A model generated the notes under the pieces. That model was not told where the DNA came from. It saw nothing but the letters and a program-made list of their open reading frames with translations, and made no database searches. Positions 1 to 64,000 of a DNA stretch of 64,000 nt are shown in pieces (positions within the stretch are counted from its first letter, which is position 1; each line of letters begins with the position of its first letter). A program made the translations under genes and the position numbers. The stretch comes from Acetobacter sicerae (GTDB lineage: Bacteria; Pseudomonadota; Alphaproteobacteria; Acetobacterales; Acetobacteraceae), in NCBI RefSeq assembly GCF_011516765.1, contig NZ_JAAABN010000007.1:62001-126000 (forward strand). The letters are read 5' to 3'.

Positions 1-941
1 GGGCGGTTGCGGATCATCTGAGACGTGTCGGGCATGATGCGCGGGTCGAGGCGATCAATGATCTGACCATCTATAATGTCTGGTGGGGCATAAACCGCGA
101 GCCGACGGTTTCCATCATTATTCCGTTCCGCAATCAGGCTGATCTGACAAGGGAATGTGTCTCACGCATTCTGGAGCATACGGACTACAAGGCCTACGAC
201 ATTATTCTGATTGATAACTGGTCGACGGATGAAGACGCGCTTGCTTTCTGCAAGGAGATGTCCCGTAAAAAAAGGGTCCAGGTTCTTTCGATTCAGGAAG
301 AATTCAATTTCTCACGCCTGAATAATCTTGCCGCCGCTTCAAGTTCGTCCGAATTCTTGTTCTTCATGAATAACGATCTTTTCGTGGACGATCCCAAATG
401 GCTGAAAACCATTGTGGGTGAGGCGATGGCTGGTGAGGATATCGGTGCAGTCGGCGGAAAGTTTGTTTATCCCAACGGGGCGATTCAGCATGTCGGTGTC
501 GTTGTCGGGCCCGATGGCGTAGCCTCACACGTGCATCGTGGCCTGCAGGCGCATGAATACGGTTATATTTCCCGTGCGATCCTGTCCCATGAAGTCACGG
601 CTGTTACAGCCGCCGGCATGCTGGTGCGTGCCGAAGCCTTCCGTGAAGTTGGTGGCTTTGACGAGGTAAATCTGAAAGTCGCCTATAACGACGTTGATCT
701 CTGCCTGAAGATGCGTGAAGCGGGGTGGCGTATTATCCAGTGCAACAACTTCCTCGCGGTTCACCATGAGAGCGTGTCGCGTGGGAGTGATGATCGTCCC
801 GAGCATGAGGCCCGGTTCTTTGCCGAGACCCAGCATATGCATCAGCACTGGGGTGATCATGCGATTTATCAGCATGATCCGGCCTACTCCCCCCACTTCA
901 TGCTTGATCAGAGTTATTACGATCTCGTCACGCCGGAATAA
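1..941 (+). CDS. Family 2 glycosyltransferase, C-terminal part (5' end outside window)
   Basis: The reading frame is open from the left edge (frame of base 3) to a TAA at 939-941, so the N-terminus lies outside the window. A beta-strand plus nucleotide-binding start typical of GT-A folds (VSIIIPFRNQADL, near 106-144) is followed by LIDNWSTD, an acidic metal-site-like NNDLF (near 373) after a hydrophobic strand, and a late GGFDE…YNDVDLCLKM segment (near 653-712) matching the GGFDE/ED region of GT2 rhamnosyl/galactosyl-type transferases. It probably transfers a sugar from a nucleotide donor onto a surface polysaccharide. Acceptor and donor cannot be read from the sequence. A hairpin that could terminate it lies at 984-1013. 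Confidence 0.85.
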   Translation, partial: AVADHLRRVGHDARVEAINDLTIYNVWWGINREPTVSIIIPFRNQADLTRECVSRILEHTDYKAYDIILIDNWSTDEDALAFCKEMSRKKRVQVLSIQEEFNFSRLNNLAAASSSSEFLFFMNNDLFVDDPKWLKTIVGEAMAGEDIGAVGGKFVYPNGAIQHVGVVVGPDGVASHVHRGLQAHEYGYISRAILSHEVTAVTAAGMLVRAEAFREVGGFDEVNLKVAYNDVDLCLKMREAGWRIIQCNNFLAVHHESVSRGSDDRPEHEARFFAETQHMHQHWGDHAIYQHDPAYSPHFMLDQSYYDLVTPE

Positions 942-983
942 GACGAAAATATCAGATCCTGGTCGGGATAACCGGCTTCTGAC

Positions 984-1014
984 AGCACCCGCTTCTCTGA
1001 GGCGGATGCTTTTC
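984..1014 (+). terminator. Probable intrinsic terminator after the glycosyltransferase
   Basis: GCACCCGC and GCGGATGC form an 8-base stem with one mismatch, separated by a short loop and followed by TTTT. It sits 43 bases past the glycosyltransferase stop and before the next gene on the same strand. The rest of 942-1176 shows no clear gene. Confidence 0.45.
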
Positions 1015-1176
1015 TATGGAGTTATGGAACTGTTTCATCTGTGCTGATCGAGTGTTTTTCAAACTGGAATCTTCATGAAAGCCAATGCCTCCACACAATC
1101 CTGAGAGCAGATTCATTAACCGATGAAACCGGCTGTGAGGTGATGCTATCCTTCAAGAAAAGAACGGATTTGTCCC

Positions 1177-1866
1177 ATGCATTATCTCTTTGAGCCTCTT
1201 TCGATCCCATCCATTTCTGTTCGTGAGACTGACGCCCGGTTTCCTGTTCGACGGATCTGGTGTGTCGGGCGTAATTATGGAGAGCATACGCGGGAAATGG
1301 GGGGCGATCCTGCGCATGATCTTCCGATCTTTTTTGCAAAGCCCTCTGACGCAGTCACGATGGAAGAGGTTCTTCCCTATCCATTGCACACAGAAAATCT
1401 TCATCACGAAATTGAATTGGCGGTAGCGATCGGTCAGCAGGGCGTGAATATTCCGGTGCAGACAGCGCTGGATCATGTGTTCGGTTATGCCCTGGCGTTG
1501 GACATGACACGGCGCGACCTTCAGGCTGTCGCCAAGAAATCCGGTCAGCCATGGGATCTGAGCAAGGGCTTCGATCAGTCCTGCCCTATCAGCGCGATTG
1601 TACCAGTGGCGCAGTCCGGGCATCTCGTGAAAGGACGGATCAGTCTTGCTGTAAACGGGACGGTTCGTCAGCAGGGGGATATCAGTGACCTGATCTGGCC
1701 AATCCCGGAAATCATTTCCATTCTCTCGAGCTTTGTCGAATTGCGTCCGGGCGATCTTGTTCTGACCGGAACGCCGTCTGGTGTGGGGCCGGTAAAAGTC
1801 GGGGACAGGCTCGAAGGAGAGTGTGAAGGCGTCGGGAAACTTCATGTGCGCTACACGGAACGCTGA
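1177..1866 (+). CDS. Fumarylacetoacetate hydrolase (FAH) family protein
   Basis: This 229-residue protein has the FAH C-terminal-domain signature: IWCVGRNYGEHTREMGG near the start, PIFFAKPSDAV, a metal-binding HHEIELAVAIG segment, and GDLVLTGTPSGVGPVKVGD close to the end. The length fits the single-domain YcgM-like branch rather than true fumarylacetoacetase (over 400 residues). Members hydrolyse or decarboxylate 2-oxo acids such as acylpyruvates or oxaloacetate in the cytosol with Mg2+. The exact substrate cannot be assigned. The ATG at 1177 has only a weak ribosome-binding site. It is convergent with the small gene at 2012-2257. Confidence 0.85.
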   Translation: MHYLFEPLSIPSISVRETDARFPVRRIWCVGRNYGEHTREMGGDPAHDLPIFFAKPSDAVTMEEVLPYPLHTENLHHEIELAVAIGQQGVNIPVQTALDHVFGYALALDMTRRDLQAVAKKSGQPWDLSKGFDQSCPISAIVPVAQSGHLVKGRISLAVNGTVRQQGDISDLIWPIPEIISILSSFVELRPGDLVLTGTPSGVGPVKVGDRLEGECEGVGKLHVRYTER

Positions 1867-1933
1867 AGGTTCCTGCAGAACGGGCGATGTCTCCTAAGCG
1901 GGTTCAGGGATCAGAAAGACACCCCACAACTCG

Positions 1934-1981
1934 TTTGAAAAACGCCAATAAATGAATGTTTTTGGTGAAACGTTTTTCAAA
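1934..1981. terminator. Inverted repeat between convergent genes, likely bidirectional terminator
   Basis: TTTGAAAAACG at 1934-1944 is perfectly repeated in inverse at 1971-1981. The 26-base spacer can itself pair partly (CCAA…TTGG). It sits between the FAH gene (plus) and the 81-residue gene (minus), and both strands carry A/T runs next to the arms. Confidence 0.5.
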
Positions 1982-2011
1982 AAGCTTCAGATAAAAAAGC
2001 AGCCAAGCGAA

Positions 2012-2257
2012 TTACTGATGTGCATTGCTCGGCTGTGACGCTGGTGCAGTCTGCTCCACAGTCGGAGGCTGTTCCGACACGCGCAGGGCGTTTACGAATG
2101 ACCCGCCGATGTAGAGAAGCATGGAGACGGAGGCGAGCACGATCATGATGATGAACATCAGTTTTTCAGGACGGCTTTCCGCACCATCGGCATCAGGGGA
2201 GGCGATCCTGCTGAAATCCGGCTTAATGGACTTCAGATTTTTGAATATGTTTTTCAT
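2012..2257 (-). CDS. Small single-pass membrane protein, function unknown
   Basis: An 81-residue product with a charged N-terminal half (about 30 residues, K/D/E-rich), one strong hydrophobic segment at about residues 33-60 (LMFIIMIVLASVSMLLYIGG) and a short Pro/Gln/Ala-rich tail. Its ATG overlaps the xseA stop by four bases (ATGA at 2254-2257), so it is probably translated by coupling with xseA. I do not recognise a family. It is not XseB, which is soluble and helical. The overlap and the clean transmembrane helix support a real gene. Confidence 0.65.
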   Translation of the reverse strand: MKNIFKNLKSIKPDFSRIASPDADGAESRPEKLMFIIMIVLASVSMLLYIGGSFVNALRVSEQPPTVEQTAPASQPSNAHQ

Positions 2258-3726
2258 AGATCAAGGGCTCCCTGGGCCGTATCCTTGCGGGCTTCGATGC
2301 GGGCGAGACGCTCATCATCAGCAAAAACGAGAGTGACGCGCTGGCCCGGGTTCAGTCCGGCTGCACGTGTGACCGGTTCGCCCGTTGTGTCACGGACAAG
2401 CACATAGCCTCGGTCGAGAACGGCGCGAGGCGAGACCGATTCCAGCACATTCCCGACACCCAGCAGACGGGCCTGCCGCTCGCGGCACAAGGCCTGTAAC
2501 GGTGCTGCGGTCAGACGCTGGCGTCCCAGACGCGCTTCTGACGCCCGGCGAACTGCCGTCATGGCGGCATCCAAAGCGGCATTATCCAACGAAAGACGGG
2601 AACGCCGGTCGCTGAACAGAGCCGATGGAACAGGCATATGGCGTTCCGCCGCAACAAGAGCCGCCTTGCGACGTTCCAGCAGCGCGGGGAGGGCGAGGTC
2701 CAGCCTGTGTGAGCGGTCATCCAGTCGCATACGCGCCGTGCTGAGCAGGGAAGGCAGGTCCGGCAGACCGGACGCTGCACGGTCCAGACGAAGGCGTGCG
2801 GTCTGCGCGATCCGGTTCAGCGCACTTCCCATGCGGGCGATGCGATGGGTGAGATCGGCCAGCAGTTCGTCACGCACCGGCACGGCCAGTTCGGCGGCGG
2901 CCGTCGGCGTGGGCGCACGCATATCTGAGACGAAGTCGATCAGAGTGGTGTCGGTTTCATGTCCGACAGCGGAGATGACCGGAATCGGGCAGGCGGCGAC
3001 GGCGCGGAGAACGGCCTCGTCATTGAAGGCCATGAGGTCTTCCAGTGAGCCGCCTCCGCGGGCGACGATCAGCACGTCCGGGCGTGGCAGATTTTCGCCG
3101 GGACCGGGGCGACCCAGCAGACTGAAGCCTTCAACAGCAGCGGCAATCTGCGCGGCGGCGCCGTCGCCTTGCACGGCGACGGGCCAGATCAGCAGGTGAC
3201 GCGGGAAGCGTCGGGCGATGGTGGTGCGGATGTCGTGCAGCACCGCGCCCTGCATGGAGGTGATCACGCCGATGACACGCGGCAGACGCGGAATCCGGCG
3301 CTTACGTTCGGTGTCGAAAAGCCCTTCCTGCGCGAGTTTCAGGCGCAGCCGTTCAATACGGGCGAGCAAAGCGCCTTCGCCCGCATACTCCATCTTCTCG
3401 ACGATCAGCTGATAGCTGGAGCGCTCGCCATAGGAAGAGACGCGGCCCGTGGCGATGATCTCCAGCCCGTTTTCCGGCACCAGCCCGAGGCGTGACACGG
3501 AACCGCGCCAGACGACGCCGGAAATCTTGCCTCCCTCATCCTTCAGCGAAAAATAGAGGTGGCCGGAACTGTAGCGCTTGAATTCCGTGATCTCGCCACG
3601 CACGCGCACCCGTCCGAACGTTCCTTCGAGGGTCCGTTTGATAGCCCCCGAAATTTCGGAGACCGAATATTCCGGCACATTGACGCCGGGAAAGGGAGAG
3701 GGAGGTGTCGGAGAGCCATCGTCCAT
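2254..3726 (-). CDS. xseA: Exodeoxyribonuclease VII large subunit
   Basis: A 490-residue protein with an N-terminal OB-fold (about residues 15-115: YSVSEISGAIKRTLEG, VRGEITEFKRYSSGHLYFSLKD) followed by the XseA catalytic domain (about 125-450). The hallmark segments VIGVITSMQGAVLHDI, DVLIVARGGGSLEDL, ISAVGHETDTTLIDFV and the following RAPTPTAAAELAVP stretch are all intact. With XseB it forms the enzyme that trims single-stranded DNA into oligonucleotides during repair. Its start is 75 bases from purD on the opposite strand, so the two share a divergent promoter region. xseB is not nearby. Confidence 0.95.
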   Translation of the reverse strand: MDDGSPTPPSPFPGVNVPEYSVSEISGAIKRTLEGTFGRVRVRGEITEFKRYSSGHLYFSLKDEGGKISGVVWRGSVSRLGLVPENGLEIIATGRVSSYGERSSYQLIVEKMEYAGEGALLARIERLRLKLAQEGLFDTERKRRIPRLPRVIGVITSMQGAVLHDIRTTIARRFPRHLLIWPVAVQGDGAAAQIAAAVEGFSLLGRPGPGENLPRPDVLIVARGGGSLEDLMAFNDEAVLRAVAACPIPVISAVGHETDTTLIDFVSDMRAPTPTAAAELAVPVRDELLADLTHRIARMGSALNRIAQTARLRLDRAASGLPDLPSLLSTARMRLDDRSHRLDLALPALLERRKAALVAAERHMPVPSALFSDRRSRLSLDNAALDAAMTAVRRASEARLGRQRLTAAPLQALCRERQARLLGVGNVLESVSPRAVLDRGYVLVRDTTGEPVTRAAGLNPGQRVTLVFADDERLARIEARKDTAQGALDL

Positions 3727-3801
3727 GACGCGACCCTATGCTACAGACGCAGCGTTCTCAACAAGAGCCGCAGTCCATGTGGTCGGAAAGAAGGTGATGC
3801 G

Positions 3802-5082
3802 ATGAGAGTCCTGCTGGTTGGTTCGGGTGGCCGTGAGCACGCGCTCGCGGCGGCGCTGGCGAAGTCGCCAGCTCTCACGCAGCTTTATATCGCTCCCGGA
3901 AATCCGGGCACGGCCCTGTGCGGCACGAATGTCGCCATTGCGGCAGGCAATGTTCCGGCTCTGGTGGCGTTCGCGCAGAAGGAAAATATCGACCTCGTCG
4001 TGCCGGGGCCGGAAGCGCCGCTCGTCGCCGGACTCGCCGACGCCTGTGCCGAGGTCGGGATTCCCTGCGCCGGACCGACAAAAGCGGCGGCGCAACTCGA
4101 AGGTAGCAAAACCTTCACGAAGGAAGTGTGCGACGCGGCAGGTATCCCGACCGCCAAATGGGAGCGCTTCACCGATCCGGCGCATGCCATCGCTTTCGTG
4201 CGTCGCCGTGGTGCGCCGATCGTCGTGAAAGCCGATGGTCTGGCCGCAGGTAAAGGTGTGGTCGTGGCGCAGACGGCGGCGGAAGCCGAAGAAGCCGTCA
4301 CCGACATGATGACGTCCAGCAAACTCGGTAACGCTGGCCATTCGGTGGTGATCGAGGAGTGCATGGTGGGCGAGGAAGTCTCTCTTTTCGCCTTCTGTTC
4401 CGGCGAGACGGCGGTGCTGATCGGCGCGGCGCAGGATCACAAGCGTATCGGCGACGGTGACACCGGTCCGAACACCGGTGGCATGGGCGCTGTGTCGCCG
4501 CCAGCCGGGTTCGATCGTGCTGCACAGGAAAAGGCGCTTGATCTTCTGGTGCGCCCGATGCTGGCCGAGATGGTGAAGCGTGGAACGCCGTTCCATGGCG
4601 TGATTTTCGCCGGTCTGATGCTGACAGCCGAAGGGCCGAAGCTGATCGAATATAATGTCCGCTTTGGCGATCCGGAGGCGGAGGCTCTGCTGCCACGTCT
4701 GACATCCGACCTGCTGCCCGCGCTCGTGGCGCTGGCGAAGGGATCGCTGGACGAGGTGCAGGTCAGTTTCTCGGATGATGCATCCGCCGTGGTGATCATG
4801 GCGGCGGAAGGCTATCCCGGCGACTACGCCAAGGGTGGCCTGATCGAAGGGATTGATCGTGCGGAGGCCGTGCCGGGCGTGCAGGTGTTTCAGGCTGGTA
4901 CGGCCCGCGATCCGCAGGGGCATCTCGTTTCGTCCGGTGGACGCGTGCTGGCTGTCTGCGGCATTGCGCCGACCCTGAAGGAAGCCATTGACGCGGCCTA
5001 TCAGGGTGTTTCCGCCATTCGCTGGAAAGAGGCTGTCTGGCGGCGCGATATTGGCGCGCGAGCGCTGGCGGCGGGCGGTTGA
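3802..5082 (+). CDS. purD: Phosphoribosylamine–glycine ligase
   Basis: A 426-residue GARS enzyme that joins 5-phosphoribosylamine and glycine with ATP in purine synthesis. It begins MRVLLVGSGGREHALA at the ATG at 3802. In-frame codons further upstream give no GARS-like sequence. ATP-grasp motifs are present: GPEAPLVAGLAD, IVVKADGLAAGKGVVVA, GPNTGGMGAVSPP and the metal/ATP site YNVRFGDPEAEALL. The length equals the family norm. It is divergent from xseA and followed by a terminator at 5209-5232. Confidence 0.96.
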   Translation: MRVLLVGSGGREHALAAALAKSPALTQLYIAPGNPGTALCGTNVAIAAGNVPALVAFAQKENIDLVVPGPEAPLVAGLADACAEVGIPCAGPTKAAAQLEGSKTFTKEVCDAAGIPTAKWERFTDPAHAIAFVRRRGAPIVVKADGLAAGKGVVVAQTAAEAEEAVTDMMTSSKLGNAGHSVVIEECMVGEEVSLFAFCSGETAVLIGAAQDHKRIGDGDTGPNTGGMGAVSPPAGFDRAAQEKALDLLVRPMLAEMVKRGTPFHGVIFAGLMLTAEGPKLIEYNVRFGDPEAEALLPRLTSDLLPALVALAKGSLDEVQVSFSDDASAVVIMAAEGYPGDYAKGGLIEGIDRAEAVPGVQVFQAGTARDPQGHLVSSGGRVLAVCGIAPTLKEAIDAAYQGVSAIRWKEAVWRRDIGARALAAGG

Positions 5083-5208
5083 GAAACATTCTCACAAACT
5101 CGTGATGACGGAAACCGGAACGGCCTTGTGGGCTTGAGTTCCTGAGTTCCGTGGGTGGCGCCCCTGTGTGCCTGCCTTGTCGAGGCAAAAGGGGCGTGTG
5201 ATGGTATG

Positions 5209-5232
5209 ACCCTCTCGTGCCGGGAGGGTTTT
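5209..5232 (+). terminator. Intrinsic terminator after purD
   Basis: ACCCTC (5209-5214) and GAGGGT (5224-5229) form a stem over a nine-base loop and run into TTTT. Another hairpin with arms CGCCCCT (5159-5165) and AGGGGCG (5190-5196) lies just upstream without a T tract. Together they fill most of the purD–tkt gap. Confidence 0.6.
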
Positions 5233-5286
5233 CGCCGCAACGGAAGATGATCCGTTGCAGGCCTGATTGATAGAGGATCGGTTACA

Positions 5287-7419
5287 ATGCGTTCTTTCCA
5301 CGCCGCCGCGTATGGGGCGACAGATGGTATGGCCAGTGCGACCCGGGCGCCTGAAACAGGCGGAGCAGCCGGTCACACCATCGACCGCACCTGCATTGAC
5401 ACCATCCGCACACTGGCGATGGACGCGGTGCAGAAAGCGAATTCCGGTCACCCCGGCACAGCCATGGCGCTCGCTCCGGTGGCCTATACGCTCTGGCAGG
5501 ATGTGCTGAGCTACGACCCGGCCAACCCGATCTGGCCAGCCCGCGACCGCTTTGTGCTGTCCGTTGGTCATGCGTCGATGCTGCTTTATTCGCTGATCTG
5601 TCTCAGCGGCATCCGCGACGTGAAGAATGGCAAGGTGCTGAACGCGCCGTCGCTCACTGTCGCTGATCTCGAACAGTTCCGTCAGCTTGATTCGAAAACG
5701 CCGGGTCACCCGGAATATCACCACACGGCAGGTGTTGAGACGACCACCGGTCCGCTCGGACAGGGCTGTGGCAATTCCGTCGGTATGGCGATTGCTGAGA
5801 AATGGCTGGCTGCCCGCTTCAACAAGCCGGGTTTCCCGCTGTTCGACTATCATGTTTATACGCTGTGCGGTGATGGCGACATGATGGAGGGCGTATCGAG
5901 CGAGGCGGCTTCCACGGCCGGTCATCTGAAGCTCGGCAATCTGATCTGGATGTATGACGCCAATCAGATCTCTATCGAAGGTTCGACCGAACTCGCCTTT
6001 ACGGAAAATGTCGGCAGGCGGTTCGAGGCCTACGGCTGGCAGGTTCTGACGCTGAAGGACGCCAACGATACGGCAGAGTTCAAAAAGCTGCTGACCGAGG
6101 CGAAAGCTGAAACTGATCGTCCGACGATGATCATCGTTCATTCCATCATCGCCTATGGCGCGCCGAAGAAAGCCGGCACGGCCGCCGCGCATGGCGAACC
6201 ACTGGGCGTGGACGAAATCACAGCGACCAAGCGCGCCTATGGCTGGCCGGAAGACAAGTCGTTCTACGTGCCGGAAGGCGTGACGGAGCATTTCCAGCAG
6301 GGATTGGGCCTGCGTGGCGCAAAAGCCAGCAAGGCGTGGGATGATCTGTTCGCCGCCTACCGCAAGGAATTTCCGTCCGAGGCGGCTGAACTCGACCTGA
6401 TCCTGTCAGGCGAACTGCCGAAAGGCTGGGATGCTGATATCCCGACCTATCCGGCGGATGCAAAAGGCATCGCCAGCCGCGCCAGTTCTGGCGAGGTGCA
6501 GAATGCGGTGGCGAAACACATTCCTTGGCTCGTTGGTGGTTCCGCTGACCTCGCGCCGTCCACCAAGACGCTCATCAAGGATGGCGGCGCGTTCCAGCCG
6601 GAAGCATGGGGCGGCAGCTATGCCGGTCGGAACTTCCACTTCGGCGTGCGTGAACACGCGATGGGTTCCATCGTCAACGGTATGAACCTGTCGGGTCTGC
6701 GGACCTATGGCGCGGGCTTCCTGATCTTCTCGGATTACATGAAAGCCCCGATCCGTCTGTCGGCGCTCATGCACCTGCCGTCCATCTATATCTTCACGCA
6801 TGACTCCATCGGTGTGGGAGAAGATGGTCCGACGCACCAGCCGATCGAGCAGCTTGTGCAGCTTCGGGCGACGCCGGGCATCGTCACCATCCGTCCGGGC
6901 GACGCCAACGAGGTCGCCGAGGCATGGCGCACGCTGATCCCGTTCCGCGATCGCCCCGCCGTGCTGGCTCTCAGCCGTCAGAACCTGCCGACGCTGGATC
7001 GCAGCAAATATGCGTCTGCCTCCGGTGTGGCGAAGGGCGGTTATGTGCTGGCCGACAGCGGCAAGACGCCTGCCGTCATTCTCATCGCGACAGGCAGTGA
7101 ACTCTCGCTGGCGGTCGAAGCCTATGAGAATCTGGCGGCGGACGGCGTTGCGGCGCGTGTCGTGTCCATGCCGTCGTGGGAACTGTTCGAGGAACAGCCA
7201 CAATCCTACCGTGATGAGGTGCTACCGCCTTCCGTCACGGCGCGTGTGGCTGTCGAGGCGGCGTCTCCCATCGGCTGGCATCGTTATGTCGGTCTCACGG
7301 GAGAGGTCGTGTGCATGAACGGCTTCGGCGCGTCGGCTCCGGCTTCCGCCCTGATGAAGAAGTTCGGCTTTACGGTTGACGCCGTGCTGGATGCTGCCCG
7401 TCGGCAGCTGACGCTTTAA
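5287..7419 (+). CDS. tkt: Transketolase
   Basis: A 710-residue thiamine-diphosphate enzyme moving two-carbon units between sugar phosphates. After about 30 extra N-terminal residues comes the transketolase core: KANSGHPGTAMALAP, GHASMLLYSL, GPLGQGCGNSVGMA and the GDG…N cofactor motif (LCGDGDMMEG…MYDANQIS). The pyrimidine domain carries FHFGVREHAMGS and HDSIGVGEDGPTHQPIEQL, followed by a C-terminal domain. It opens the pentose-phosphate block. A GAGGATCGG sequence precedes the ATG at 5287; a second in-frame Met at residue 15 is an alternative start. Confidence 0.95.
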   Translation: MRSFHAAAYGATDGMASATRAPETGGAAGHTIDRTCIDTIRTLAMDAVQKANSGHPGTAMALAPVAYTLWQDVLSYDPANPIWPARDRFVLSVGHASMLLYSLICLSGIRDVKNGKVLNAPSLTVADLEQFRQLDSKTPGHPEYHHTAGVETTTGPLGQGCGNSVGMAIAEKWLAARFNKPGFPLFDYHVYTLCGDGDMMEGVSSEAASTAGHLKLGNLIWMYDANQISIEGSTELAFTENVGRRFEAYGWQVLTLKDANDTAEFKKLLTEAKAETDRPTMIIVHSIIAYGAPKKAGTAAAHGEPLGVDEITATKRAYGWPEDKSFYVPEGVTEHFQQGLGLRGAKASKAWDDLFAAYRKEFPSEAAELDLILSGELPKGWDADIPTYPADAKGIASRASSGEVQNAVAKHIPWLVGGSADLAPSTKTLIKDGGAFQPEAWGGSYAGRNFHFGVREHAMGSIVNGMNLSGLRTYGAGFLIFSDYMKAPIRLSALMHLPSIYIFTHDSIGVGEDGPTHQPIEQLVQLRATPGIVTIRPGDANEVAEAWRTLIPFRDRPAVLALSRQNLPTLDRSKYASASGVAKGGYVLADSGKTPAVILIATGSELSLAVEAYENLAADGVAARVVSMPSWELFEEQPQSYRDEVLPPSVTARVAVEAASPIGWHRYVGLTGEVVCMNGFGASAPASALMKKFGFTVDAVLDAARRQLTL

Positions 7420-7423
7420 GAAA

Positions 7424-7462
7424 CCAGCCCTGCATCCGGGTTCGGGTGCGGGGCTTTTTGTT
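7424..7462 (+). terminator. Intrinsic terminator after tkt
   Basis: AGCCCTGCATCC and GGGTGCGGGGCT pair over their length with a few G-U pairs and are followed by TTTTTG. This suggests that tal-pgi also has its own promoter or is reached by read-through. Confidence 0.6.
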
Positions 7463-7512
7463 GAATGAATGGATCGGCAGGTTCCGTTGCTGCTGCCGGG
7501 GAGAATTGCTCG

Positions 7513-10368
7513 ATGAACGCCTCATCCGTGACCGGAAAAAGCTCCTTACGTGCTCTGGAACAGTTCGGGCAGTCACCCTGGCTGGATTTTGTGCGCAGGG
7601 GCTACACGCGGGACGGGTCGATGGCGGCCCTCATTGAAAAAGATGGCGTCAAGGGCGTGACCTCCAACCCGGCCATCTTCCAGAAAGCCATGGGCGAGGG
7701 CACGGATTACGATGCCCAGATCAGGGACGTTCTCGCCAAGGAGATTGTCTCTGCTGGTGAGTTGTATGAGCGTCTGGCGATTGAAGACATTCGGGAAGTA
7801 GCGAAGCTGCTGAAACCGGTCTTTGACCAGACTAAGGGTATCGACGGCTATGTCAGCCTTGAGGTCTCGCCTTATCTGGCGCTGGACACGGCAGCGACTG
7901 TCGAAGAAGCCGGACGTCTCTGGGAGACAGTGTCCGAGCCGAACCTGATGATCAAGATCCCGGCGACGAAGGAAGGCATCCCCGCCATCCATCAGAAGAT
8001 CGCGGATGGCGTGAACATCAACGTCACGCTGCTTTTTTCGCTGGAAATGTACAAGGCTGTGGTGGAGGCGTGGATCTCCGGCCTTGAAGCGCGCCATAAG
8101 GAAGGCAAGAGCGTCGCGGGCATTGCGTCAGTTGCTTCGTTCTTTGTCAGCCGTGTGGACGGTAAGGTCGATGGCGAGATCGACCGTCGCGTGAAGGCTG
8201 GTGACAAGGACGCCGAGGCGCTGAAGGCCATTCGTGGCAAGGTCGCCATTGCGAATGCAAAGATGGCCTACCTGCACTGGCAGGAGATCATGAAGAGCGA
8301 GCGCTGGGCAAAGCTGAAGGCAGCCGGCGCTCAGCCGCAGCGTCTGCTCTGGGCTTCGACCGGCACCAAGGACAAGGCGTACAGCGACGTGCTGTATGTC
8401 GATGAACTGATTGGCCCCGAGACGGTCAACACCATTCCGCCCGCGACGCTGGATGCGTTCCGCGACCACGGTAAACCCCGTGATTCGCTGGAAGAAAATG
8501 TCGATGCCGCGAAACACGTCATGGCGGAGGTGAAGCGCCTTGGCCTCGACCTCGACGGCATGACGACCAAGCTGGTCTCCGAGGGTGTGGTCTCGTTTGA
8601 AGAGGCTTTTGACGGACTGCTCGGTTCGGTCGCGAAGAAGCAGAACGAGCTTCTTGGCAACAAGCTGACGGAAACGAAGTTCTCGCTGCCGAAAGATTTC
8701 GATGACGCCGTGAAGGCCGGTCTTGAAGCGTGGCGCAAGGACGGCACCATCCGCCGCCTGTGGGCGAAGGACGCGTCGGTCTGGACCAATGGGCCGGAAG
8801 CGAAGTGGCTCAACTGGCTCGGTATTGTTGCAGACCGTCTGAAGCATCTTCCGGAACTGGAAGCCTTCCAGAAAGAGGTGAAGGCGCGCGGCTTCAAACA
8901 GGTGCTGCTGCTGGGCATGGGCGGCTCAAGCCTCGGTCCGGAAGTGCTGGCCATGACGTTCGGCAAGCATGAGGGCTACGGTCATCTCTATGTGCTGGAC
9001 AGCACCGATCCGCAGCAGGTCCGCACGTTCGAAGGCAGGATCGATCCGAAAGAGACGCTGTTTATCGTCTCATCCAAGTCCGGTTCCACGCTGGAGCCGA
9101 ACATCATGCTGTCCTACTTCTTCGATGTCGCGAAGAAGGCGCTTGGCGCGAAAGCCGGTGAGCACTTCGTCGCCGTGACGGACCCCGGTTCGGCGCTGGA
9201 GAAGAAGGCGGCTACCGACGGATTCTGGAAAGTCTTCCACGGCGACAAGCAGATCGGCGGTCGCTATTCCGTGCTGTCGAATTTCGGCATGGTTCCGGCA
9301 GCAGCCTCTGGCGTGCCGCTGAAACTGTTTCTTGAAGACGCCCTGCATGGCGTGAAAGCGTGCGACGGCAGCGTGCCGCCCGCCGTCAATCCGGGCGTGC
9401 TGCTTGGCACGGTGTTCGGTATCGGCGCTGAGAAGTTCGGTCGCGACAAGATCACCATCATCGCCACGAAACAGGTGATGGATTTTGGCGCATGGGCCGA
9501 GCAGCTTATCGCCGAGTCCACGGGCAAGCTCGGCAAGGGGCTGATCCCCATCGACGACGAGACGCTGGCGGGCCCGACGCATTACGGCAAGGACCGTCTG
9601 TTCGTTTATTTCCGCCTGTCCAACGAGCACTCGCATGAGCAGGACGAGGCCGTGAAGACGCTGATCGATGCAGGCCAGCCGGTTGTGACGGTCAACCTGC
9701 ATGACCGTCGTCAGATTGCGCAGGAGTTCTTCCGCTGGGAGATCGCCACGGCGGTCGCAGGCGCGTTCCTGGGCATCAATCCGTTCGATCAGCCGGATGT
9801 CGAAGCCAGCAAGATCGAGACCAAGAAGCTGACCGCCGCTTATAACGAAACCGGTTCGCTTCCGGCTGAATCGCCGTTCGCCACGGATGGTGATCTGGAG
9901 TTCTTCGCTGACAGGAAGAACGCAGCAGCACTGAAGGGCGACACGGCGCAGGCGATCCTCAAGGCGCATTTCGATCGCGTGAAGGCGGGCGATTATGTCG
10001 GTCTGCTGGCCTATATCGAGCGTGACCGCAACAGCATCGAATGGATCCAGCACACGCGTCTGGCCATCCGGGACGCCAAGACAGTCGCGACAGCCGCCGA
10101 GTTCGGTCCGCGTTTCCTGCACTCCACCGGACAGGCTTACAAGGGTGGTCCCGACAGCGGTGTGTTCCTGCAGATCACGGCGGATGACGCGCACGATCTG
10201 CCGGTGCCCGGCGAGCGTTACAGCTTCGGTGTTGTGAAAGCGGCGCAGGCGCGTGGTGATTTCGACGTGCTGGCCGAGCGTGGCCGCCGTGCGTTGCGCG
10301 TGCATATCAAGGGTGATCTGAAAAAAGGTCTGGCGACGCTTGCGTCCGCCATCAAGGCCGCGATCTGA
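7513..10368 (+). CDS. tal-pgi: Bifunctional transaldolase / glucose-6-phosphate isomerase fusion
   Basis: A 951-residue two-domain enzyme. Residues about 1-365 are a transaldolase: the N-terminus has [24 protein letters not shown] carries the Schiff-base lysine, and [14 protein letters not shown] follows. Residues about 385-950 are a phosphoglucose isomerase: [39 protein letters not shown] and [19 protein letters not shown]. The fusion links the non-oxidative pentose phosphate branch to fructose-6-P/glucose-6-P interconversion. Such Tal-Pgi fusions are known from acetic acid bacteria. An in-frame ATG exists at 7465, but the ATG at 7513 has GGGGAG eight bases upstream, so I use 7513. Confidence 0.95.
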
Positions 10369-10390
10369 GGCAGGAAGGAAAAAGAAGAAC

Positions 10391-11386
10391 ATGCAGATCG
10401 GAATCATTGGCCTCGGCCGTATGGGCGGCAACATCGCGGTCCGTCTGACCCGTCATGGACATGATGTGGTTGTGTATGACCGTGACCCCGCTACGGTACA
10501 GAAGGTCGTGGACCGCGCCGAGGGTGGTCGTGCTGTCGGCGCGGTGAGTGAAACCGATCTGGTGGCGAAGCTTGCGGGTGACAAAAAGGTCGTCTGGCTG
10601 ATGCTGCCCGCCGGTGAGATCACCGAAGCCGCCGTTCAGTCCGTTGGCGGTCTGCTCGGCAAAGGCGATATCCTCATTGATGGTGGCAACACCTACTATA
10701 AGGACGATCTGCGCCGTGCGGCGGCCCTGAAGACGAAGGGCGTGGACTACGTCGATGTCGGCACGTCGGGTGGCGTGTGGGGGCTGGAGCGTGGCTACTG
10801 CATGATGTTCGGCGGTTCGAAAGAGGCTGCTGCTTATATCGACCCGATCCTGAGCGCGCTGGCTCCCGGCAAAGGCGACATTCCGCCGACACCGGACCGC
10901 GACTGCGCTGACCTCGATCCCCGCGCCGAGCAGGGATACCTGCATTGTGGCCCGGCAGGTTCAGGCCATTTTGTGAAAATGGTTCATAACGGCATCGAAT
11001 ACGGCATGATGCAGGCCTTCGCGGAAGGTTTTGACGTCATGAAAAGCAAGAACTCGCCGCTTCTGCCGGAAGACGAGCGGTTCGACCTGAACATGGCTGA
11101 TATCGCCGAAGTCTGGCGTCGTGGCAGTGTCGTGTCGTCCTGGCTGCTCGATCTGACGGCCGAAGCGATGGCGCGGAATGGGGAACTGTCCGAGTTCAGC
11201 GGCGAAGTTCAGGATTCCGGCGAAGGTCGCTGGACGATCGAAGCGGCCATCGAGGAAGCGGTTCCCGTGCCGGTAATGACGGCGGCGCTGTTTACGCGCT
11301 TCCGTTCGCGCAGCGGCAACACCTATGGTGAGAAAGTGCTTTCGGCCATGCGGTTCGGCTTTGGTGGTCACGTCGAGAAGAAATAA
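10391..11386 (+). CDS. gnd: 6-phosphogluconate dehydrogenase, decarboxylating (short form)
   Basis: A 331-residue enzyme converting 6-phosphogluconate to ribulose-5-phosphate and CO2. It starts [16 protein letters not shown] (Rossmann GLGRMG). It has [10 protein letters not shown], the substrate loop [16 protein letters not shown] and the catalytic helix [16 protein letters not shown] with the active-site Lys and Asn. At 331 residues it belongs to the short GndA/YqeC-like class, often NAD-preferring, not the 470-residue E. coli Gnd type. It follows tal-pgi after 22 bases with an AGGAAGG ribosome site, so the two are probably co-transcribed. Confidence 0.94.
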
Positions 11387-11415
11387 CGTCCTGTCTGCGA
11401 CGCTGGGAGTATGCT

Positions 11416-12282
11416 GTGAAAGTTGATGATATCGCCAGACATGATGCGAAGCCTGCGCCGACGGATCATGTCCGCCTCGTGGTGACGGACATGGACGGCA
11501 CGCTTCTGACGCCGGAAAAGCAGGTAGCGCGCAGCAGTGTCGATATGATCGACAGACTGCGCGCCGCCGGTGTGGCGGTGTGTCTCGTCAGCAGCCGCGC
11601 ACCCGTGGGGATCGAGCGGTATCATCAGGCGCTCAACCTCGATACGCCTTATGCCGCCATGAATGGCGCCATCGTGCGGGACGGGCAGGGAAAAACCCTG
11701 TCCACGCTCACCTTGCCTGTCGAGGCGGTGAAGGCGACCATCGACATGCTGGATGTCCATGAAGTCGATGGCTGGCTGTTCTGTGGATCCGACTGGATCG
11801 TCAAGGACGAGACGGCGGGCTATGTGCCGCATGAGCAGAAAGTGCTTGGCCTTGCTCTTGTCGTGACGAAAGACTTCGGTCCGTGGGAGGATAAGGTCGG
11901 CAAGATTACCGGCTCCAGCGCGGATTATGATCTTCTGGGACGTCTTCAGGGGGAGGTTGGCCAGTTACTGGAAGGACAGGCCAGTGTCGCCTGTTCGGCG
12001 CAGTATTACCTCGACATCACGCCGCTCAATGCCAACAAGGGCTATGCGCTGCGTGAAATCGGACGGCAGCTCGGCTTTGAGCCGCATGAAATCGCCTGTC
12101 TTGGCGATATGCAGAACGATGTGCCGATGTTTGACATCGCCGGTCTGTCGATCGCCATGGGGAACGCCTCCGACGAAGTTGCCTCGCATGCCCATTTCGT
12201 GACGGATACGAATGACAACGAAGGCTGGGCGAAGGCTGTCGAACGATGGATTCTTCCGCGGGTTAGCGGATCGGTTTCCTGA
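11416..12282 (+). CDS. Cof-type HAD-superfamily phosphatase
   Basis: A 288-residue HAD hydrolase with motif I VVTDMDGTLLT (nucleophile and acid/base Asp), motif II CLVSSRAP, a C2B-type cap domain (about residues 100-210), motif III Lys in NANKGYALR and motif IV CLGDMQNDVPMF. The family dephosphorylates sugar phosphates and cofactors such as FMN or PLP. The position between gnd and pgl suggests a sugar-phosphate substrate, but that is inference. It starts at GTG 11416 behind GGGAG, 29 bases after gnd. Confidence 0.88.
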   Translation: MKVDDIARHDAKPAPTDHVRLVVTDMDGTLLTPEKQVARSSVDMIDRLRAAGVAVCLVSSRAPVGIERYHQALNLDTPYAAMNGAIVRDGQGKTLSTLTLPVEAVKATIDMLDVHEVDGWLFCGSDWIVKDETAGYVPHEQKVLGLALVVTKDFGPWEDKVGKITGSSADYDLLGRLQGEVGQLLEGQASVACSAQYYLDITPLNANKGYALREIGRQLGFEPHEIACLGDMQNDVPMFDIAGLSIAMGNASDEVASHAHFVTDTNDNEGWAKAVERWILPRVSGSVS

Positions 12283-12445
12283 GAGAGGGATAAGGGCGCG
12301 CTTCCGTTGTTCTGATCATGACGTCGGGGATGTGTGGTCAGTCCCCGGTGTTGTATGCGACTTCTGGATGGATTAAAGCCGCCCCACGGTGGCTGAGGGT
12401 TTCCGAGAGAAGCGTCATGATGAGCGTGCGTTGGGAGCGGGACTG

Positions 12446-13201
12446 ATGGGTGGACAGGATGTGATGACGGCGCGGGAAGTCGTGCTGGAAACGCCCGATG
12501 CCGTGGCGCAGTACGTAGCCGACTTTCTGATGGAAAAAGCGTGTGCTGCACAGGGCGTGTTTCGCATTGCGCTTTCAGGCGGCTCCACTCCGCGCAAACT
12601 CTACGCACTCATGGCGAAAGCCGGTTATGCCGGGCGTTTTCCCTGGGATCGCACAGAGTTCTTTTACGGGGACGATCGTTTCGTTCCAGCCGACTCTCCG
12701 GACAGTAACCGCGGCATGGTGCAGTCGATCCTGTTCGCGCATGTCCCCGTTCCGCCAGAAAATATCCATCCGATGCCCGATCGTGGTGAACCGGATGACG
12801 CCGCCCGTTCCTACGAAGCTGATCTTCAGCGGGCGTACGGCGCCGACACACTCGTTGCTGGCAAACCGCTTTTTGACGTGGTGCTTCTGGGTCTGGGTGA
12901 GAACGGCCATACAGCTTCTCTCTTTCCACGGCAGCCGGTTCTGAAAGAGAAAACGCGGTGGGTTGCCTTCTGTGTGCCGGACGATGCACCCCATACACGA
13001 CTGACACTGACCTATCCGGTGATTGCCTCCAGTCGGCATGTGCTGTTTCTCGTGACGGGACCATCCAAGGCAGACGTTCTCAGCCGCGTTCGTGCCGGAG
13101 ATCCGGCTGAACCAGCCAGCCATATCCGCTCGGATGGTGAGATTATGTGGATTATCGACAGAGGCGCTGCGGGGCAGGCCGAGGGGAAAACGGGACGATG
13201 A
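12446..13201 (+). CDS. pgl: 6-phosphogluconolactonase
   Basis: A 251-residue DevB/SOL-type lactonase hydrolysing 6-phosphogluconolactone. Signatures are RIALSGGSTPRKLYALM, FYGDDRFVPADSPDSN and VVLLGLGENGHTASLFP with its catalytic His. The ATG at 12446 follows GGGAGCGG at good spacing. A longer frame from 12389 lacks support. Its stop overlaps the rpiA start (ATGA at 13198-13201), indicating translational coupling. Confidence 0.93.
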   Translation: MGGQDVMTAREVVLETPDAVAQYVADFLMEKACAAQGVFRIALSGGSTPRKLYALMAKAGYAGRFPWDRTEFFYGDDRFVPADSPDSNRGMVQSILFAHVPVPPENIHPMPDRGEPDDAARSYEADLQRAYGADTLVAGKPLFDVVLLGLGENGHTASLFPRQPVLKEKTRWVAFCVPDDAPHTRLTLTYPVIASSRHVLFLVTGPSKADVLSRVRAGDPAEPASHIRSDGEIMWIIDRGAAGQAEGKTGR

Positions 13202-13887
13202 GCGCGAGCGAATACAAACGTCAGGCAGCAGAGCTGGCGGCCGAGATGGTTGAAGACGGCATGGTCGTCGGTCTTGGCACTGGAAGCACGGCAGCTTTTG
13301 TCGTCGAGGCGCTGGGGCGACGGCACAAGGAAGGCCTGCGTTTCGTAGCGATCCCGACCTCCGTGGCGACCGAAAAGCAGGCGCTGGGACTGGGTATTCC
13401 CCTTACGACGTTTGGGGAACATGCAAGGGTCAATCTGACCATTGATGGCGCTGATGAAATCCAGCGCGGCACGCTCAACCTTATCAAAGGGCTCGGTGGC
13501 GCGCTTCTGCGTGAAAAGATTGTCGCGGCCTCATCGGACCGTCTGGTGATTGTGGCGGATGACACGAAGCTGGTTGATCATCTCGGGATGAAGACACTTC
13601 TGCCTGTGGAAGTGACGTCTTTCGGCTGGGAAGCGACTGCCCGCCAGATTGAGCGGCTGGGCGGGCAGGCATCTCCCCGTCGCAATCGGGAAGGGGCTTT
13701 CTTCGTCAGTGACGGTGGTAACCTGATTCTTGATTGTCGTTTCCCGGTGATTTCCGATGCCGGACGTCTTGAGCAGGATATCCGCTCAATTGTCGGTGTG
13801 GTTGAGAGTGGGCTGTTTGTCGGAATGGCGACGGACGCTATTGTGGCCGGCGGAGAAGGGATTGCTCATCTGACCGTGGGTGCGTGA
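13198..13887 (+). CDS. rpiA: Ribose-5-phosphate isomerase A
   Basis: A 229-residue enzyme interconverting ribose-5-P and ribulose-5-P. It shows VGLGTGSTAAFVVEAL (phosphate loop), LTIDGADEI (catalytic Asp) and IKGLGGALLREKIVA, and ends VGMATDAIVAGGEGIAHL. The length is typical for RpiA. The ATG at 13198 overlaps the pgl stop by four bases, and gntK follows after 90 bases. Confidence 0.95.
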   Translation: MSASEYKRQAAELAAEMVEDGMVVGLGTGSTAAFVVEALGRRHKEGLRFVAIPTSVATEKQALGLGIPLTTFGEHARVNLTIDGADEIQRGTLNLIKGLGGALLREKIVAASSDRLVIVADDTKLVDHLGMKTLLPVEVTSFGWEATARQIERLGGQASPRRNREGAFFVSDGGNLILDCRFPVISDAGRLEQDIRSIVGVVESGLFVGMATDAIVAGGEGIAHLTVGA

Positions 13888-13977
13888 ATACGTCCTGACG
13901 GTGAAACGGATGGGGGACTTCCGATTCCTTGTCAGTGTTGTTTCTGAACTGGAACTGTGATGCTGGGAGAGCAGGCT

Positions 13978-14523
13978 ATGGCGCAGTCATGTCCAAACGG
14001 CGTCATGCCTCGTCTGGTGGTCGTCATGGGCGTTTCCGGGAGCGGCAAGACTGTGGTGGCGGAGGGGCTGCGTTCCCAACTCGGCTGGCCTTTTCAGGAG
14101 GGGGATGATCTTCATCCTCCACACAACATCGCCAAGATGTCTTCAGGCGAACCTCTCACGGATGAGGACCGCTTGCCCTGGCTGGAAAAATGCCGGGAGT
14201 GGCTTGCTGAACGTGCGAGGGATGGCAGGGGAGGGGTTCTAGCCTGCTCGGCGCTCAAGGGTGTTTATCGTGATATTCTGAGACAGGAGGGAGTGGATGT
14301 CACATTCCTCTTTCTCAGGGTGCCCCGCGATGAACTTGAACGTCGCCTGAAAGGTCGCAAAAGGCATTTCATGCCTGTTACCCTGCTGGACAGTCAGTTG
14401 GAAACATTGGAAGCGCCATCAGACAAGGAACATATTCTTGTGCTGGATGCCGTGGATCATCCGGCAGATGTGATTGCTAAAGCGATTGATCTTCTTTGTG
14501 AGGATCAGGAAAGCCGACGCTGA
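13978..14523 (+). CDS. gntK: Gluconokinase
   Basis: A 181-residue kinase phosphorylating gluconate to 6-phosphogluconate. It has Walker A GVSGSGKT, the GntK block FQEGDDLHPPHNIAKMSSGEP with DEDRLPWL, VLACSALKGVYRDILR and the lid segment RLKGRKRHFMP. I use the ATG at 13978, which has GGGAGAG seven bases upstream; GTG 13957 and ATG 13960 are in-frame alternatives. It ends the pentose-phosphate cluster and gives gluconate made in the periplasm a way into it. Confidence 0.94.
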   Translation: MAQSCPNGVMPRLVVVMGVSGSGKTVVAEGLRSQLGWPFQEGDDLHPPHNIAKMSSGEPLTDEDRLPWLEKCREWLAERARDGRGGVLACSALKGVYRDILRQEGVDVTFLFLRVPRDELERRLKGRKRHFMPVTLLDSQLETLEAPSDKEHILVLDAVDHPADVIAKAIDLLCEDQESRR

Positions 14524-14526
14524 GCA

Positions 14527-14709
14527 TTACTTCCGACGAATGGCGACAACCGTGTGTTCACACCTGTTCTGACATCTGGCGTGCTGACCCTGCCAATGTA
14601 GCCAGCCGCCACAGGAAACACATTTCAATCCGTTCCCAAGAGAGAATGACACAGTGTGAGGAAGGGTTTTTGCTTTCTCTTCCTGTACGCTTACGCTGCA
14701 GTAAGTCAT
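14527..14709 (-). CDS. Possible small Cys-rich (zinc-ribbon-like) protein
   Basis: A 60-residue frame convergent with gntK. The second half carries CVSCGGW…ARCQNRC, i.e. C-X2-C-X13-C-X3-C, with His residues nearby, reminiscent of a small zinc-binding knuckle. An AAGAGA sequence lies upstream of the ATG. I do not recognise a family and coding potential is unproven. It could be a chance frame, but cysteine pairs of this spacing are not typical of random translation. Confidence 0.35.
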   Translation of the reverse strand: MTYCSVSVQEEKAKTLPHTVSFSLGNGLKCVSCGGWLHWQGQHARCQNRCEHTVVAIRRK

Positions 14710-15055
14710 GACTTGTCTCTTGTGCTGACGTTCTTCCTGTAAAATATTTGATGATATTGGTTAATTATAAATTTATTTTCTGAATGTTTGTGTGTTTAAA
14801 AAATGATATTCTAGTATTAGGGAGTTGCCGCATAACAGTATTTGTATTGTAATGGGTGTGGTTGTGGGAGTCCTATAGAATTTTAACCCAATGATATCGC
14901 CATGTTTCGTGTCATCACATGGCATAACTGTTGATGTGTTGTTTTCCAGAAAAACAGTCTGGCTCGCATGAATACCGCTACTGGCGCTATCCTGAGCTAC
15001 TTCCAGAGTAGAATCTGACGTTTGGGCTGCGTCGAGTCAGGCATAAGGCGCTATT
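14710..15055. other. AT-rich intergenic stretch, no gene seen
   Basis: About 350 bases between two genes that end toward it. The part from about 14740 to 14900 is far richer in A/T than the surroundings (long T/A runs, little coding-like periodicity). I see no tRNA, repeat or convincing frame in it. Confidence 0.6.
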
Positions 15056-16786
15056 TCACGACACGGCAGCCAGCGCGGCCGGTGTGTAAGCTGCCAGTTC
15101 CTCTTTCAGGGTGCTGACTAGCCCTGCCCAATCTCCCGGTCTGGGCTGGCGGAAGATTTTCATGGTGGGATACCACGGCGTATCATTGCGCTGTTCCAGC
15201 CAGCGCCAGCAGCCGTCAAAGCGGGACATCATCCATACTGGCAGCCCCAGACCGCCAGCAAGGTGGGCGATTGATGTGTCCACGCAAACCAGCAGGTCGA
15301 TGCCGAGGAGGCGGGCAGCTGTATCCGCAAAATCCCTGATTTCGTGAGTTCCGTCATGAATCGGCAAAGCTGATTCAGAGATTTGCTGCGCCCCATTCAG
15401 CTGGAAACTGACAAAAACTGTGTCAGGCACCTCAAACAGAGGCGCGAGTTCAGTGAGGGGCATGGAGCGTCGCTGGTCGATAGCATGCGCTTCGACGTGT
15501 GATGGTCGGGGAGCGCCTGACCAGACAAGTCCGATAACACGCCGGGCTGGATGCTTGCCTGCCCACATGAGACGACGGATAGGACCGCCTTGCCGGGACG
15601 CTTCTTCCGGGGGAACGGAAAAATAGGGGGCAGAGGGAATAGTTTCCTGCGTAATGCCCAGACGATGCGGCAGGCTGGCGAGCGGGCAATGGTAGTCGAA
15701 ATGCGCGTTAGCAGGGAGATCCGTCACGCTGTGGGTCACGCCTGCGACTGTTGTGAAAAGTCTCTGCAATGGTGGTGGCACCAGAACTGTTACAATGGCA
15801 CCTTGTGCAGCAAGTTGCGGTGCGAAACGGATGAACTGGAGTGAATCTCCAAAACCCTGTTCCGCATGAAGGAGAATATGACATCCCTGAAGGGATTCTC
15901 CCTGCCATAATGGGGCGGGGAGGTTGGATGGGAGCGTCTGCGAGGTTTTCCATCTGCTTTCGTAGTCAGCCCAGCCTTCTTTGAAGCGCCCAAGCTTGAG
16001 CAGACTGACTCCACGAGAAAAACGGGTTTTCGAACAATCGCGTCCTGTCGCCAATGCTTCATCAAATACGGCGAGAGCTTCTGCAGAACGGTTCAGATTG
16101 AAAAGCAGGTGGCCCCGGTTGTGGATGGCTTCTGGATTATCAGGCTGAATGGCAAGAGATTTTTCAATTGTGGTCAGCGCTTCTTCAAGCCTGCCTGCAT
16201 GTTCAAGAGCGACACTGAAATCGACAAGGTAGGCAGGATCATCCGGACGGGTTGCCAAAGCCTGCTCAAGATAATGCAGGGCTCCGATGGTCTCACCTTT
16301 TTCAACCAGTGCGCGACCGAGGCGATGTTGAATGGATACTTCGTTGGGAAGTGTCATCAAAGCCTGTCTGTAGAAACGGATGGCGCGATCGGTTTCTTTG
16401 ACGCCTTCAAAAGCGATGCCCGCCATAAAATAGGCCGTGCCGGTTTGAGGCATCCAGAGAGCGGCCCGTTCAAGAATGTTCTGCTGTTCCTGAATGCTAC
16501 CAAGTTTTTTTAAGCAATCGGCTTGTAGAAGATAAAAAATGAAATGGTTGGTCAGGCGGGCGCTGCGAGCCAGAGGAGCCAGTGCGCGGGCGGGGTGGCC
16601 GAGCAGCAGTTCAGCGCGTCCCAGAAGCGCCAGAACAGCCGGTTCCCGTGGAAAGTGCGCCAGATATGTCAGGGCGGTTTTTCTCACGCCAGCCATGTCA
16701 CCCAGTTTCTCGAAAATGCGTGCTTCGGCAAGGCATGCTTCGAGTTCCGAAGACATCGCTGGAGTAGGGGCATCGAGAACGGGCAT
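15056..16786 (-). CDS. TPR-repeat protein with C-terminal glycosyltransferase-like domain
   Basis: A 576-residue protein. Residues about 20-290 are tandem tetratricopeptide repeats (e.g. GKGETIGALHYLEQALATRPDD-like units, FNLNRSAEALAVFDEAL). Residues about 295-570 resemble a GT-B/ADP-heptose-transferase-like domain: ILLHAEQGFGDSLQFIRF, IGLVWSGAPRP, and DLLVCVDTSIAHLAGGLGLPVWMM close to the C-terminus. Such proteins are usually linked to glycosylation of proteins or surface polymers; the acceptor is unknown. No signal peptide is apparent. The upstream region (16787-17020) is AT-rich and could hold its promoter. Confidence 0.82.
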   Translation of the reverse strand: MPVLDAPTPAMSSELEACLAEARIFEKLGDMAGVRKTALTYLAHFPREPAVLALLGRAELLLGHPARALAPLARSARLTNHFIFYLLQADCLKKLGSIQEQQNILERAALWMPQTGTAYFMAGIAFEGVKETDRAIRFYRQALMTLPNEVSIQHRLGRALVEKGETIGALHYLEQALATRPDDPAYLVDFSVALEHAGRLEEALTTIEKSLAIQPDNPEAIHNRGHLLFNLNRSAEALAVFDEALATGRDCSKTRFSRGVSLLKLGRFKEGWADYESRWKTSQTLPSNLPAPLWQGESLQGCHILLHAEQGFGDSLQFIRFAPQLAAQGAIVTVLVPPPLQRLFTTVAGVTHSVTDLPANAHFDYHCPLASLPHRLGITQETIPSAPYFSVPPEEASRQGGPIRRLMWAGKHPARRVIGLVWSGAPRPSHVEAHAIDQRRSMPLTELAPLFEVPDTVFVSFQLNGAQQISESALPIHDGTHEIRDFADTAARLLGIDLLVCVDTSIAHLAGGLGLPVWMMSRFDGCWRWLEQRNDTPWYPTMKIFRQPRPGDWAGLVSTLKEELAAYTPAALAAVS

Positions 16787-17020
16787 GGCAGACTCCTTTG
16801 GTGAGTCTTCTTTTACAGAGGGCAGGTTAAAAGCCTGTTGCGATCAGGGAGGATGCACCCTGATCTTTGACGGAGGTGTGGCGTTGCGTGGAGGCATCTC
16901 CCGAAACGCCCCGTGCCCGTATTTAAAAAATACATAATTTTTTTTGGAATTGTAGTAGAGAGATCTTAGAATATTTCTTGAGAGTGTATTGCTTTTTCAT
17001 AAATATATTCTTGAGCCTTT

Positions 17021-18238
17021 TCAGGCGATTGCTGTTTTCTCCGGAAAGAGTTTTTCCGGCGCTGCCTTCAGATCGGAAAGAAGCTGTATTGCAAAGGAAA
17101 GAGCCTGATATTGCTGTTGCCCCTTCAATGCGTCGGGCAGATTATCGAAATGCGAAGTGTGAGCATATCCTGTCAGTCTGCGAATGACTTCCATGGCGGC
17201 AAAACCCGCTGTGTCGGCTGTAATGCGATCACATTCCTCCTGCTGCTGACGTTGAATTTCGGCATACTCATTACGCGTTAGAAAAGCCGGCGAAAGATCG
17301 GTTCTGGCATCACTGTGGAGCCATTCATCACAGTAAGTCTTGATAAAACTTTCTTGGAACATCGAGATAGTGTGAAGAATCTGCTCGCGTCGTGACACGG
17401 ATGGGGCTGCAAATGAAGAAAGTATCAGGCTGGCGACAAACATGCCGCAATCAAACCCTATCGGGCCGACACATGAAAACTCCCCATCAATCACGGACGC
17501 GCCATTGAGGCCGACCATGATGGAGCCACTGTGCAGATCCCCATGGAGCAAAGCTTCACGGGCAGTGAAAAAGCGTGACTGCATGTGACAGACGGACTGA
17601 TGAATGGCTGGGTCGCTATGAAGCTGCTGCACCAGCGGTTGCAGCGCCGGGTGATAATGATTTCGGGGGTGATCGTGATAGGGGTCTGTCAGAACCAGGT
17701 CGACCGTGATGCGGGAAAGAGTCGTATTGCCGGAAAAAAAGCATTCAAGGCGCGCCGTGTTTTCGAATGGCCCACCACGCCATGAAGTGTGAAATGTGGA
17801 TTTGGCGATAAAGCGACCGATCTGACGGGCGATCGGGGCCGGGTCAACGCCTTGGGACAATGCCTCAGTGAAAGTGACATGATCATCGAGGCAGGCTGTT
17901 ACCAGAAGAAAAAGCTGCGGGTCGAAATGAAGAAATTCCGGGACCATGTCAGGTACCAGCGGCGCCACAGCCTGTAACCAGCGTGCCTCAAAAGTCGTCC
18001 GGTCAAGCGGCATTTTCCATGAAGGATCGACCCGCACATGGGGAAGAGACTGCTTGGCGCAGAGAGAGCCGGAAGGACCGTGAACAAGCCAGACGCTGTT
18101 GAGATTACCATCGCTGACTTCCCGAATATTCCAGTCGGACGGGGTGCCCCCAAGACGAGCCGTCAAAGAAGGTAAATCAGACAGAACCTGTCGGAGACTG
18201 TCAGGATTCAGGGGGTGATACTGTGTATCCTGGGTCAA
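17021..18238 (-). CDS. mtnK: S-methyl-5-thioribose kinase
   Basis: A 405-residue kinase-fold protein of the methionine salvage pathway, phosphorylating methylthioribose at C1. Signatures are IREVSDGNLNSVW (family form is GDGNLN), CAKQSLPHVRVDPSWKMPLDR, the catalytic loop LLHGDLHSGSIMVG and the metal-binding VIDGEFSCVGPIGFDCG. Length fits MtnK. The start is a TTG at 18236-18238 without an obvious ribosome site; no better upstream codon is visible. mtnA and the rest of the pathway are not in this window. Inverted repeats lie directly upstream (18243-18283). Confidence 0.9.
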   Translation of the reverse strand: MTQDTQYHPLNPDSLRQVLSDLPSLTARLGGTPSDWNIREVSDGNLNSVWLVHGPSGSLCAKQSLPHVRVDPSWKMPLDRTTFEARWLQAVAPLVPDMVPEFLHFDPQLFLLVTACLDDHVTFTEALSQGVDPAPIARQIGRFIAKSTFHTSWRGGPFENTARLECFFSGNTTLSRITVDLVLTDPYHDHPRNHYHPALQPLVQQLHSDPAIHQSVCHMQSRFFTAREALLHGDLHSGSIMVGLNGASVIDGEFSCVGPIGFDCGMFVASLILSSFAAPSVSRREQILHTISMFQESFIKTYCDEWLHSDARTDLSPAFLTRNEYAEIQRQQQEECDRITADTAGFAAMEVIRRLTGYAHTSHFDNLPDALKGQQQYQALSFAIQLLSDLKAAPEKLFPEKTAIA

Positions 18239-18242
18239 AGGC

Positions 18243-18290
18243 GTATACTCTGGCCTGAGTGATCGATGTAGGCGGGAGTATACTACTCAA
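18243..18290. promoter_or_regulatory. Inverted repeats upstream of mtnK, possible operator
   Basis: GTATACTC (18243-18250) is inverted as GAGTATAC (18276-18283), 25 bases apart. The right arm overlaps a second small dyad, GAGTA-TAC-TACTC. The left arm is only a few bases from the mtnK start codon. TATACT-like sequence in the arms could also serve as a -10 element. Binding by a regulator is inference. Confidence 0.35.
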
Positions 18291-18436
18291 AGGCGATGTC
18301 CTGTCGAACATTCATGCTTGCACGGATCAGGCGCCTTCGCTGGATGTGAAGGCGGGGCGCTCTGGTCTGTTTTTCTCGGAAAGCAGGGTTCCGGCTCACA
18401 TATGTCGACCGTGTAAAAACGGATAGTGAGGAGGCT

Positions 18437-20794
18437 TTATGCTGGAACAGGGGATTCCAGAACTTCCTCCCGTGGCTTCTCGGCAATGGTCTGGCTTGGT
18501 CTGCCTATGAAATACCCCTGAACCAGCGAGCATGACCGTTCCTGCAGATAAGCAAGCTGCTCGGATGTCTCAATACCTTCGGCAACGATATCTACCCCGA
18601 GACGACGACCAAGAAAAAGAATCACGTCTACGATAGCAGCCGCGTGGGGGCGCTTGATCATGTCCCAGATAAAGGAGCGGTCGATTTTCACCTTGTCGAA
18701 CTGGAAATTGCGGAGATGGCTGAGGCTGGAGTATCCCGTGCCGAAATCATCCATGACGATACCGACACCAAGCGCACGCAGCCTTTTCAGAATATCAATG
18801 ATCTGATTGCCGATAAGGAATGTGCTTTCGGTGATTTCGATGCTGAGCCGGTTCGATGTCAGTCCGGAATCGTCAAGAGCCGACTTGATGACTTCAGGCA
18901 GATCCGAAGTGGTGAACTGAATGGGGGAGACATTGACGGATACATTCAGTCCATTCTGCCAGCTTGCGGCGTCACGGCAGGCACGACGTACGACCCATTC
19001 GCCAAGCTGGGCGATCAGTCCACACTCTTCAGCGATTCCAATGAACTGGTCGGGCGGCACGCGACCGCGTTCCGGATGCTGCCAGCGGACCAGAGCTTCA
19101 TATCCCACCAGTGAACGGTCATGCGTCGACATGATCGGCTGGTATTCAAGAAAGAATTCGTCGCGTTCGATGCCGCGCTGAATTTCGCGCTCAAGACGGA
19201 TGCGATCCTGAATGGCGCTGTCAAAAGAACTGTCATACTCGCGTACATTCCCGCGACCTGACTGCTTTGCGGCCAGAAGAGCGATTCCTGAACAGTGCAG
19301 AAGCTGTCCGCCATCCTGCATGTCATCGTCGGATACGGCAAAACCCACGCTTACGGAGACCGGTAATTCATCATGCCCGTCAGGCAGGGGGATTTTCAGT
19401 TCCAGCGCAAGGTAGGAAGCGAAGTCCGTCACATCATCTGGGCTCAGCACGCAGGCGACAGCAAATTCGTCTCCGGCAATACGCGCCATGATCGCATCCT
19501 GCGGCACGAGAATCTGAAGACGTTTCGCGATGTGGGAAAGGACCTTGTCACCCATGGCATGTCCACAGGTCTCGTTGATATTCTTGAAACGATCAATATC
19601 CACAAGGAAGACGACGACCGGATTGTTTCTTGTTTTATCCTGAAGGAGATCGGTAAGGCTGGCGACGAAAAAGGAACGGTTGCCGATCCCGGTCAGCATA
19701 TCCGTGATCGCAAGCTCCTTGATGGTAGCCTCGGTTTCCTTGCGTGCGCGAAGATCGATAATCGCAAGAATGGTGCGTGGCTTACCCCGCCAGGAACTTT
19801 CACGAGCATAAATTTCAACGGGAATGCGTTCTCCATCGTGCCGTATCATCTGAATTTCACGAGGAGTTTCTTCTTTAATGAGCTTTTGAAGAATATCTTC
19901 CGCCGTCAGGACAGGAAAAAAGGTTTTCAGCTGATATGTACTTTTGGATTTTGTTCCGGCAAGGTTCCAGAAGGCGCTGTTGGCATCAAGAATTACGCTT
20001 CCTGTTGTGACGACCAGACCTTCCAGGGCGGCATCGGCGAAGTTGCGTGCGCGCGTGCTGTCTTCGATTTTGCGTTTTGCCGACTGATATTCAAGCAGAA
20101 GAAAAATACTGGCCAATGCGAGGAAAATCGATGCGCCTGCTCCGACCATTCCGGCGAGGGACAGAGAGGCGATATGCTGCGGCATGCCGCTCATTGCTTG
20201 ATGGGTGAGGGATGAGTGGGGCATTCCCATGAAATGCAGGGAGCACACGCCGAGAACCCATATGATTGCAGCCAGAGATCTGCGACGTCCATGTTGCTGG
20301 CGCAGGAGAAGGGTGCCTGCGTAGAAAAATACAAAACCGACAGCCAGAGAGAGAATGATTCTGAAAGGGGGGATGGACTCCTGAGCCGCCCCTGTCATGG
20401 CGGCGATGCCGATATAATGCATTCCTCCGACGGCCACGGTCATGAGCAGCGCGGTGCGGGGAGAAAGGGACCGGTTGGGAGTCTGGCATTCGCTCCACCA
20501 TGTCGGGACAAACAGTCCCATGGCGACGAACATGGACAGGATTGTCAGCGGCGCCTGGTAGGTCGTCGCCAGACTGTGCGCGCAACCCAGCATGGCGACG
20601 AAATGAGTTGCCCATACACCGTTCCCGGCTATGCAGGCGCTGAAAAGCAGCCTTTTCTGGCGGGAGCGACCTTTCACCATGGCGGCGCGACAGACCATCC
20701 GCACTGCGATCAGCATGGTCAGGGTGCAGAGAATTAACGCACCGAACGCGAAGGTGAAGTTGTAGCCAGTGAATTCTGGAAGATTGTCAGACAT
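18437..20794 (-). CDS. MHYT–PAS–GGDEF–EAL cyclic-di-GMP signalling protein
   Basis: A 785-residue inner-membrane protein. The N-terminal ~245 residues hold about seven hydrophobic segments with MHYT-sensor motifs (THFVAMLG, MHYIGIAAMTG, LHFMGMPH). A PAS-like segment (~255-345) follows, then a GGDEF domain (~350-510) with motif AGDEF and no RxxD inhibitory site (VPQD at that place), and an EAL domain (~525-770). The EAL domain is complete: YEALVRW, NVSPIQF, EITES, MDDFGTGYSSL, KIDRSF, VAEGIET and VQGYFIGRP. It is most likely a functional phosphodiesterase; cyclase activity is uncertain. MHYT domains are thought to bind copper and sense O2, CO or NO. Confidence 0.92.
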   Translation of the reverse strand: MSDNLPEFTGYNFTFAFGALILCTLTMLIAVRMVCRAAMVKGRSRQKRLLFSACIAGNGVWATHFVAMLGCAHSLATTYQAPLTILSMFVAMGLFVPTWWSECQTPNRSLSPRTALLMTVAVGGMHYIGIAAMTGAAQESIPPFRIILSLAVGFVFFYAGTLLLRQQHGRRRSLAAIIWVLGVCSLHFMGMPHSSLTHQAMSGMPQHIASLSLAGMVGAGASIFLALASIFLLLEYQSAKRKIEDSTRARNFADAALEGLVVTTGSVILDANSAFWNLAGTKSKSTYQLKTFFPVLTAEDILQKLIKEETPREIQMIRHDGERIPVEIYARESSWRGKPRTILAIIDLRARKETEATIKELAITDMLTGIGNRSFFVASLTDLLQDKTRNNPVVVFLVDIDRFKNINETCGHAMGDKVLSHIAKRLQILVPQDAIMARIAGDEFAVACVLSPDDVTDFASYLALELKIPLPDGHDELPVSVSVGFAVSDDDMQDGGQLLHCSGIALLAAKQSGRGNVREYDSSFDSAIQDRIRLEREIQRGIERDEFFLEYQPIMSTHDRSLVGYEALVRWQHPERGRVPPDQFIGIAEECGLIAQLGEWVVRRACRDAASWQNGLNVSVNVSPIQFTTSDLPEVIKSALDDSGLTSNRLSIEITESTFLIGNQIIDILKRLRALGVGIVMDDFGTGYSSLSHLRNFQFDKVKIDRSFIWDMIKRPHAAAIVDVILFLGRRLGVDIVAEGIETSEQLAYLQERSCSLVQGYFIGRPSQTIAEKPREEVLESPVPA

Positions 20795-20931
20795 GACGCC
20801 GGGCTGATCCTGTGGAACTGCCGTCAGTCTGCCTTGTTCTGGTCAATCACCCGTTAACGAGTTGCTGTGATTCTGGTCCGGAAACAGCATGTCGTGCGCA
20901 GACTGTTTCCCGTAATGAGTCATGCCGCCCC

Positions 20932-20966
20932 AAAAAAAAGCCCCACCGGATAAAGGGTGGGGCTTT
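20932..20966 (-). terminator. Intrinsic terminator of the etf genes
   Basis: GCCCCACC (20940-20947) and GGTGGGGC (20956-20963) form a perfect 8-base stem. Read on the minus strand it is followed by a run of eight T (A run at 20932-20939). It lies about 30 bases past the etfA stop. Confidence 0.85.
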
Positions 20967-20994
20967 CACAAAATACCAGTAACCTAAGCGGCTA

Positions 20995-21930
20995 TCACAG
21001 CGCCTTGGCCAGTTCCGGCACGGCCTCGAACAGATCGCCAACAAGCGCATAATCCGCAACCTGAAGCATCGGAGCGTCGGCATCCTTGTTGATGGCGACG
21101 ATCACCTTGCTGTCCTTCATGCCAGCGAGATGCTGGATCGCTCCGGAAATACCGACGGCGATATACAGCTCAGGAGCCACGATCTTGCCGGTCTGGCCGA
21201 CCTGACAATCGTTCTCTGCGTAGCCGGAATCAACCGCCACACGGGATGCGCCGATGGCGGCTCCCAGCTTGTCGGCCAGCGGTGTGAGCACGGACTGGAA
21301 GTTCTCGGCGCTGCCGAGGCCACGACCGCCGGAGACGATTACGCGTGCCGACTCGAGTTCCGGACGGTCGCTGGTCGGCGTGTGCTCGGACACAAAGCGG
21401 GAAACCGTGTCCTGAACGGTGACATTGACTGCATCGATGGCAGCGGAGCCACCCTCAGCCGGAGCCGGGTCAAAGCTGGTCGCACGGACTGTCAGAACCT
21501 TCTTCGCATCGGAAGACTTCACGGTCGCCAGCGCGTTACCCGCGTAGATCGGGCGAACGAACGTGTCGGCGTCGATGACGGCCATCACGTCCGGAATCGG
21601 CTGAACGTCGAGCAATGCGGCCGCGCGGGGCAGGACGTTTTTACCGACAGCGGTAGAGGCCGCGACGATGTGGCTGTAGTCACCCGCCAGCGAGACGATC
21701 AGGTCGGCCACAGGCTCGGCCAGTTCATGCGTCAGCACGTCGGCTCCGGCCTTCAGCACCTTGGCCACGCCCGTTACCTTGGCGGCGAGAGCAGCAGCAG
21801 CATCCGCATCCGCTGCGTTGCCCACGACCAGAGCATGAACGTCGCCCAGTTTGGTGGCTGCGGTGATGGCGGAACGGGAAGCCTGACGAATCTGACCGGC
21901 TTCGGTCTCGACAAGAACAAGAACGGTCAT
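20995..21930 (-). CDS. etfA: Electron transfer flavoprotein alpha subunit
   Basis: A 311-residue ETF-alpha, holding FAD in its C-terminal half: [53 protein letters not shown] (the signature segment, quoted in parts: [20 protein letters not shown]) and [20 protein letters not shown]. Together with EtfB it shuttles electrons from acyl-CoA and related dehydrogenases. It starts two bases after the etfB stop, so the two are one transcription unit; a strong terminator follows. Confidence 0.96.
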
Positions 21931-21932
21931 GA

Positions 21933-22685
21933 TCAGATCACCTTCGCTTCGTTGCGCAGTTTCTCGACCAGTTCGGCCACGGAGCCGACCTTGATGCCTG
22001 CCTTGCGCACTGGCGGTTCAGCCACGGACACTGTCGTCAGGCGGCGGGTCATGTCCACGCCGAGGTCAGCAGCCTGAATCGTCTCAAGCGGCTTCTTCTT
22101 GGCTTTCATGATGTTCGGCAGGGACGCATAACGCGGCTCGTTCAGGCGCAGGTCAGCCGTGACAATGGCGGGGACGGCGAGGGACACCGTCTCGGTGCCG
22201 CCGTCGATCTCACGGGTGACTTCCGCACGACCATCGACGATCTCGACCTTGCTGGCGAAGGTGCCCTGACCCCAGCCCAGCAGACCGGCGAGCATCTGGC
22301 CCGTCGCGTTCATGTCGTCGTCGATGGCCTGCTTGCCAAGGAAGACGAGGTCCGGCTTCTCGCGCTCGACCAGAGCCTTCAGCACCTTGGCGACGGCCAG
22401 AGGTTCCGGGCTTTCTTCTGACAGGACGAGGATGGAGCGGTCAGCACCCATAGCCATGGCCGTGCGCAGTGTATCCTGCGCCTGCTGGACGCCAATCGAT
22501 ACCGCGATCACTTCGGTCGCAGAACCTTTTTCACGCAGTCGGACAGCCTCTTCGACGGCAATTTCGTCAAAGGGGTTCATCGACATCTTCAGACCGGCCG
22601 TCTCAACACCGGTTCCGTCCGATTTGACGAGAACCTTGATGTTGTAATCAACAACCCGTTTTACCGGGACAAGTATCTTCATCAT
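21933..22685 (-). CDS. etfB: Electron transfer flavoprotein beta subunit
   Basis: A 250-residue ETF-beta starting [18 protein letters not shown]. The AMP-binding features [22 protein letters not shown] and the recognition-loop region near [25 protein letters not shown] are intact. It is immediately upstream of etfA. The gap to the ETF-QO gene is 124 bases, so all three may share a transcript or be separately expressed. Confidence 0.96.
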
Positions 22686-22809
22686 CTCTCTCGCATACTA
22701 CCCGCAGGTGGTGGCCGCAGATGGAGGCGCGCGGACGTGGGCGCAGGAACTACGCCCGGCGATCGGGCCACCGGAATTGACGGCTGCCTTAACGTACTAT
22801 CGACAAAAA

Positions 22810-24441
22810 TCACATACCCGAAGGGTAATTCGGCCCGCCAGCGCCCTCAGGCGTGCACCAGTCGATATTCTGCGTCGGGTCCTTGATGTCGCAGGTCTTG
22901 CAGTGGACGCAGTTCTGGGAATTGATCACCAGACGCGCCTCGGCATCCGTATCAACCGCTTCATAGACTGCCGCCGGGCAGTAACGGCTCTCCGGCGAAC
23001 GGAACACATCCCAGTTCACCGTCTTCCACAGACCCATGTTGCGGACCTTCAGGTGAACCGGCTGGTCTTCCTCATGATTGGTGTTCGACAGGAACACCGA
23101 GGAAAGCTTGTCGAAGGTGATCGTGTTGTCCGGCTTCGGATAAGCGATTGGCGTGCTGAGAGAGGCCGGCTTCAGGGTCTCGTTGTCCGCATGCTTGAAA
23201 TGCAGTGTCCACGGGGCCTTGCCGCGCAGCACCATGGCGTCGAACCCGGCATAAAGCGCGCCCAGTTTCGAACCCCAGCGGGCGAAAGCCGGACGGACAT
23301 TGCGGGCGGATTTCAGCTCGTCATACAGCCACGACTGGCGAACGAGGCTCGTATAGGCGGCAGGTTCGACCCGCTCGGCCTTCAGCGCGTCGATCACGGC
23401 TTCGGCAGCCAGCATGCCGGACTTCATGGCCGTATGCGTGCCCTTGATCTTCGGCGTGTTGAGGAAGCCCGCCGAATCGCCGAGCAGCGCGCCACCGGGG
23501 AAGGTGAGGCGAGGGATAGACTGGAGACCGCCCTCGGACAGGGCGCGTGCGCCGTAGATGAGGCGACGGCCCCCTTCGAAATGCTTGCGGAAGATCGGGT
23601 GCAGCTTCGTGCGCTGCATTTCGTCGAACGGCGACAGCCACGTGTTCTCGTAATCGAGACCCGTGACGAAGCCGTAGGAGACGAGGTTTTCGCCGAAATG
23701 GTAGAGCCACGCGCCGCCATAGGTCCTGTCGTCGAGCGGCCAGCCGAAGCTGTGCACGACCAGACCGGGACGGTGGTTTTCGGCGGGGATTTCCCACACT
23801 TCCTTGATGCCGAGGCCGTAGGTCTGCGGATCGACGCCTTTACGCAGGTTGTAGTGTTCCATCACCTGTTTGGTGAGGGAGCCACGGCAGCCTTCCGCGA
23901 ACAGCGTGTATTTCGCGCGCAGTTCCATGCCGGGCTGATAGTTCGGGCCTTTCTCGCCGTCACGGGTGATGCCCATGTCGCCGGTCGCCACGCCTACCAC
24001 GCGATTCTTCTCGATCAGCACTTCAGCGCCCGCGAAACCAGGATAGATCTCGACGCCGAGTTCTTCCGCCTGCTCGGCCAGCCAGCGGCAGACATCGCCG
24101 AGACTGACGACGTAGTTCCCGTGATTGGCGAGGTGCGGCATCACGCGGTCAAGAGCCGGAATCCTGAAGCCCTTTTTCTCGGTGAGGAAATACATCTCCT
24201 CCTCGGTCACCGGAGTCTTCAGGGGAGCGCCGCGTTCCAGCCAGTCGGGAAACAGTTCCTCAAGAGCGCGAGGCTCGATCACCGCGCCGGAGACGATGTG
24301 CGCGCCGATCTCGCTGCCCTTTTCAATCAGGCAGACATTGGCTTCGGGGTTAAGCTGACGCAGGCGGATGGCTGCCGCCAGACCCGCCGGGCCGCCACCC
24401 ACGATGACGACATCAAATTCCATCGCCTCGCGTTCGCTCAT
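22810..24441 (-). CDS. Electron transfer flavoprotein–ubiquinone oxidoreductase
   Basis: A 543-residue membrane-associated flavoprotein passing electrons from reduced ETF to ubiquinone. It has an N-terminal FAD motif (VVIVGGGPAGLAAAIRL), the ubiquinone/FAD core with GDVCRWLAEQAEELGVEIYPG, the GGALLGDSAGFLNTPKIKG block and a C-terminal 4Fe-4S site (CVHCKTCDIKDPTQNIDW). The usual family start (M-EREAMEFDVVIVGGG) matches the ATG at 24441, which has GAGG upstream. An in-frame ATG at 24471 would add ten residues and has no ribosome site. It lies next to its partner etfBA. Confidence 0.94.
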   Translation of the reverse strand: MSEREAMEFDVVIVGGGPAGLAAAIRLRQLNPEANVCLIEKGSEIGAHIVSGAVIEPRALEELFPDWLERGAPLKTPVTEEEMYFLTEKKGFRIPALDRVMPHLANHGNYVVSLGDVCRWLAEQAEELGVEIYPGFAGAEVLIEKNRVVGVATGDMGITRDGEKGPNYQPGMELRAKYTLFAEGCRGSLTKQVMEHYNLRKGVDPQTYGLGIKEVWEIPAENHRPGLVVHSFGWPLDDRTYGGAWLYHFGENLVSYGFVTGLDYENTWLSPFDEMQRTKLHPIFRKHFEGGRRLIYGARALSEGGLQSIPRLTFPGGALLGDSAGFLNTPKIKGTHTAMKSGMLAAEAVIDALKAERVEPAAYTSLVRQSWLYDELKSARNVRPAFARWGSKLGALYAGFDAMVLRGKAPWTLHFKHADNETLKPASLSTPIAYPKPDNTITFDKLSSVFLSNTNHEEDQPVHLKVRNMGLWKTVNWDVFRSPESRYCPAAVYEAVDTDAEARLVINSQNCVHCKTCDIKDPTQNIDWCTPEGAGGPNYPSGM

Positions 24442-24766
24442 CGGTCCTCGTTCCTTGTCGTCAAATGCCATGGGCGAGAAGGCGAAATGGGGCTCTCTCG
24501 CGGGCTGTCTGTGATTTGAAGTGTCCGGGTAAGGGGTTCGTCCCGGTTTGCCAAGGCTGTTTATCCCTCTGAAAGGCCTGAACAGGGACGTTTCAAAGAG
24601 AAGTGTGGCAGAAAAACTGTCGCCTCACGGATGCCTGGCGACAGGCCTAAAAGTCTGCTCGAAATCGTGTACAAGTTTCCATAAGGCGTCTTGAAGGGAG
24701 TTATTCTGGCCTGCAACGCGCTGTCGGAAGAAAAGTCTCCTACCTCATTGGTGGGAAAGCATCACT
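24442..24766. other. Intergenic region upstream of ETF-QO
   Basis: About 325 bases between two minus-strand genes. It contains a short hairpin GCCTG-GCGA-CAGGC and GTCGCC/GGCGAC arms near 24615-24650, but no T tract or convincing reading frame. It presumably carries the ETF-QO promoter. Confidence 0.4.
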
Positions 24767-25465
24767 TTATTGCGCTGGCCCGAAGGCCAGTTCATGTGTT
24801 GCGCGCCAGCTTGAATCAACAAAATTGACGATCAGGCCGCGTCGCAGACCGTTGATCGGCCGTTTCTGGAAGCCATGCCAGGTATCATCTCCCGGCACGA
24901 ACAGGGTGCCGGTATTGAAGCGGCCACTGCTGCGAACAACAGTATTCCCCTCTGCGTTCATCAGGTCCGTGCCCCACTGCTCGGCGTCTTCATGAACGGA
25001 CAGGGGAATAAGCAGCGTCAGTTTCTTCGCGCCAATGTCTGTATGCGGTTCCAGCCAGAAACCATCCGTATCCAGACTCAGCTCAAGCCGGAGGGCGGTA
25101 TGATCGAGTTTCGTGCCGCAGAGTGCTTCCACGGCGGCGCGTCCTTCGGGGCTGTCGAACATATGCGCCAGCACATCAAGTCGCGCATCCCGCGCCCGGG
25201 CTTCCGGTTCCACGAAAACACGGGAGCCGTTGCGCGTCTCGCGTCGGCCGCCGGTATCGCCTGCAACGGCGTTGTCTTCCGGCTCCCACGCCACAAGTGC
25301 ATCACACGCTTCCTGCGGCAGGATGTCGGACAGCGTCCAGTGTCGGAATGGCGTTGTCGAACACTCTGCGGTGTCGAGAGAGTTACGCAGGCCCGCGATG
25401 GCGGCCTCACAGGCTGTGCGGTCTGAAGCCAATGCCGATGTCCGTGTGCTGTGTGTCATCATCAT
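24767..25465 (-). CDS. 2-oxoglutarate/Fe(II)-dependent oxygenase family protein
   Basis: A 232-residue protein with the double-stranded beta-helix iron site: H141-T-D143 in FWLEPHTDIGAKKLTLLIPL, distal H197 in VPGDDTWHGFQKRP, and R208/R209 in GLRRGLIVNFV as the likely oxoglutarate-binding arginine. It resembles prolyl-4-hydroxylase-like bacterial oxygenases; the substrate (protein, sugar or small molecule) is not evident. Three consecutive ATG codons open the gene (25465, 25462, 25459); the AAAAGG upstream best suits the third. Confidence 0.75.
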   Translation of the reverse strand: MMMTHSTRTSALASDRTACEAAIAGLRNSLDTAECSTTPFRHWTLSDILPQEACDALVAWEPEDNAVAGDTGGRRETRNGSRVFVEPEARARDARLDVLAHMFDSPEGRAAVEALCGTKLDHTALRLELSLDTDGFWLEPHTDIGAKKLTLLIPLSVHEDAEQWGTDLMNAEGNTVVRSSGRFNTGTLFVPGDDTWHGFQKRPINGLRRGLIVNFVDSSWRATHELAFGPAQ

Positions 25466-25588
25466 CCTTTTCGCACGCGGCGGAAGAGTGGCCGGAGCGA
25501 TCAGACCTTATAACGCGAAAGCGGGAGAGGCGTTCGCGACAAGGGACGACCTGTCTAGCAAAAAGGTGCGGGAATGGCGAGTGAGGTG

Positions 25589-26821
25589 TCAGGTTTCCGC
25601 GCAGAGGAGAACGCGGAAGATATTGGCGATCACCATCATCGCCGCGCCGACCGCCATCACGCAGGCCGTCGGGATGATCGAATCCGTCGGCATATAGCCC
25701 ATCATCAGACCACTGACGGCGCCGATGCTGAACTGCATCGTTCCCAGCAGTGCGGAGGCGCTTCCTGCATGAGCGCCGTGATGATGGAAGGCGAGAACAG
25801 TTGCGTTCGCGCCGATAAATCCAAGGGAGCCGGTCATGAACATGATCATCATGACGACGAAGACAGGGGTCTGCGCCGTGATGACGTGAGTGGTGGTCAG
25901 CAGCACGTTCATGGCTCCGGCAAAGGCGCACCAGCCGATACCGAACTGCATGAGCGTTTCAAGGCGCACGCGATGCACCAGCCTGCCGCTGATCTGGGTG
26001 CAGAGGATGAAGATGGCGGCGTTGACGCCGAAGAAGATGGCGAAGTGCCGGGGTGAAAAGCCCATCAGATGCTCGAACACCACAGGCGCGCCGCCGAGAT
26101 AGGCGAACATCACGAAGGTCGAGGCGCTGGCGATGAGAGCGTTCAGGAAGAAGTGCGGCTCTCTGACAATCGTCATGTAGCGCGTAAGAATTGTGCTGAC
26201 TGGCAGGCGCAGGCGGCGTGAAAGCGGCAGGGTCTCCGGCAGCACGAACCAGACGCCTGCGATGGCCGCCACGCCGTACAGGGCGGCCACCCAGAACATC
26301 CAGCGCCATGTCGCGATTTCCAGAATCAGGCCGCCGAGGGAGGGGGCCAGGATCGGCATGACGCCAAAGACGAGGGTCAACTGGGTCATGATATGCGCCC
26401 CGGCTCTCCCTGTGGCGATATCGCGGATCATGGCGCGGGGAATGACGGCCCCACCTGACCCGCCGAGGGCGGCGAAGAAGCGGAACAGGCAGAACAGCCG
26501 GTAGTCCGACGTCATCGCACAGCCGATGGAGGCCAGCGTGTAGAGCGCAAGCCCGGCGATCAGCGGGCCACGCCGACCGAAGCGGTCGGAGAGCGGGCCG
26601 CAGGAGAACTGTCCCACGGCCAGTCCGATGAACCATGTCGCAAGAGTGAACTGCGCCGAGCCGGGACCGCCTCCAAGCTCCTGATCGAGAATCGGGAAGG
26701 CGGGCAGATACATGTCGGTGGACAGAGGGCCGAGCGCTGTAATCAGTCCCAGCAGGGCCACAAGATAAAAGGGCAGGCGCTGACTGGCCTGCATCGTCTC
26801 TACTGACATCTTGCCTGACAT
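25589..26821 (-). CDS. Bcr/CflA-family MFS drug-type exporter
   Basis: About 410 residues with twelve predicted hydrophobic segments. The start of the mature region, PFYLVALLGLITALGPLSTDMYLPAFP, matches the Bcr/CflA signature (the TDMYLPA motif). The MFS loop motif GPLSDRFGRRGPLIAG follows helix 2. It should export small molecules by proton antiport; the natural substrate is unknown. The frame stays open to 26986, but the upstream 55 residues are not transporter-like; I use the ATG at 26821, with 26809 equally possible. It is divergent from the GMC dehydrogenase operon. Confidence 0.88.
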   Translation of the reverse strand: MSGKMSVETMQASQRLPFYLVALLGLITALGPLSTDMYLPAFPILDQELGGGPGSAQFTLATWFIGLAVGQFSCGPLSDRFGRRGPLIAGLALYTLASIGCAMTSDYRLFCLFRFFAALGGSGGAVIPRAMIRDIATGRAGAHIMTQLTLVFGVMPILAPSLGGLILEIATWRWMFWVAALYGVAAIAGVWFVLPETLPLSRRLRLPVSTILTRYMTIVREPHFFLNALIASASTFVMFAYLGGAPVVFEHLMGFSPRHFAIFFGVNAAIFILCTQISGRLVHRVRLETLMQFGIGWCAFAGAMNVLLTTTHVITAQTPVFVVMMIMFMTGSLGFIGANATVLAFHHHGAHAGSASALLGTMQFSIGAVSGLMMGYMPTDSIIPTACVMAVGAAMMVIANIFRVLLCAET

Positions 26822-27045
26822 GTCTGGCGCCCGCCCTGAAAAGGAGGAACGGCTATGCCGTCTTGCGGCAGGGCTGTCCATGCCGGATTGTGAATGGTGT
26901 CCTGCATCTGGTGGGATGAGTTTTCCATCCCTCCCGACAGACGTGACACGCACGGCGTGATAGAGAGCAGAAACGATATTTTTCAATTAAAGAAATGCTA
27001 CACAGGACGTTTTAAGAGAATTTTCAAATAAATCTCATTCATCGT

Positions 27046-27063
27046 GGATGTTATTTTACATCC
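27046..27063. promoter_or_regulatory. Dyad in divergent promoter region (MFS / GMC operon)
   Basis: GGATGT (27046-27051), TATTTT, ACATCC (27058-27063) form a perfect 6+6 inverted repeat in an AT-rich stretch between the two divergent genes. The surroundings (26990-27120) are markedly AT-rich, as expected of promoters. A role as operator is a guess. Confidence 0.3.
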
Positions 27064-27176
27064 TTTGATGGTTGCGTGAACATAATCCGCAGCCTACGAC
27101 CATGATGAAATGGTAAATTCAGGTTGTGCGATCTTCTGATGGCGCAACGAATATCGATAAGGAGCTGTTCAGGAGA

Positions 27177-27812
27177 ATGGCAGAAAACTCTTCATCGCTC
27201 TGGATGGTTTCTCCCAACCGAATGCGTTTGAGCAGATTGCTGCGAATGTCGCGGCGCGATGTCCTGCTTGGCGGCATGGGAACGATTGCAGCCGGAGGAC
27301 TGGTCTCAGCCCGTGCGTCGGAACCGGATGCACAGGCACAGGCACAGGCGCAACTGCTGTCGATCAATGATCCTCTGGTGAAACAGTTTCAGGATCTGTC
27401 ACGTCGTCTGACGGATCGGGACACTCTGAATGAATGGATCGGTGCTGCGCTTTGCACGAACATCGTGCAGTCCGGTGAAAAGCGGAAAGGGCAGATTCAG
27501 GCACTGCATGCCCTGCTTGAGGGAGGACAGTTCGCGTCAGCCTCCGACTTTGCGCGCGCTGCGGAAAAACAGGATCCGGCCTTCAAGGATCTGATCCATG
27601 ACATCATGGCGGGCTGGTATCGGGGCGTGGCCAACGGAAAGGTCGTGGTTTATCGCTCGGCGCTGATGTTCGATATCACCAGGGATGCCGTCTATCCGAA
27701 GACGTATGCTGCCGGTGGACCGTTCTACTGGACGTCGAAACCACCTGAAGTCGACCCACCGAAGGGCCGGCCTGCGCTGTCTTCGTCGAAATTCGTCGTT
27801 GAACCGACCTGA
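27177..27812 (+). CDS. GMC dehydrogenase complex small (gamma) subunit, TAT signal, FAD-SLDH type
   Basis: A 211-residue subunit. A twin-arginine signal lies near residues 16-50: SRRDVLLGG, then a hydrophobic stretch ending in an AxA-like SARASEP. The body resembles the sorbitol-dehydrogenase small-subunit family (FLxLSRxLT-like FQDLSRRLTDRDTL; end YPKTYAAGGPFYWTSKPP). In these complexes the catalytic subunit lacks its own signal and rides out with this subunit through Tat. The frame is open back to GTG 27126. The ATG at 27177 has AAGGAG twelve bases upstream and is preferred. It is first of a three-gene operon. Confidence 0.82.
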   Translation: MAENSSSLWMVSPNRMRLSRLLRMSRRDVLLGGMGTIAAGGLVSARASEPDAQAQAQAQLLSINDPLVKQFQDLSRRLTDRDTLNEWIGAALCTNIVQSGEKRKGQIQALHALLEGGQFASASDFARAAEKQDPAFKDLIHDIMAGWYRGVANGKVVVYRSALMFDITRDAVYPKTYAAGGPFYWTSKPPEVDPPKGRPALSSSKFVVEPT

Positions 27813-27834
27813 AAACAGAAAAAGTATAATCCTG

Positions 27835-29469
27835 ATGTCTTCAGAAAATCTCTCCGCCGATGTCGTCATCGTCGGGTCCGGTGTCGCGGGCAGTTCGATC
27901 GCCAATGAACTGGTGCGCGCAGGAATTTCCGTCATCGTGCTGGAAGCCGGGCCACGTGTGGACCGTCAGCACTTTGTAGAAAATTTCCGTAATCTGGAAA
28001 ACAAGCCGTCCTATCAGGGGCCTTTCCCATCGGTTCCGTGGGCTCCACATCCGCCTGACCAGCAGACTCCGAACGAATATCTGCATACCTCCGGTCCGGA
28101 CGCGGAGGCCTATCAGCAGGTCTATCTGCGGATGATTGGTGGCACGACATGGCACTGGGCTGGGTGTGCCTGGCGTTATCTGCCTTCGGATTTCGAACTG
28201 AAATCGCGTTACGGTCAGGGCCGTGACTGGGCGCTGAAATATGATGATCTGGAGCCGTTCTATTATCAGGCGGAAGTGATGATGGGCGTTTGTGGCCCGG
28301 ATCCTGCCGTTGAGGATCTCGGCTCGCCGCGCAGGCAGCCTTACCCGATGGATGCGCTGCCCATTTCCTATGCCGCCCAGCAGTTCCGCAAGCTGATTGA
28401 CGAAAAGACGCCATGGCGCGTGGTGCATGAGCCGCAGGCGCGTAATACACGGCCTTACGCCAATCGTCCGACGTGTGAAGGTCATAACAACTGCATGCCG
28501 ATCTGTCCGATTGGCGCGATGTACAACGGCAGCTATTCGGTCTACGACGCCGAGGCGGCCGGGGCGACCTTCATTCCCAACGCCGTTGTCTACAAGATCG
28601 AGCGTGACGAGGCGAACAAGCTTGTCACCGCCGTGCATTATCTCGATCCGGACAAGGGATCACATCGCGTCACCGGAAAATACTTCGTCATTGCAGCGCA
28701 CTGCATCGAGACGGCCAAGCTCCTGCTTGTATCGGCTGACGACAAAAGTCCGACAGGTGTCGCCAACAGTTCCGATCAGGTTGGCCGCAACATGATGGAT
28801 CACACGGGTGTGCAGGTGACCTTCATCAGTGGTGACAAGGCGCTGTGGCCGGGACGTGGTCCGCTGGAAACCAATGTGATCGACAACTTCCGTGATGGTG
28901 ACTGGCGGAATGAGCGCGGCGCCTATCTGGTGCACATGGTGGACGACAATCAGGTCGATCTTGCGACCCAGATGGCCATCGCCAAAGGCTATGTCGGGCG
29001 GGAGCTTGAAGAGCGCATCCGTTATCTGGCCGCGCATACGGTGCGTCTGTTCAGCCATAACGAAGCGCTGCCTGATCCGAACAACCGTCTGACGCTCAAT
29101 AAAACCCGCAAGGATGCTCTGGGGATTCCGCATCCGGACGTCTATTACAAGCTGCCTGAATATACGGTGCGTAGCTGTGAGCACACCCGCAAGGTGTTCC
29201 GTGAACTGATCGGGCTCATGCATGGCACCGACGAGCAGTGGACGCCGGGTTATTTCCCGCAGGACCATCCCTCCGGCAGCACCATCATGGGCGTGGATCC
29301 GAAAGATTCAGTTGTGGACGGTCACTGTCGTACGCATAACCATGAAAACCTGTTCATCGCCAGCTCTTCCGTCTTTTCAACGGTGGGAACTGGCAACATT
29401 ACCCTGACGGTTGCGGCACTGGCTCTGCGCGTCGCCGATACGCTGAAAAAAGAGCTGAACCATGCCTGA
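27835..29469 (+). CDS. GMC-family FAD dehydrogenase large subunit (sugar/polyol/gluconate type)
   Basis: A 544-residue catalytic subunit. It has an N-terminal FAD site (DVVIVGSGVAGSSIANELVRAG…LEAGP), GGTTWHWAGCAWR, and a Cys cluster (CEGHNNCMPICPIGAMYNG) of the kind that holds an Fe-S centre in GMC dehydrogenases. The C-terminal catalytic block contains DHPSGSTIMG and HENLFIASSSVFSTVGTGNIT. It should oxidise a sugar, polyol or sugar acid in the periplasm and reduce the partner cytochrome. Substrate (sorbitol, fructose, gluconate or other) cannot be decided here. No own signal peptide. It ends eight bases inside the cytochrome gene. Confidence 0.9.
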   Translation: MSSENLSADVVIVGSGVAGSSIANELVRAGISVIVLEAGPRVDRQHFVENFRNLENKPSYQGPFPSVPWAPHPPDQQTPNEYLHTSGPDAEAYQQVYLRMIGGTTWHWAGCAWRYLPSDFELKSRYGQGRDWALKYDDLEPFYYQAEVMMGVCGPDPAVEDLGSPRRQPYPMDALPISYAAQQFRKLIDEKTPWRVVHEPQARNTRPYANRPTCEGHNNCMPICPIGAMYNGSYSVYDAEAAGATFIPNAVVYKIERDEANKLVTAVHYLDPDKGSHRVTGKYFVIAAHCIETAKLLLVSADDKSPTGVANSSDQVGRNMMDHTGVQVTFISGDKALWPGRGPLETNVIDNFRDGDWRNERGAYLVHMVDDNQVDLATQMAIAKGYVGRELEERIRYLAAHTVRLFSHNEALPDPNNRLTLNKTRKDALGIPHPDVYYKLPEYTVRSCEHTRKVFRELIGLMHGTDEQWTPGYFPQDHPSGSTIMGVDPKDSVVDGHCRTHNHENLFIASSSVFSTVGTGNITLTVAALALRVADTLKKELNHA

Positions 29470-30826
29470 TATTTTCAAGACATTCCGTTCTTTTCTGATT
29501 GCAGGCAGTGTTCTCGGGGCGCTGTATGGCGCGCCTGTTCAGGCAGCAGATGAAAAGACGGCGGACAGCAAGGCTGCAGAGGCCGCACCGCCTCCTGCCA
29601 CACCAGCCGCAGACGATGAGGCTCTGCTCAAGCGCGGCGCAGACGTTGCTATTGCTGCGGACTGTATGGCCTGCCACACGACAAAGAATGGAAAGCCCTT
29701 TGCTGGCGGCCTGAAGATTGCAACCCCGATGGGGAATGTCATCTCAACCAACATCACGCCGGACCCCGAGCATGGTATCGGGAAATATACGGAGACCCAG
29801 TTCGACGAGGCCGTGCGTCACGGTATCCGGGCTGATGGGGCCAATCTCTATCCTGTCATGCCCTATGTGTCCTATGCCGGAATGACGGATCAGGACATGA
29901 AAGCGCTGTATGCGTGGTTCATGCATCGCGTGCAGCCCGTTGCGACCACGCCACCTGAAACGGCTCTGACGTTTCCTGCCAATGTGCGGTCCGCCATGAA
30001 GGTGTGGAATCTGCTGGCGGCGTCGGAAACGCCTGAGACGGGTGATTCCATGACGTTCGATAGTCTGAGGCGTGGAAAATATCTGGCCAATGCTCTGGAG
30101 CATTGCGGCACCTGCCATACGCCGCGCAATTTCATGCTGGGTGAGAAAACGGATCGCTATCTCGGCGGTGGCCAGCTTGCAGGATGGTATGCGCCCAATA
30201 TCACCTCCAGCGAAACAGGTGGTATCGGCGACTGGAGTGAAGACGACCTCGTCGCCTACCTGAAGACGGGCCGGGTCCATGGGCGCGCTCAGGCAGCCGG
30301 TTCCATGGGGGAGGTTGTTTCCTTCAGCACGAGCAAGCTGAGCGATACGGACCTGCACGCATTGGCTGCTTACATCAAGCAGGTCCCTGCCCTTGATGAC
30401 GAGGTAGACCACAAGGCGCGTGACAGCTTTGGGCAGCCCATGAACGATCCTGATATTCGGACGGCCGTGCCAAAGCGGATCGATAATCTGGATCAGATGA
30501 GCGCCTTGCAGATCTTTGATGATAATTGCGCCGCCTGTCATGGTCGCAATGGCGCCGGAACAACCGATCGTGCCGTGCCGTCACTGTTTTCCAATTCAGT
30601 GGTCGGGTCAGCACGTCCGGATAATCTGATTATGGTGATCCTGAACGGCGTCGATCGGAAAGTTGGAGATCATCATGCGTTCATGCATGGGTTCAATGAT
30701 CAGTCTCAGGTCGAGCGTCTGAGTGATGCGGAAATCGCAAGCCTAGTGAATTTCCTGATGGAAAAATTCGGCTCTGGCTCGGTGAATGTGACAGCCGAAA
30801 AGGTCGCGGAATTCAGAAAACAGTGA
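29462..30826 (+). CDS. Triheme cytochrome c subunit of the GMC dehydrogenase
   Basis: A 454-residue periplasmic, membrane-attached cytochrome. A Sec signal (about residues 1-29: FRSFLIAGSVLGALYGAPVQA) is followed by a linker rich in Ala/Glu/Pro. Three heme-c sites follow: CMACH (~residue 70), CGTCH (~217) and CAACH (~360), the usual pattern for cytochrome subunits of alcohol, gluconate, sorbitol and fructose dehydrogenases. It takes electrons from the large subunit and reduces ubiquinone. It overlaps the large-subunit stop by eight bases, supporting coupled expression. A perfect 13-base hairpin follows. Confidence 0.93.
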   Translation: MPDIFKTFRSFLIAGSVLGALYGAPVQAADEKTADSKAAEAAPPPATPAADDEALLKRGADVAIAADCMACHTTKNGKPFAGGLKIATPMGNVISTNITPDPEHGIGKYTETQFDEAVRHGIRADGANLYPVMPYVSYAGMTDQDMKALYAWFMHRVQPVATTPPETALTFPANVRSAMKVWNLLAASETPETGDSMTFDSLRRGKYLANALEHCGTCHTPRNFMLGEKTDRYLGGGQLAGWYAPNITSSETGGIGDWSEDDLVAYLKTGRVHGRAQAAGSMGEVVSFSTSKLSDTDLHALAAYIKQVPALDDEVDHKARDSFGQPMNDPDIRTAVPKRIDNLDQMSALQIFDDNCAACHGRNGAGTTDRAVPSLFSNSVVGSARPDNLIMVILNGVDRKVGDHHAFMHGFNDQSQVERLSDAEIASLVNFLMEKFGSGSVNVTAEKVAEFRKQ

Positions 30827-30834
30827 CCTTCAAA

Positions 30835-30872
30835 GCAGATAGCGCCTCACCATGGTATAAGGCGCTATCTGC
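30835..30872. terminator. Perfect hairpin after the GMC operon
   Basis: GCAGATAGCGCCT (30835-30847) is exactly inverted at 30860-30872 around a 12-base loop. It lies nine bases past the cytochrome stop. There is no T run after it on the plus strand, so it may be a stabilising 3' hairpin or a Rho-aided terminator. Confidence 0.55.
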
Positions 30873-30944
30873 AGGCACTTTACCCGGTACGATTACGGAA
30901 TTTCTGAACGTGAAATGTTCGGCACACTGTGAGGAATTTTTCGA

Positions 30945-31000
30945 CGAAGCTTTCTTCTGAAAGCTTCGGATGATGTCGTCCTTTCAAAAAGACGACATCA
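30945..31000. repeat. Two adjacent perfect hairpins
   Basis: CGAAGCTTTC-TTCT-GAAAGCTTCG (30945-30968) is a 10-base perfect stem with a 4-base loop. Two bases later TGATGTCGTC (30971-30980) is inverted as GACGACATCA (30991-31000) around CTTTCAAAAA. Neither is near a stop codon. Confidence 0.8.
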
Positions 31001-31070
31001 GTAGCTCTTGTTGCTCCACACAATACGTTGGTGTGGAACGGCGCTTCCTGTTTCCGCAGACATAAGAGCA

Positions 31071-31105
31071 AACTGCCCTGCTTTTCATCGAAAGGCAGGG
31101 CAGTT
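31071..31105 (-). terminator. Probable terminator of the 445-residue gene (minus strand)
   Basis: AACTGCCCTGC (31071-31081) pairs with GCAGGGCAGTT (31095-31105). The hairpin lies just past the stop codon of the minus-strand gene. Only a short T stretch follows on the minus strand. Confidence 0.5.
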
Positions 31106-31109
31106 CAGA

Positions 31110-32447
31110 TCATGCAAACAGCGATGAAAACAGATCCTGATGGCTGCCTGGTGCAACGTGAGTCGTCTGCGCGCTGAAGAGGCTTGCTCCGTAAGACGAT
31201 GTGGAAGCGGAACTTCCCGTCAGATCGGTCAGGATATTGCCGGCAAAATTCAGGGCGTCTGTAAGACCTGTTCCGACAATCGAAACGACAGGCGCAAGGA
31301 AGTCAGCAGAAACCGCAGGAGCGATGTCCGCCAATACGTCCTTGATGGTGTCTGTAACCAGATCCGTCGGCAGAGCGGGCAGGTTCAGTGTAACCTTGGA
31401 AGCCGTCAGGTCACTTGCTGTCAGTGTTGACCCTGCCGGAAGCTGAAGCTCGGAGGGAAGCGTCATGCTGCCGGTAACGCCTGCGTCGGCAGCCTTGGCA
31501 AGTGCAGAGTAAATATTGGTGACAGCATCACCAGATTTGGTGTCCTGCTCTTCAAGGCGCGTGGTGCGCAGGGCATCGAGTTCCTTGGTGTCAGTGACAT
31601 TGACCGAGCTGATGCCCGCATTGGCTGTGGCGACCCACTCACTGCTGCTGAACCAGCTCTTGCCAACATACTGATAACCGTTGATCAGGTCCGGATTGCC
31701 GGCAGCACTCTGTCCCAGAACGTCTTCTTCAAAAGCGCGGGCGATGACTTCCGCCTTGACGCTTGTCTGCACGCTTGCGTCGACAATGGTGGGCACGCCT
31801 ACCTGCAGAATATTCAGGAACTGATCGACTTCGTTGGTGATTGAACCGGAATTGAAACTCAGACCGAGTTCTTCAATCGCGGTATTGCCTGTGACGACAA
31901 CGGCATTTGCTGTTGTGGCAATGAATTTATCGTACTGTTCCGGGTCTGCCATGATGGCCTGACCCACGGTCTCGGTTCCTTCGAACGGAGTGTTCCAGTA
32001 ATAGAAGGAACCGCCCCAGCCGCCGACTGTCATACCGCCATAGGAAAGTGACGTTCCGATATCGTCTTCCAGCATCGAATTGATGCTCTGCAGTGTGCCT
32101 GTTTCCAAGGTGCCGTTGATGACGGCAAGGCCGATTTTGTTGGACAATGACTGGAAATCAACGGTTTTTCCGTCCCAGGCCGCTCCGTAGGCTGTCGCTG
32201 CGTGGATGAAGATGTTGCCGAAGCTGGTAGGATCGTCACCGTTGATGGTGATTGCCTGCTGATACCAGAACTGGCTTGCATCATCGAGCGTATCCGTGCC
32301 CGCAGCATTCGCGGCATCAAGAAAGGTTATCATGTCCTGATAACCCTTTAGAGGATTGGCCGTACCGTTATCCGTATCGGTACGAAGCTTTTCGATCTGC
32401 TCTTCAGTCAGAGCCAGAGGTGAAGAAGTCGAAGAAGACTCCAGCAT
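31110..32447 (-). CDS. Cysteine-free protein of unknown function, possibly secreted
   Basis: About 445 residues, unrecognised. Composition is rich in Ser, Thr, Ala, Gly, Asp and Asn, acidic, and contains no cysteine, as in many type I-secreted proteins. There is no Sec or Tat signal at the N-terminus (MLESSSTSSPLALTEEQ). The middle has GGWGGSFYYWNTPF. The last ~110 residues are Leu/Val/Ala/Thr-rich and may be amphipathic, ending DLFSSLFA. The frame opens at TTG 32459; the ATG at 32447 is preferred. The upstream neighbour on the same strand is a GG-leader peptide gene 169 bases away, so a shared export route or activity is possible but unproven. Confidence 0.7.
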   Translation of the reverse strand: MLESSSTSSPLALTEEQIEKLRTDTDNGTANPLKGYQDMITFLDAANAAGTDTLDDASQFWYQQAITINGDDPTSFGNIFIHAATAYGAAWDGKTVDFQSLSNKIGLAVINGTLETGTLQSINSMLEDDIGTSLSYGGMTVGGWGGSFYYWNTPFEGTETVGQAIMADPEQYDKFIATTANAVVVTGNTAIEELGLSFNSGSITNEVDQFLNILQVGVPTIVDASVQTSVKAEVIARAFEEDVLGQSAAGNPDLINGYQYVGKSWFSSSEWVATANAGISSVNVTDTKELDALRTTRLEEQDTKSGDAVTNIYSALAKAADAGVTGSMTLPSELQLPAGSTLTASDLTASKVTLNLPALPTDLVTDTIKDVLADIAPAVSADFLAPVVSIVGTGLTDALNFAGNILTDLTGSSASTSSYGASLFSAQTTHVAPGSHQDLFSSLFA

Positions 32448-32543
32448 TTTTCCATCCAAGAAAAATTTCTGCGCTGCAGAATGGTTGCAGTAAAAGCAAA
32501 ATGAAATTCATCATTTTACTTGTTTTTGTTTTCATGATTTGTC

Positions 32544-32572
32544 CGGGTTGTATCGTGGTGTGACACAACCCG
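32544..32572. repeat. Inverted repeat between the GG-leader peptide gene and the 445-residue gene
   Basis: CGGGTTGT (32544-32551) is inverted as ACAACCCG (32565-32572). A second dyad, TTCAGCAG/CTGCTGAA, lies close to the peptide stop (about 32590-32625). They could attenuate or terminate transcription between the two genes; T tracts are weak. Confidence 0.4.
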
Positions 32573-32616
32573 ATTTGGTTTTCTGCCTGTTCAGCAGGAA
32601 AATTACTTCTGCTGAA

Positions 32617-32931
32617 TCAGAAATACTTGCTCAGAGCGCCGTTGCCCTGCCATTCGTTCACATAGTGATAGTCCGGGGTCAGCGTGCCGCCGAGAGCCTG
32701 CCCAATGGTATCGATGGCTTTTGAGCCTTCATAGACAACGTAATCGTTGAATTCGTGAAGTGCGCCTACGACAGGACCGCCAGCATAGGTGAGGGCAACG
32801 CCAACAGGTCCGATTGCATCAAGAAAAGAATTAAAGGTGTTGGCTGCACCGATCAGGGCGTTACCGACCAGTGAGTCCAGACCAGCACCCCCGGAAATTT
32901 CATTCAGTTCGGAAACCGTGAGTTCACGCAT
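32617..32931 (-). CDS. Class II bacteriocin-like peptide with double-glycine leader
   Basis: A 104-residue precursor. The first 15 residues, MRELTVSELNEISGG, closely match the colicin-V-type leader (pattern M-R-x-L-T-x-x-E-L-x-x-[VI]-S-G-G), which is cleaved after GG by a peptidase-containing ABC transporter. The 89-residue core is Gly/Ala-rich, has no Cys, contains GxxxG helices-packing motifs (GPVVG, GQALG) and a hydrophobic centre (IGPVGVALTYAGG), and ends aromatic (YHYVNEWQGNGALSKYF). The ATG at 32931 has GGAG ten bases upstream; the frame extends to 33069 without sense. No immunity or transporter gene is adjacent. Confidence 0.78.
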   Translation of the reverse strand: MRELTVSELNEISGGAGLDSLVGNALIGAANTFNSFLDAIGPVGVALTYAGGPVVGALHEFNDYVVYEGSKAIDTIGQALGGTLTPDYHYVNEWQGNGALSKYF

Positions 32932-33149
32932 GGCAAGATTTCTCCGCAATAAAACGCTTGATAAATGCTCTCTCCATATAAAAGAGCCATATGTGAGAAA
33001 CTCAGCGGTTTCTCTTCTTTCGACAGTAACTTTATCTAAACTATTTGGAAAGATTGACGGGAATAGCAATTTGTATTGTTTTTGAAAAAAACCGTTAATA
33101 ATTCGATCTATATATGTACTGTAATTACTTATTATGTAAATATGTACAT

Positions 33150-34520
33150 TTAATGCTTGTTATGTCTTTTCTGCGATTTGCGAGAGAAGCGGCACACGAC
33201 CTCAGTTTCTGCTGACCAGAGAAACTGATCAATGATCGTCAGGGCGTCGATCTGGTAACCCGCTTTCAGAAGACGCCCGGTGTCCCGGTAGAGCGTGCGC
33301 GGATTGCAACTGACATAGATAATGACCTCTGGCCGGGCTTCGAGAATCCCGTCCATCTGCAGACCCGCACCGGAATGTGGCGGATCAAGAACCACGGTCA
33401 GAGAGGAAGCCAGTTCCTTTGTTTCTACAGGCTGCCTGTTCAGGTCTCTGAGATGGGCCGTGACATTGTGTCCCGCAGCTGCGCGCGCGAGGGCTTCCAC
33501 CGCTCCGGGATGTCCTTCGTAGGCCTCAACACGGGCATGGGTGGCCAGACCAAAAGTCAGAGTGCCGCAGCCCGCATAAAGTTCGATTATTTTTGCTTTC
33601 CGACCTTTTGAAGGCGGAAGAGCGTCAAGAACGGCGGTGCGGATCGCCGCTTCACCCTCGCGACTCGCCTGAAGAAAGGCGCCGGAAGGCGGTTCTATCT
33701 CCACGACATCGAATGTGATGACAGAAGGGGCCAACTGCACGAGTGTTTCCGGGTTTTCCTGCGAGTCTTTCTGCTTCCAGCACAGGCGGGAAATGCGGTG
33801 AGTCTTGCAAAATGCGGCGAGTTTTGTGCGGTCGGCCGTGCTGGGCAGCCCATCCGACGCCAACAGAAGATCCGGTCCTGAATCGAGAAGGTTGATGACC
33901 AGATCCGCCTCTCTGCGAAAAAGATCCAGACGTTCAAGAACTGTGCGAAGGACAGGGAGAAGGCTGACGATCTCAGGATGCAGCAGGGAACATTCCGTCA
34001 GATCGACGACATCGCCACCGCGTCGATGCAGCCCCAGAATGACGCCATCATGCTTGCGTCTTGCAGCCAGATCGGCGCGTCGACGCGTGGCGGGTGGGGT
34101 CTGAAACGAGGCTGTTGGCGGAAGGTCAACCGCACCTGCCCGGTGTAATCCTGTTATGACCTCAGCCGTCTTCCACTCCAGTATCCATTCCGCCGACAGG
34201 TGCTGAAGAGAGCATCCGCCACAGGTTTCGAACAGGGAGCAGGGGGGCGTGACACGCTCAGGCGCAGAGGCGCAGATTTCCAGAATGGATGCCCGATCTT
34301 TGCCCGTGCTGCGGGCAAGAACTTCATCGCCGGGCGCCGTATAGGGGATGAAGACAGGAGCGGCCTGTGTCGCTCCTGCATCCGTCAGACGGCCAATACC
34401 ATCACCACTGACGCCAAGCGCTTCAATACGATAGCGTCGTGGTGTCGGGTCAATGGCAGGAGAGGGGGGCTGACGAGAATGAGGCCTGCGACGGCCTCTC
34501 CCTTCAGCTTTCCGTGCCAT
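33150..34520 (-). CDS. TrmA/RumA-family RNA (uracil-5-)-methyltransferase
   Basis: About 456 residues. An N-terminal TRAM-like segment (YRIEALGVSGDGIGRL…APGDEV) is followed by a four-Cys Fe-S site (CASAPERVTPPCSLFETCGGC), an AdoMet site (IELYAGCGTLTFGLA) and the C-terminal catalytic YVSCNPRTLYRDT. This is the RlmCD/RumA group methylating uridine in 23S rRNA with SAM; exact position unknown. The ATG at 34520 overlaps the helicase stop by 17 bases; the frame also runs back to 34553. It is probably co-transcribed with the helicase. Confidence 0.9.
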   Translation of the reverse strand: MARKAEGRGRRRPHSRQPPSPAIDPTPRRYRIEALGVSGDGIGRLTDAGATQAAPVFIPYTAPGDEVLARSTGKDRASILEICASAPERVTPPCSLFETCGGCSLQHLSAEWILEWKTAEVITGLHRAGAVDLPPTASFQTPPATRRRADLAARRKHDGVILGLHRRGGDVVDLTECSLLHPEIVSLLPVLRTVLERLDLFRREADLVINLLDSGPDLLLASDGLPSTADRTKLAAFCKTHRISRLCWKQKDSQENPETLVQLAPSVITFDVVEIEPPSGAFLQASREGEAAIRTAVLDALPPSKGRKAKIIELYAGCGTLTFGLATHARVEAYEGHPGAVEALARAAAGHNVTAHLRDLNRQPVETKELASSLTVVLDPPHSGAGLQMDGILEARPEVIIYVSCNPRTLYRDTGRLLKAGYQIDALTIIDQFLWSAETEVVCRFSRKSQKRHNKH

Positions 34521-36720
34521 CCTCGCCCGTTGCCTCGATTGCGACCGGCACACGCCGGGGAAGTTTCATGAAGTTTGGAACATCCGTCCCGAAGCCGAGA
34601 ACATTCTCGCCCGGTGCATCGGCAATTTCAGAGCCGCGACGACGGTTATCATCCCGCCGGTTGCGATCATTACGATCGTTGCGGTCCCGTGGTCCGCGAC
34701 GATCCTCTCGTGCCTCTGCCTGAGGCGTCGCCTCAACAGGAGTTGCCGGCTTCTTCTCGACTTCCTTTTTGCGAGCCGGTGCTTCCGACTGTTTTGGACG
34801 CTCGTTATCGCGTTCACGCTCAGAACCGCGACCGGTGCGCTTTTTCTTGCCCCGACTGCCGCGTGATTCTTCCTCGCTCGCCCAGTCAAGCTGCGTGATA
34901 CCATCACGCTCCAGACGGGGAATGGGCTTGCCTGTCAGCGTTTCAATCGCTTCCGCAAATTTGCGGTCGTAAGGTGTGGCAAGACTGTAGGCCTTACCTT
35001 CCTTTCCGGCGCGTCCCGTACGACCGATGCGATGGACATAGTCCTCTGCATGGAAGGGAAGATCGAAGTTGAAGACGTGAGACAGCCCACCGATATCAAT
35101 ACCGCGTGCGGCCACATCCGAGCAGACCAGAATCTTCAGTTCGCCGGACTTGAACTTTTCCAGTGTCTGGAAACGTACCGACTGCGGCAGATCGCCGTGC
35201 AGAGCGCCCGCTGAGAAACCATGTTTCAGAAGTGACTTGAGCAGAATGTCAACATCACGCTTGCGATTACAGAAGACGATCGCATTCTGAAGGTTTTCAG
35301 CCCGCAGCAGCTTGCGCAGAACCTTTCGCTTGTCGTCTTCGTCAACGACGATCAGGCCCGTTTCAATGGTCGTCGCGACAGTCGAAGGACGACTGACGGT
35401 GATCTGCTTGGGCGACTGAAGGAACGCGTCGGCGAGGCGACGGATTTCAGGCGCCATCGTTGCGGAGAAGAACAGTGTCTGACGATTCGCCGGAAGCAGA
35501 CCCACGATCCGTTCAATGTCCGGAATGAAGCCCATGTCGAGCATGCGGTCGGCTTCATCGATCACGAGAATCCGTGTCTGCGTCAGCAGGAGACCACCGC
35601 GCTCGAACAGATCAAGCAGACGGCCCGGCGTGGCGATCAGAACATCGACGCCTTTGTTCAGGACTTCTTTCTGGTCAGCCATGCTTTCGCCGCCGATCAG
35701 AAGGGCGTGCGTCAGCTTCAGATGCTTGCCGTAATTGACGAAATTCTCGGCGACCTGAAGCGCCAGTTCACGCGTCGGCTCAAGAATGAGCGAGCGCGGC
35801 ATCCGGGCGCGGGCGCGGGAACCGGAAAGAATCTCCAGCATGGGAAGCGTGAAGGACGCTGTCTTGCCAGTGCCGGTCTGGGCGACACCCAGAACATCCT
35901 GACCATGCAGAACAGAAGGGATCGCCTGCGCCTGAATGGGAGTCGGATGGACATAACCCATCTCGGTTACGGCACGAAGAAGCGGTTCCGAAAGTCCCAG
36001 ATCAGCAAACGTTACCTGAGTGCTTTCCTCAGGGACATCTTTTTTGGCAGGCTCTGCAACAGGAGCAGGAGCCGCGGGCGGATGAATCTCGGCGTCCTGT
36101 TCGACGATACCGTCCAGAGCCCCGCCGACATGAAGTGGGTGAGCTTCCGTTGCATCTTCGACAGTAGCCTCGTCCACAGACTTGGCTTCCGTTTTGGTGC
36201 TGCGACGGCGTGTCGGTTTTTTGGCTGCGGGCGCCGGAGAGGTTTCCGTGTCCGCACTTTTCGCAACGGCGGCTTTGCGCGTGCGCGGCTTTTTGACAGG
36301 TGTTTCCTTGGGGGACACCTCTGTCGGTGCGGCTTCCTCTTTATCCGCTACGACAGGTTCAGCCTTTTTACGTGTCGTACGGCGCGGAGCTTTCGCGGCA
36401 GGCTTGGCCTCTACGGTCTCATCTGTAGTGGCCGCAGCTTCGGCTTCAGCAGGTTCGGCCTTTTTCCGACGTGTCCGTGCGGGCTTCTTTGGAGCGGCAG
36501 TTTCGGCAACAGGAGTCACTTCTGTAGCGACTGTTTCTTCGACCGCTTTCTTCCGTCGCGTCGTCGCTCGCTTCGGAGCAGGCGCAGGGGAGGCTTCAGC
36601 CTCGACGGCAGCAGACTCTGTCGTCACCGCGTCGCCGGTCGTCGCGGCCTTGCGGGTGCGAGTACGGGGGGCCGCTTTACGCGGCTTTTTCTCGGTCGTG
36701 TCGGAAGCTTTGGGGCTCAA
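34504..36720 (-). CDS. DEAD-box RNA helicase with long basic N-terminal extension
   Basis: A 738-residue protein. Residues ~1-200 are a low-complexity Lys/Ala/Thr/Pro/Glu tail with repeated RRKKAEP-like units, similar to histone-H1-like tails. The helicase core spans ~225-600: FADLGLSEPLLRAVTEMGY (Q-motif region), AQTGTGKTASFTLP, DEADRMLDMGF, FFSATM and HRIGRTGRAG. The C-terminus is Arg/Asp-rich (repeats of RNDRN) and likely RNA-binding. It is of the RhlE type, acting on rRNA or mRNA. The start is a TTG at 36718-36720 behind GAGAG; the first internal Met lies inside the core. Confidence 0.92.
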   Translation of the reverse strand: MSPKASDTTEKKPRKAAPRTRTRKAATTGDAVTTESAAVEAEASPAPAPKRATTRRKKAVEETVATEVTPVAETAAPKKPARTRRKKAEPAEAEAAATTDETVEAKPAAKAPRRTTRKKAEPVVADKEEAAPTEVSPKETPVKKPRTRKAAVAKSADTETSPAPAAKKPTRRRSTKTEAKSVDEATVEDATEAHPLHVGGALDGIVEQDAEIHPPAAPAPVAEPAKKDVPEESTQVTFADLGLSEPLLRAVTEMGYVHPTPIQAQAIPSVLHGQDVLGVAQTGTGKTASFTLPMLEILSGSRARARMPRSLILEPTRELALQVAENFVNYGKHLKLTHALLIGGESMADQKEVLNKGVDVLIATPGRLLDLFERGGLLLTQTRILVIDEADRMLDMGFIPDIERIVGLLPANRQTLFFSATMAPEIRRLADAFLQSPKQITVSRPSTVATTIETGLIVVDEDDKRKVLRKLLRAENLQNAIVFCNRKRDVDILLKSLLKHGFSAGALHGDLPQSVRFQTLEKFKSGELKILVCSDVAARGIDIGGLSHVFNFDLPFHAEDYVHRIGRTGRAGKEGKAYSLATPYDRKFAEAIETLTGKPIPRLERDGITQLDWASEEESRGSRGKKKRTGRGSERERDNERPKQSEAPARKKEVEKKPATPVEATPQAEAREDRRGPRDRNDRNDRNRRDDNRRRGSEIADAPGENVLGFGTDVPNFMKLPRRVPVAIEATGEDGTES

Positions 36721-36892
36721 GTCGCTCTCAGATTAGGTCGGTCGCCTCGAAGGCGTGGCGCACAGAAGGGGCCGGAAAAAACCGGTGCCTGTCGGTAGGC
36801 CGTCCTGCACGAAAAATCAAGCGGCAGTCGTTTCAGTTTCAGACTGACCGCACGGGTTTTCGACAGAATAACCGTCAGGCTCTCATGAAAGT

Positions 36893-37342
36893 TTAAAGAC
36901 CGTGTCCAATTGACGCACACAGGATGGCGAGAACGCCGCAGGCGACAACACCCAGCATGAGGCTGCGGATGGAATCGAATGTCTGCGGCTGCGGACGGAT
37001 GGCGCGGCGTGCTTTCTGATAGGGGCCGTAAAAAACGCGCAGAAACAGACCTGCCATGATCAGACCGAGAACCTGCATGGCGTTTGTGGTCCAGGGGATC
37101 ACCGCAAAACCGCCCTCATGAATGATCATGAGCCAGCCCGTAATCAGTACGATCGGCATGATATGCCAGATCACCCGAAGAAAACGTTTCAGCGTCAGCA
37201 GATGCACGGCGCTGCGCTGGGCTTTGTCGAGCAAAGACAGGCTTGGACGCAGGATGGCTACGGCATAGGTCGCGCCACCTACCCACACCGCCATTCCGGC
37301 GATGTGCAGCGTCAGAACAAGACTCCAGAGAATATGTGGCAT
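36893..37342 (-). CDS. CopD-like four-helix membrane protein
   Basis: A 149-residue integral membrane protein with four hydrophobic helices. An N-terminal LVLTLHIAGMAVWVGGATYAV helix with a conserved His and a later IWHIMPIVLITGW recall the CopD/YozB-type putative heme or copper membrane domain. The role is uncertain. Its ATG at 37342 lies 139 bases from the divergent NAD(P)HX repair gene. Confidence 0.65.
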   Translation of the reverse strand: MPHILWSLVLTLHIAGMAVWVGGATYAVAILRPSLSLLDKAQRSAVHLLTLKRFLRVIWHIMPIVLITGWLMIIHEGGFAVIPWTTNAMQVLGLIMAGLFLRVFYGPYQKARRAIRPQPQTFDSIRSLMLGVVACGVLAILCASIGHGL

Positions 37343-37480
37343 GCGGACTCCATCGGACAGATTGGCTGTACGGTCGTAAGCTGTGTCGCCAATCAGAGCG
37401 TCGAACGCAAGGCTCCCCGTTTCTGGAGGCAGGTTTCAGGCGGGTTCATTCCGCCGCATTCGCATATGGAGGCATTCGTC

Positions 37481-38914
37481 ATGTCCGGCCAACCCGACAG
37501 ATTCGCTGTCCTCTCCCCGAAGGAGATGGGTAGTGTTGACCATATTGCATCCCGCACCATTCCTGTGGCGACCCTGATGGAGAACGCCGGACGGGCTGTG
37601 GCGTGGGCCGTAAAATATTTTACGAAGCCCTGTCGCGTGCTGGTGCTGTGCGGTCCGGGTAACAACGGCGGAGATGGTTATGTCACGGCGCGTTACCTCG
37701 CCGAGATGGGGTGGCCTGTTGCTGTCGCCGCGCTGGTTGAACCGCGTGAGGGAAGTGACGCCGCAGCTGTTGCGGGGAGATTCCATGGTCCACGAGTGCC
37801 GTTCTCACCAGAAGAAGCCGCCAGGGTTGATCTGGTGATCGACGCAGTGTTCGGGGCTGGGCTCAGTCGTGATGTGCAGGAACCTGTTCCGTCCGTGCTG
37901 GCTGCCGCCAAACGCGTGGTCGCTATCGACATGCCCAGCGGCATTGATGGCGCAACCGGACAGGTGCGCGGATACGCTCGCGCCGCCGATCTGACCGTGA
38001 CGTTTTTCCGGGCAAAACCCGGTCACTTGGTGCTGCCGGGACGTGAGTATCTCGGGCAGTTCGAGGTGCGGGATATCGGGATTCCTGCTGAGGCACTGAA
38101 GGAAATCACCGTCACCACATGGCGGAATGAACCCGGTCTCTGGAAACTGCCCGTTCTGGAGCTTGAGGCTCATAAATATTCCCGTGGTGTCGTCAGTCTG
38201 TGCGCCGGTGAAGCGATGCCCGGCGCAGCCCGGCTGGCGGCGGCTTCGGCGCGTCGCACCGGTGCGGGTCTCGTCCGGATTGCGGCTGGGAAGGCGGCTC
38301 CTGCCTTTCGGCTGGGCGAGCCGGGACTCATTATCGACGAGGAGCCGCTGGCGGACCTGCTGAAAGATCATCGCCGTCGGACATGGATTTGCGGCCCGGG
38401 CCTCCTGCCGGAAGAGGTGGAGCAGGTTTTCCCGCAACTGGTTGCGGCGGAGCGGCAGATTCTCGCTGACGCGGGCGCCTTCTCATGGGCGGCAGACGCG
38501 CCGGATCGTCTGCGGGGCGCGGCAGTCCTGACGCCGCATGGGGGAGAATTTACCCGGGTCTTCGGTGCGCCGGGTGCTGACCCACTGGCGGCCGTGCGGG
38601 CTGCCGCCAAACGGGTGAACGCAGTGGTAGTCCTGAAGGGGGCGACGAGCGTGATCGCGTCACCAGACGGGAAGGTGGCGCTGAATACCCACGCGACCTC
38701 GGCGCTCGGAACGGCAGGTTCTGGCGATACGCTGACTGGTATCATCGGAGCCCTGCTGGCGGCTGGTATGGAGCCGTGGGATGCCGCATGCGCAGGTGTG
38801 TGGCTGCATGGGGAAGCGGCCTTGCAGGCCGGAAACTGGCTGGTTGCGGAAGATCTGGATCGGTATCTCGGGAAGGCAAGGGACAAGGCGACGCGGCTTC
38901 AGGAGGAGCCATGA
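37481..38914 (+). CDS. nnr: Bifunctional NAD(P)HX epimerase / dehydratase
   Basis: A 477-residue metabolite-repair enzyme. Residues ~1-215 are the YjeF epimerase domain (MENAGRAVAWAV, VLVLCGPGNNGGDGYVTARYLAE, IDMPSGIDGATGQ). Residues ~235-470 are the ADP/ATP-dependent dehydratase (WICGPGL, LTPHGGEFTRVFG, GTAGSGDTLTGIIGALLA). It restores NAD(P)H from its hydrated forms. The ATG at 37481 sits eight bases after GGAGG; the frame continuing upstream overlaps the divergent gene and is not coding. Confidence 0.94.
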   Translation: MSGQPDRFAVLSPKEMGSVDHIASRTIPVATLMENAGRAVAWAVKYFTKPCRVLVLCGPGNNGGDGYVTARYLAEMGWPVAVAALVEPREGSDAAAVAGRFHGPRVPFSPEEAARVDLVIDAVFGAGLSRDVQEPVPSVLAAAKRVVAIDMPSGIDGATGQVRGYARAADLTVTFFRAKPGHLVLPGREYLGQFEVRDIGIPAEALKEITVTTWRNEPGLWKLPVLELEAHKYSRGVVSLCAGEAMPGAARLAAASARRTGAGLVRIAAGKAAPAFRLGEPGLIIDEEPLADLLKDHRRRTWICGPGLLPEEVEQVFPQLVAAERQILADAGAFSWAADAPDRLRGAAVLTPHGGEFTRVFGAPGADPLAAVRAAAKRVNAVVVLKGATSVIASPDGKVALNTHATSALGTAGSGDTLTGIIGALLAAGMEPWDAACAGVWLHGEAALQAGNWLVAEDLDRYLGKARDKATRLQEEP

Positions 38915-39018
38915 AAGCTATGGCCGATGTTCTGTGTGACATTCAGGTGAAGTCACCCTGCGGAGACATCGGAAATCAGCTTAATTGCAGGATGCGTGTC
39001 GGAGTGACCTTGCCGTAA
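38911..39018 (+). CDS. Possible 35-residue small protein coupled to nnr
   Basis: A 35-codon frame starts at an ATG overlapping the nnr stop (ATGA) and is preceded by a strong AGGAGG site four bases away. The product has three Cys (VLCDI, SPCGD, LNCRM) and no recognised similarity. The ribosome site argues for translation. It could also be the 5' remnant of a lost downstream gene. Confidence 0.3.
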   Translation: MKAMADVLCDIQVKSPCGDIGNQLNCRMRVGVTLP

Positions 39019-39076
39019 GGTTGAGACTGCGGTAATCGGTGCGCCCTCGGCGTTATGGGTTGCGCTGATAGGCCAC

Positions 39077-39161
<85 letters not shown>

Positions 39162-39281
39162 GCCCTGTCACAACGGCAGAGGCTGGGTTTGCATCCCATG
39201 ATTATTCTGCCGGAAGAGTTTTGGCGGTCGGTGAAGATCGCTGTGTATTGAAGAGTTCGCACGAGAGGATGGCCTGGGCAT

Positions 39282-40613
39282 ATGCAGGTTACTGAGACGC
39301 TTTCCGAGGGCCTGAAGCACGCCTTCACCGTGGTCGTTCCGTCGGCCGAACTCGAGAAGAAGGAAGAGGCGCGCCTCAAGGAAGTCGGCGCGTCCGCCAA
39401 TCTTCCCGGTTTCCGTCCGGGTAAGGTGCCGCTGTCCGTTATCCGTCAGCGTTTCGGCGCATCCGTGAAGGGTGAAGTGCTGGAGCAGGCGGTGAACGAT
39501 GCGCTGCGTAACCTCTTTGAGGAGCGTAATCTGCGCCCGGCGCAGCAGCCCAAGGTTGATGTTGTTTCCGGTGGCGACGGCAAGGGTGATCTTGAGCTGA
39601 AGGTCGAGACGGAAGTTCTCCCTGAAATCAAGGAGCCTGACCTGTCCGACGTGTCTCTGGTGCGCCTGAAGGCGACGCCTGATGCGGCGACCGTGGACAA
39701 GGCTCTGAACGACATTGCGAAGCGTCAGCGCGATTTCGTGGTCGTTGAAGAGGATCGTCCGGCTGCTCAGGGTGACGCTCTGGTCGTCGATTTTGTTGGC
39801 AAGCGCGATGGCGTTCCCTTCGAAGGCGGCACGGCGGAAGACGTGAGCGTCGAGATCGGTGGCGAGGGTTTCATTCCCGGTTTCGCCGAGCAGCTCGAAG
39901 GCATGAAGCCGGGCGAAGAGAAGATCATCACGGTGACCTTCCCTGAGGAATACGGCGCGAAGGAACTGGCCGGTCAGGTCGCAACCTTCGACATCAAGGC
40001 AAAAGAGCTGAAGAAGCCGGTCGACGTTGAGGTCAATGACGAGCTCGCCAAGAAGATCGGTTTCGAAAATCTCGACAAGATTCGTGAAGTCATCACGAAG
40101 CAGGTTGAAGACGAGTACGAGCAGCTTTCCCGTCTGCGCCTGAAGCGTGACCTGCTGGACAAGCTGGCCGAGAAGACGGATTTCCCGGCTCCGGAAAGCA
40201 TGGTTGACGCAGAATTCGACCAGATCTGGGCGCGTGTTGAAGCTGATCGCAAGTCCGGCGAGTTGGACGAGGAAGATCAGGGCAAGGACGAAGACACGCT
40301 GAAGGCTGATTATCGCAAGATCGCCGAGCGTCGCGTGAAGCTTGGTCTGCTTCTTGCTGAAATCGGCCGTGCGAAGGGTATCACGGTCACGCAGGACGAG
40401 ATGGCGCGCGCCATTCGTGCGGAAGCCATGCGCTACCGTGGTCAGGAACAGGCTGTGTTCGACTTCTTCATGAAGAACCCGCAGGCTGCCGAGTCCCTTC
40501 GTGGTCCGATCTTCGAAAACAAGGTGATCGACTACATCACCGAGTTGGCGAAAGTTGAAGACAAGGATGTGACGCCGGAAGAACTGGCTGACATGCCAGC
40601 GGCCAACGTCTGA
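39282..40613 (+). CDS. tig: Trigger factor
   Basis: A 443-residue ribosome-associated chaperone and peptidyl-prolyl isomerase. The N-terminal ribosome-binding domain has the signature LPGFRPGKVPLSVIRQRFG. A central FKBP-type domain (~residues 160-245: GDALVVDFVGKRDGVPFEGG, FIPGFAEQLEGMKPGEEK) and a long helical C-terminal chaperone domain follow. The length is typical. It heads the conserved tig-clpP-clpX-lon order. Confidence 0.97.
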   Translation: MQVTETLSEGLKHAFTVVVPSAELEKKEEARLKEVGASANLPGFRPGKVPLSVIRQRFGASVKGEVLEQAVNDALRNLFEERNLRPAQQPKVDVVSGGDGKGDLELKVETEVLPEIKEPDLSDVSLVRLKATPDAATVDKALNDIAKRQRDFVVVEEDRPAAQGDALVVDFVGKRDGVPFEGGTAEDVSVEIGGEGFIPGFAEQLEGMKPGEEKIITVTFPEEYGAKELAGQVATFDIKAKELKKPVDVEVNDELAKKIGFENLDKIREVITKQVEDEYEQLSRLRLKRDLLDKLAEKTDFPAPESMVDAEFDQIWARVEADRKSGELDEEDQGKDEDTLKADYRKIAERRVKLGLLLAEIGRAKGITVTQDEMARAIRAEAMRYRGQEQAVFDFFMKNPQAAESLRGPIFENKVIDYITELAKVEDKDVTPEELADMPAANV

Positions 40614-40645
40614 TAGTCTCACTGTTTTTACAGTAAGCGATAATG

Positions 40646-40686
40646 CGGCACTTTCTTCTTTTTTGAGGGGAAAGTGCCGTTTGTTT
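40646..40686 (+). terminator. Intrinsic terminator after tig
   Basis: CGGCACTTTC (40646-40655) and GAAAGTGCCG (40670-40679) form a perfect 10-base stem followed by TTTGTTT. It sits about 33 bases past the tig stop and separates tig from clpP. Confidence 0.85.
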
Positions 40687-40869
40687 ATGTGGCCCGCTAC
40701 GATGAGCAGGTCGGAAATGCAGGATTTTCACCCAATGGGGTGGCGCTGGGTCTGATTATCTCTATCTTAAGCAGACCGGGCGTTCTGTCTGGGTTGAACC
40801 TATCCTGTCCGATGGCAGGGGACGGGGCAGGATACGCGGCGTAGCGGCATATAAGTCGGGAATGATGTG

Positions 40870-41508
40870 ATGAGGGATTCGAACCCCGTAGAGATTTTTA
40901 ACAACGCTCTTGTGCCGATGGTGGTCGAGCAGACTTCCCGCGGGGAGCGCGCGTTCGATATCTATTCGCGTCTTCTGCAGGAGCGGATCATCTTTCTGAC
41001 CGGGCCGGTTTACGATCAGGTGGCTTCCGTCATTTCGGCACAGCTTCTCTATCTGGAGAGCGTGAATCCGAACAAGGAAATCTCCTTTTATATCAACAGC
41101 CCGGGTGGCGTGGTGTCTGCCGGTCTCGCGATCTATGACACCATGCAGTATATCCGGAGTCCCGTGAGCACTGTGTGCATCGGTCAGGCTGCTTCAATGG
41201 GCTCCCTGCTACTGGCAGGCGGCGCCGAGGGTAAGCGTTTCGCTCTGCCGAACGCTCGCGTGATGGTGCATCAGCCTTCAGGCGGTGCGCAGGGGCAGGC
41301 CAGCGACATCGAGATTCAGGCGCGTGAGATACTCACGATTCGCCAGCGTCTCAACGAGATCTACCGCGAACACACAGGTCAGACGCTTGAAGATATCGAG
41401 CAGAAACTTGAGCGCGACAGCTACATGTCCGCCGATGAAGCGAAAGCCTTCGGGATTGTGGATGAAGTTATCAAGAAACACCCGGCCCAGTCCGGAGAGA
41501 AGGCCTGA
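40870..41508 (+). CDS. clpP: ATP-dependent Clp protease proteolytic subunit
   Basis: A 212-residue serine peptidase. The catalytic triad is visible: Ser in [14 protein letters not shown], His in [11 protein letters not shown] and Asp in the downstream helix region. The N-terminal [22 protein letters not shown] with [11 protein letters not shown] is characteristic. It forms the tetradecameric chamber that works with ClpX, encoded 123 bases downstream. The ATG at 40870 (after a GTG at 40867) fits the family start. Confidence 0.97.
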
Positions 41509-41631
41509 GCCTTCAGACACCGTCATGCCTGGCTATCACTTGATGCGTCTTGCTGGTCCGGTTACGATTTTCGCTTTGCCCGGTAATATGGCCGGGCGGC
41601 TCCGGAAGGGGTCAAGATTAGGGGACTGCAG

Positions 41632-42897
41632 ATGAACGCAAAGTCCGGCGATTCCAAGAACACGCTGTATTGCTCGTTCTGCGGAAAGTCACAGCATGAG
41701 GTCCGCAAGCTGATTGCGGGGCCTACGGTGTTCATCTGTGACGAATGCGTTGAGCTCTGCATGGATATCATCCGTGAGGAGCACAAGACGACGCTGGTGA
41801 AGTCGCGGGACGGCGTGCCGACTCCAAAAGAGATCTGCAAGATTCTCGACGATTACGTCATCGGCCAGTTCGAGGCGAAAAAGGTGCTCTCGGTTGCGGT
41901 GCACAACCACTACAAGCGCCTCGCCTATGCGCAGAAGAACAATGATGTCGAAATCTCGAAGTCGAACATCCTTCTGATCGGTCCGACCGGTTCGGGTAAG
42001 ACGCTGCTTGCGCAGACGCTCGCCCGTATCATCGATGTGCCTTTCACGATGGCGGACGCTACGACTCTGACCGAGGCGGGCTATGTCGGTGAGGATGTCG
42101 AGAACATCATTCTCAAGCTGCTGCAGGCAGCCGACTACAATGTCGAGCGGGCACAGCGCGGCATCGTCTATATCGATGAAATCGACAAGATTTCCCGGAA
42201 GTCGGATAACCCGTCCATCACCCGTGATGTCAGCGGTGAAGGTGTCCAGCAGGCGCTTCTGAAGCTGATGGAAGGCACGGTTGCTTCCGTTCCGCCGCAG
42301 GGTGGCCGCAAGCATCCGCAGCAGGAGTTCCTGCAGGTCGATACGACCAACATGCTCTTCATCTGCGGCGGTGCTTTCGCCGGGCTGGAAAAAGTCATTT
42401 CGGCACGCGGTAAAGGCTCGGGAATTGGCTTTGGCGCGGATGTGCAGGCGCCGGAAGATCGTCGCACAGGCGAGATTCTGAAAAGTGTCGAGCCGGAGGA
42501 TCTGATCAAGTTCGGCCTGATCCCCGAGTTCATCGGCCGCTTGCCGGTTGTCGCCACCCTAGGTGATCTCGATGAAACGGCGCTGGTGCAGATTCTGTCT
42601 GAACCGAAGAACGCGCTGGTCAAGCAGTACGCCAAGCTGTTCCAGATGGAAGACGTGAAGCTGACCTTCACGGAGGATGCGCTCAAGGCGATCGCCCATC
42701 GGGCTATTGAACGGAAAACCGGGGCCCGTGGTCTGCGCTCGATCATGGAGAGTATTCTGCTGACAACCATGTTCGAGCTTCCGGGTCTCGAAAATGTGGA
42801 CGAGGTTGTCGTGAACAAGGACGTGGCTGAAGGAAAAGCTTCGCCAGTTTTCGTTTACGGGAAAGCCAAGGAAAAACCTGCGGAGCAGTCAGCCTGA
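41632..42897 (+). CDS. clpX: ClpX ATPase subunit of Clp protease
   Basis: A 421-residue AAA+ unfoldase. The N-terminal zinc domain shows [11 protein letters not shown]…[10 protein letters not shown]. Walker A is [12 protein letters not shown], Walker B is [10 protein letters not shown], the pore loop lies in the GYVGEDVEN region and sensor motifs follow ([14 protein letters not shown]). It selects and threads substrates into ClpP. The ATG at 41632 is preceded by AGGGG within the family-typical distance. Confidence 0.97.
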
Positions 42898-42923
42898 CCG
42901 CTTTCGCACAAAACCATGACATG

Positions 42924-42953
42924 CAGGTGGTTCCGTTCTGGCGGGACCACCTG
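42924..42953 (+). terminator. Hairpin after clpX
   Basis: CAGGTGGTTCC (42924-42934) and GGGACCACCTG (42943-42953) form an 11-base stem with one G-U pair. No T run follows, so termination may be partial. Confidence 0.45.
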
Positions 42954-42969
42954 ATTCATGCGCCCGGCT

Positions 42970-42998
42970 CTTGATAGTGCCGAAAATCATTCCGATAT
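42970..42998 (+). promoter_or_regulatory. Candidate heat-shock (RpoH-type) promoter of lon
   Basis: CTTGAT (42970-42975) and TCCGATAT (42991-42998) are 15 bases apart, close to the RpoH pattern CTTGAA-N13-15-CCCCATAT. It lies about 140 bases before the lon start, between the clpX hairpin and lon. The match is imperfect. Confidence 0.35.
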
Positions 42999-43137
42999 TC
43001 ATCAGTATAAACGACCGCTCCGGAACCGTCAGAAGGCGTTATCCGGAGAAATCCACCCATTGCCGGGGCGGATGGGCGATGTGTGTGCCAATGAATGGGC
43101 ATGCGTCGCCGGATCGTCCATTCAGGAGATCGGCATC

Positions 43138-45630
43138 ATGACAGAAAAACCCAAAACATCGACGCCGCGCCGCAAGCGCACCAAAGCTGCCGATACGACG
43201 ACTGTACCGGCAAAAAAGACCGCAGCGAAGAAAGTTGCCACCCCAACGACAGAGCGTGTGGCGGTTCTGCCTCTGCGTGACATCGTTGTGTTCCCTCACA
43301 TGATCGTGCCGCTGTTTGTCGGGCGTGAGAAATCTGTGAAGGCGCTTGAATCCGTCACCAAGGATGACAAGAAAATCCTTCTGGTCGCGCAGAAAGAAGC
43401 GACGGTGGACGATCCGGGTTCGGACGACATCTATCGCTTCGGCACGACCTCCACCATTCTGCAGCTTCTGAAGCTGCCGGATGGCACGGTGAAAGTGCTT
43501 GTCGAAGGCAACCAGCGTGCCCGCGTGGTGGCGCTTCACGATGTCGACGGGCATTTCGAGGCCGATGTCGAATTTGTGACCGATGCGCCGGTGGAGACAG
43601 AAGAAGCTGAAGCGCTGGCGCGTGCCGTGGTCGGGCAGTTTGAGCAGTATGTGAAGCTCAACAAGAAGATCGCAGCGGAAGTGCTGGTTTCGCTTAACCA
43701 GATCAGCGACCTCTCCAAGCTTGCTGACACGATCGCCAGTCATCTCAGTCTGAAGATTTCCGAAAAGCAGGAAATTCTCGAACTGCCGTCCGTGACGAAG
43801 CAGCTTGAGAAGATTCTCGCCCACATGGAAGCCGAGATCGGTGTTCTCCAGGTCGAGAAGCGTATCCGTAACCGCGTGAAGCGGCAGATGGAGAAGACGC
43901 AGCGCGAGTACTATCTGAACGAGCAGCTCAAGGCGATCCAGAAGGAGCTTGGCGAGGGCGAGGACGGCAAGGACGAGACTGCCGAAATCGAAGAAAAGAT
44001 CGTCAAGACCAAGCTGACCAAGGAAGCGCGGGAAAAGGCCGTTGGCGAGCTGAAGAAGCTGCGCGGGATGAGTCCGATGTCCGCCGAATCGACGGTGGTG
44101 CGCAACTACCTCGACTGGCTGCTGGGCGTGCCCTGGAAAAAGGCGACCAAGGTAAAGAATGACCTTGATGCGGCCGAAAAGGTTCTCGACGAGGATCATT
44201 ACGCACTGGAGAAGGTCAAGGAGCGTATCCTTGAGTATCTCGCGGTTCAGAGCCGTTCGAAGAAGGTGAAGGGGCCGATCCTGTGCCTTGTCGGGCCTCC
44301 GGGTGTCGGCAAGACCACGCTGGCGCGCGCCATCGCGAAGGCGACGGGACGTCATTATGTCCGCATGTCGCTTGGTGGCGTGCGCGACGAGTCCGAGATT
44401 CGCGGACATCGTCGGACCTATATCGGCGCGATGCCGGGCAAGATCATTCAGGGTATGAAGAAGGCGAAAGTTTCCAATCCGCTCTTCCTGCTTGATGAAA
44501 TCGACAAGCTTGGCGCCGACTGGCGTGGTGATCCGGCTTCGGCGCTGCTTGAAGTGCTGGACCCGGAGCAGAACAGCACCTTCTCCGATCATTATCTGGA
44601 GGTCGATTATGACCTGTCGGATGTGATGTTCGTCACCACGGCGAACAGTCTCAACATGCCTCAGCCTCTGCTGGACCGCATGGAGATCATTCGCCTCTCC
44701 GGCTACACGGAAGACGAGAAACTCAACATCGCGAAGCGTCATCTGATCGCCAAGCAGGGTGAGGCGCATAACCTCAAGCCTGAGGAATGGTCGATCTCCG
44801 ACGCGGCGCTGATGGATCTCATCCGTTTCTATACGCGTGAAGCTGGCGTCCGTAGTCTTGAACGTGAAATCGCCAACGTGGCCCGCAAGGTCGTGAAGGA
44901 GATCGTCACAGGTAAGGCGAAAAAGGTGGCTGTGACCGAGAAAAATATCGGCAAGTTCGCTGGCGTGCGTCGTTTCACACATGGTGAGACCGAATCTACC
45001 GACATGGTCGGTATGGTGACGGGGCTGGCCTGGACCGAAGTCGGTGGCGAGATCCTGACGATCGAAAGCGTGATGGTGCCGGGCAAGGGCAACATCAAGC
45101 AGACGGGCAAGCTCGGCGATGTCATGCAGGAAAGTGTGTCCGCGGCACTGTCCTACGTGCGGAGCAGAGCCCCTTATTTCGGGATCAAGCCGACACTCTT
45201 CGAGAAGTGTGACATCCACGTTCATGTGCCTGAAGGGGCGACTCCGAAGGACGGTCCGTCGGCTGGTATCGCCATGGCGACGTCGCTTGTCAGCGTCCTG
45301 ACAGGCATTCCTGTTCGGCGTGACGTGGCTATGACGGGTGAGATCACCCTGCGTGGTCGTGTTCTTCCGATCGGTGGTCTGAAAGAGAAGCTGCTTGCTG
45401 CTCTGCGGGCCGGGATCAAGACGGTCTTCCTGCCCAAGGACAATGAGAAGGACATCGCGGAACTTCCAGAAACTGTGAAGAAAAATCTGGAGTTGATCCC
45501 CGTTTCCCATGTGGATGAGGTGATTGGCCGCGCCCTTGTCAGCGTTCCGCAGCCGATTGAATGGGAAGACGAGAGCGATCTGGTTGCGCCGATTGCGGCT
45601 TCGGGAACACCCATTGCGGTAGCGCACTGA
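43138..45630 (+). CDS. lon: ATP-dependent protease Lon
   Basis: An 830-residue AAA+ protease. It has a short Lys/Thr-rich N-terminal tail (~35 residues), then the substrate domain ([23 protein letters not shown]), Walker [13 protein letters not shown], Walker [12 protein letters not shown], and the Lon protease domain with catalytic Ser in [13 protein letters not shown] and Lys in [14 protein letters not shown]. Start is taken at ATG 43138, with GGAGATCGG upstream; the 60 residues upstream in frame are not Lon-like. It degrades misfolded and regulatory proteins. Confidence 0.96.
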
Positions 45631-45645
45631 CAGATGTGAGGAAAA

Positions 45646-45674
45646 GGCAGGGGAGGCAATTTTGCGCCCCTGCC
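45646..45674 (+). terminator. Hairpin after lon
   Basis: GGCAGGGG (45646-45653) and CCCCTGCC (45667-45674) are a perfect 8-base stem with a 13-base loop, 15 bases past the lon stop. There is no T tract. Confidence 0.45.
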
Positions 45675-45781
45675 GCCGTCACTGGCTGTTGACGTGGCCG
45701 AAAACGGCTTCATAGTGCGCCGCGGAATGTCTCTGGCGGCACCGAGCCGTACGAGAGACTTGAACATAGAAAGGCGTATGT

Positions 45782-46066
45782 ATGGACAAGCCGCTTAACA
45801 AGCAGGAACTCGTCTCGGTTGTTGCAGATGATGTAGACCTGCCCAAGGCGAAGGCTGGCGAAGTGGTTGACGCTGTATTCTCAGCCATTGAGAAGGCCCT
45901 GAAGGGTGGACAGGAAGTCCGTCTCGTCGGGTTCGGCTCGTTCGTCACGGCTCACCGTAAGGCGACCAAGGGCCGCAATCCCCGCACTGGCGAGGAAATC
46001 GACATTCCGGCTTCGACGTCTGTACGTTTCAAGCCCGGCAAGACCCTCAAGGACGCAGTCAGCTAA
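45782..46066 (+). CDS. hup: HU-family DNA-binding protein
   Basis: A 94-residue histone-like protein with the complete HU core: MDKPLNKQELVSVVADD, LVGFGSFVTAHRKATKGRNPRTGEEI and a C-terminal VRFKPGKTLKDAVS. It bends and compacts DNA as a dimer. Location directly after lon is the usual one. A strong terminator follows. Confidence 0.97.
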   Translation: MDKPLNKQELVSVVADDVDLPKAKAGEVVDAVFSAIEKALKGGQEVRLVGFGSFVTAHRKATKGRNPRTGEEIDIPASTSVRFKPGKTLKDAVS

Positions 46067-46093
46067 GACGCTGCATTCCTGAGTGCTTTGCAG

Positions 46094-46130
46094 ACAGGCA
46101 GGATGGTTTCACCGTCCTGCCTGTTTTTTT
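46094..46130 (+). terminator. Intrinsic terminator after hup
   Basis: ACAGGCAGGA (46094-46103) and TCCTGCCTGT (46115-46124) form a perfect 10-base stem running into a T tract. Confidence 0.92.
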
Positions 46131-46205
46131 ATGTGGCGCTTTTCTTTGTAATTTTGTGCCTGCCGGGGCTTGATTGATGGCTCCGTTTTGTCTACCCAGT
46201 GCGAC

Positions 46206-46280
46206 GGGCGATTAGCTTAGCGGTAGAGCATCTCGTTTACACCGAGAGGGTCGGCGGTTCGATCCCGTCATCGCCCACCA
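46206..46280 (+). tRNA. tRNA-Val (anticodon UAC)
   Basis: A 75-base tRNA with encoded CCA. Acceptor arms GGGCGAT/ATCGCCC, D-loop TTAGCGGTAGAGC, anticodon stem TCTCG/CGAGA around TTTACAC (anticodon TAC), T-arm with GGTTCGATCC. Confidence 0.96.
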
Positions 46281-46646
46281 TTTTCCTTAAAATTTAGTCC
46301 TGTAATGACAGCCTGTTCCAGACTGGCATCCCTGTTGCGTCGAACGCATGTCGCCAGCGGATGTCTGGCCCCGCGTCTGACGTATATGTCTATATTTATT
46401 TGTATATAGATAGGGGTCAGATCATTCGCCGGACAGCAGGAATATGATTTGAATGAGCCATTCCCGAAATGAAATTCATTTCGATGAATGGTGTTCATTA
46501 TACTGAACTCCTCACGGGAAAGTTTCTGAGTCGCGTTGGTATGAGGGTGGCCACAGGAACATTCCGGGCATAGTTTGGCCGCATTATCTCACGGTTCGAG
46601 CCGCAAGGCCCGGATGTGGAAACGGAAAATCATTACGGAGGGCATG
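46281..46646 (+). promoter_or_regulatory. nuo operon promoter region with clustered dyads
   Basis: About 365 bases without a gene upstream of nuoA. A TCTATAT/ATATAGA dyad lies at 46389-46410. Three dyads with related TGAAT/ATTCA half-sites follow: GAATG-AGC-CATTC (46451-46463), CGAAATGAA-A-TTCATTTCG (46465-46483, perfect) and ATGAA-TGGTG-TTCAT (46484-46498). A TATACT sequence at 46499-46504 suits a -10 element, so a factor bound to the palindromes would cover the -35 zone. The regulator is unknown. Confidence 0.5.
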
Positions 46647-47012
46647 ATGCCGTCGGTGATCAACGATTATCTGCCGGTTCTCATTTTCGGCATTCTCGCC
46701 GTGGTGATCGCAGGGGCCATGCTGGGCGCGTCTCTCGTGTGTGGGCACCAGAAGCCGTATGCGGAAAAACTGACAGCCTATGAGTGCGGTTTCGAAGCAT
46801 TCGACGATGCGCGCCGTCGTTTTGATGTCCGTTTCTATCTCGTTTCGATCCTGTTCATCATCTTCGATCTGGAAGTGGCCTTCCTGTTTCCGTGGGCGGT
46901 CAGCCTGTCGCGGATCGGTCTTTATGGCTTCCTGTCGATGATGGGATTCCTTGGCGTGCTGGGGATCGGGTTCCTTTATGAGTGGCGCAAGGGCGCGCTG
47001 GACTGGGATTGA
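46647..47012 (+). CDS. nuoA: NADH-quinone oxidoreductase subunit A
   Basis: A 121-residue membrane subunit of complex I with three hydrophobic helices. The conserved loop [26 protein letters not shown] and the second helix [16 protein letters not shown] are typical. The ATG at 46647 has GGAGG five bases upstream (an ATG at 46644 is too close). First gene of a 13-subunit operon. Confidence 0.96.
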
Positions 47013-47065
47013 TCTGTGATGCTGACGGACGTGGCTGTAACGGCAGTGAAGGTGGAGAACGCGCA

Positions 47066-47638
47066 ATGAGCGGTGATAATGCTGTGGGTTCGGACGCCAA
47101 TATCGTCTGGAACCGGGATGCGGTTCCGGCTGGACCGGAGCAGGACGCCATCGTCCGTGGCATCACGGGTGAGATCAGCGAGAAAGGCTTTGTCGTCGCC
47201 AGTCTCGACAAGCTCGTGAACTGGGGCAGGACCGGAAGCCTCTGGCCGATGACGTTCGGTCTGGCCTGCTGTGCTGTGGAAATGATCCACGCCTACATGC
47301 CGCGTTACGATCTTGACCGGATGGGCATCATTCCGCGTGGTTCGCCGCGTCAGTCCGACGTTATGATCGTCGCTGGAACGCTCACCAACAAGATGGCTCC
47401 GGCCCTGCGGCGCGTTTACGACCAGATGGCCGAGCCGCGCTGGGTGATCTCGATGGGCTCCTGCGCCAATGGCGGCGGCTACTACCATTATTCCTATTCG
47501 GTTGTCCGCGGCTGTGATCGCGTCGTGCCGGTTGACGTCTATGTGCCGGGCTGTCCGCCGACGGCCGAGGCGCTGATCTACGGCATCATGCTGCTCCAAA
47601 AGAAAATCCGTCGGACAGGGACGATTCTCCGTGGCTGA
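47066..47638 (+). CDS. nuoB: NADH-quinone oxidoreductase subunit B
   Basis: A 190-residue peripheral subunit carrying the terminal N2 4Fe-4S cluster. Ligands are the tandem Cys in [11 protein letters not shown], Cys in [12 protein letters not shown] and Cys in [12 protein letters not shown]. It passes electrons to quinone. The ATG at 47066 lies behind GGTGGAG; an upstream in-frame extension to 46982 overlaps nuoA and is not NuoB-like. Its stop overlaps the nuoC start. Confidence 0.97.
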
Positions 47639-48287
47639 TCAATCCACTGCACCCGTCGCCAGAGGTAATTCCTGCCTCTCCTTTCTGGCCTTCACGCTAT
47701 CAACGTCGTTACCGGGTATCTCTTCCGCCGCCATTGAAGGTGGGGAGCTTGTGGTGCGGGCGGATCGTGACCGTCTGATCCCGCTGATGATGCTTCTGCG
47801 TGATGATCCGCGGTTCCGGTTCGAGCAGCTCATGGACCTGTGCGGGGTTGATTTCCCTCAACGCGCCGAACGGTTCGATGTGGTCTACAATCTTCTGTCC
47901 GTGAGCCTGAACCATCGTGTCCGGGTGATCGTGACAACGGATGAACTGACCCCGGTGGAGTCCGTGCATCAGATCTGGCCCTGCGCCACATGGTGGGAGC
48001 GTGAGTGCTACGACATGTATGGCGTGCTGTTCTCGGGTCAGCCTGATCTTCGTCGTATTCTCAGTGATTACGGCTTTGAAGGACATCCGCTCCGCAAGGA
48101 TTTCCCGCTGACCGGTTACACTGAGGTTCGCTACGATCCGGAGCGTCGTCAGATTGTGCGTGAGCCGGTCACACTGACGCAGGATTTCCGTGACTTTGAT
48201 TTCGTGTCTCCCTGGGAAGGCGTGCTGACGCTGCCGGGTGACGAGCGGGCGCATGAACTGCGTCAGATCATGAAAAAGATACAGTAA
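47631..48287 (+). CDS. nuoC: NADH-quinone oxidoreductase subunit C
   Basis: A 218-residue 30-kDa-type subunit, not fused to NuoD. The signature [29 protein letters not shown] and the following [18 protein letters not shown] are intact. It starts at GTG 47631, eight bases inside nuoB, indicating coupled translation. It forms part of the connecting module. Confidence 0.96.
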
Positions 48288-48300
48288 CAGGAGCCGGAGC

Positions 48301-49593
48301 ATGACAGAGGCCCTGAAACAGGACGAAAACCTTCTCGGTCTGCATGACAGTCTTGGTGAAGGTCCGCTGCCTGAGACCCTGCTGTCGGAGCCGGTAGCAG
48401 AGGAGGAAGTGGAGCGTCGGACGGTCGAGATCGACAGCCATGCGCTGAATTTCGGCCCCCAGCATCCATCAGCGCATGGCGTTCTGCGTCTTGTGCTGGA
48501 GATGGAAGGCGAGGTTGTCGCGCGTGCCGTGCCGCATATCGGGCTGCTGCATCGCGGTACGGAAAAGCTGATCGAATACAAGACCTATCCCAAGGCGCTG
48601 CCGTATTTTGACCGGCTCGATTACGCTTCTCCGATGTGCGAGGAGCACGCTTTCGCGCTGGCCACCGAGAAGCTTCTGGGTATCGAAGCGCCGGATCGCG
48701 CCAAGTGGATCCGTGTGATCTTCGCGGAAATCACCCGCATCCTGAACCATATCCTCAACCTCACAGCGATGGGGCTCGACTGCGGTGCGGTGACGCCTGC
48801 GCTCTGGGGCTATGAAGAGCGCGAAAAGCTGCTTGAGTTTCATGAGGCTGTTTCCGGCGCACGTTTCCATGCCAACTATTTCCGCCCCGGTGGTGTCGCA
48901 CGCGACATGCCGGCCGGCATGGAAGAGAAAATCGCAGCGTGGGCCGAAGAATTCCCCGCATGGATTGATGATCTCGAAAGTCTGCTGACGGAAAACCGCA
49001 TCTGGAAGCAGCGGACTGTAGGTATCGGCGTGTTCACCAGCGAGCAGGCTTTGGCATGGGGCTGGAGCGGGCCCTGCCTGCGTGGCTCCGGCGTGCCGTG
49101 GGATCTGCGTCGTTCCCAGCCGTATGACAATTACGACAAGGTCGATTTCGAAATTCCCGTGGCGCGGCATGGCGATTGTTATGATCGCTATCTCGTTCGC
49201 GTGGCCGAAATGCGCGAGAGCGTGAAGATCATCAAGCAGAGTCTGGCGCAGATCAAACCTGGCGCGATCAAGGTGCAGGACCCCAAGTTTTCACCGCCGC
49301 CGCGTGCCGAGATGAAGCGGTCGATGGAAGCCCTGATCCATCACTTCAAACTGTTTACCGAGAGTTATCATGTGCCGCCGGGCGCGACCTACACGGCGGT
49401 CGAAACGCCGAAGGGTGAATTCGGTGTCTATCTCGTGGCTGACGGAAGCAATCGTCCGTATCGCTGCAAGATCAGACCGACCGGTTTCGCGCATCTGCAG
49501 GCGATTGATGAACTCTCTCGACGAGGCATGCTGGCTGATGCCGTGGCGATCATCGGCTCGCTGGATCTCGTCTTTGGTGAGGTGGACCGATGA
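48301..49593 (+). CDS. nuoD: NADH-quinone oxidoreductase subunit D
   Basis: A 430-residue 49-kDa-type subunit lining the quinone site. After a variable ~45-residue N-terminus comes [18 protein letters not shown] (with the quinone-site His), [13 protein letters not shown] and the C-terminal DLVFGEVDR. Start ATG 48301 follows GGAG. Its stop overlaps nuoE (ATGA at 49590-49593). Confidence 0.97.
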
Positions 49594-50219
49594 GCACTGT
49601 CACAAACGTGCAGCCTGATCACTTCGAATTTGATGAGATCAGCGAAGGCGAAATCGCAACGATCCTCGCCAAGTATCCGCCCGAGCGGAAGGCGAGCGGG
49701 GCTCTGCCGCTGCTCTACGTCGCGCAGAACCAGATGAAACGGCAGACCGGCAGCGCCTGGGTGCCGACCGTGGCGATGGACGCCGTGGCCCGGAAGCTGG
49801 AAGTCGCGCCGATCCGTATCTACGAGGTCGCGACCTTCTACTTCATGTTCAACACGAAGCCGATCGGGAAGTATCACCTTCAGGTCTGCACGACAACATC
49901 CTGCTGGCTGCGAGGATCGGACGATGTGCTGTCAGCCTGCAAGAAGGCGACCGGCATTCATAACATCGGTGAGACCAGCGAAGACGGGCTGTTCACGCTG
50001 AGCGAAGTCGAGTGCCTTGGGGCCTGCTCCAATGCGCCAATTCTTCAGGTGGATAACGATTTTTTCGAGGATCTCGATGGTCCCCGCACGGAAACGCTGA
50101 TCGAGGCGCTGAAGCGCGGCGAATATCCGGAGCCGGGTCCGACCAACGGGCGTCATGGCGCGGAGCCGGAGGGCGGCCGCCGGGTGCTGCTCGAAGAGAC
50201 CGGTTCCGGTCAGGGTTGA
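49590..50219 (+). CDS. nuoE: NADH-quinone oxidoreductase subunit E
   Basis: A 209-residue thioredoxin-fold subunit with one 2Fe-2S cluster. Ligand pattern [11 protein letters not shown] … [15 protein letters not shown] is visible. It belongs to the NADH-dehydrogenase module with NuoF and NuoG. A ~30-residue Gly/Glu-rich tail extends past the core. Confidence 0.96.
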
Positions 50220-50234
50220 GGGAGATCTGCGACA

Positions 50235-51569
50235 ATGCTGAGCGATAAGGACCGGATCTACACCAACCTGTATGGCCAGAATGACTGGCGACTGGCTGGG
50301 GCCCGCGCCCGTGGTGACTGGAACGATACGAAAGCGATCACCGACAAAGGCCGCGACTGGATCGTCAACGAGATGAAGGCGTCCGCCCTGCGTGGGCGTG
50401 GTGGGGCAGGCTTCCCGACCGGTGTGAAGTGGTCCTTCATGCCGAAAGGTGATGGACCCGCGCCACGCTATCTTGTCATCAACGGCGATGAGTCCGAGCC
50501 GGGCACCTGCAAGGATCGCGAGATCCTGCGTCACGAGCCGCACAAGCTGATCGAGAGCGCTCTGATCGCCTCCTTCGCGATGGGGGCGCACGCGTCCTAC
50601 ATCTATGTGCGCGGCGAGTTCTACAACGAAGCGCGCCATCTCCAGATCGCCATTGATGAAGCGTATGAAGCCGGACTGCTCGGCAAGAACGCTGCGGGCA
50701 CAGGCTGGGATTTCGATTTCTATCTGCATCGCGGCGCAGGCGCTTATATCTGCGGTGAGGAAACGGCTCTGCTCGAAAGCCTCGAAGGCAAGAAGGGCCA
50801 GCCGCGTATGAAGCCGCCGTTCCCGGCTGGCGCGGGTCTGTATGGCTGCCCGACGACGGTGAACAATGTCGAGTCTATTGCCTCGGCTTCCACGATCCTG
50901 CGTCGTGGTGCGGCGTGGTTCTCCGGTCTCGGTCGTCCGAACAATGCGGGCACCAAGTTGATGGCCATTTCCGGTCATGTGAATACGCCGTGCGTGTTCG
51001 AGGAAGAACTCGGCGTGCCGATGAAGGAAATCATCGAGAAGCATGGCGGCGGCGTGCGCGGCGGATGGGACAATCTGCTGGCGGTCATTCCGGGCGGCTG
51101 CTCGGTGCCGCTGCTGCCGAAAGACATCTGCGAGACGGTGCTGATGGACTATGACAGCCTGAGGGCGGAGCGATCCGGTCTCGGCACGGGCTGCATGATC
51201 GTGATGGACAAATCCACCGACATCATCAAGGCGATCGCCCGGTTCTCGCAGTTCTTCAAACATGAAAGCTGCGGCCAGTGCACGCCCTGTCGTGAAGGCA
51301 CCGGCTGGATGATGCGCGTCATGAACCGCATGGTCGAAGGACGCGCCGAAATCGAGGAAATCGACATGCTGGAGCAGGTCACCCGGCAGGTCGAGGGTCA
51401 CACGATCTGCGCGCTCGGCGATGCGGCGGCATGGCCCATTCAGGGACTGATCCGGCATTTCCGTCCGCTCATGGAAGAGCGCATCCGTGACTACAAGCGG
51501 CGGCATGGCGGCTCCCAGCAGGTGCAGGTGCCTGCGGGCACGCCTGTTGCAGCGATTGCGGCGGAGTAA
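50235..51569 (+). CDS. nuoF: NADH-quinone oxidoreductase subunit F
   Basis: A 444-residue subunit binding NADH and FMN and holding the N3 4Fe-4S cluster. It shows [17 protein letters not shown] (NADH site), [19 protein letters not shown] (FMN site) and [16 protein letters not shown] (cluster). Starts at ATG 50235, 15 bases after nuoE. Confidence 0.97.
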
Positions 51570-51574
51570 GGCTG

Positions 51575-53611
51575 ATGGTCAGAGTCATTGTTGACGGCAC
51601 ACCGGTCGATGTCGCTCCCGGTTCCTCCGCGCTTCAGGCGTGCGAGGCGGCGGGCAAGGAAATTCCGCGTTTCTGCTATCATGAGCGCCTGTCGGTCGCG
51701 GGTAACTGCCGCATGTGCCTCGTTGAGGTCGCACGGGCCCCGAAACCGGTCGCCTCGTGTGGCTTCCCTGTAAACGAGGGCATGCAGATCTTCACGGACA
51801 CGGAAACGGTCCGCAAGGCGCGCCGGGCGGTGATGGAGTTCCTGCTTATCAACCATCCGCTCGACTGTCCGATCTGCGATCAGGGCGGCGAGTGCGATCT
51901 ACAGGATCAGGCGTACGGCTACGGTAGCGGTATTTCCCGCTATCATGAGGAAAAGCGGGCGGTCACCGACAAAAATCTCGGTCCGCTGGTGAAAACCGTG
52001 ATGACACGCTGCATCCAGTGCACGCGTTGTGTCCGTTTCAGTGCGGAAGTGGCGGGTACGCCGGAACTGGGTGGCATTTCGCGTGGTGAGAACCTTGAGA
52101 TCACCACCTATGTCGAGAAGGCGTTGACGTCGGAACTGTCCGGCAACCTGATCGACATCTGTCCGGTCGGCGCTCTGACTTCCAAGCCATCCGCCTTTCA
52201 GGCCCGTCCGTGGGAACTGCGGAAGACCGACGCCATCGACGTGATGGATGCGGTCGGCACCAACATCCAGATTCAGGCGCGTGGCGGCGAGGTGAAACGC
52301 ATTGTTCCCCGCGTGAATGACGAGGTGAACGAGGAATGGCTGTCCGACAAGGGCCGTTTCTCTGTCGATGGTCTGAAGCGTCGTCGTCTCGATCGTCCGT
52401 GGGTGCGCGTGCACGGCAAGCTGCACCCGGCGAGTTGGCAGGATGCTTTCGTCGCCATCGCCAAACGGCTTGAGGGCGTGCAGGGCAGCCGGATCGGCGC
52501 GATTGTCGGCGACCTGTGCGACGCCGAGAGCATCATGGCGCTGCGTGACCTGATGTGGTCACTGGGTTCGCTGAACCTCGACTGCCGTCAGGATGGCGCG
52601 AAATACGATCTGTCGGATCGTTCGCGTTATACATTCGTAAGCGGCATTGTTGGCATTGACGAGGCGGACGCGATCCTTGTGGTCGGGGCCAACCCGCGTC
52701 TGGATGCGCCGGTTCTGAACGCCCGCATCCGCAAGCGCTATCTGTCACTGGGACGTGGCGGTCTGCCGATCGGTGTCATTGGCACGCTGTCGTCCGATCC
52801 GACATGGGCTTACGAGGATCTGGGCAGCAATCCGGTCTCGGTGAACGGTCTGCTGAGCGGCAATGTCGAATTTGTCGAAAAGCTTAAAGCCGCCAAGAAA
52901 CCGATGATCATCGTCGGGCAGGAGGCGCTGACCCGTGAAGATTCCGGCGCCATTCTGAAAGCCTGTCGCGCTCTGGCGGAATCGGTTGGCGCGCTGACGG
53001 ACGGGTGGAACGGTCTGAACATCCTGCACACGGCGGCGTCGCGTGTTGCGGCGCTCGATCTCGGCTTTGTGCCACGCAACGGGGGACGCAGTCTGCGCGG
53101 AATGCTGAGCAGCGGCGTCGATGTGTTGTGGCTTCTGGGCGCGGACGAGTTCTCCGTGAACGCCATCAGCCCGGAAACCTTCGTGATCTATCAGGGCCAT
53201 CATGGTGATGCGGGCGCGGCCCGTGCCGACGTGATCCTGCCGGGTTCGGCCTACACCGAGAAATCAGGCACATGGGTGAACACCGAAGGTCGTATCCAGC
53301 GCAGCTTTCAGGCCGTCTTTCCACCGGGCGAGGCGAAGGAAGACTGGAAAATCATCCGCGCCGCGTCAGAAGTTCTTGGCGCGAAGCTGCCTTACGACAC
53401 GATCGAAGCGTTGCGTGAGCGACTTCAACTCGGCGTGTCCTCGGCAGCAGGAGAAACGGCGGAAGAGCCCGGCGTCGACACCATCCAGGCCAAACCGCTT
53501 CTGGCGTCCTCCCGGAGTTATTACCTGACAAACCCGATCAGCCGGTCCAGTCCGACCATGGTCGAGTGCGCGGAAGTCTACGCGCCGAGTGTGGCTGTAG
53601 CGGCGGAGTAG
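51575..53611 (+). CDS. nuoG: NADH-quinone oxidoreductase subunit G
   Basis: A 678-residue iron-sulfur subunit. The N-terminal 2Fe-2S ferredoxin domain has [18 protein letters not shown], followed by the His/Cys cluster [17 protein letters not shown] and [10 protein letters not shown] … [13 protein letters not shown]. The remaining ~430 residues are a molybdopterin-oxidoreductase-like domain without catalytic role. Length is normal for alphaproteobacterial NuoG. It is five bases from nuoF and four from nuoH. Confidence 0.97.
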
Positions 53612-53615
53612 GAAC

Positions 53616-54638
53616 GTGGCTGACTTTTTCTTCCATACGCTTGCCGGCCAGCTCATCCTCATGGTGCTGGAAACTCTGGCGGTTCTCGTGCCGCTGCTGA
53701 TCGGCGTGGCTTACCTGACGCTCATGGAGCGCAAGGTGATGGCGGCGATGCAGTTGCGTCGTGGTCCGAACGTGAACGGCATTTTCGGTCTGCTTCAGGC
53801 TTTCGCCGACGCGATCAAGATGATCACCAAGGAAACGATCATCCCCGCCGGGGCCAACCGCTTCCTGTTCCTGTTCGCGCCGTTTCTGACGTTCTCGCTG
53901 GCCATGACGGCCTGGGCGGTCATCCCGACGGGCAACGGGCTGGCGGTCGCCAACATCAATGTCGGCATTCTCTACCTGCTGGCGATTTCCTCGCTCGGTG
54001 TTTACGGCATGCTCATCGCGGGCTGGGCGTCGAACTCCAAATACGCCTTTCTCGGCAGTCTTCGGTCCGCCGCGCAGATGGTGTCCTACGAAGTCTCCAT
54101 CGGTCTGGTGATCGTCTCCGTACTGCTCGCGGTCGGGAGTCTGAACCTCAACGATATCGTGCTGGCGCAGCGTCATGTCTGGTTCTGCGTGCCGATGTTC
54201 CCGATGTTCATCCTGTTCTTCATCTCGGCGCTGGCCGAGACGAACCGCGCGCCATTCGATCTTCCCGAAGGCGAGAGCGAGCTGGTGGCGGGCTTCTTCG
54301 TCGAATATTCCTCGCTCTCCTTCGGCCTCTTCTTCCTTGGCGAATATGCCAACATGATCCTCATGTCCGGCATGGTCAGCATCCTGTTCCTTGGTGGCTG
54401 GCTGCCGCCGCTCGGCATCGCGCCGCTGACATGGATTCCGGGGCCGCTCTGGCTGATCGCCAAGATCCTGTTCTGTCTTTTCGTCTTTATCTGGACCCGT
54501 GCAACGTTCCCCCGTTTCCGTTATGACCAGCTCATGCGCCTTGGCTGGAAAGTGTTCCTGCCATTCTCGCTGCTCTGGATGATCGCGACCGCCGGGTTCC
54601 TGCTTGCAACGGGTCTTCTGCCGCAGGGAGTAAGCTGA
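53616..54638 (+). CDS. nuoH: NADH-quinone oxidoreductase subunit H
   Basis: A 340-residue membrane subunit with about eight helices forming the quinone tunnel. [20 protein letters not shown] and the loop [20 protein letters not shown] are hallmarks. Start is GTG 53616. The stop overlaps nuoI by one base (A of ATG at 54638). Confidence 0.97.
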
Positions 54639-55126
54639 TGGCTGGCATGGATCGTGCGCTGAAGGCTTTTCTGCTTACTGAAATCGTCTCCGGCATGGCC
54701 GCGACATTCAGGACGATGTTCAAGCCGAAAGTCACCATCAACTACCCTTATGAAAAGGGACCGCTTTCTCCGCGTTTCCGTGGTGAGCACGCGCTGCGCC
54801 GCTACCCGAATGGCGAGGAACGCTGCATCGCCTGCAAACTGTGCGAGGCGACCTGCCCGGCGGAGGCGATCGTCATCGAGGCCGAGCCGCGTGACGACGG
54901 CTCCCGCCGCACCACGCGCTACGACATCGACATGACGAAGTGCATCTATTGCGGCCTGTGCGAGGAAGCCTGTCCGGTGGACGCCATCGTCGAGGGACCG
55001 AACTACGAGTTCGCCACGGAGACCCGTGAAGAGCTCATGTACAACAAGGAAAAGCTGCTCTCGAACGGCGACCGCTGGGAGAGCGTGCTGGCACGGAGGC
55101 TCGAGCTTGATGCGCCTTATCGCTGA
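54638..55126 (+). CDS. nuoI: NADH-quinone oxidoreductase subunit I
   Basis: A 162-residue ferredoxin-like subunit carrying two 4Fe-4S clusters (N6a/b): [16 protein letters not shown] and [16 protein letters not shown]. Preceded by [18 protein letters not shown]. It bridges NuoG and NuoB. A 60-base gap follows before nuoJ. Confidence 0.97.
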
Positions 55127-55186
55127 TCGGCCCCACGCTATGTCTGTCGCCGTGTCCGCCGCCTGTCGCAGGGGAGGCTGTGTCTG

Positions 55187-55912
55187 ATGGTCCAGCTCGT
55201 CTTTTATGTGTTCGCCACCATTCTGGTCGGCTCAGCCGCCATGGTGATCAGCGCACGCAATCCGGTCCATTCGGTTCTGTTCCTGATCCTTGCGTTCTTC
55301 AACGCGGCGGGTCTGTTTCTGGTTGCCGGGGCCGAGTTCCTCGCGATGATCCTGGTGATCGTCTATGTCGGCGCGGTCGCCGTGCTGTTCCTGTTCGTGG
55401 TGATGATGCTCGACATCGACTTCACCAAAATGCGGGAAGGCTTGCAGCGTTACGCGCCCATCGGCGGCGTTGTCGGCTGCATCCTGTTCGTCGAACTGGT
55501 GATGGCGGGCCTGCACTGGGGCATGTCCCCGGTCATGCCTGCGCCAATTACGGGCGGCCTCGGCCAGCCCGGAGGCGCTGCGACCAACACCGGCGCGCTC
55601 GGCAACCTGATCTACACGCACTACATCCTGCTGTTCCAGCTTTGCGGTCTCGTGCTGCTCGTCGCCATGATCGGCGCGATCACCCTGACCCTGCGTGACC
55701 GCCCGATGGGCCGTCGTCAGATCATCTCCCGCCAGCATGAGCGCAAGCGCGCCGACACGCTGGAGATGATGAACCTGCCGCTGGGGCAGGGCACGGATGC
55801 CAACGGCGGTTTCATCCGCCCCAACGATTCCTATTACGTGACAGCCGTTCCGGGCTCTTACGGAGTCCCTGCCGCCGAAAAACGCGAGCCGGGTGAAGGA
55901 GACGCAGAATGA
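55187..55912 (+). CDS. nuoJ: NADH-quinone oxidoreductase subunit J
   Basis: A 241-residue membrane subunit with about five helices ([32 protein letters not shown] region). The family is usually ~170-205 residues; the extra length is a hydrophilic C-terminal tail (~60 residues) ending [11 protein letters not shown]. Start ATG 55187 behind GGGGAGG. Stop overlaps nuoK by four bases. Confidence 0.95.
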
Positions 55913-56232
55913 ACACGGCAATCGCCCAGATCGGGCTCGGTCCCTACCTGACGGTCAGCGCGGCGCTGCTGGTGCTCGGCGTGTTCGGCATCTTCCTCAA
56001 CCGGAAGAACATCATCATCATCATGATGTCGATGGAGTTGATCCTGCTGGCCGCCAACCTCAATCTGGTGGCGTTTTCCTCCGTGCTGGGCGATCTCTCG
56101 GGGCAGGTGCTGACGCTGTTCGTCCTGACCATCGCGGCCGCTGAAGCCGCGATCGGGCTGGCCATCCTCACTGTCTATTTCCGCAACCGTGGCTCGATTC
56201 AGGTCGAGGACGTTGCGACGATGAAGGGCTGA
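55909..56232 (+). CDS. nuoK: NADH-quinone oxidoreductase subunit K
   Basis: A 107-residue subunit with three helices, MrpC-like. Segments [27 protein letters not shown] and [22 protein letters not shown] hold the conserved membrane glutamates. Short spacing to nuoL (5 bases). Confidence 0.97.
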
Positions 56233-56237
56233 GCACC

Positions 56238-58181
56238 ATGCAGGCAGCACTCATCCTCTTTTCGGTCGCGACACTGGCGCCGCTGTGCGGTTCGGCTATC
56301 GCGGGACTGTTCGGACGTCGCATCGGTGACGGCGCGGCGCAGGCCGTGACGGTCCTGTGCATGCTCATCGCCACGGTATGCAGCTATGGCGCGCTGCTCG
56401 GCGGCATGGTCGGCGGCGGGATGCCCAGCGTGGCCCTGCTGGCGCACTGGGTTGACGCCGGTTCCTTCCATGTGAACTGGGCGCTTCGGTTCGATACGCT
56501 GTCCGCCACCATGGTGGCGATGGTGCTGACCGTCTCAACGCTCGTGCACATCTACAGCATCGGCTACATGTCGCATGAGACGATGCCGCGTTACCGGTTC
56601 TTCTCCTATCTTTCGCTGTTCACCTTCGCCATGCTGATGTTGGTCACGTCCAACGACCTGATCCAGCTTTTCTTCGGCTGGGAAGGCGTCGGTCTCGCGA
56701 GTTACCTGCTGATCGGCTACTGGTATCAGAAGCCGAGCGCCTGCGCCGCCGCGATCAAGGCTTTCGTGGTCAACCGCATTGCCGACCTGTTCTTCCTCGT
56801 CGGTATCGGCCTGATCTTCGTGGTGTTCGGTACGGTTCAGTATGACGACATCTTCGCCACGGTCCCGGATCACGTCCAGACGGGTTATTACCTGTTCGGT
56901 TCGACCCATTCCGTGCTTGAGGTGATCGCCACGCTGCTGTTCATCGGCGCGATGGGCAAGTCGGCTCAGCTGTTCCTGCACACCTGGCTGCCGGACGCGA
57001 TGGAAGGCCCGACGCCTGTGTCAGCGCTGATCCACGCCGCCACCATGGTCACGGCGGGTGTCTTCCTGATGGCGCGCATGTCGCCGCTGGTCGAGTTCGC
57101 GCCTGACACACGGATCTTCATCGTGCTGATCGGTGCCACGACCTGCTTCTTCGCGGCGACGGTCGGTCTGGTGCAGCCAGACATCAAGCGCACGATCGCC
57201 TATTCCACCTGCTCGCAGCTTGGCTACATGTTCATGGCCATCGGTGTGGGAGCTTATCAGGCGGCGGTCTTCCATCTGACGACCCACGCTTTCTTCAAGG
57301 CGATGCTGTTCCTTGGCGCAGGCTGCGTGATTCACGCCATGCACGACGAGCAGGACATGTTCCGCATGGGCGGCCTGTGGAAGAAAATTCCGGTGACCTA
57401 CGCCATGATGTGGATCGGCAGTCTGGCGCTGGCGGGCGTGTTCCCCTTCGCCGGTTACTGGTCGAAGGACGCCATCCTGAATGCGGCATGGGTTTCCCAT
57501 TCCGGCATGGGCACCTATGGCTGGATCCTCGGCACGGTCACGGCGTTCATTACGGCGCTGTATAGCTGGCGTCTGATCTTTCTCGTGTTCCACGGCAAGC
57601 CGCGTGACCAGCATGCGTTCGATCATGCGCATGAAAGCCCGGCCGTCATGCTGGGTCCGGTGCTGATCCTGTCGGTCGGCGCACTGATCGCCGGTGCGGT
57701 TCTGGCTCCGTTCTATATCGGCGGCAAGCAGGAAGGGTTCTGGGGAGGCGCGATTTTCAATGCGCCGGGCAACACGGTCATGGCCTCGCTTGAGGATGTT
57801 CCGACGCTGATCGGTCTGATGCCGAGCATTGTCGGTCTGCTGGGCATTGCTCTGGCTTATGTCCTCTATGTCGCCAGGCCGGAACTGCCGGAGCAGATCG
57901 CCACGTCCTTCCGCCCGGTTTACCAGTTCCTGCTCAACAAATGGTATTTCGACGAACTGTATGACGTGATCTTCGTGAAGCCCTACCGCGCCATTGCCCG
58001 CGCCCTGTGGCACGGCGTGGACGAGGGGGTGATCGAGAAGATCCCCGTCGGTCTTGCCGAGGCGACGCGCGGCACGGCGGTCTCCGCCACGCGCACGCAG
58101 ACCGGGTCCATCGCGATCTATGCGTTCACCATGCTTGTTGGTCTGGTCGTGTTCGTCACCACCGTGGTGTTTTTCCAATGA
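56238..58181 (+). CDS. nuoL: NADH-quinone oxidoreductase subunit L
   Basis: A 647-residue antiporter-like proton-pumping subunit, identified as L and not M by HVNWALRFDTLSATMV, LFFGWEGVGLASYLLIGYWY, HTWLPDAMEGPTPVSALIHAATMVTAG, TTHAFFKAMLFLGAG and the long C-terminal lateral helix region beginning LNKWYFDELYD. Its stop is overlapped by the ATG of a 17-codon frame where nuoM should begin. Confidence 0.97.
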   Translation: MQAALILFSVATLAPLCGSAIAGLFGRRIGDGAAQAVTVLCMLIATVCSYGALLGGMVGGGMPSVALLAHWVDAGSFHVNWALRFDTLSATMVAMVLTVSTLVHIYSIGYMSHETMPRYRFFSYLSLFTFAMLMLVTSNDLIQLFFGWEGVGLASYLLIGYWYQKPSACAAAIKAFVVNRIADLFFLVGIGLIFVVFGTVQYDDIFATVPDHVQTGYYLFGSTHSVLEVIATLLFIGAMGKSAQLFLHTWLPDAMEGPTPVSALIHAATMVTAGVFLMARMSPLVEFAPDTRIFIVLIGATTCFFAATVGLVQPDIKRTIAYSTCSQLGYMFMAIGVGAYQAAVFHLTTHAFFKAMLFLGAGCVIHAMHDEQDMFRMGGLWKKIPVTYAMMWIGSLALAGVFPFAGYWSKDAILNAAWVSHSGMGTYGWILGTVTAFITALYSWRLIFLVFHGKPRDQHAFDHAHESPAVMLGPVLILSVGALIAGAVLAPFYIGGKQEGFWGGAIFNAPGNTVMASLEDVPTLIGLMPSIVGLLGIALAYVLYVARPELPEQIATSFRPVYQFLLNKWYFDELYDVIFVKPYRAIARALWHGVDEGVIEKIPVGLAEATRGTAVSATRTQTGSIAIYAFTMLVGLVVFVTTVVFFQ

Positions 58182-58231
58182 GCGGTTTTTCTGAAATCCT
58201 GCACGTCATCGCCGGGGAGAATGGACGATGA
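58178..58231 (+). pseudogene. 17-codon frame in the nuoM position (apparent nuoM remnant)
   Basis: Between nuoL and nuoN there are only 46 bases. A frame encoding MSGFSEILHVIAGENGR starts at an ATGA overlap with nuoL and stops at an ATGA overlap with nuoN, each the normal coupling arrangement for nuoL-nuoM and nuoM-nuoN. GGGGAG upstream of nuoN would lie in its end. This fits an in-frame internal deletion of ~1.4-1.5 kb of nuoM. Homology of these 17 residues to NuoM ends is not shown; the interpretation is inference. Confidence 0.55.
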
Positions 58232-59652
58232 ACTGGATACTTGCGTTGCCGGAAATCGTTCTGGCGGTCAGCGGTCTTCTTATCCTCTCGGTGGGTGTGC
58301 TCACGAAGAAGGGTCATGCCTTCCTGCCGTCAGCGACGCTGAGCATCGCGGCCTTCGTGGTGACCGGTTTTCTGGTGGCTCTCTCGCCGGGTGGCGTGGG
58401 GTATGACGGACTGTTCGTGGTCGATGCGTTCGCCCGCTTCATCAAGCTGCTGGCCATTGTCGGTGGCGTGGTCGCGATTGCGCTGTCGGTCGGTTACACT
58501 AACGAGCACCGCGAACTGCCGTTCGAGATGCCCATTCTCGTCCTGTTCTCCACGCTTGGCGCGATGGTCATGGCGTCGTCCACCAACCTGATGACGCTGT
58601 TCGTCGGACTGGAACTCTCCTCGCTGGCGATCTACGTGCTGTGCGCTCTGGAGAGGGATCGTCTGGGGTCTGCTGAAGCCGGACTGAAATACTTCATCCT
58701 CGGTTCGCTGGCGTCCGGCCTGCTGCTGTATGGCGTGTCGCTGGTCTACGGTTACGCAGGCACGATGGAGTATGCTCCCATCGCCGCCGAGATCAATAGC
58801 GCCGGTATTCTGCCGATCGGCCTTGTCATTGGCATGGTGTTCGTCATCGTCGGACTGGCGTTCAAGCTGTCCGCCGTGCCGTTCCACATGTGGACGCCGG
58901 ATGTCTATCAGGGCGCGCCGACACCGGTGACGGCCTACATGGCTGGTGCGCCGAAGTTCGCGGCTTTCGCCCTGATCCTGCGTGTGATGGCGGGACCGTT
59001 CGGCGCCATGTCGCCACGCTGGCAGCTGCTGATCGAGGTGATCGCGGCGCTGTCCATGCTGTTCGGTTCCTTCGCCGCTATTCCGCAGCGCAACATCAAG
59101 CGCCTGATGGCTTATTCCTCGATCGGCCATATGGGTTACGCGATGATGGGTCTTGCTGCTGCTTCGCCCGCAGGGACGACCGGCACGCTGGTCTATCTCA
59201 CGACCTATCTGATCATGAATGCGGGTACGTTCGGCGTGATCACCGCCATGCGTCGGCAGGGACGTGAGGTCACGGAAATCTCCGACATCGCAGGGCTTGG
59301 CCGCACCAATCCGGGACTGGCTCTGGTGCTGGCGATCTGCATGTTCAGCATGATCGGCGTGCCGCCGCTGGCCGGGTTCTTCGGCAAGTTCATGGTGTTC
59401 GCAGCAGCCTGGAATGCTGGCCTGTATCCGCTGATCGCTGTGGGCGTGGTGTCGGCCATCGTTGGCGCGTTCTATTACCTGCGTATCGTTAAGGTGGCCT
59501 ATTTCGATCCAGCGGCTCCGGCCTTCGATCGTCCTGCTCCGTCCGTTTCGTTCGTGTCCATTGCAATGGGGCTGGCGACAGTCCTGTTCCTGATTGGTCT
59601 GGGTCCGATCAGCGAGGCTGCGCAGGCTGCGGCGCAGGCGCTCATTGGCTGA
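58228..59652 (+). CDS. nuoN: NADH-quinone oxidoreductase subunit N
   Basis: A 474-residue antiporter-like subunit, clearly N rather than M: YFILGSLASGLLLYGVSLVYG, FKLSAVPFHMWTPDVYQGAPTPVTAYMAG and NIKRLMAYSSIGHMGYAMMGLA. It has about fourteen hydrophobic segments. It is translationally coupled to the 17-codon frame before it and is followed by birA at a TTG overlapping its end. Confidence 0.96.
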   Translation: MNWILALPEIVLAVSGLLILSVGVLTKKGHAFLPSATLSIAAFVVTGFLVALSPGGVGYDGLFVVDAFARFIKLLAIVGGVVAIALSVGYTNEHRELPFEMPILVLFSTLGAMVMASSTNLMTLFVGLELSSLAIYVLCALERDRLGSAEAGLKYFILGSLASGLLLYGVSLVYGYAGTMEYAPIAAEINSAGILPIGLVIGMVFVIVGLAFKLSAVPFHMWTPDVYQGAPTPVTAYMAGAPKFAAFALILRVMAGPFGAMSPRWQLLIEVIAALSMLFGSFAAIPQRNIKRLMAYSSIGHMGYAMMGLAAASPAGTTGTLVYLTTYLIMNAGTFGVITAMRRQGREVTEISDIAGLGRTNPGLALVLAICMFSMIGVPPLAGFFGKFMVFAAAWNAGLYPLIAVGVVSAIVGAFYYLRIVKVAYFDPAAPAFDRPAPSVSFVSIAMGLATVLFLIGLGPISEAAQAAAQALIG

Positions 59653-60451
59653 GCGGGTTGCGCCGCGGGGGAGCGGCACAGATCAGTCGTCCGACTGGCG
59701 GCTTTCATGCTTTGACGAACTGCCTTCAACATCTGACCTCTGTCTGGCAAAGGCGGAGGAAGGTGAGGCGGATGGTTTCGCCGCTCTGGCGTTTCACCAG
59801 ACAAGTCCGCGCGGCAGTCGCGGACGTCTCTGGTCTGATCCCGGCGACAGTCTGGCCCTTTCGGTGTTGCTGCGTCCGGATGCGAACGAACGAAAACAGC
59901 CGGGCGCTTGGGCATTCATCGCGGCTCTGGCGTTTCATGATGGGCTTGCTTCAGGGCGGGAAAGTTCCCGACTGCGGATCAAATGGCCCAATGACATCGT
60001 GCTCGATGGTCGCAAGATGGGCGGTATTCTGGTTGAAGCCGGCGGAGGCGCGGCCGCCTGGCTGGTCATTGGTTTCGGGGCCAATCTTGTGGCGTCGCCC
60101 GCCATTCCCGGCCGGAAACTGGCCTCTCTGGCGGAGTGGACAGCCTCCTGCCAGCCGCGCGCTGTCGCGGAGAGAATTCTTGTCGCTCTGGCGCACTGGC
60201 GGCAGGTTTTCAGGACTGAAGGCTTCGCCGCAATTCGCCTCGCATGGCTTGAACGATCGCTGCCTTTGGGTGCGCCTCTTGTAGTAAATGGCGGCGGACA
60301 CTATTCTAAAGGCAGATTTGCAGGGATTGGTGAGGATGGTGAGTTGCTCCTCGACTGTAATGGAAAGGTCGAGAGAGTGATTACGGGTGAAGTGCTTTAT
60401 GGTGATCCCACGGTGAACGCGCTGGAAACCGGTCGTGCTGCTGGTCATTGA
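59645..60451 (+). CDS. birA: Biotin–[acetyl-CoA-carboxylase] ligase
   Basis: A 268-residue biotin protein ligase without the N-terminal DNA-binding domain (class I, non-repressor). Signatures are the biotinyl-AMP loop [21 protein letters not shown] and [21 protein letters not shown]. It attaches biotin to carboxylases. No ATG exists near; the TTG at 59645, overlapping the nuoN stop, gives a start before the core, though a TTG at 59594 is also in frame. Last 17 bases overlap coaX. Confidence 0.9.
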
Positions 60452-61250
60452 CGCAGGCAATACGAACGCTGTTTTTGCGGTCGATGATGGAGAGAAATGG
60501 CGCGGAACGTGGCGCATTTCCATGCAGACCCAGCGTACCAGTGACGAATACGCGGTGTGGTTGCTGACGCTGCTGCATAACGAAGGGATCGCGCCAGAGG
60601 ATATTACAGGAGCCGCCATCGGCACGGTTGTGCCTGCCGCCTTCTATCACCTCCGCCAGCTCTGCCGTCAGTATTTCAATGTCGAGCCTCTCGTGGCGTC
60701 ACCGCGTCTGGACTGGGGTTTCCAGATTGCTCTTGATAACCCGACGGAAGTGGGTGTCGACCGTCTGCTGAACGGGCTTGCAGCCCAGCGCCTTTATGGT
60801 GGCCCGCTGGTGGTCATCGATTTCGGCACGGCCACCACGTTCGATGTCGTGGCGGAGGACGGAACCTATCTGGGCGGCATCATTGCCCCCGGCATCAACC
60901 TGTCGGTTGAGGCCCTGCATATGGCCGCGGCACGTCTGCCGCGGATTGGAATTGGTCGCCCGGAAGGGGGTCTTGTCATTGGGAAGAACACGAACATGGC
61001 CATGCGGTCAGGCGTGTTCTGGGGATATGTCGGATTGATCGAAGGGCTTGTCGAGCGGATCAAACGGGAGTTCGGAGCGCCCATGAAGGTGCTTGCGACC
61101 GGTGGTCTCGCGCCGCTCTTCTCCGAAGGAACACAGGTCTTCGACCATATCGACCCTGAATTGACCATCAACGGATTGCGGTTCCTGTTCGAACGAAACC
61201 CGGAGCCGCCATTACACACCATCACAGACAGTACACAGGAAGAAGGATAA
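60435..61250 (+). CDS. coaX: Type III pantothenate kinase
   Basis: A 271-residue ASKHA-fold kinase making 4'-phosphopantothenate, first step to coenzyme A. P-loop-like phosphate motif [14 protein letters not shown], then [30 protein letters not shown] and [11 protein letters not shown]. It starts at GTG 60435, 17 bases inside birA; RNase J starts nine bases after its stop. Confidence 0.95.
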
Positions 61251-61259
61251 CAATACGAC

Positions 61260-62909
61260 ATGACGGAAAAGGATAGCGGTCTGGCCTTTCTGCCACTCGG
61301 CGGAACGGGCGAGATCGGTATGAACCTCAACCTTTACAGGTTGGGGGAGACATGGCTCGCAGTGGATTGCGGCATCGGGTTCTCCGGCAATGATACGCCG
61401 GAAGCGGAAATTCTGGTGCCGGACCCGACCTATATCGTGGAACGTCGGGAGAAACTGGCCGGTCTGGTCATCACCCACGCCCATGAAGATCATATCGGCG
61501 CAGTCGCGCATCTCTGGACACGCCTCGGTTGTCCGATCTACGCGACGCCTTTCGCCGCGACCGTGCTGCGTCGCAAACTCGGTGAGGCCCGCCTCGACCA
61601 GCAGGTGAAGATCCACGTGATCCCCTGCGGTGGACGTTTCAATGTCGGTCCGTTCGACATCGAGTTCATCCCGGTGACCCATTCGGTGCCGGAAGCGCAG
61701 GCGATGGCCATCCGTACGCCTCAGGGCGTTGTGGTGCATACCGGTGACTGGAAGATCGATCCGACGCCGCTGGTTGGTCCGCCGACCGATATCGAGCGTC
61801 TGCGGCAGATCGGCGACGAAGGCGTGCTGGCGCTGGTGTGTGACAGCACCAACGTCATGACGCCGGGAGCCTCGCGCTCTGAAGCCGAAGTGCGTCAGGG
61901 CCTGACGGAACTGATGGGAACGCTGACAGGGCGTATCGCCGTCACCTGCTTTGCGTCCAACGTCGCCCGTGTGGAAACCATCGCCATGGCAGCGCAGGCT
62001 GCCGGACGTGTCGTGGTGCTGGTCGGTCGCTCCCTGCGGAACCTCGATGTGGCGGCGCGTGAGTGCGGCTATCTGTCGGGTGTGCTGCCGTTCCTGCCTG
62101 AATACGAGATCAACAATGTCGAGGACGACAAGATCGTCATGATCATCACCGGCAGTCAGGGCGAGCCTCGCTCGGCGCTGTCGCGGATCGCCTCGGACAC
62201 GCATCAGAGCGTGGCGCTCGGGGAAGGGGATACGGTCATCTATTCAAGCCGTATGATCCCCGGCAACGAGCGTGCCATCATGCAGGTGCAGGACAATCTG
62301 ACCCGTAACGGTGTCCGTGTCATCACGGACAAGGAAGGGTACATGATCCACTGTTCCGGCCATGCCACGGCTGATGACGTGCGGACGATGTATGACCTGA
62401 TCCGTCCGCAATATGCCGTGCCGACGCATGGTGAATGGCGTCACCTGACGGCTCATGCTGCTCTGGCTCAGGAAAAGGGCATCGCCTCCATCCTGCTGGA
62501 AGACGGCGACATCCTGAACCTCGCTCCCGGTGCGGTGCAGGTGGTCGACACTGCGCCGACGGGTCGTCTGGCTGTGGACGGCAATCGTCTGCTGGCGATG
62601 GATGGCGATGTTCTGTCCGCGCGTCGCAAGATGCTGTTCAACGGCATCATCATCGCCAGCGTCGCGGTGGATGACGAAGGCTATGTCATCGGTGAGCCGA
62701 AGATCAGCGCGCCGGGGCTGCTGGAAGCGGGGGAACCGGAAAGCATCCGCGTGCAGGAAGAGTTTTCCAACGCAATCGACGAGATTCCGGACGAACTGCG
62801 TATGGACGATGTTTCTTTCCGGGAAGCCGCCAAGACGGCGCTGCGTCGCGCTCTGGGGCGCAAGCTTCAGAAGCGTCCGCTTGTGGACGTGCACGTCCTT
62901 CGCGTCTGA
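61260..62909 (+). CDS. Ribonuclease J family metallo-beta-lactamase exo/endonuclease
   Basis: A 549-residue beta-CASP ribonuclease. The zinc site HAHEDHIGAVAHLW (HxHxDH) is followed by HSVPEAQAMAI, VHTGDWKIDPTP, the beta-CASP region with STNVMTPGASRSE, and HCSGHATADDVR … VPTHGEWRHL. It processes and degrades RNA, the RNase J route being used in many alphaproteobacteria. AAGGA upstream of ATG 61260. Followed by a terminator at 62922-62957. Confidence 0.93.
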   Translation: MTEKDSGLAFLPLGGTGEIGMNLNLYRLGETWLAVDCGIGFSGNDTPEAEILVPDPTYIVERREKLAGLVITHAHEDHIGAVAHLWTRLGCPIYATPFAATVLRRKLGEARLDQQVKIHVIPCGGRFNVGPFDIEFIPVTHSVPEAQAMAIRTPQGVVVHTGDWKIDPTPLVGPPTDIERLRQIGDEGVLALVCDSTNVMTPGASRSEAEVRQGLTELMGTLTGRIAVTCFASNVARVETIAMAAQAAGRVVVLVGRSLRNLDVAARECGYLSGVLPFLPEYEINNVEDDKIVMIITGSQGEPRSALSRIASDTHQSVALGEGDTVIYSSRMIPGNERAIMQVQDNLTRNGVRVITDKEGYMIHCSGHATADDVRTMYDLIRPQYAVPTHGEWRHLTAHAALAQEKGIASILLEDGDILNLAPGAVQVVDTAPTGRLAVDGNRLLAMDGDVLSARRKMLFNGIIIASVAVDDEGYVIGEPKISAPGLLEAGEPESIRVQEEFSNAIDEIPDELRMDDVSFREAAKTALRRALGRKLQKRPLVDVHVLRV

Positions 62910-62921
62910 TAGACCGTGTTT

Positions 62922-62957
62922 CAGGCAGGCACCAGTTCTGAAAGTGTCTGCCTGTTC
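62922..62957 (+). terminator. Terminator-like hairpin after RNase J
   Basis: CAGGCAGGCAC (62922-62932) and GTGTCTGCCTG (62944-62954) form an 11-base stem with one G-U pair, followed by TTCC only, so termination strength is uncertain. Confidence 0.5.
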
Positions 62958-63066
62958 CTGAACGCGGCAGATGATACGTTTCGAAATGCTGCGGTCATGT
63001 ATGGTCAATGACCGGGTGACATAATCATCGGACGATGGTCACAGGACTCTAGAGACAGAAAATTCG

Positions 63067-63744
63067 ATGCGGCAGAAAGACGGAAACCGGCCCGCAGGGT
63101 CTTTGCGCGAGAATATGACAGGTCATATTCTGGATGCCGCAGAAAAAGTCTTTTCCTGTCACGGTTTTTCTGGTGCCCGCGTTGATGAGATCGCCCGGGT
63201 CTGCGATCTGCCGAAAGCAAATGTCCTTTATTATTTCAGCACCAAGGAAAAGCTCTATCATGCGACGCTGGAGCGTTTTCTTGATGGTTGGCTGGCCGAT
63301 GCTGACGCGTGGATTTCAGAAAAAAACAGGCCCTATGACGGTCTGCTGAAATACGTTCAGGCAAAAATCATTTTTTCCCGACGCAAGCCGGAGGTCTCCC
63401 GGCTCTTCATGCAGGAACTCCTGTCCGGCGGTGACCGGATTGAGGATTTTCTCAGAATCACGCTGAAAGAGCATGTCGAGAGACTGTCGGACGTTTTCAG
63501 GGTCTGGCAGGAGCGGGGGCAGATGAAGGCGGTGAATGTTCCGCACTTCATGTTCCTGCTCTGGTCCATGACACAGTCTTACGCCGACATGCAGGTTCAG
63601 TTTGCAGCAGTGCTGGGTCGGAAAAAACTCCTGAAAAGCGATTATGACGAGGGCCTGAACACCATCATGCAACTGCTTTCTTCTGTGTGCATCGATGAGG
63701 AAACATCTGCGCCAGAACAAGATAGAAGCCGAGCGCGGTCATAA
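63067..63744 (+). CDS. TetR-family transcriptional regulator, RutR-like
   Basis: A 225-residue regulator. The helix-turn-helix (residues ~20-65: ILDAAEKVFSCHGFSGARVDEIARVCDLPKANVLYYFSTKEKLY) is typical, with the NVLYYF recognition helix; quoted in parts VFSCHGFSGARVDEIA and KANVLYYFSTK. The C-terminal ligand domain resembles RutR-type regulators of pyrimidine use. Its 3' end overlaps, on the opposite strand, an NCS1 transporter gene, which suggests a nucleobase-related role. The ATG at 63067 has a weak ribosome site; ATG 63115 is also in frame. Confidence 0.88.
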   Translation: MRQKDGNRPAGSLRENMTGHILDAAEKVFSCHGFSGARVDEIARVCDLPKANVLYYFSTKEKLYHATLERFLDGWLADADAWISEKNRPYDGLLKYVQAKIIFSRRKPEVSRLFMQELLSGGDRIEDFLRITLKEHVERLSDVFRVWQERGQMKAVNVPHFMFLLWSMTQSYADMQVQFAAVLGRKKLLKSDYDEGLNTIMQLLSSVCIDEETSAPEQDRSRARS

Positions 63745-64000
63745 AACCGGCGACACAGGACAGGTTCCGATACTCCGCGAAAGCAGAGAAAGAAATAAAG
63801 CTCAGCCCGCAGAGCGTGCCCGCGACAAGAGCGCTGATTGCGACGGGGTTGACGCCTCCCTGATACCAGTAAGCATCGTTCCGGTCAGAGGAATAAAGAG
63901 CTTCTGGCTGGATGTGCTGCTTTTTGACGATGTAGTAATCGGCCAGAAGAATGGCGACCATCGGCGTGATGCAGCTTCCCAGTACATCGAGTGTGAGATG
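63665..64000 (-). CDS. NCS1-family nucleobase/cation symporter, C-terminal part
   Basis: The frame is open to the right edge of the window, so the N-terminus is missing. The visible 112 residues begin inside a helix and show MVAILLADYYIVKKQHI, the characteristic end of the penultimate transport helices in NCS1 permeases (cytosine, allantoin, uracil/thiamine), then a long hydrophobic region. It overlaps the TetR gene tail by 80 bases, convergently. Substrate unknown; the RutR-like neighbour favours a pyrimidine or related base. Confidence 0.8.
   Translation of the reverse strand, partial: HLTLDVLGSCITPMVAILLADYYIVKKQHIQPEALYSSDRNDAYWYQGGVNPVAISALVAGTLCGLSFISFSAFAEYRNLSCVAGFMTALGFYLVLAQMFPHRCTQKKAVA

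Follow-up and report, generated by a model that had tools for sequence, protein, structure and literature searches.

The nuo operon in the window, by which we mean the whole analysed stretch of 64,000 nucleotides from Acetobacter sicerae, comprises nuoA to nuoL and nuoN but no nuoM, and an intact, divergent NuoM is encoded at another site of this genome. Forty genomes belonging to 11 genera share this arrangement, and the separate NuoM is more changed than NuoL and NuoN. Our overall reading of these data, which we hold with a probability of roughly 0.8, is that the alphaproteobacterial complex I is complete with nuoM at a second locus, that a paralogue replaced the operon copy, and that the short frame located between nuoL and nuoN in Acetobacter serves as a relay.

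Results

The nuo operon of the window lacks nuoM

The 13 nuo products encoded in the window (NuoA to NuoL and NuoN; Table 1) each match NCBIfam models of their own subunit. Twelve of them score above at least one NCBIfam cut-off, and NuoA matches with an E-value of 2.6e-30, below its curated cut-offs. In line with an earlier note on this DNA, NuoL and NuoN are thus each clearly of their own type, as judged by the model matches. Moreover, neither the open reading frames nor the NCBIfam models reveal a nuoM between nuoL and nuoN of the window, confirming that the operon consists of 13 genes and lacks this one. The note had likewise described a short frame coupled at both ends in its place, which is what we observe. 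The last gene ahead of where nuoM would be expected is nuoL; its TGA stop codon (58179-58181) shares an ATGA with the ATG start codon of the short frame, and a second ATGA joins the short frame to the start of nuoN. The frame reads ATGAGCGGT...GGACGATGA (17 codons plus stop) and harbors the likely ribosome-binding site of nuoN, GGGGAG, as identified by eye.

Table 1. Positions of the nuo genes and of the short frame within the window.
Feature	Position	Strand	Remarks
nuoA to nuoK	46647..56232	+	11 genes in the usual order; open reading frames and NCBIfam matches
nuoL	56238..58181	+	647 aa; TIGR01974, 800 bits (cut-off 407.5)
17-codon minicistron, peptide MSGFSEILHVIAGENGR	58178..58231	+	ATGA-coupled to nuoL and to nuoN
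nuoN	58228..59652	+	474 aa, directly after the short frame; NF004440, 581.9 bits (cut-off 519)

An intact nuoM is located on another contig

From the missing gene the earlier note had deduced a complex I without NuoM that would pump fewer protons or need a replacement, and it had named a complete nuoM elsewhere in the genome as the first result that would refute this view. The genome search for a NuoM homologue yielded exactly this result. The genome (4.03 Mb, 93 contigs) encodes six PF00361 proteins, namely NuoL and NuoN of the window, three proteins of a second complex I operon on contig C15, and one protein that stands alone on contig C3. The PF00361 match of the latter covers positions 39006-39860 of contig C3, and the NuoM query of the family search matches positions 38748-40316. 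The C3 protein passes the cut-off of the NDH_I_M subfamily (TIGR01972, 540.8 bits versus 263.8) and remains just below the nearest equivalog cut-off (NF004499, 573 versus 585 bits), where the scored query carried a lead of 61 residues ahead of the likely GTG start. Its best sequence match in the PDB, over the full length, is chain M of 8QBY (8qby_M, E 1e-131). Since a complete NuoM is encoded in the genome, complex I need not pump fewer protons.

The start codon of the C3 gene is likely a GTG (VHPIILTLVTYLPLL), because species differ in the frame upstream of it but agree in the GTG and the residues that follow; the resulting protein comprises about 503 residues. Just upstream of the gene, mlaC is followed by a terminator-like hairpin and a T run, detected by eye, and this sequence feature suggests that the C3 nuoM probably has its own promoter.

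The second complex I operon (G000:C15:12550-16855, L008) has its own L, M and N, and all three proteins were matched. It probably belongs to the type that others described as horizontally acquired in Asaia and Gluconacetobacter. For Asaia, an excerpt of PMC4596401 reports one nuo operon that is widespread in acetic acid bacteria and another that was probably transferred, based on nuoHIJKLN and not on nuoM. For Gluconacetobacter diazotrophicus, an excerpt of PMC9368920 lists nuoM within a nuoA-nuoN set with a fused nuoCD, and the fusion suggests that this set represents the second operon.

Some of the genomes with a separate NuoM, the window's included, also possess a second L, M, N set, and the C3 protein might consequently serve the second (E-type-like) complex I, or a separate antiporter, instead of the window's operon. 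However, we consider this very improbable in view of three observations. The second operon contains an M of its own, which is 36% identical to the C3 protein. Moreover, the best NuoM and NuoN matches of 17 family genomes are of the second type only (NuoM E 1e-68 to 1e-87), with no separate-type NuoM among the matches listed. Finally, a second NuoN is present in only 12 of 49 Acetobacter genomes.

Spread of the arrangement in the family

The family sample consisted of 299 genomes searched with NuoM and with NuoN, of which 276 and 277, respectively, gave matches. Ranked by genome, the top 40 NuoM matches (E 2.4e-181 or lower), representing 11 genera, are of the separate type, and the nuoL-nuoN junction is devoid of nuoM in all 40 genomes. 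The flanks of nuoM, which were read in 37 of the 40 and in a 38th (G132) via a named record with the same coordinates (L174), contain neither nuoL nor nuoN. Comparison of positions in G122 and G219 places nuoM and the nuo junction 450 kb apart or on different contigs. As controls, we inspected ten other picked junctions of the family, G100 among them, and all ten show L, M and N in order. Outside the family, nuoN lies downstream of nuoM at each of the 28 best class-level loci and nuoL upstream at 27 of them. A scan of named genomes returned 57 loci, 39 of which are from Acetobacter, and nuoL or nuoN is present in the flanks of none of these 39 (flanks of up to 7 kb; in L139, L141 and L150 one of the two flanks is shorter than 1 kb).

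A collapse of the assembly at the junction was ruled out as well, given that the junction without nuoM recurs throughout the 40 genomes from 11 genera, several of which are assembled in one to four contigs.

In one Acetobacter genome that is 99% complete (G426), the separate NuoM (G426:C63:12516-13370, L291) is the only PF00361 protein, and NuoL, NuoN and NuoG were not found in this genome. It contains either an orphan nuoM after recent loss of the operon, which breaks the pairing of the separate M with the operon, or an assembly gap into which the operon fell. As an observation apart, nuoN matches in three consecutive pieces at G438:C214:26028-27447, which is probably due to frameshifts in a low-quality assembly or to decay of the gene.

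Genomic place of the separate nuoM

The gene mutL is located just upstream of nuoM on the same strand in 17 of 23 compared neighbourhoods, which cover all 11 genera. In A. pasteurianus (G242), domain matches indicate the order ileS, lspA, a DUF3035 gene, mutL, nuoM, an EamA transporter gene and a gyrase-B-type gene. Some of the gene names in this neighbourhood are presumed, and we take the gyrase-B-type gene to be parE. Because mutL adjoins nuoM across all 11 genera, the mutL site is probably the older one and thus probably the first separate site. In the Acetobacter subgroup of the window, nuoM adjoins mlaC instead of mutL (the mlaA-mlaC site). This holds for the window's own genome, G295, A. 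conturbans, A. fallax, A. musti, A. oeni, A. estunensis, A. sacchari, A. nitrogenifigens and a few others. In genomes with the mlaC site, mutL and parE are found on different contigs (the window's genome and G117) or 1.7 Mb apart (G295). In this subgroup nuoM would therefore seem to have moved again, from the mutL site to mlaC.

A conserved box, GCTCGGCGGAACGTGA, is situated about 80-90 nt before nuoM (L139:6931-6946 and eight other Acetobacter loci) and is common to species with nuoM at the mutL site and to those with nuoM at the mlaC site. The possibility that the box is the end of mutL was ruled out, because the box is located in the gap downstream of mutL, the product of which terminates with FGRR (once FSRR). 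The box is a possible candidate for a regulatory or promoter element. Since this upstream element is shared across both sites, nuoM probably moved together with its control region. In the window, a search for the box with at most three mismatches gave two matches versus 1.30 expected, which corresponds to chance level, and hence did not reveal an element shared with nuoA.

Divergence and expression of the separate NuoM

The residues E144, K234, H241, K265, H322, H348 and E407 (E. coli numbering), which we take to be the key residues of the proton path, are kept in all of 77 separate NuoM sequences, a set in which some species are counted twice. The separate protein shares these seven residues and the full length with operonic NuoM (TIGR01972; PDB 8QBY chain M; E. 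coli 3RKO). It differs from the latter in being encoded outside the operon and in that many otherwise invariant positions are mostly altered: a comparison of 38 operonic NuoM gives 131 invariant positions, of which all 77 separate sequences retain 68, whereas 29 are kept in fewer than half. Changes beside key residues include F143Y (by E144), L264S (by K265) and S352I (near H348), and several of them also occur in the separate copy of the genus g100 (see below).

The three antiporter-like subunits were compared by their mean tree distance to other alphaproteobacteria, divided by that of the family members with an operonic nuoM. This ratio amounts to 2.24 for NuoM, 1.38 for NuoN and 1.11 for NuoL, calculated from 19, 10 and 14 rows, respectively. 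Together with the substitutions, the ratios fit a paralogue that changed fast before taking over.

Published proteomics of A. pasteurianus, of which we refer to an excerpt (PMC10742644), provides ratios for NuoM (HN.1610) of 0.62, 0.33, 2.16 and 1.78 in four comparisons. In the same four comparisons, the ratios range from 0.29-0.51, 0.09-0.51, 1.96-3.56 and 1.70-3.16 for the operon subunits B-I (HN.3342-3350), and are 0.93, 0.31, 2.22 and 2.12 for NuoN (HN.3354). The HN numbering in this part of the table leaves room for only J, K and L between NuoI and NuoN. As far as this excerpt goes, the separate NuoM is therefore made and broadly follows the operon (HN.3342-3354). We presume that the separate NuoM is assembled into complex I with NuoL and NuoN, a point on which the published proteomics bears through co-regulation.

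Origin of the separate NuoM

The genus g100, represented by three genomes (G100, G157 and G200; 2.7 Mb and one contig each), harbors an operonic as well as a separate nuoM, and in G100 (loci L079 and L107) both NuoM copies have all seven key residues. All separate NuoM form one clade together with the separate copy of g100, with a support of 100 in trees of 88 and of 62 rows. In the 62-row tree, which omits nine rows including betaproteobacterial, E-type and some divergent alphaproteobacterial NuoM, 25 alphaproteobacterial NuoM from outside the family are split with a support of 100/100 from the separate clade plus the operonic NuoM of the family. The 88-row tree agrees on the branch that parts the NuoM from outside the family from those within it (98).

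The long stem of the separate clade and the changes at 29 of 131 otherwise invariant positions could also point to a horizontal transfer from outside the family that replaced the native gene, and an AU test of the separate clade inside versus beside the operonic NuoM of the family does not separate the two placements (p 0.533). However, both trees position the separate clade on the family's side of the branch mentioned above, and we regard a transfer of this kind as unlikely.

Given that the lineage is unusually diverged and that g100 contains both copies, we conclude that a paralogue probably replaced the operon nuoM. In the course of events that we envisage, an extra nuoM copy would have arisen, diverged and finally replaced the operon copy, which would then have been deleted, and g100 would represent the state in which both copies are still present.

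The position of g100 was further assessed in a Lon tree of 42 genomes, which relies on one protein and contains several long branches. There, g100 falls among the genera with an operonic nuoM and is not the sister of the acetic acid bacteria. In terms of this position, its separate copy could represent an old transfer rather than a shared duplicate. With the root placed on the operon-M side by assumption, the genomes that have only the second operon and those that lack complex I nest among the genera with a separate nuoM.

The short frame between nuoL and nuoN

The nuoL-nuoN gap measures 37-148 nt in Acetobacter and -1 to 35 nt in the other ten genera. We defined a coupled frame as one of at least 10 codons, and examined 43 distinct Acetobacter junctions obtained from 47 of 49 genomes. 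In 41 of these, the stop of a coupled frame 14-51 codons long overlaps a potential start codon of nuoN. In the two exceptions (L274 and L289) the frame stops just before nuoN or runs into nuoN, as seen by eye. In the ten other genera, no coupled frame was found at any of 26 distinct junctions (from 32), the gaps of which could hardly hold one. A first reading from the family sample, according to which the frame is limited to the window and its closest relative, was dropped after the genus-wide search.

The earlier note had interpreted the frame as what an in-frame deletion leaves of nuoM, in a complex I truly lacking this subunit. The frame does occupy the position expected of nuoM, with its start at the nuoL stop and its end at the nuoN start, and in ten relatives with an operonic nuoM, nuoN overlaps the nuoM stop by 1 nt in four and by 4 nt in two cases. 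Nevertheless, this interpretation is scarcely tenable. The loss itself is refuted by the intact NuoM encoded elsewhere in the genome. Furthermore, the frame is confined to Acetobacter (0 of 26 distinct junctions elsewhere) although the junction without nuoM is common to all 11 genera, and its length varies from 14 to 51 codons. When the ends of NuoM in relatives were compared by eye, the 17 residues of the window's frame resembled neither end of the operonic protein (which starts, e.g., with MNAAGFPLLSL). A direct descent of the frame from nuoM is thus not supported.

It is possible, though on balance doubtful, that the short frame is open merely by chance and that only the ribosome-binding site of nuoN matters in the spacer. 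Shuffled spacers in which both ends are kept still give a coupled frame with a mean probability of 0.41. The peptide is not conserved across subgroups, and the shared part (ERSA, GENGR) encodes the likely nuoN ribosome-binding site. On the other hand, the same shuffles, treating related species as independent trials, predict 17.8 coupled frames as opposed to the 41 of 43 observed. In 11 Acetobacter genomes of the window's subgroup, the gap of 46 nt, the 17 codons and the double ATGA overlap are identical. Six of the genomes with a 46-nt gap were compared pairwise: over 40 spacer sites, the divergence is 28-70% in 14 of the 15 pairs and 3% in the remaining one, yet the length, the open frame and both ATGA overlaps remain constant despite this drift. 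Likewise, the last nuoL codon varies (CAA, CGA or AAA) but keeps the final A that makes the ATG. The remaining Acetobacter frames in part also start on the nuoL stop and otherwise 3-13 nt after it, and in several of those without an overlap a purine-rich site was noticed by eye at the nuoL stop.

We therefore favor, as the best reading, that the short frame functions as a translational relay from nuoL to nuoN. According to an excerpt of PMC10666635, coupling was almost lost in six gene pairs of E. coli and Haloferax when about 20 nt separated the genes, for which reason a frame that spans 37-148 nt is best explained in this manner. The nuoL-nuoN gap of Acetobacter may have grown too long for direct coupling, and the short frame may have been kept to bridge it. 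Ribosomes that terminate at the end of nuoL would reinitiate on the minicistron, terminate again at the nuoN start and from there translate nuoN. The amino acid sequence of the relay peptide is apparently unimportant. Two observations argue against the relay as a strict need. The ten other genera, with gaps of -1 to 35 nt, manage without it, so that coupling cannot be strictly required, and 2 of the 43 Acetobacter junctions miss the exact overlap.

In three related Acetobacter genomes (L261-L263), a 51-codon frame that is coupled on either side and resembles its counterparts in the other two genomes fills a gap of 148 nt. This frame could encode a real small protein.

The proposed relay is reminiscent of mgtQ, a short ORF between mgtC and mgtB of Salmonella that, according to an excerpt of PMC8092293, is likewise a small intergenic ORF promoting translation of the next gene. 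In contrast to mgtQ, which in this account acts via stem-loops and ribosome-destabilising residues, the peptide of the Acetobacter frame is not conserved and the frame overlaps the next start.

Discussion

For A. pasteurianus SKU1108, an excerpt of PMC5158111 lists a nuoA-nuoN operon of 13 locus tags and a separate nuoM, APT_00690, which is the same arrangement as in the window's genome. The excerpt devotes one line of a gene list to nuoM and contains nothing on its origin, its spread or the nuoL-nuoN junction. The bare fact of a separate nuoM is thus partly known. Several nuo genes are dispersed in Rickettsia, where a complex I gene is likewise found away from the operon; in R. tamurae (L184) nuoM follows nuoL, and no nuoN was found within 7 kb downstream of it. 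The present case differs from Rickettsia in that only one gene has moved out of the operon, which is otherwise intact, in 11 genera of the family of the acetic acid bacteria. In open-licence PMC full text, we found no description of the frame at the nuoL-nuoN junction or of a clade-wide relocation of nuoM. Within the literature searched, the spread of the relocation, the genus g100 with its two copies and the genus-wide bridging frame appear to be new.

A more far-reaching scenario, which we put forward tentatively and at less than even odds, combines these elements: in the acetic acid bacteria a divergent paralogue with rebuilt surroundings of the channel, encoded at another locus, would have replaced NuoM, the central proton-pumping subunit of complex I, and Acetobacter would then have evolved a translational relay, independent of sequence, in the form of a minicistron that serves solely to take ribosomes over the gap and keeps NuoL and NuoN in step.

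With regard to annotation, the absence of nuoM from a nuo operon does not indicate a reduced pump. The substitutions next to the proton path offer a lead on the extent to which this path can vary. Moreover, the arrangement represents a natural experiment on two questions. One is whether a large membrane complex depends for its stoichiometry on having all of its genes in a single operon; the other is whether a short frame can be retained solely for passing ribosomes along to the following gene. Both can be addressed in g100, with its two NuoM copies, and in Acetobacter, with its putative relays of 14 to 51 codons, and acetic acid bacteria can be cultured.
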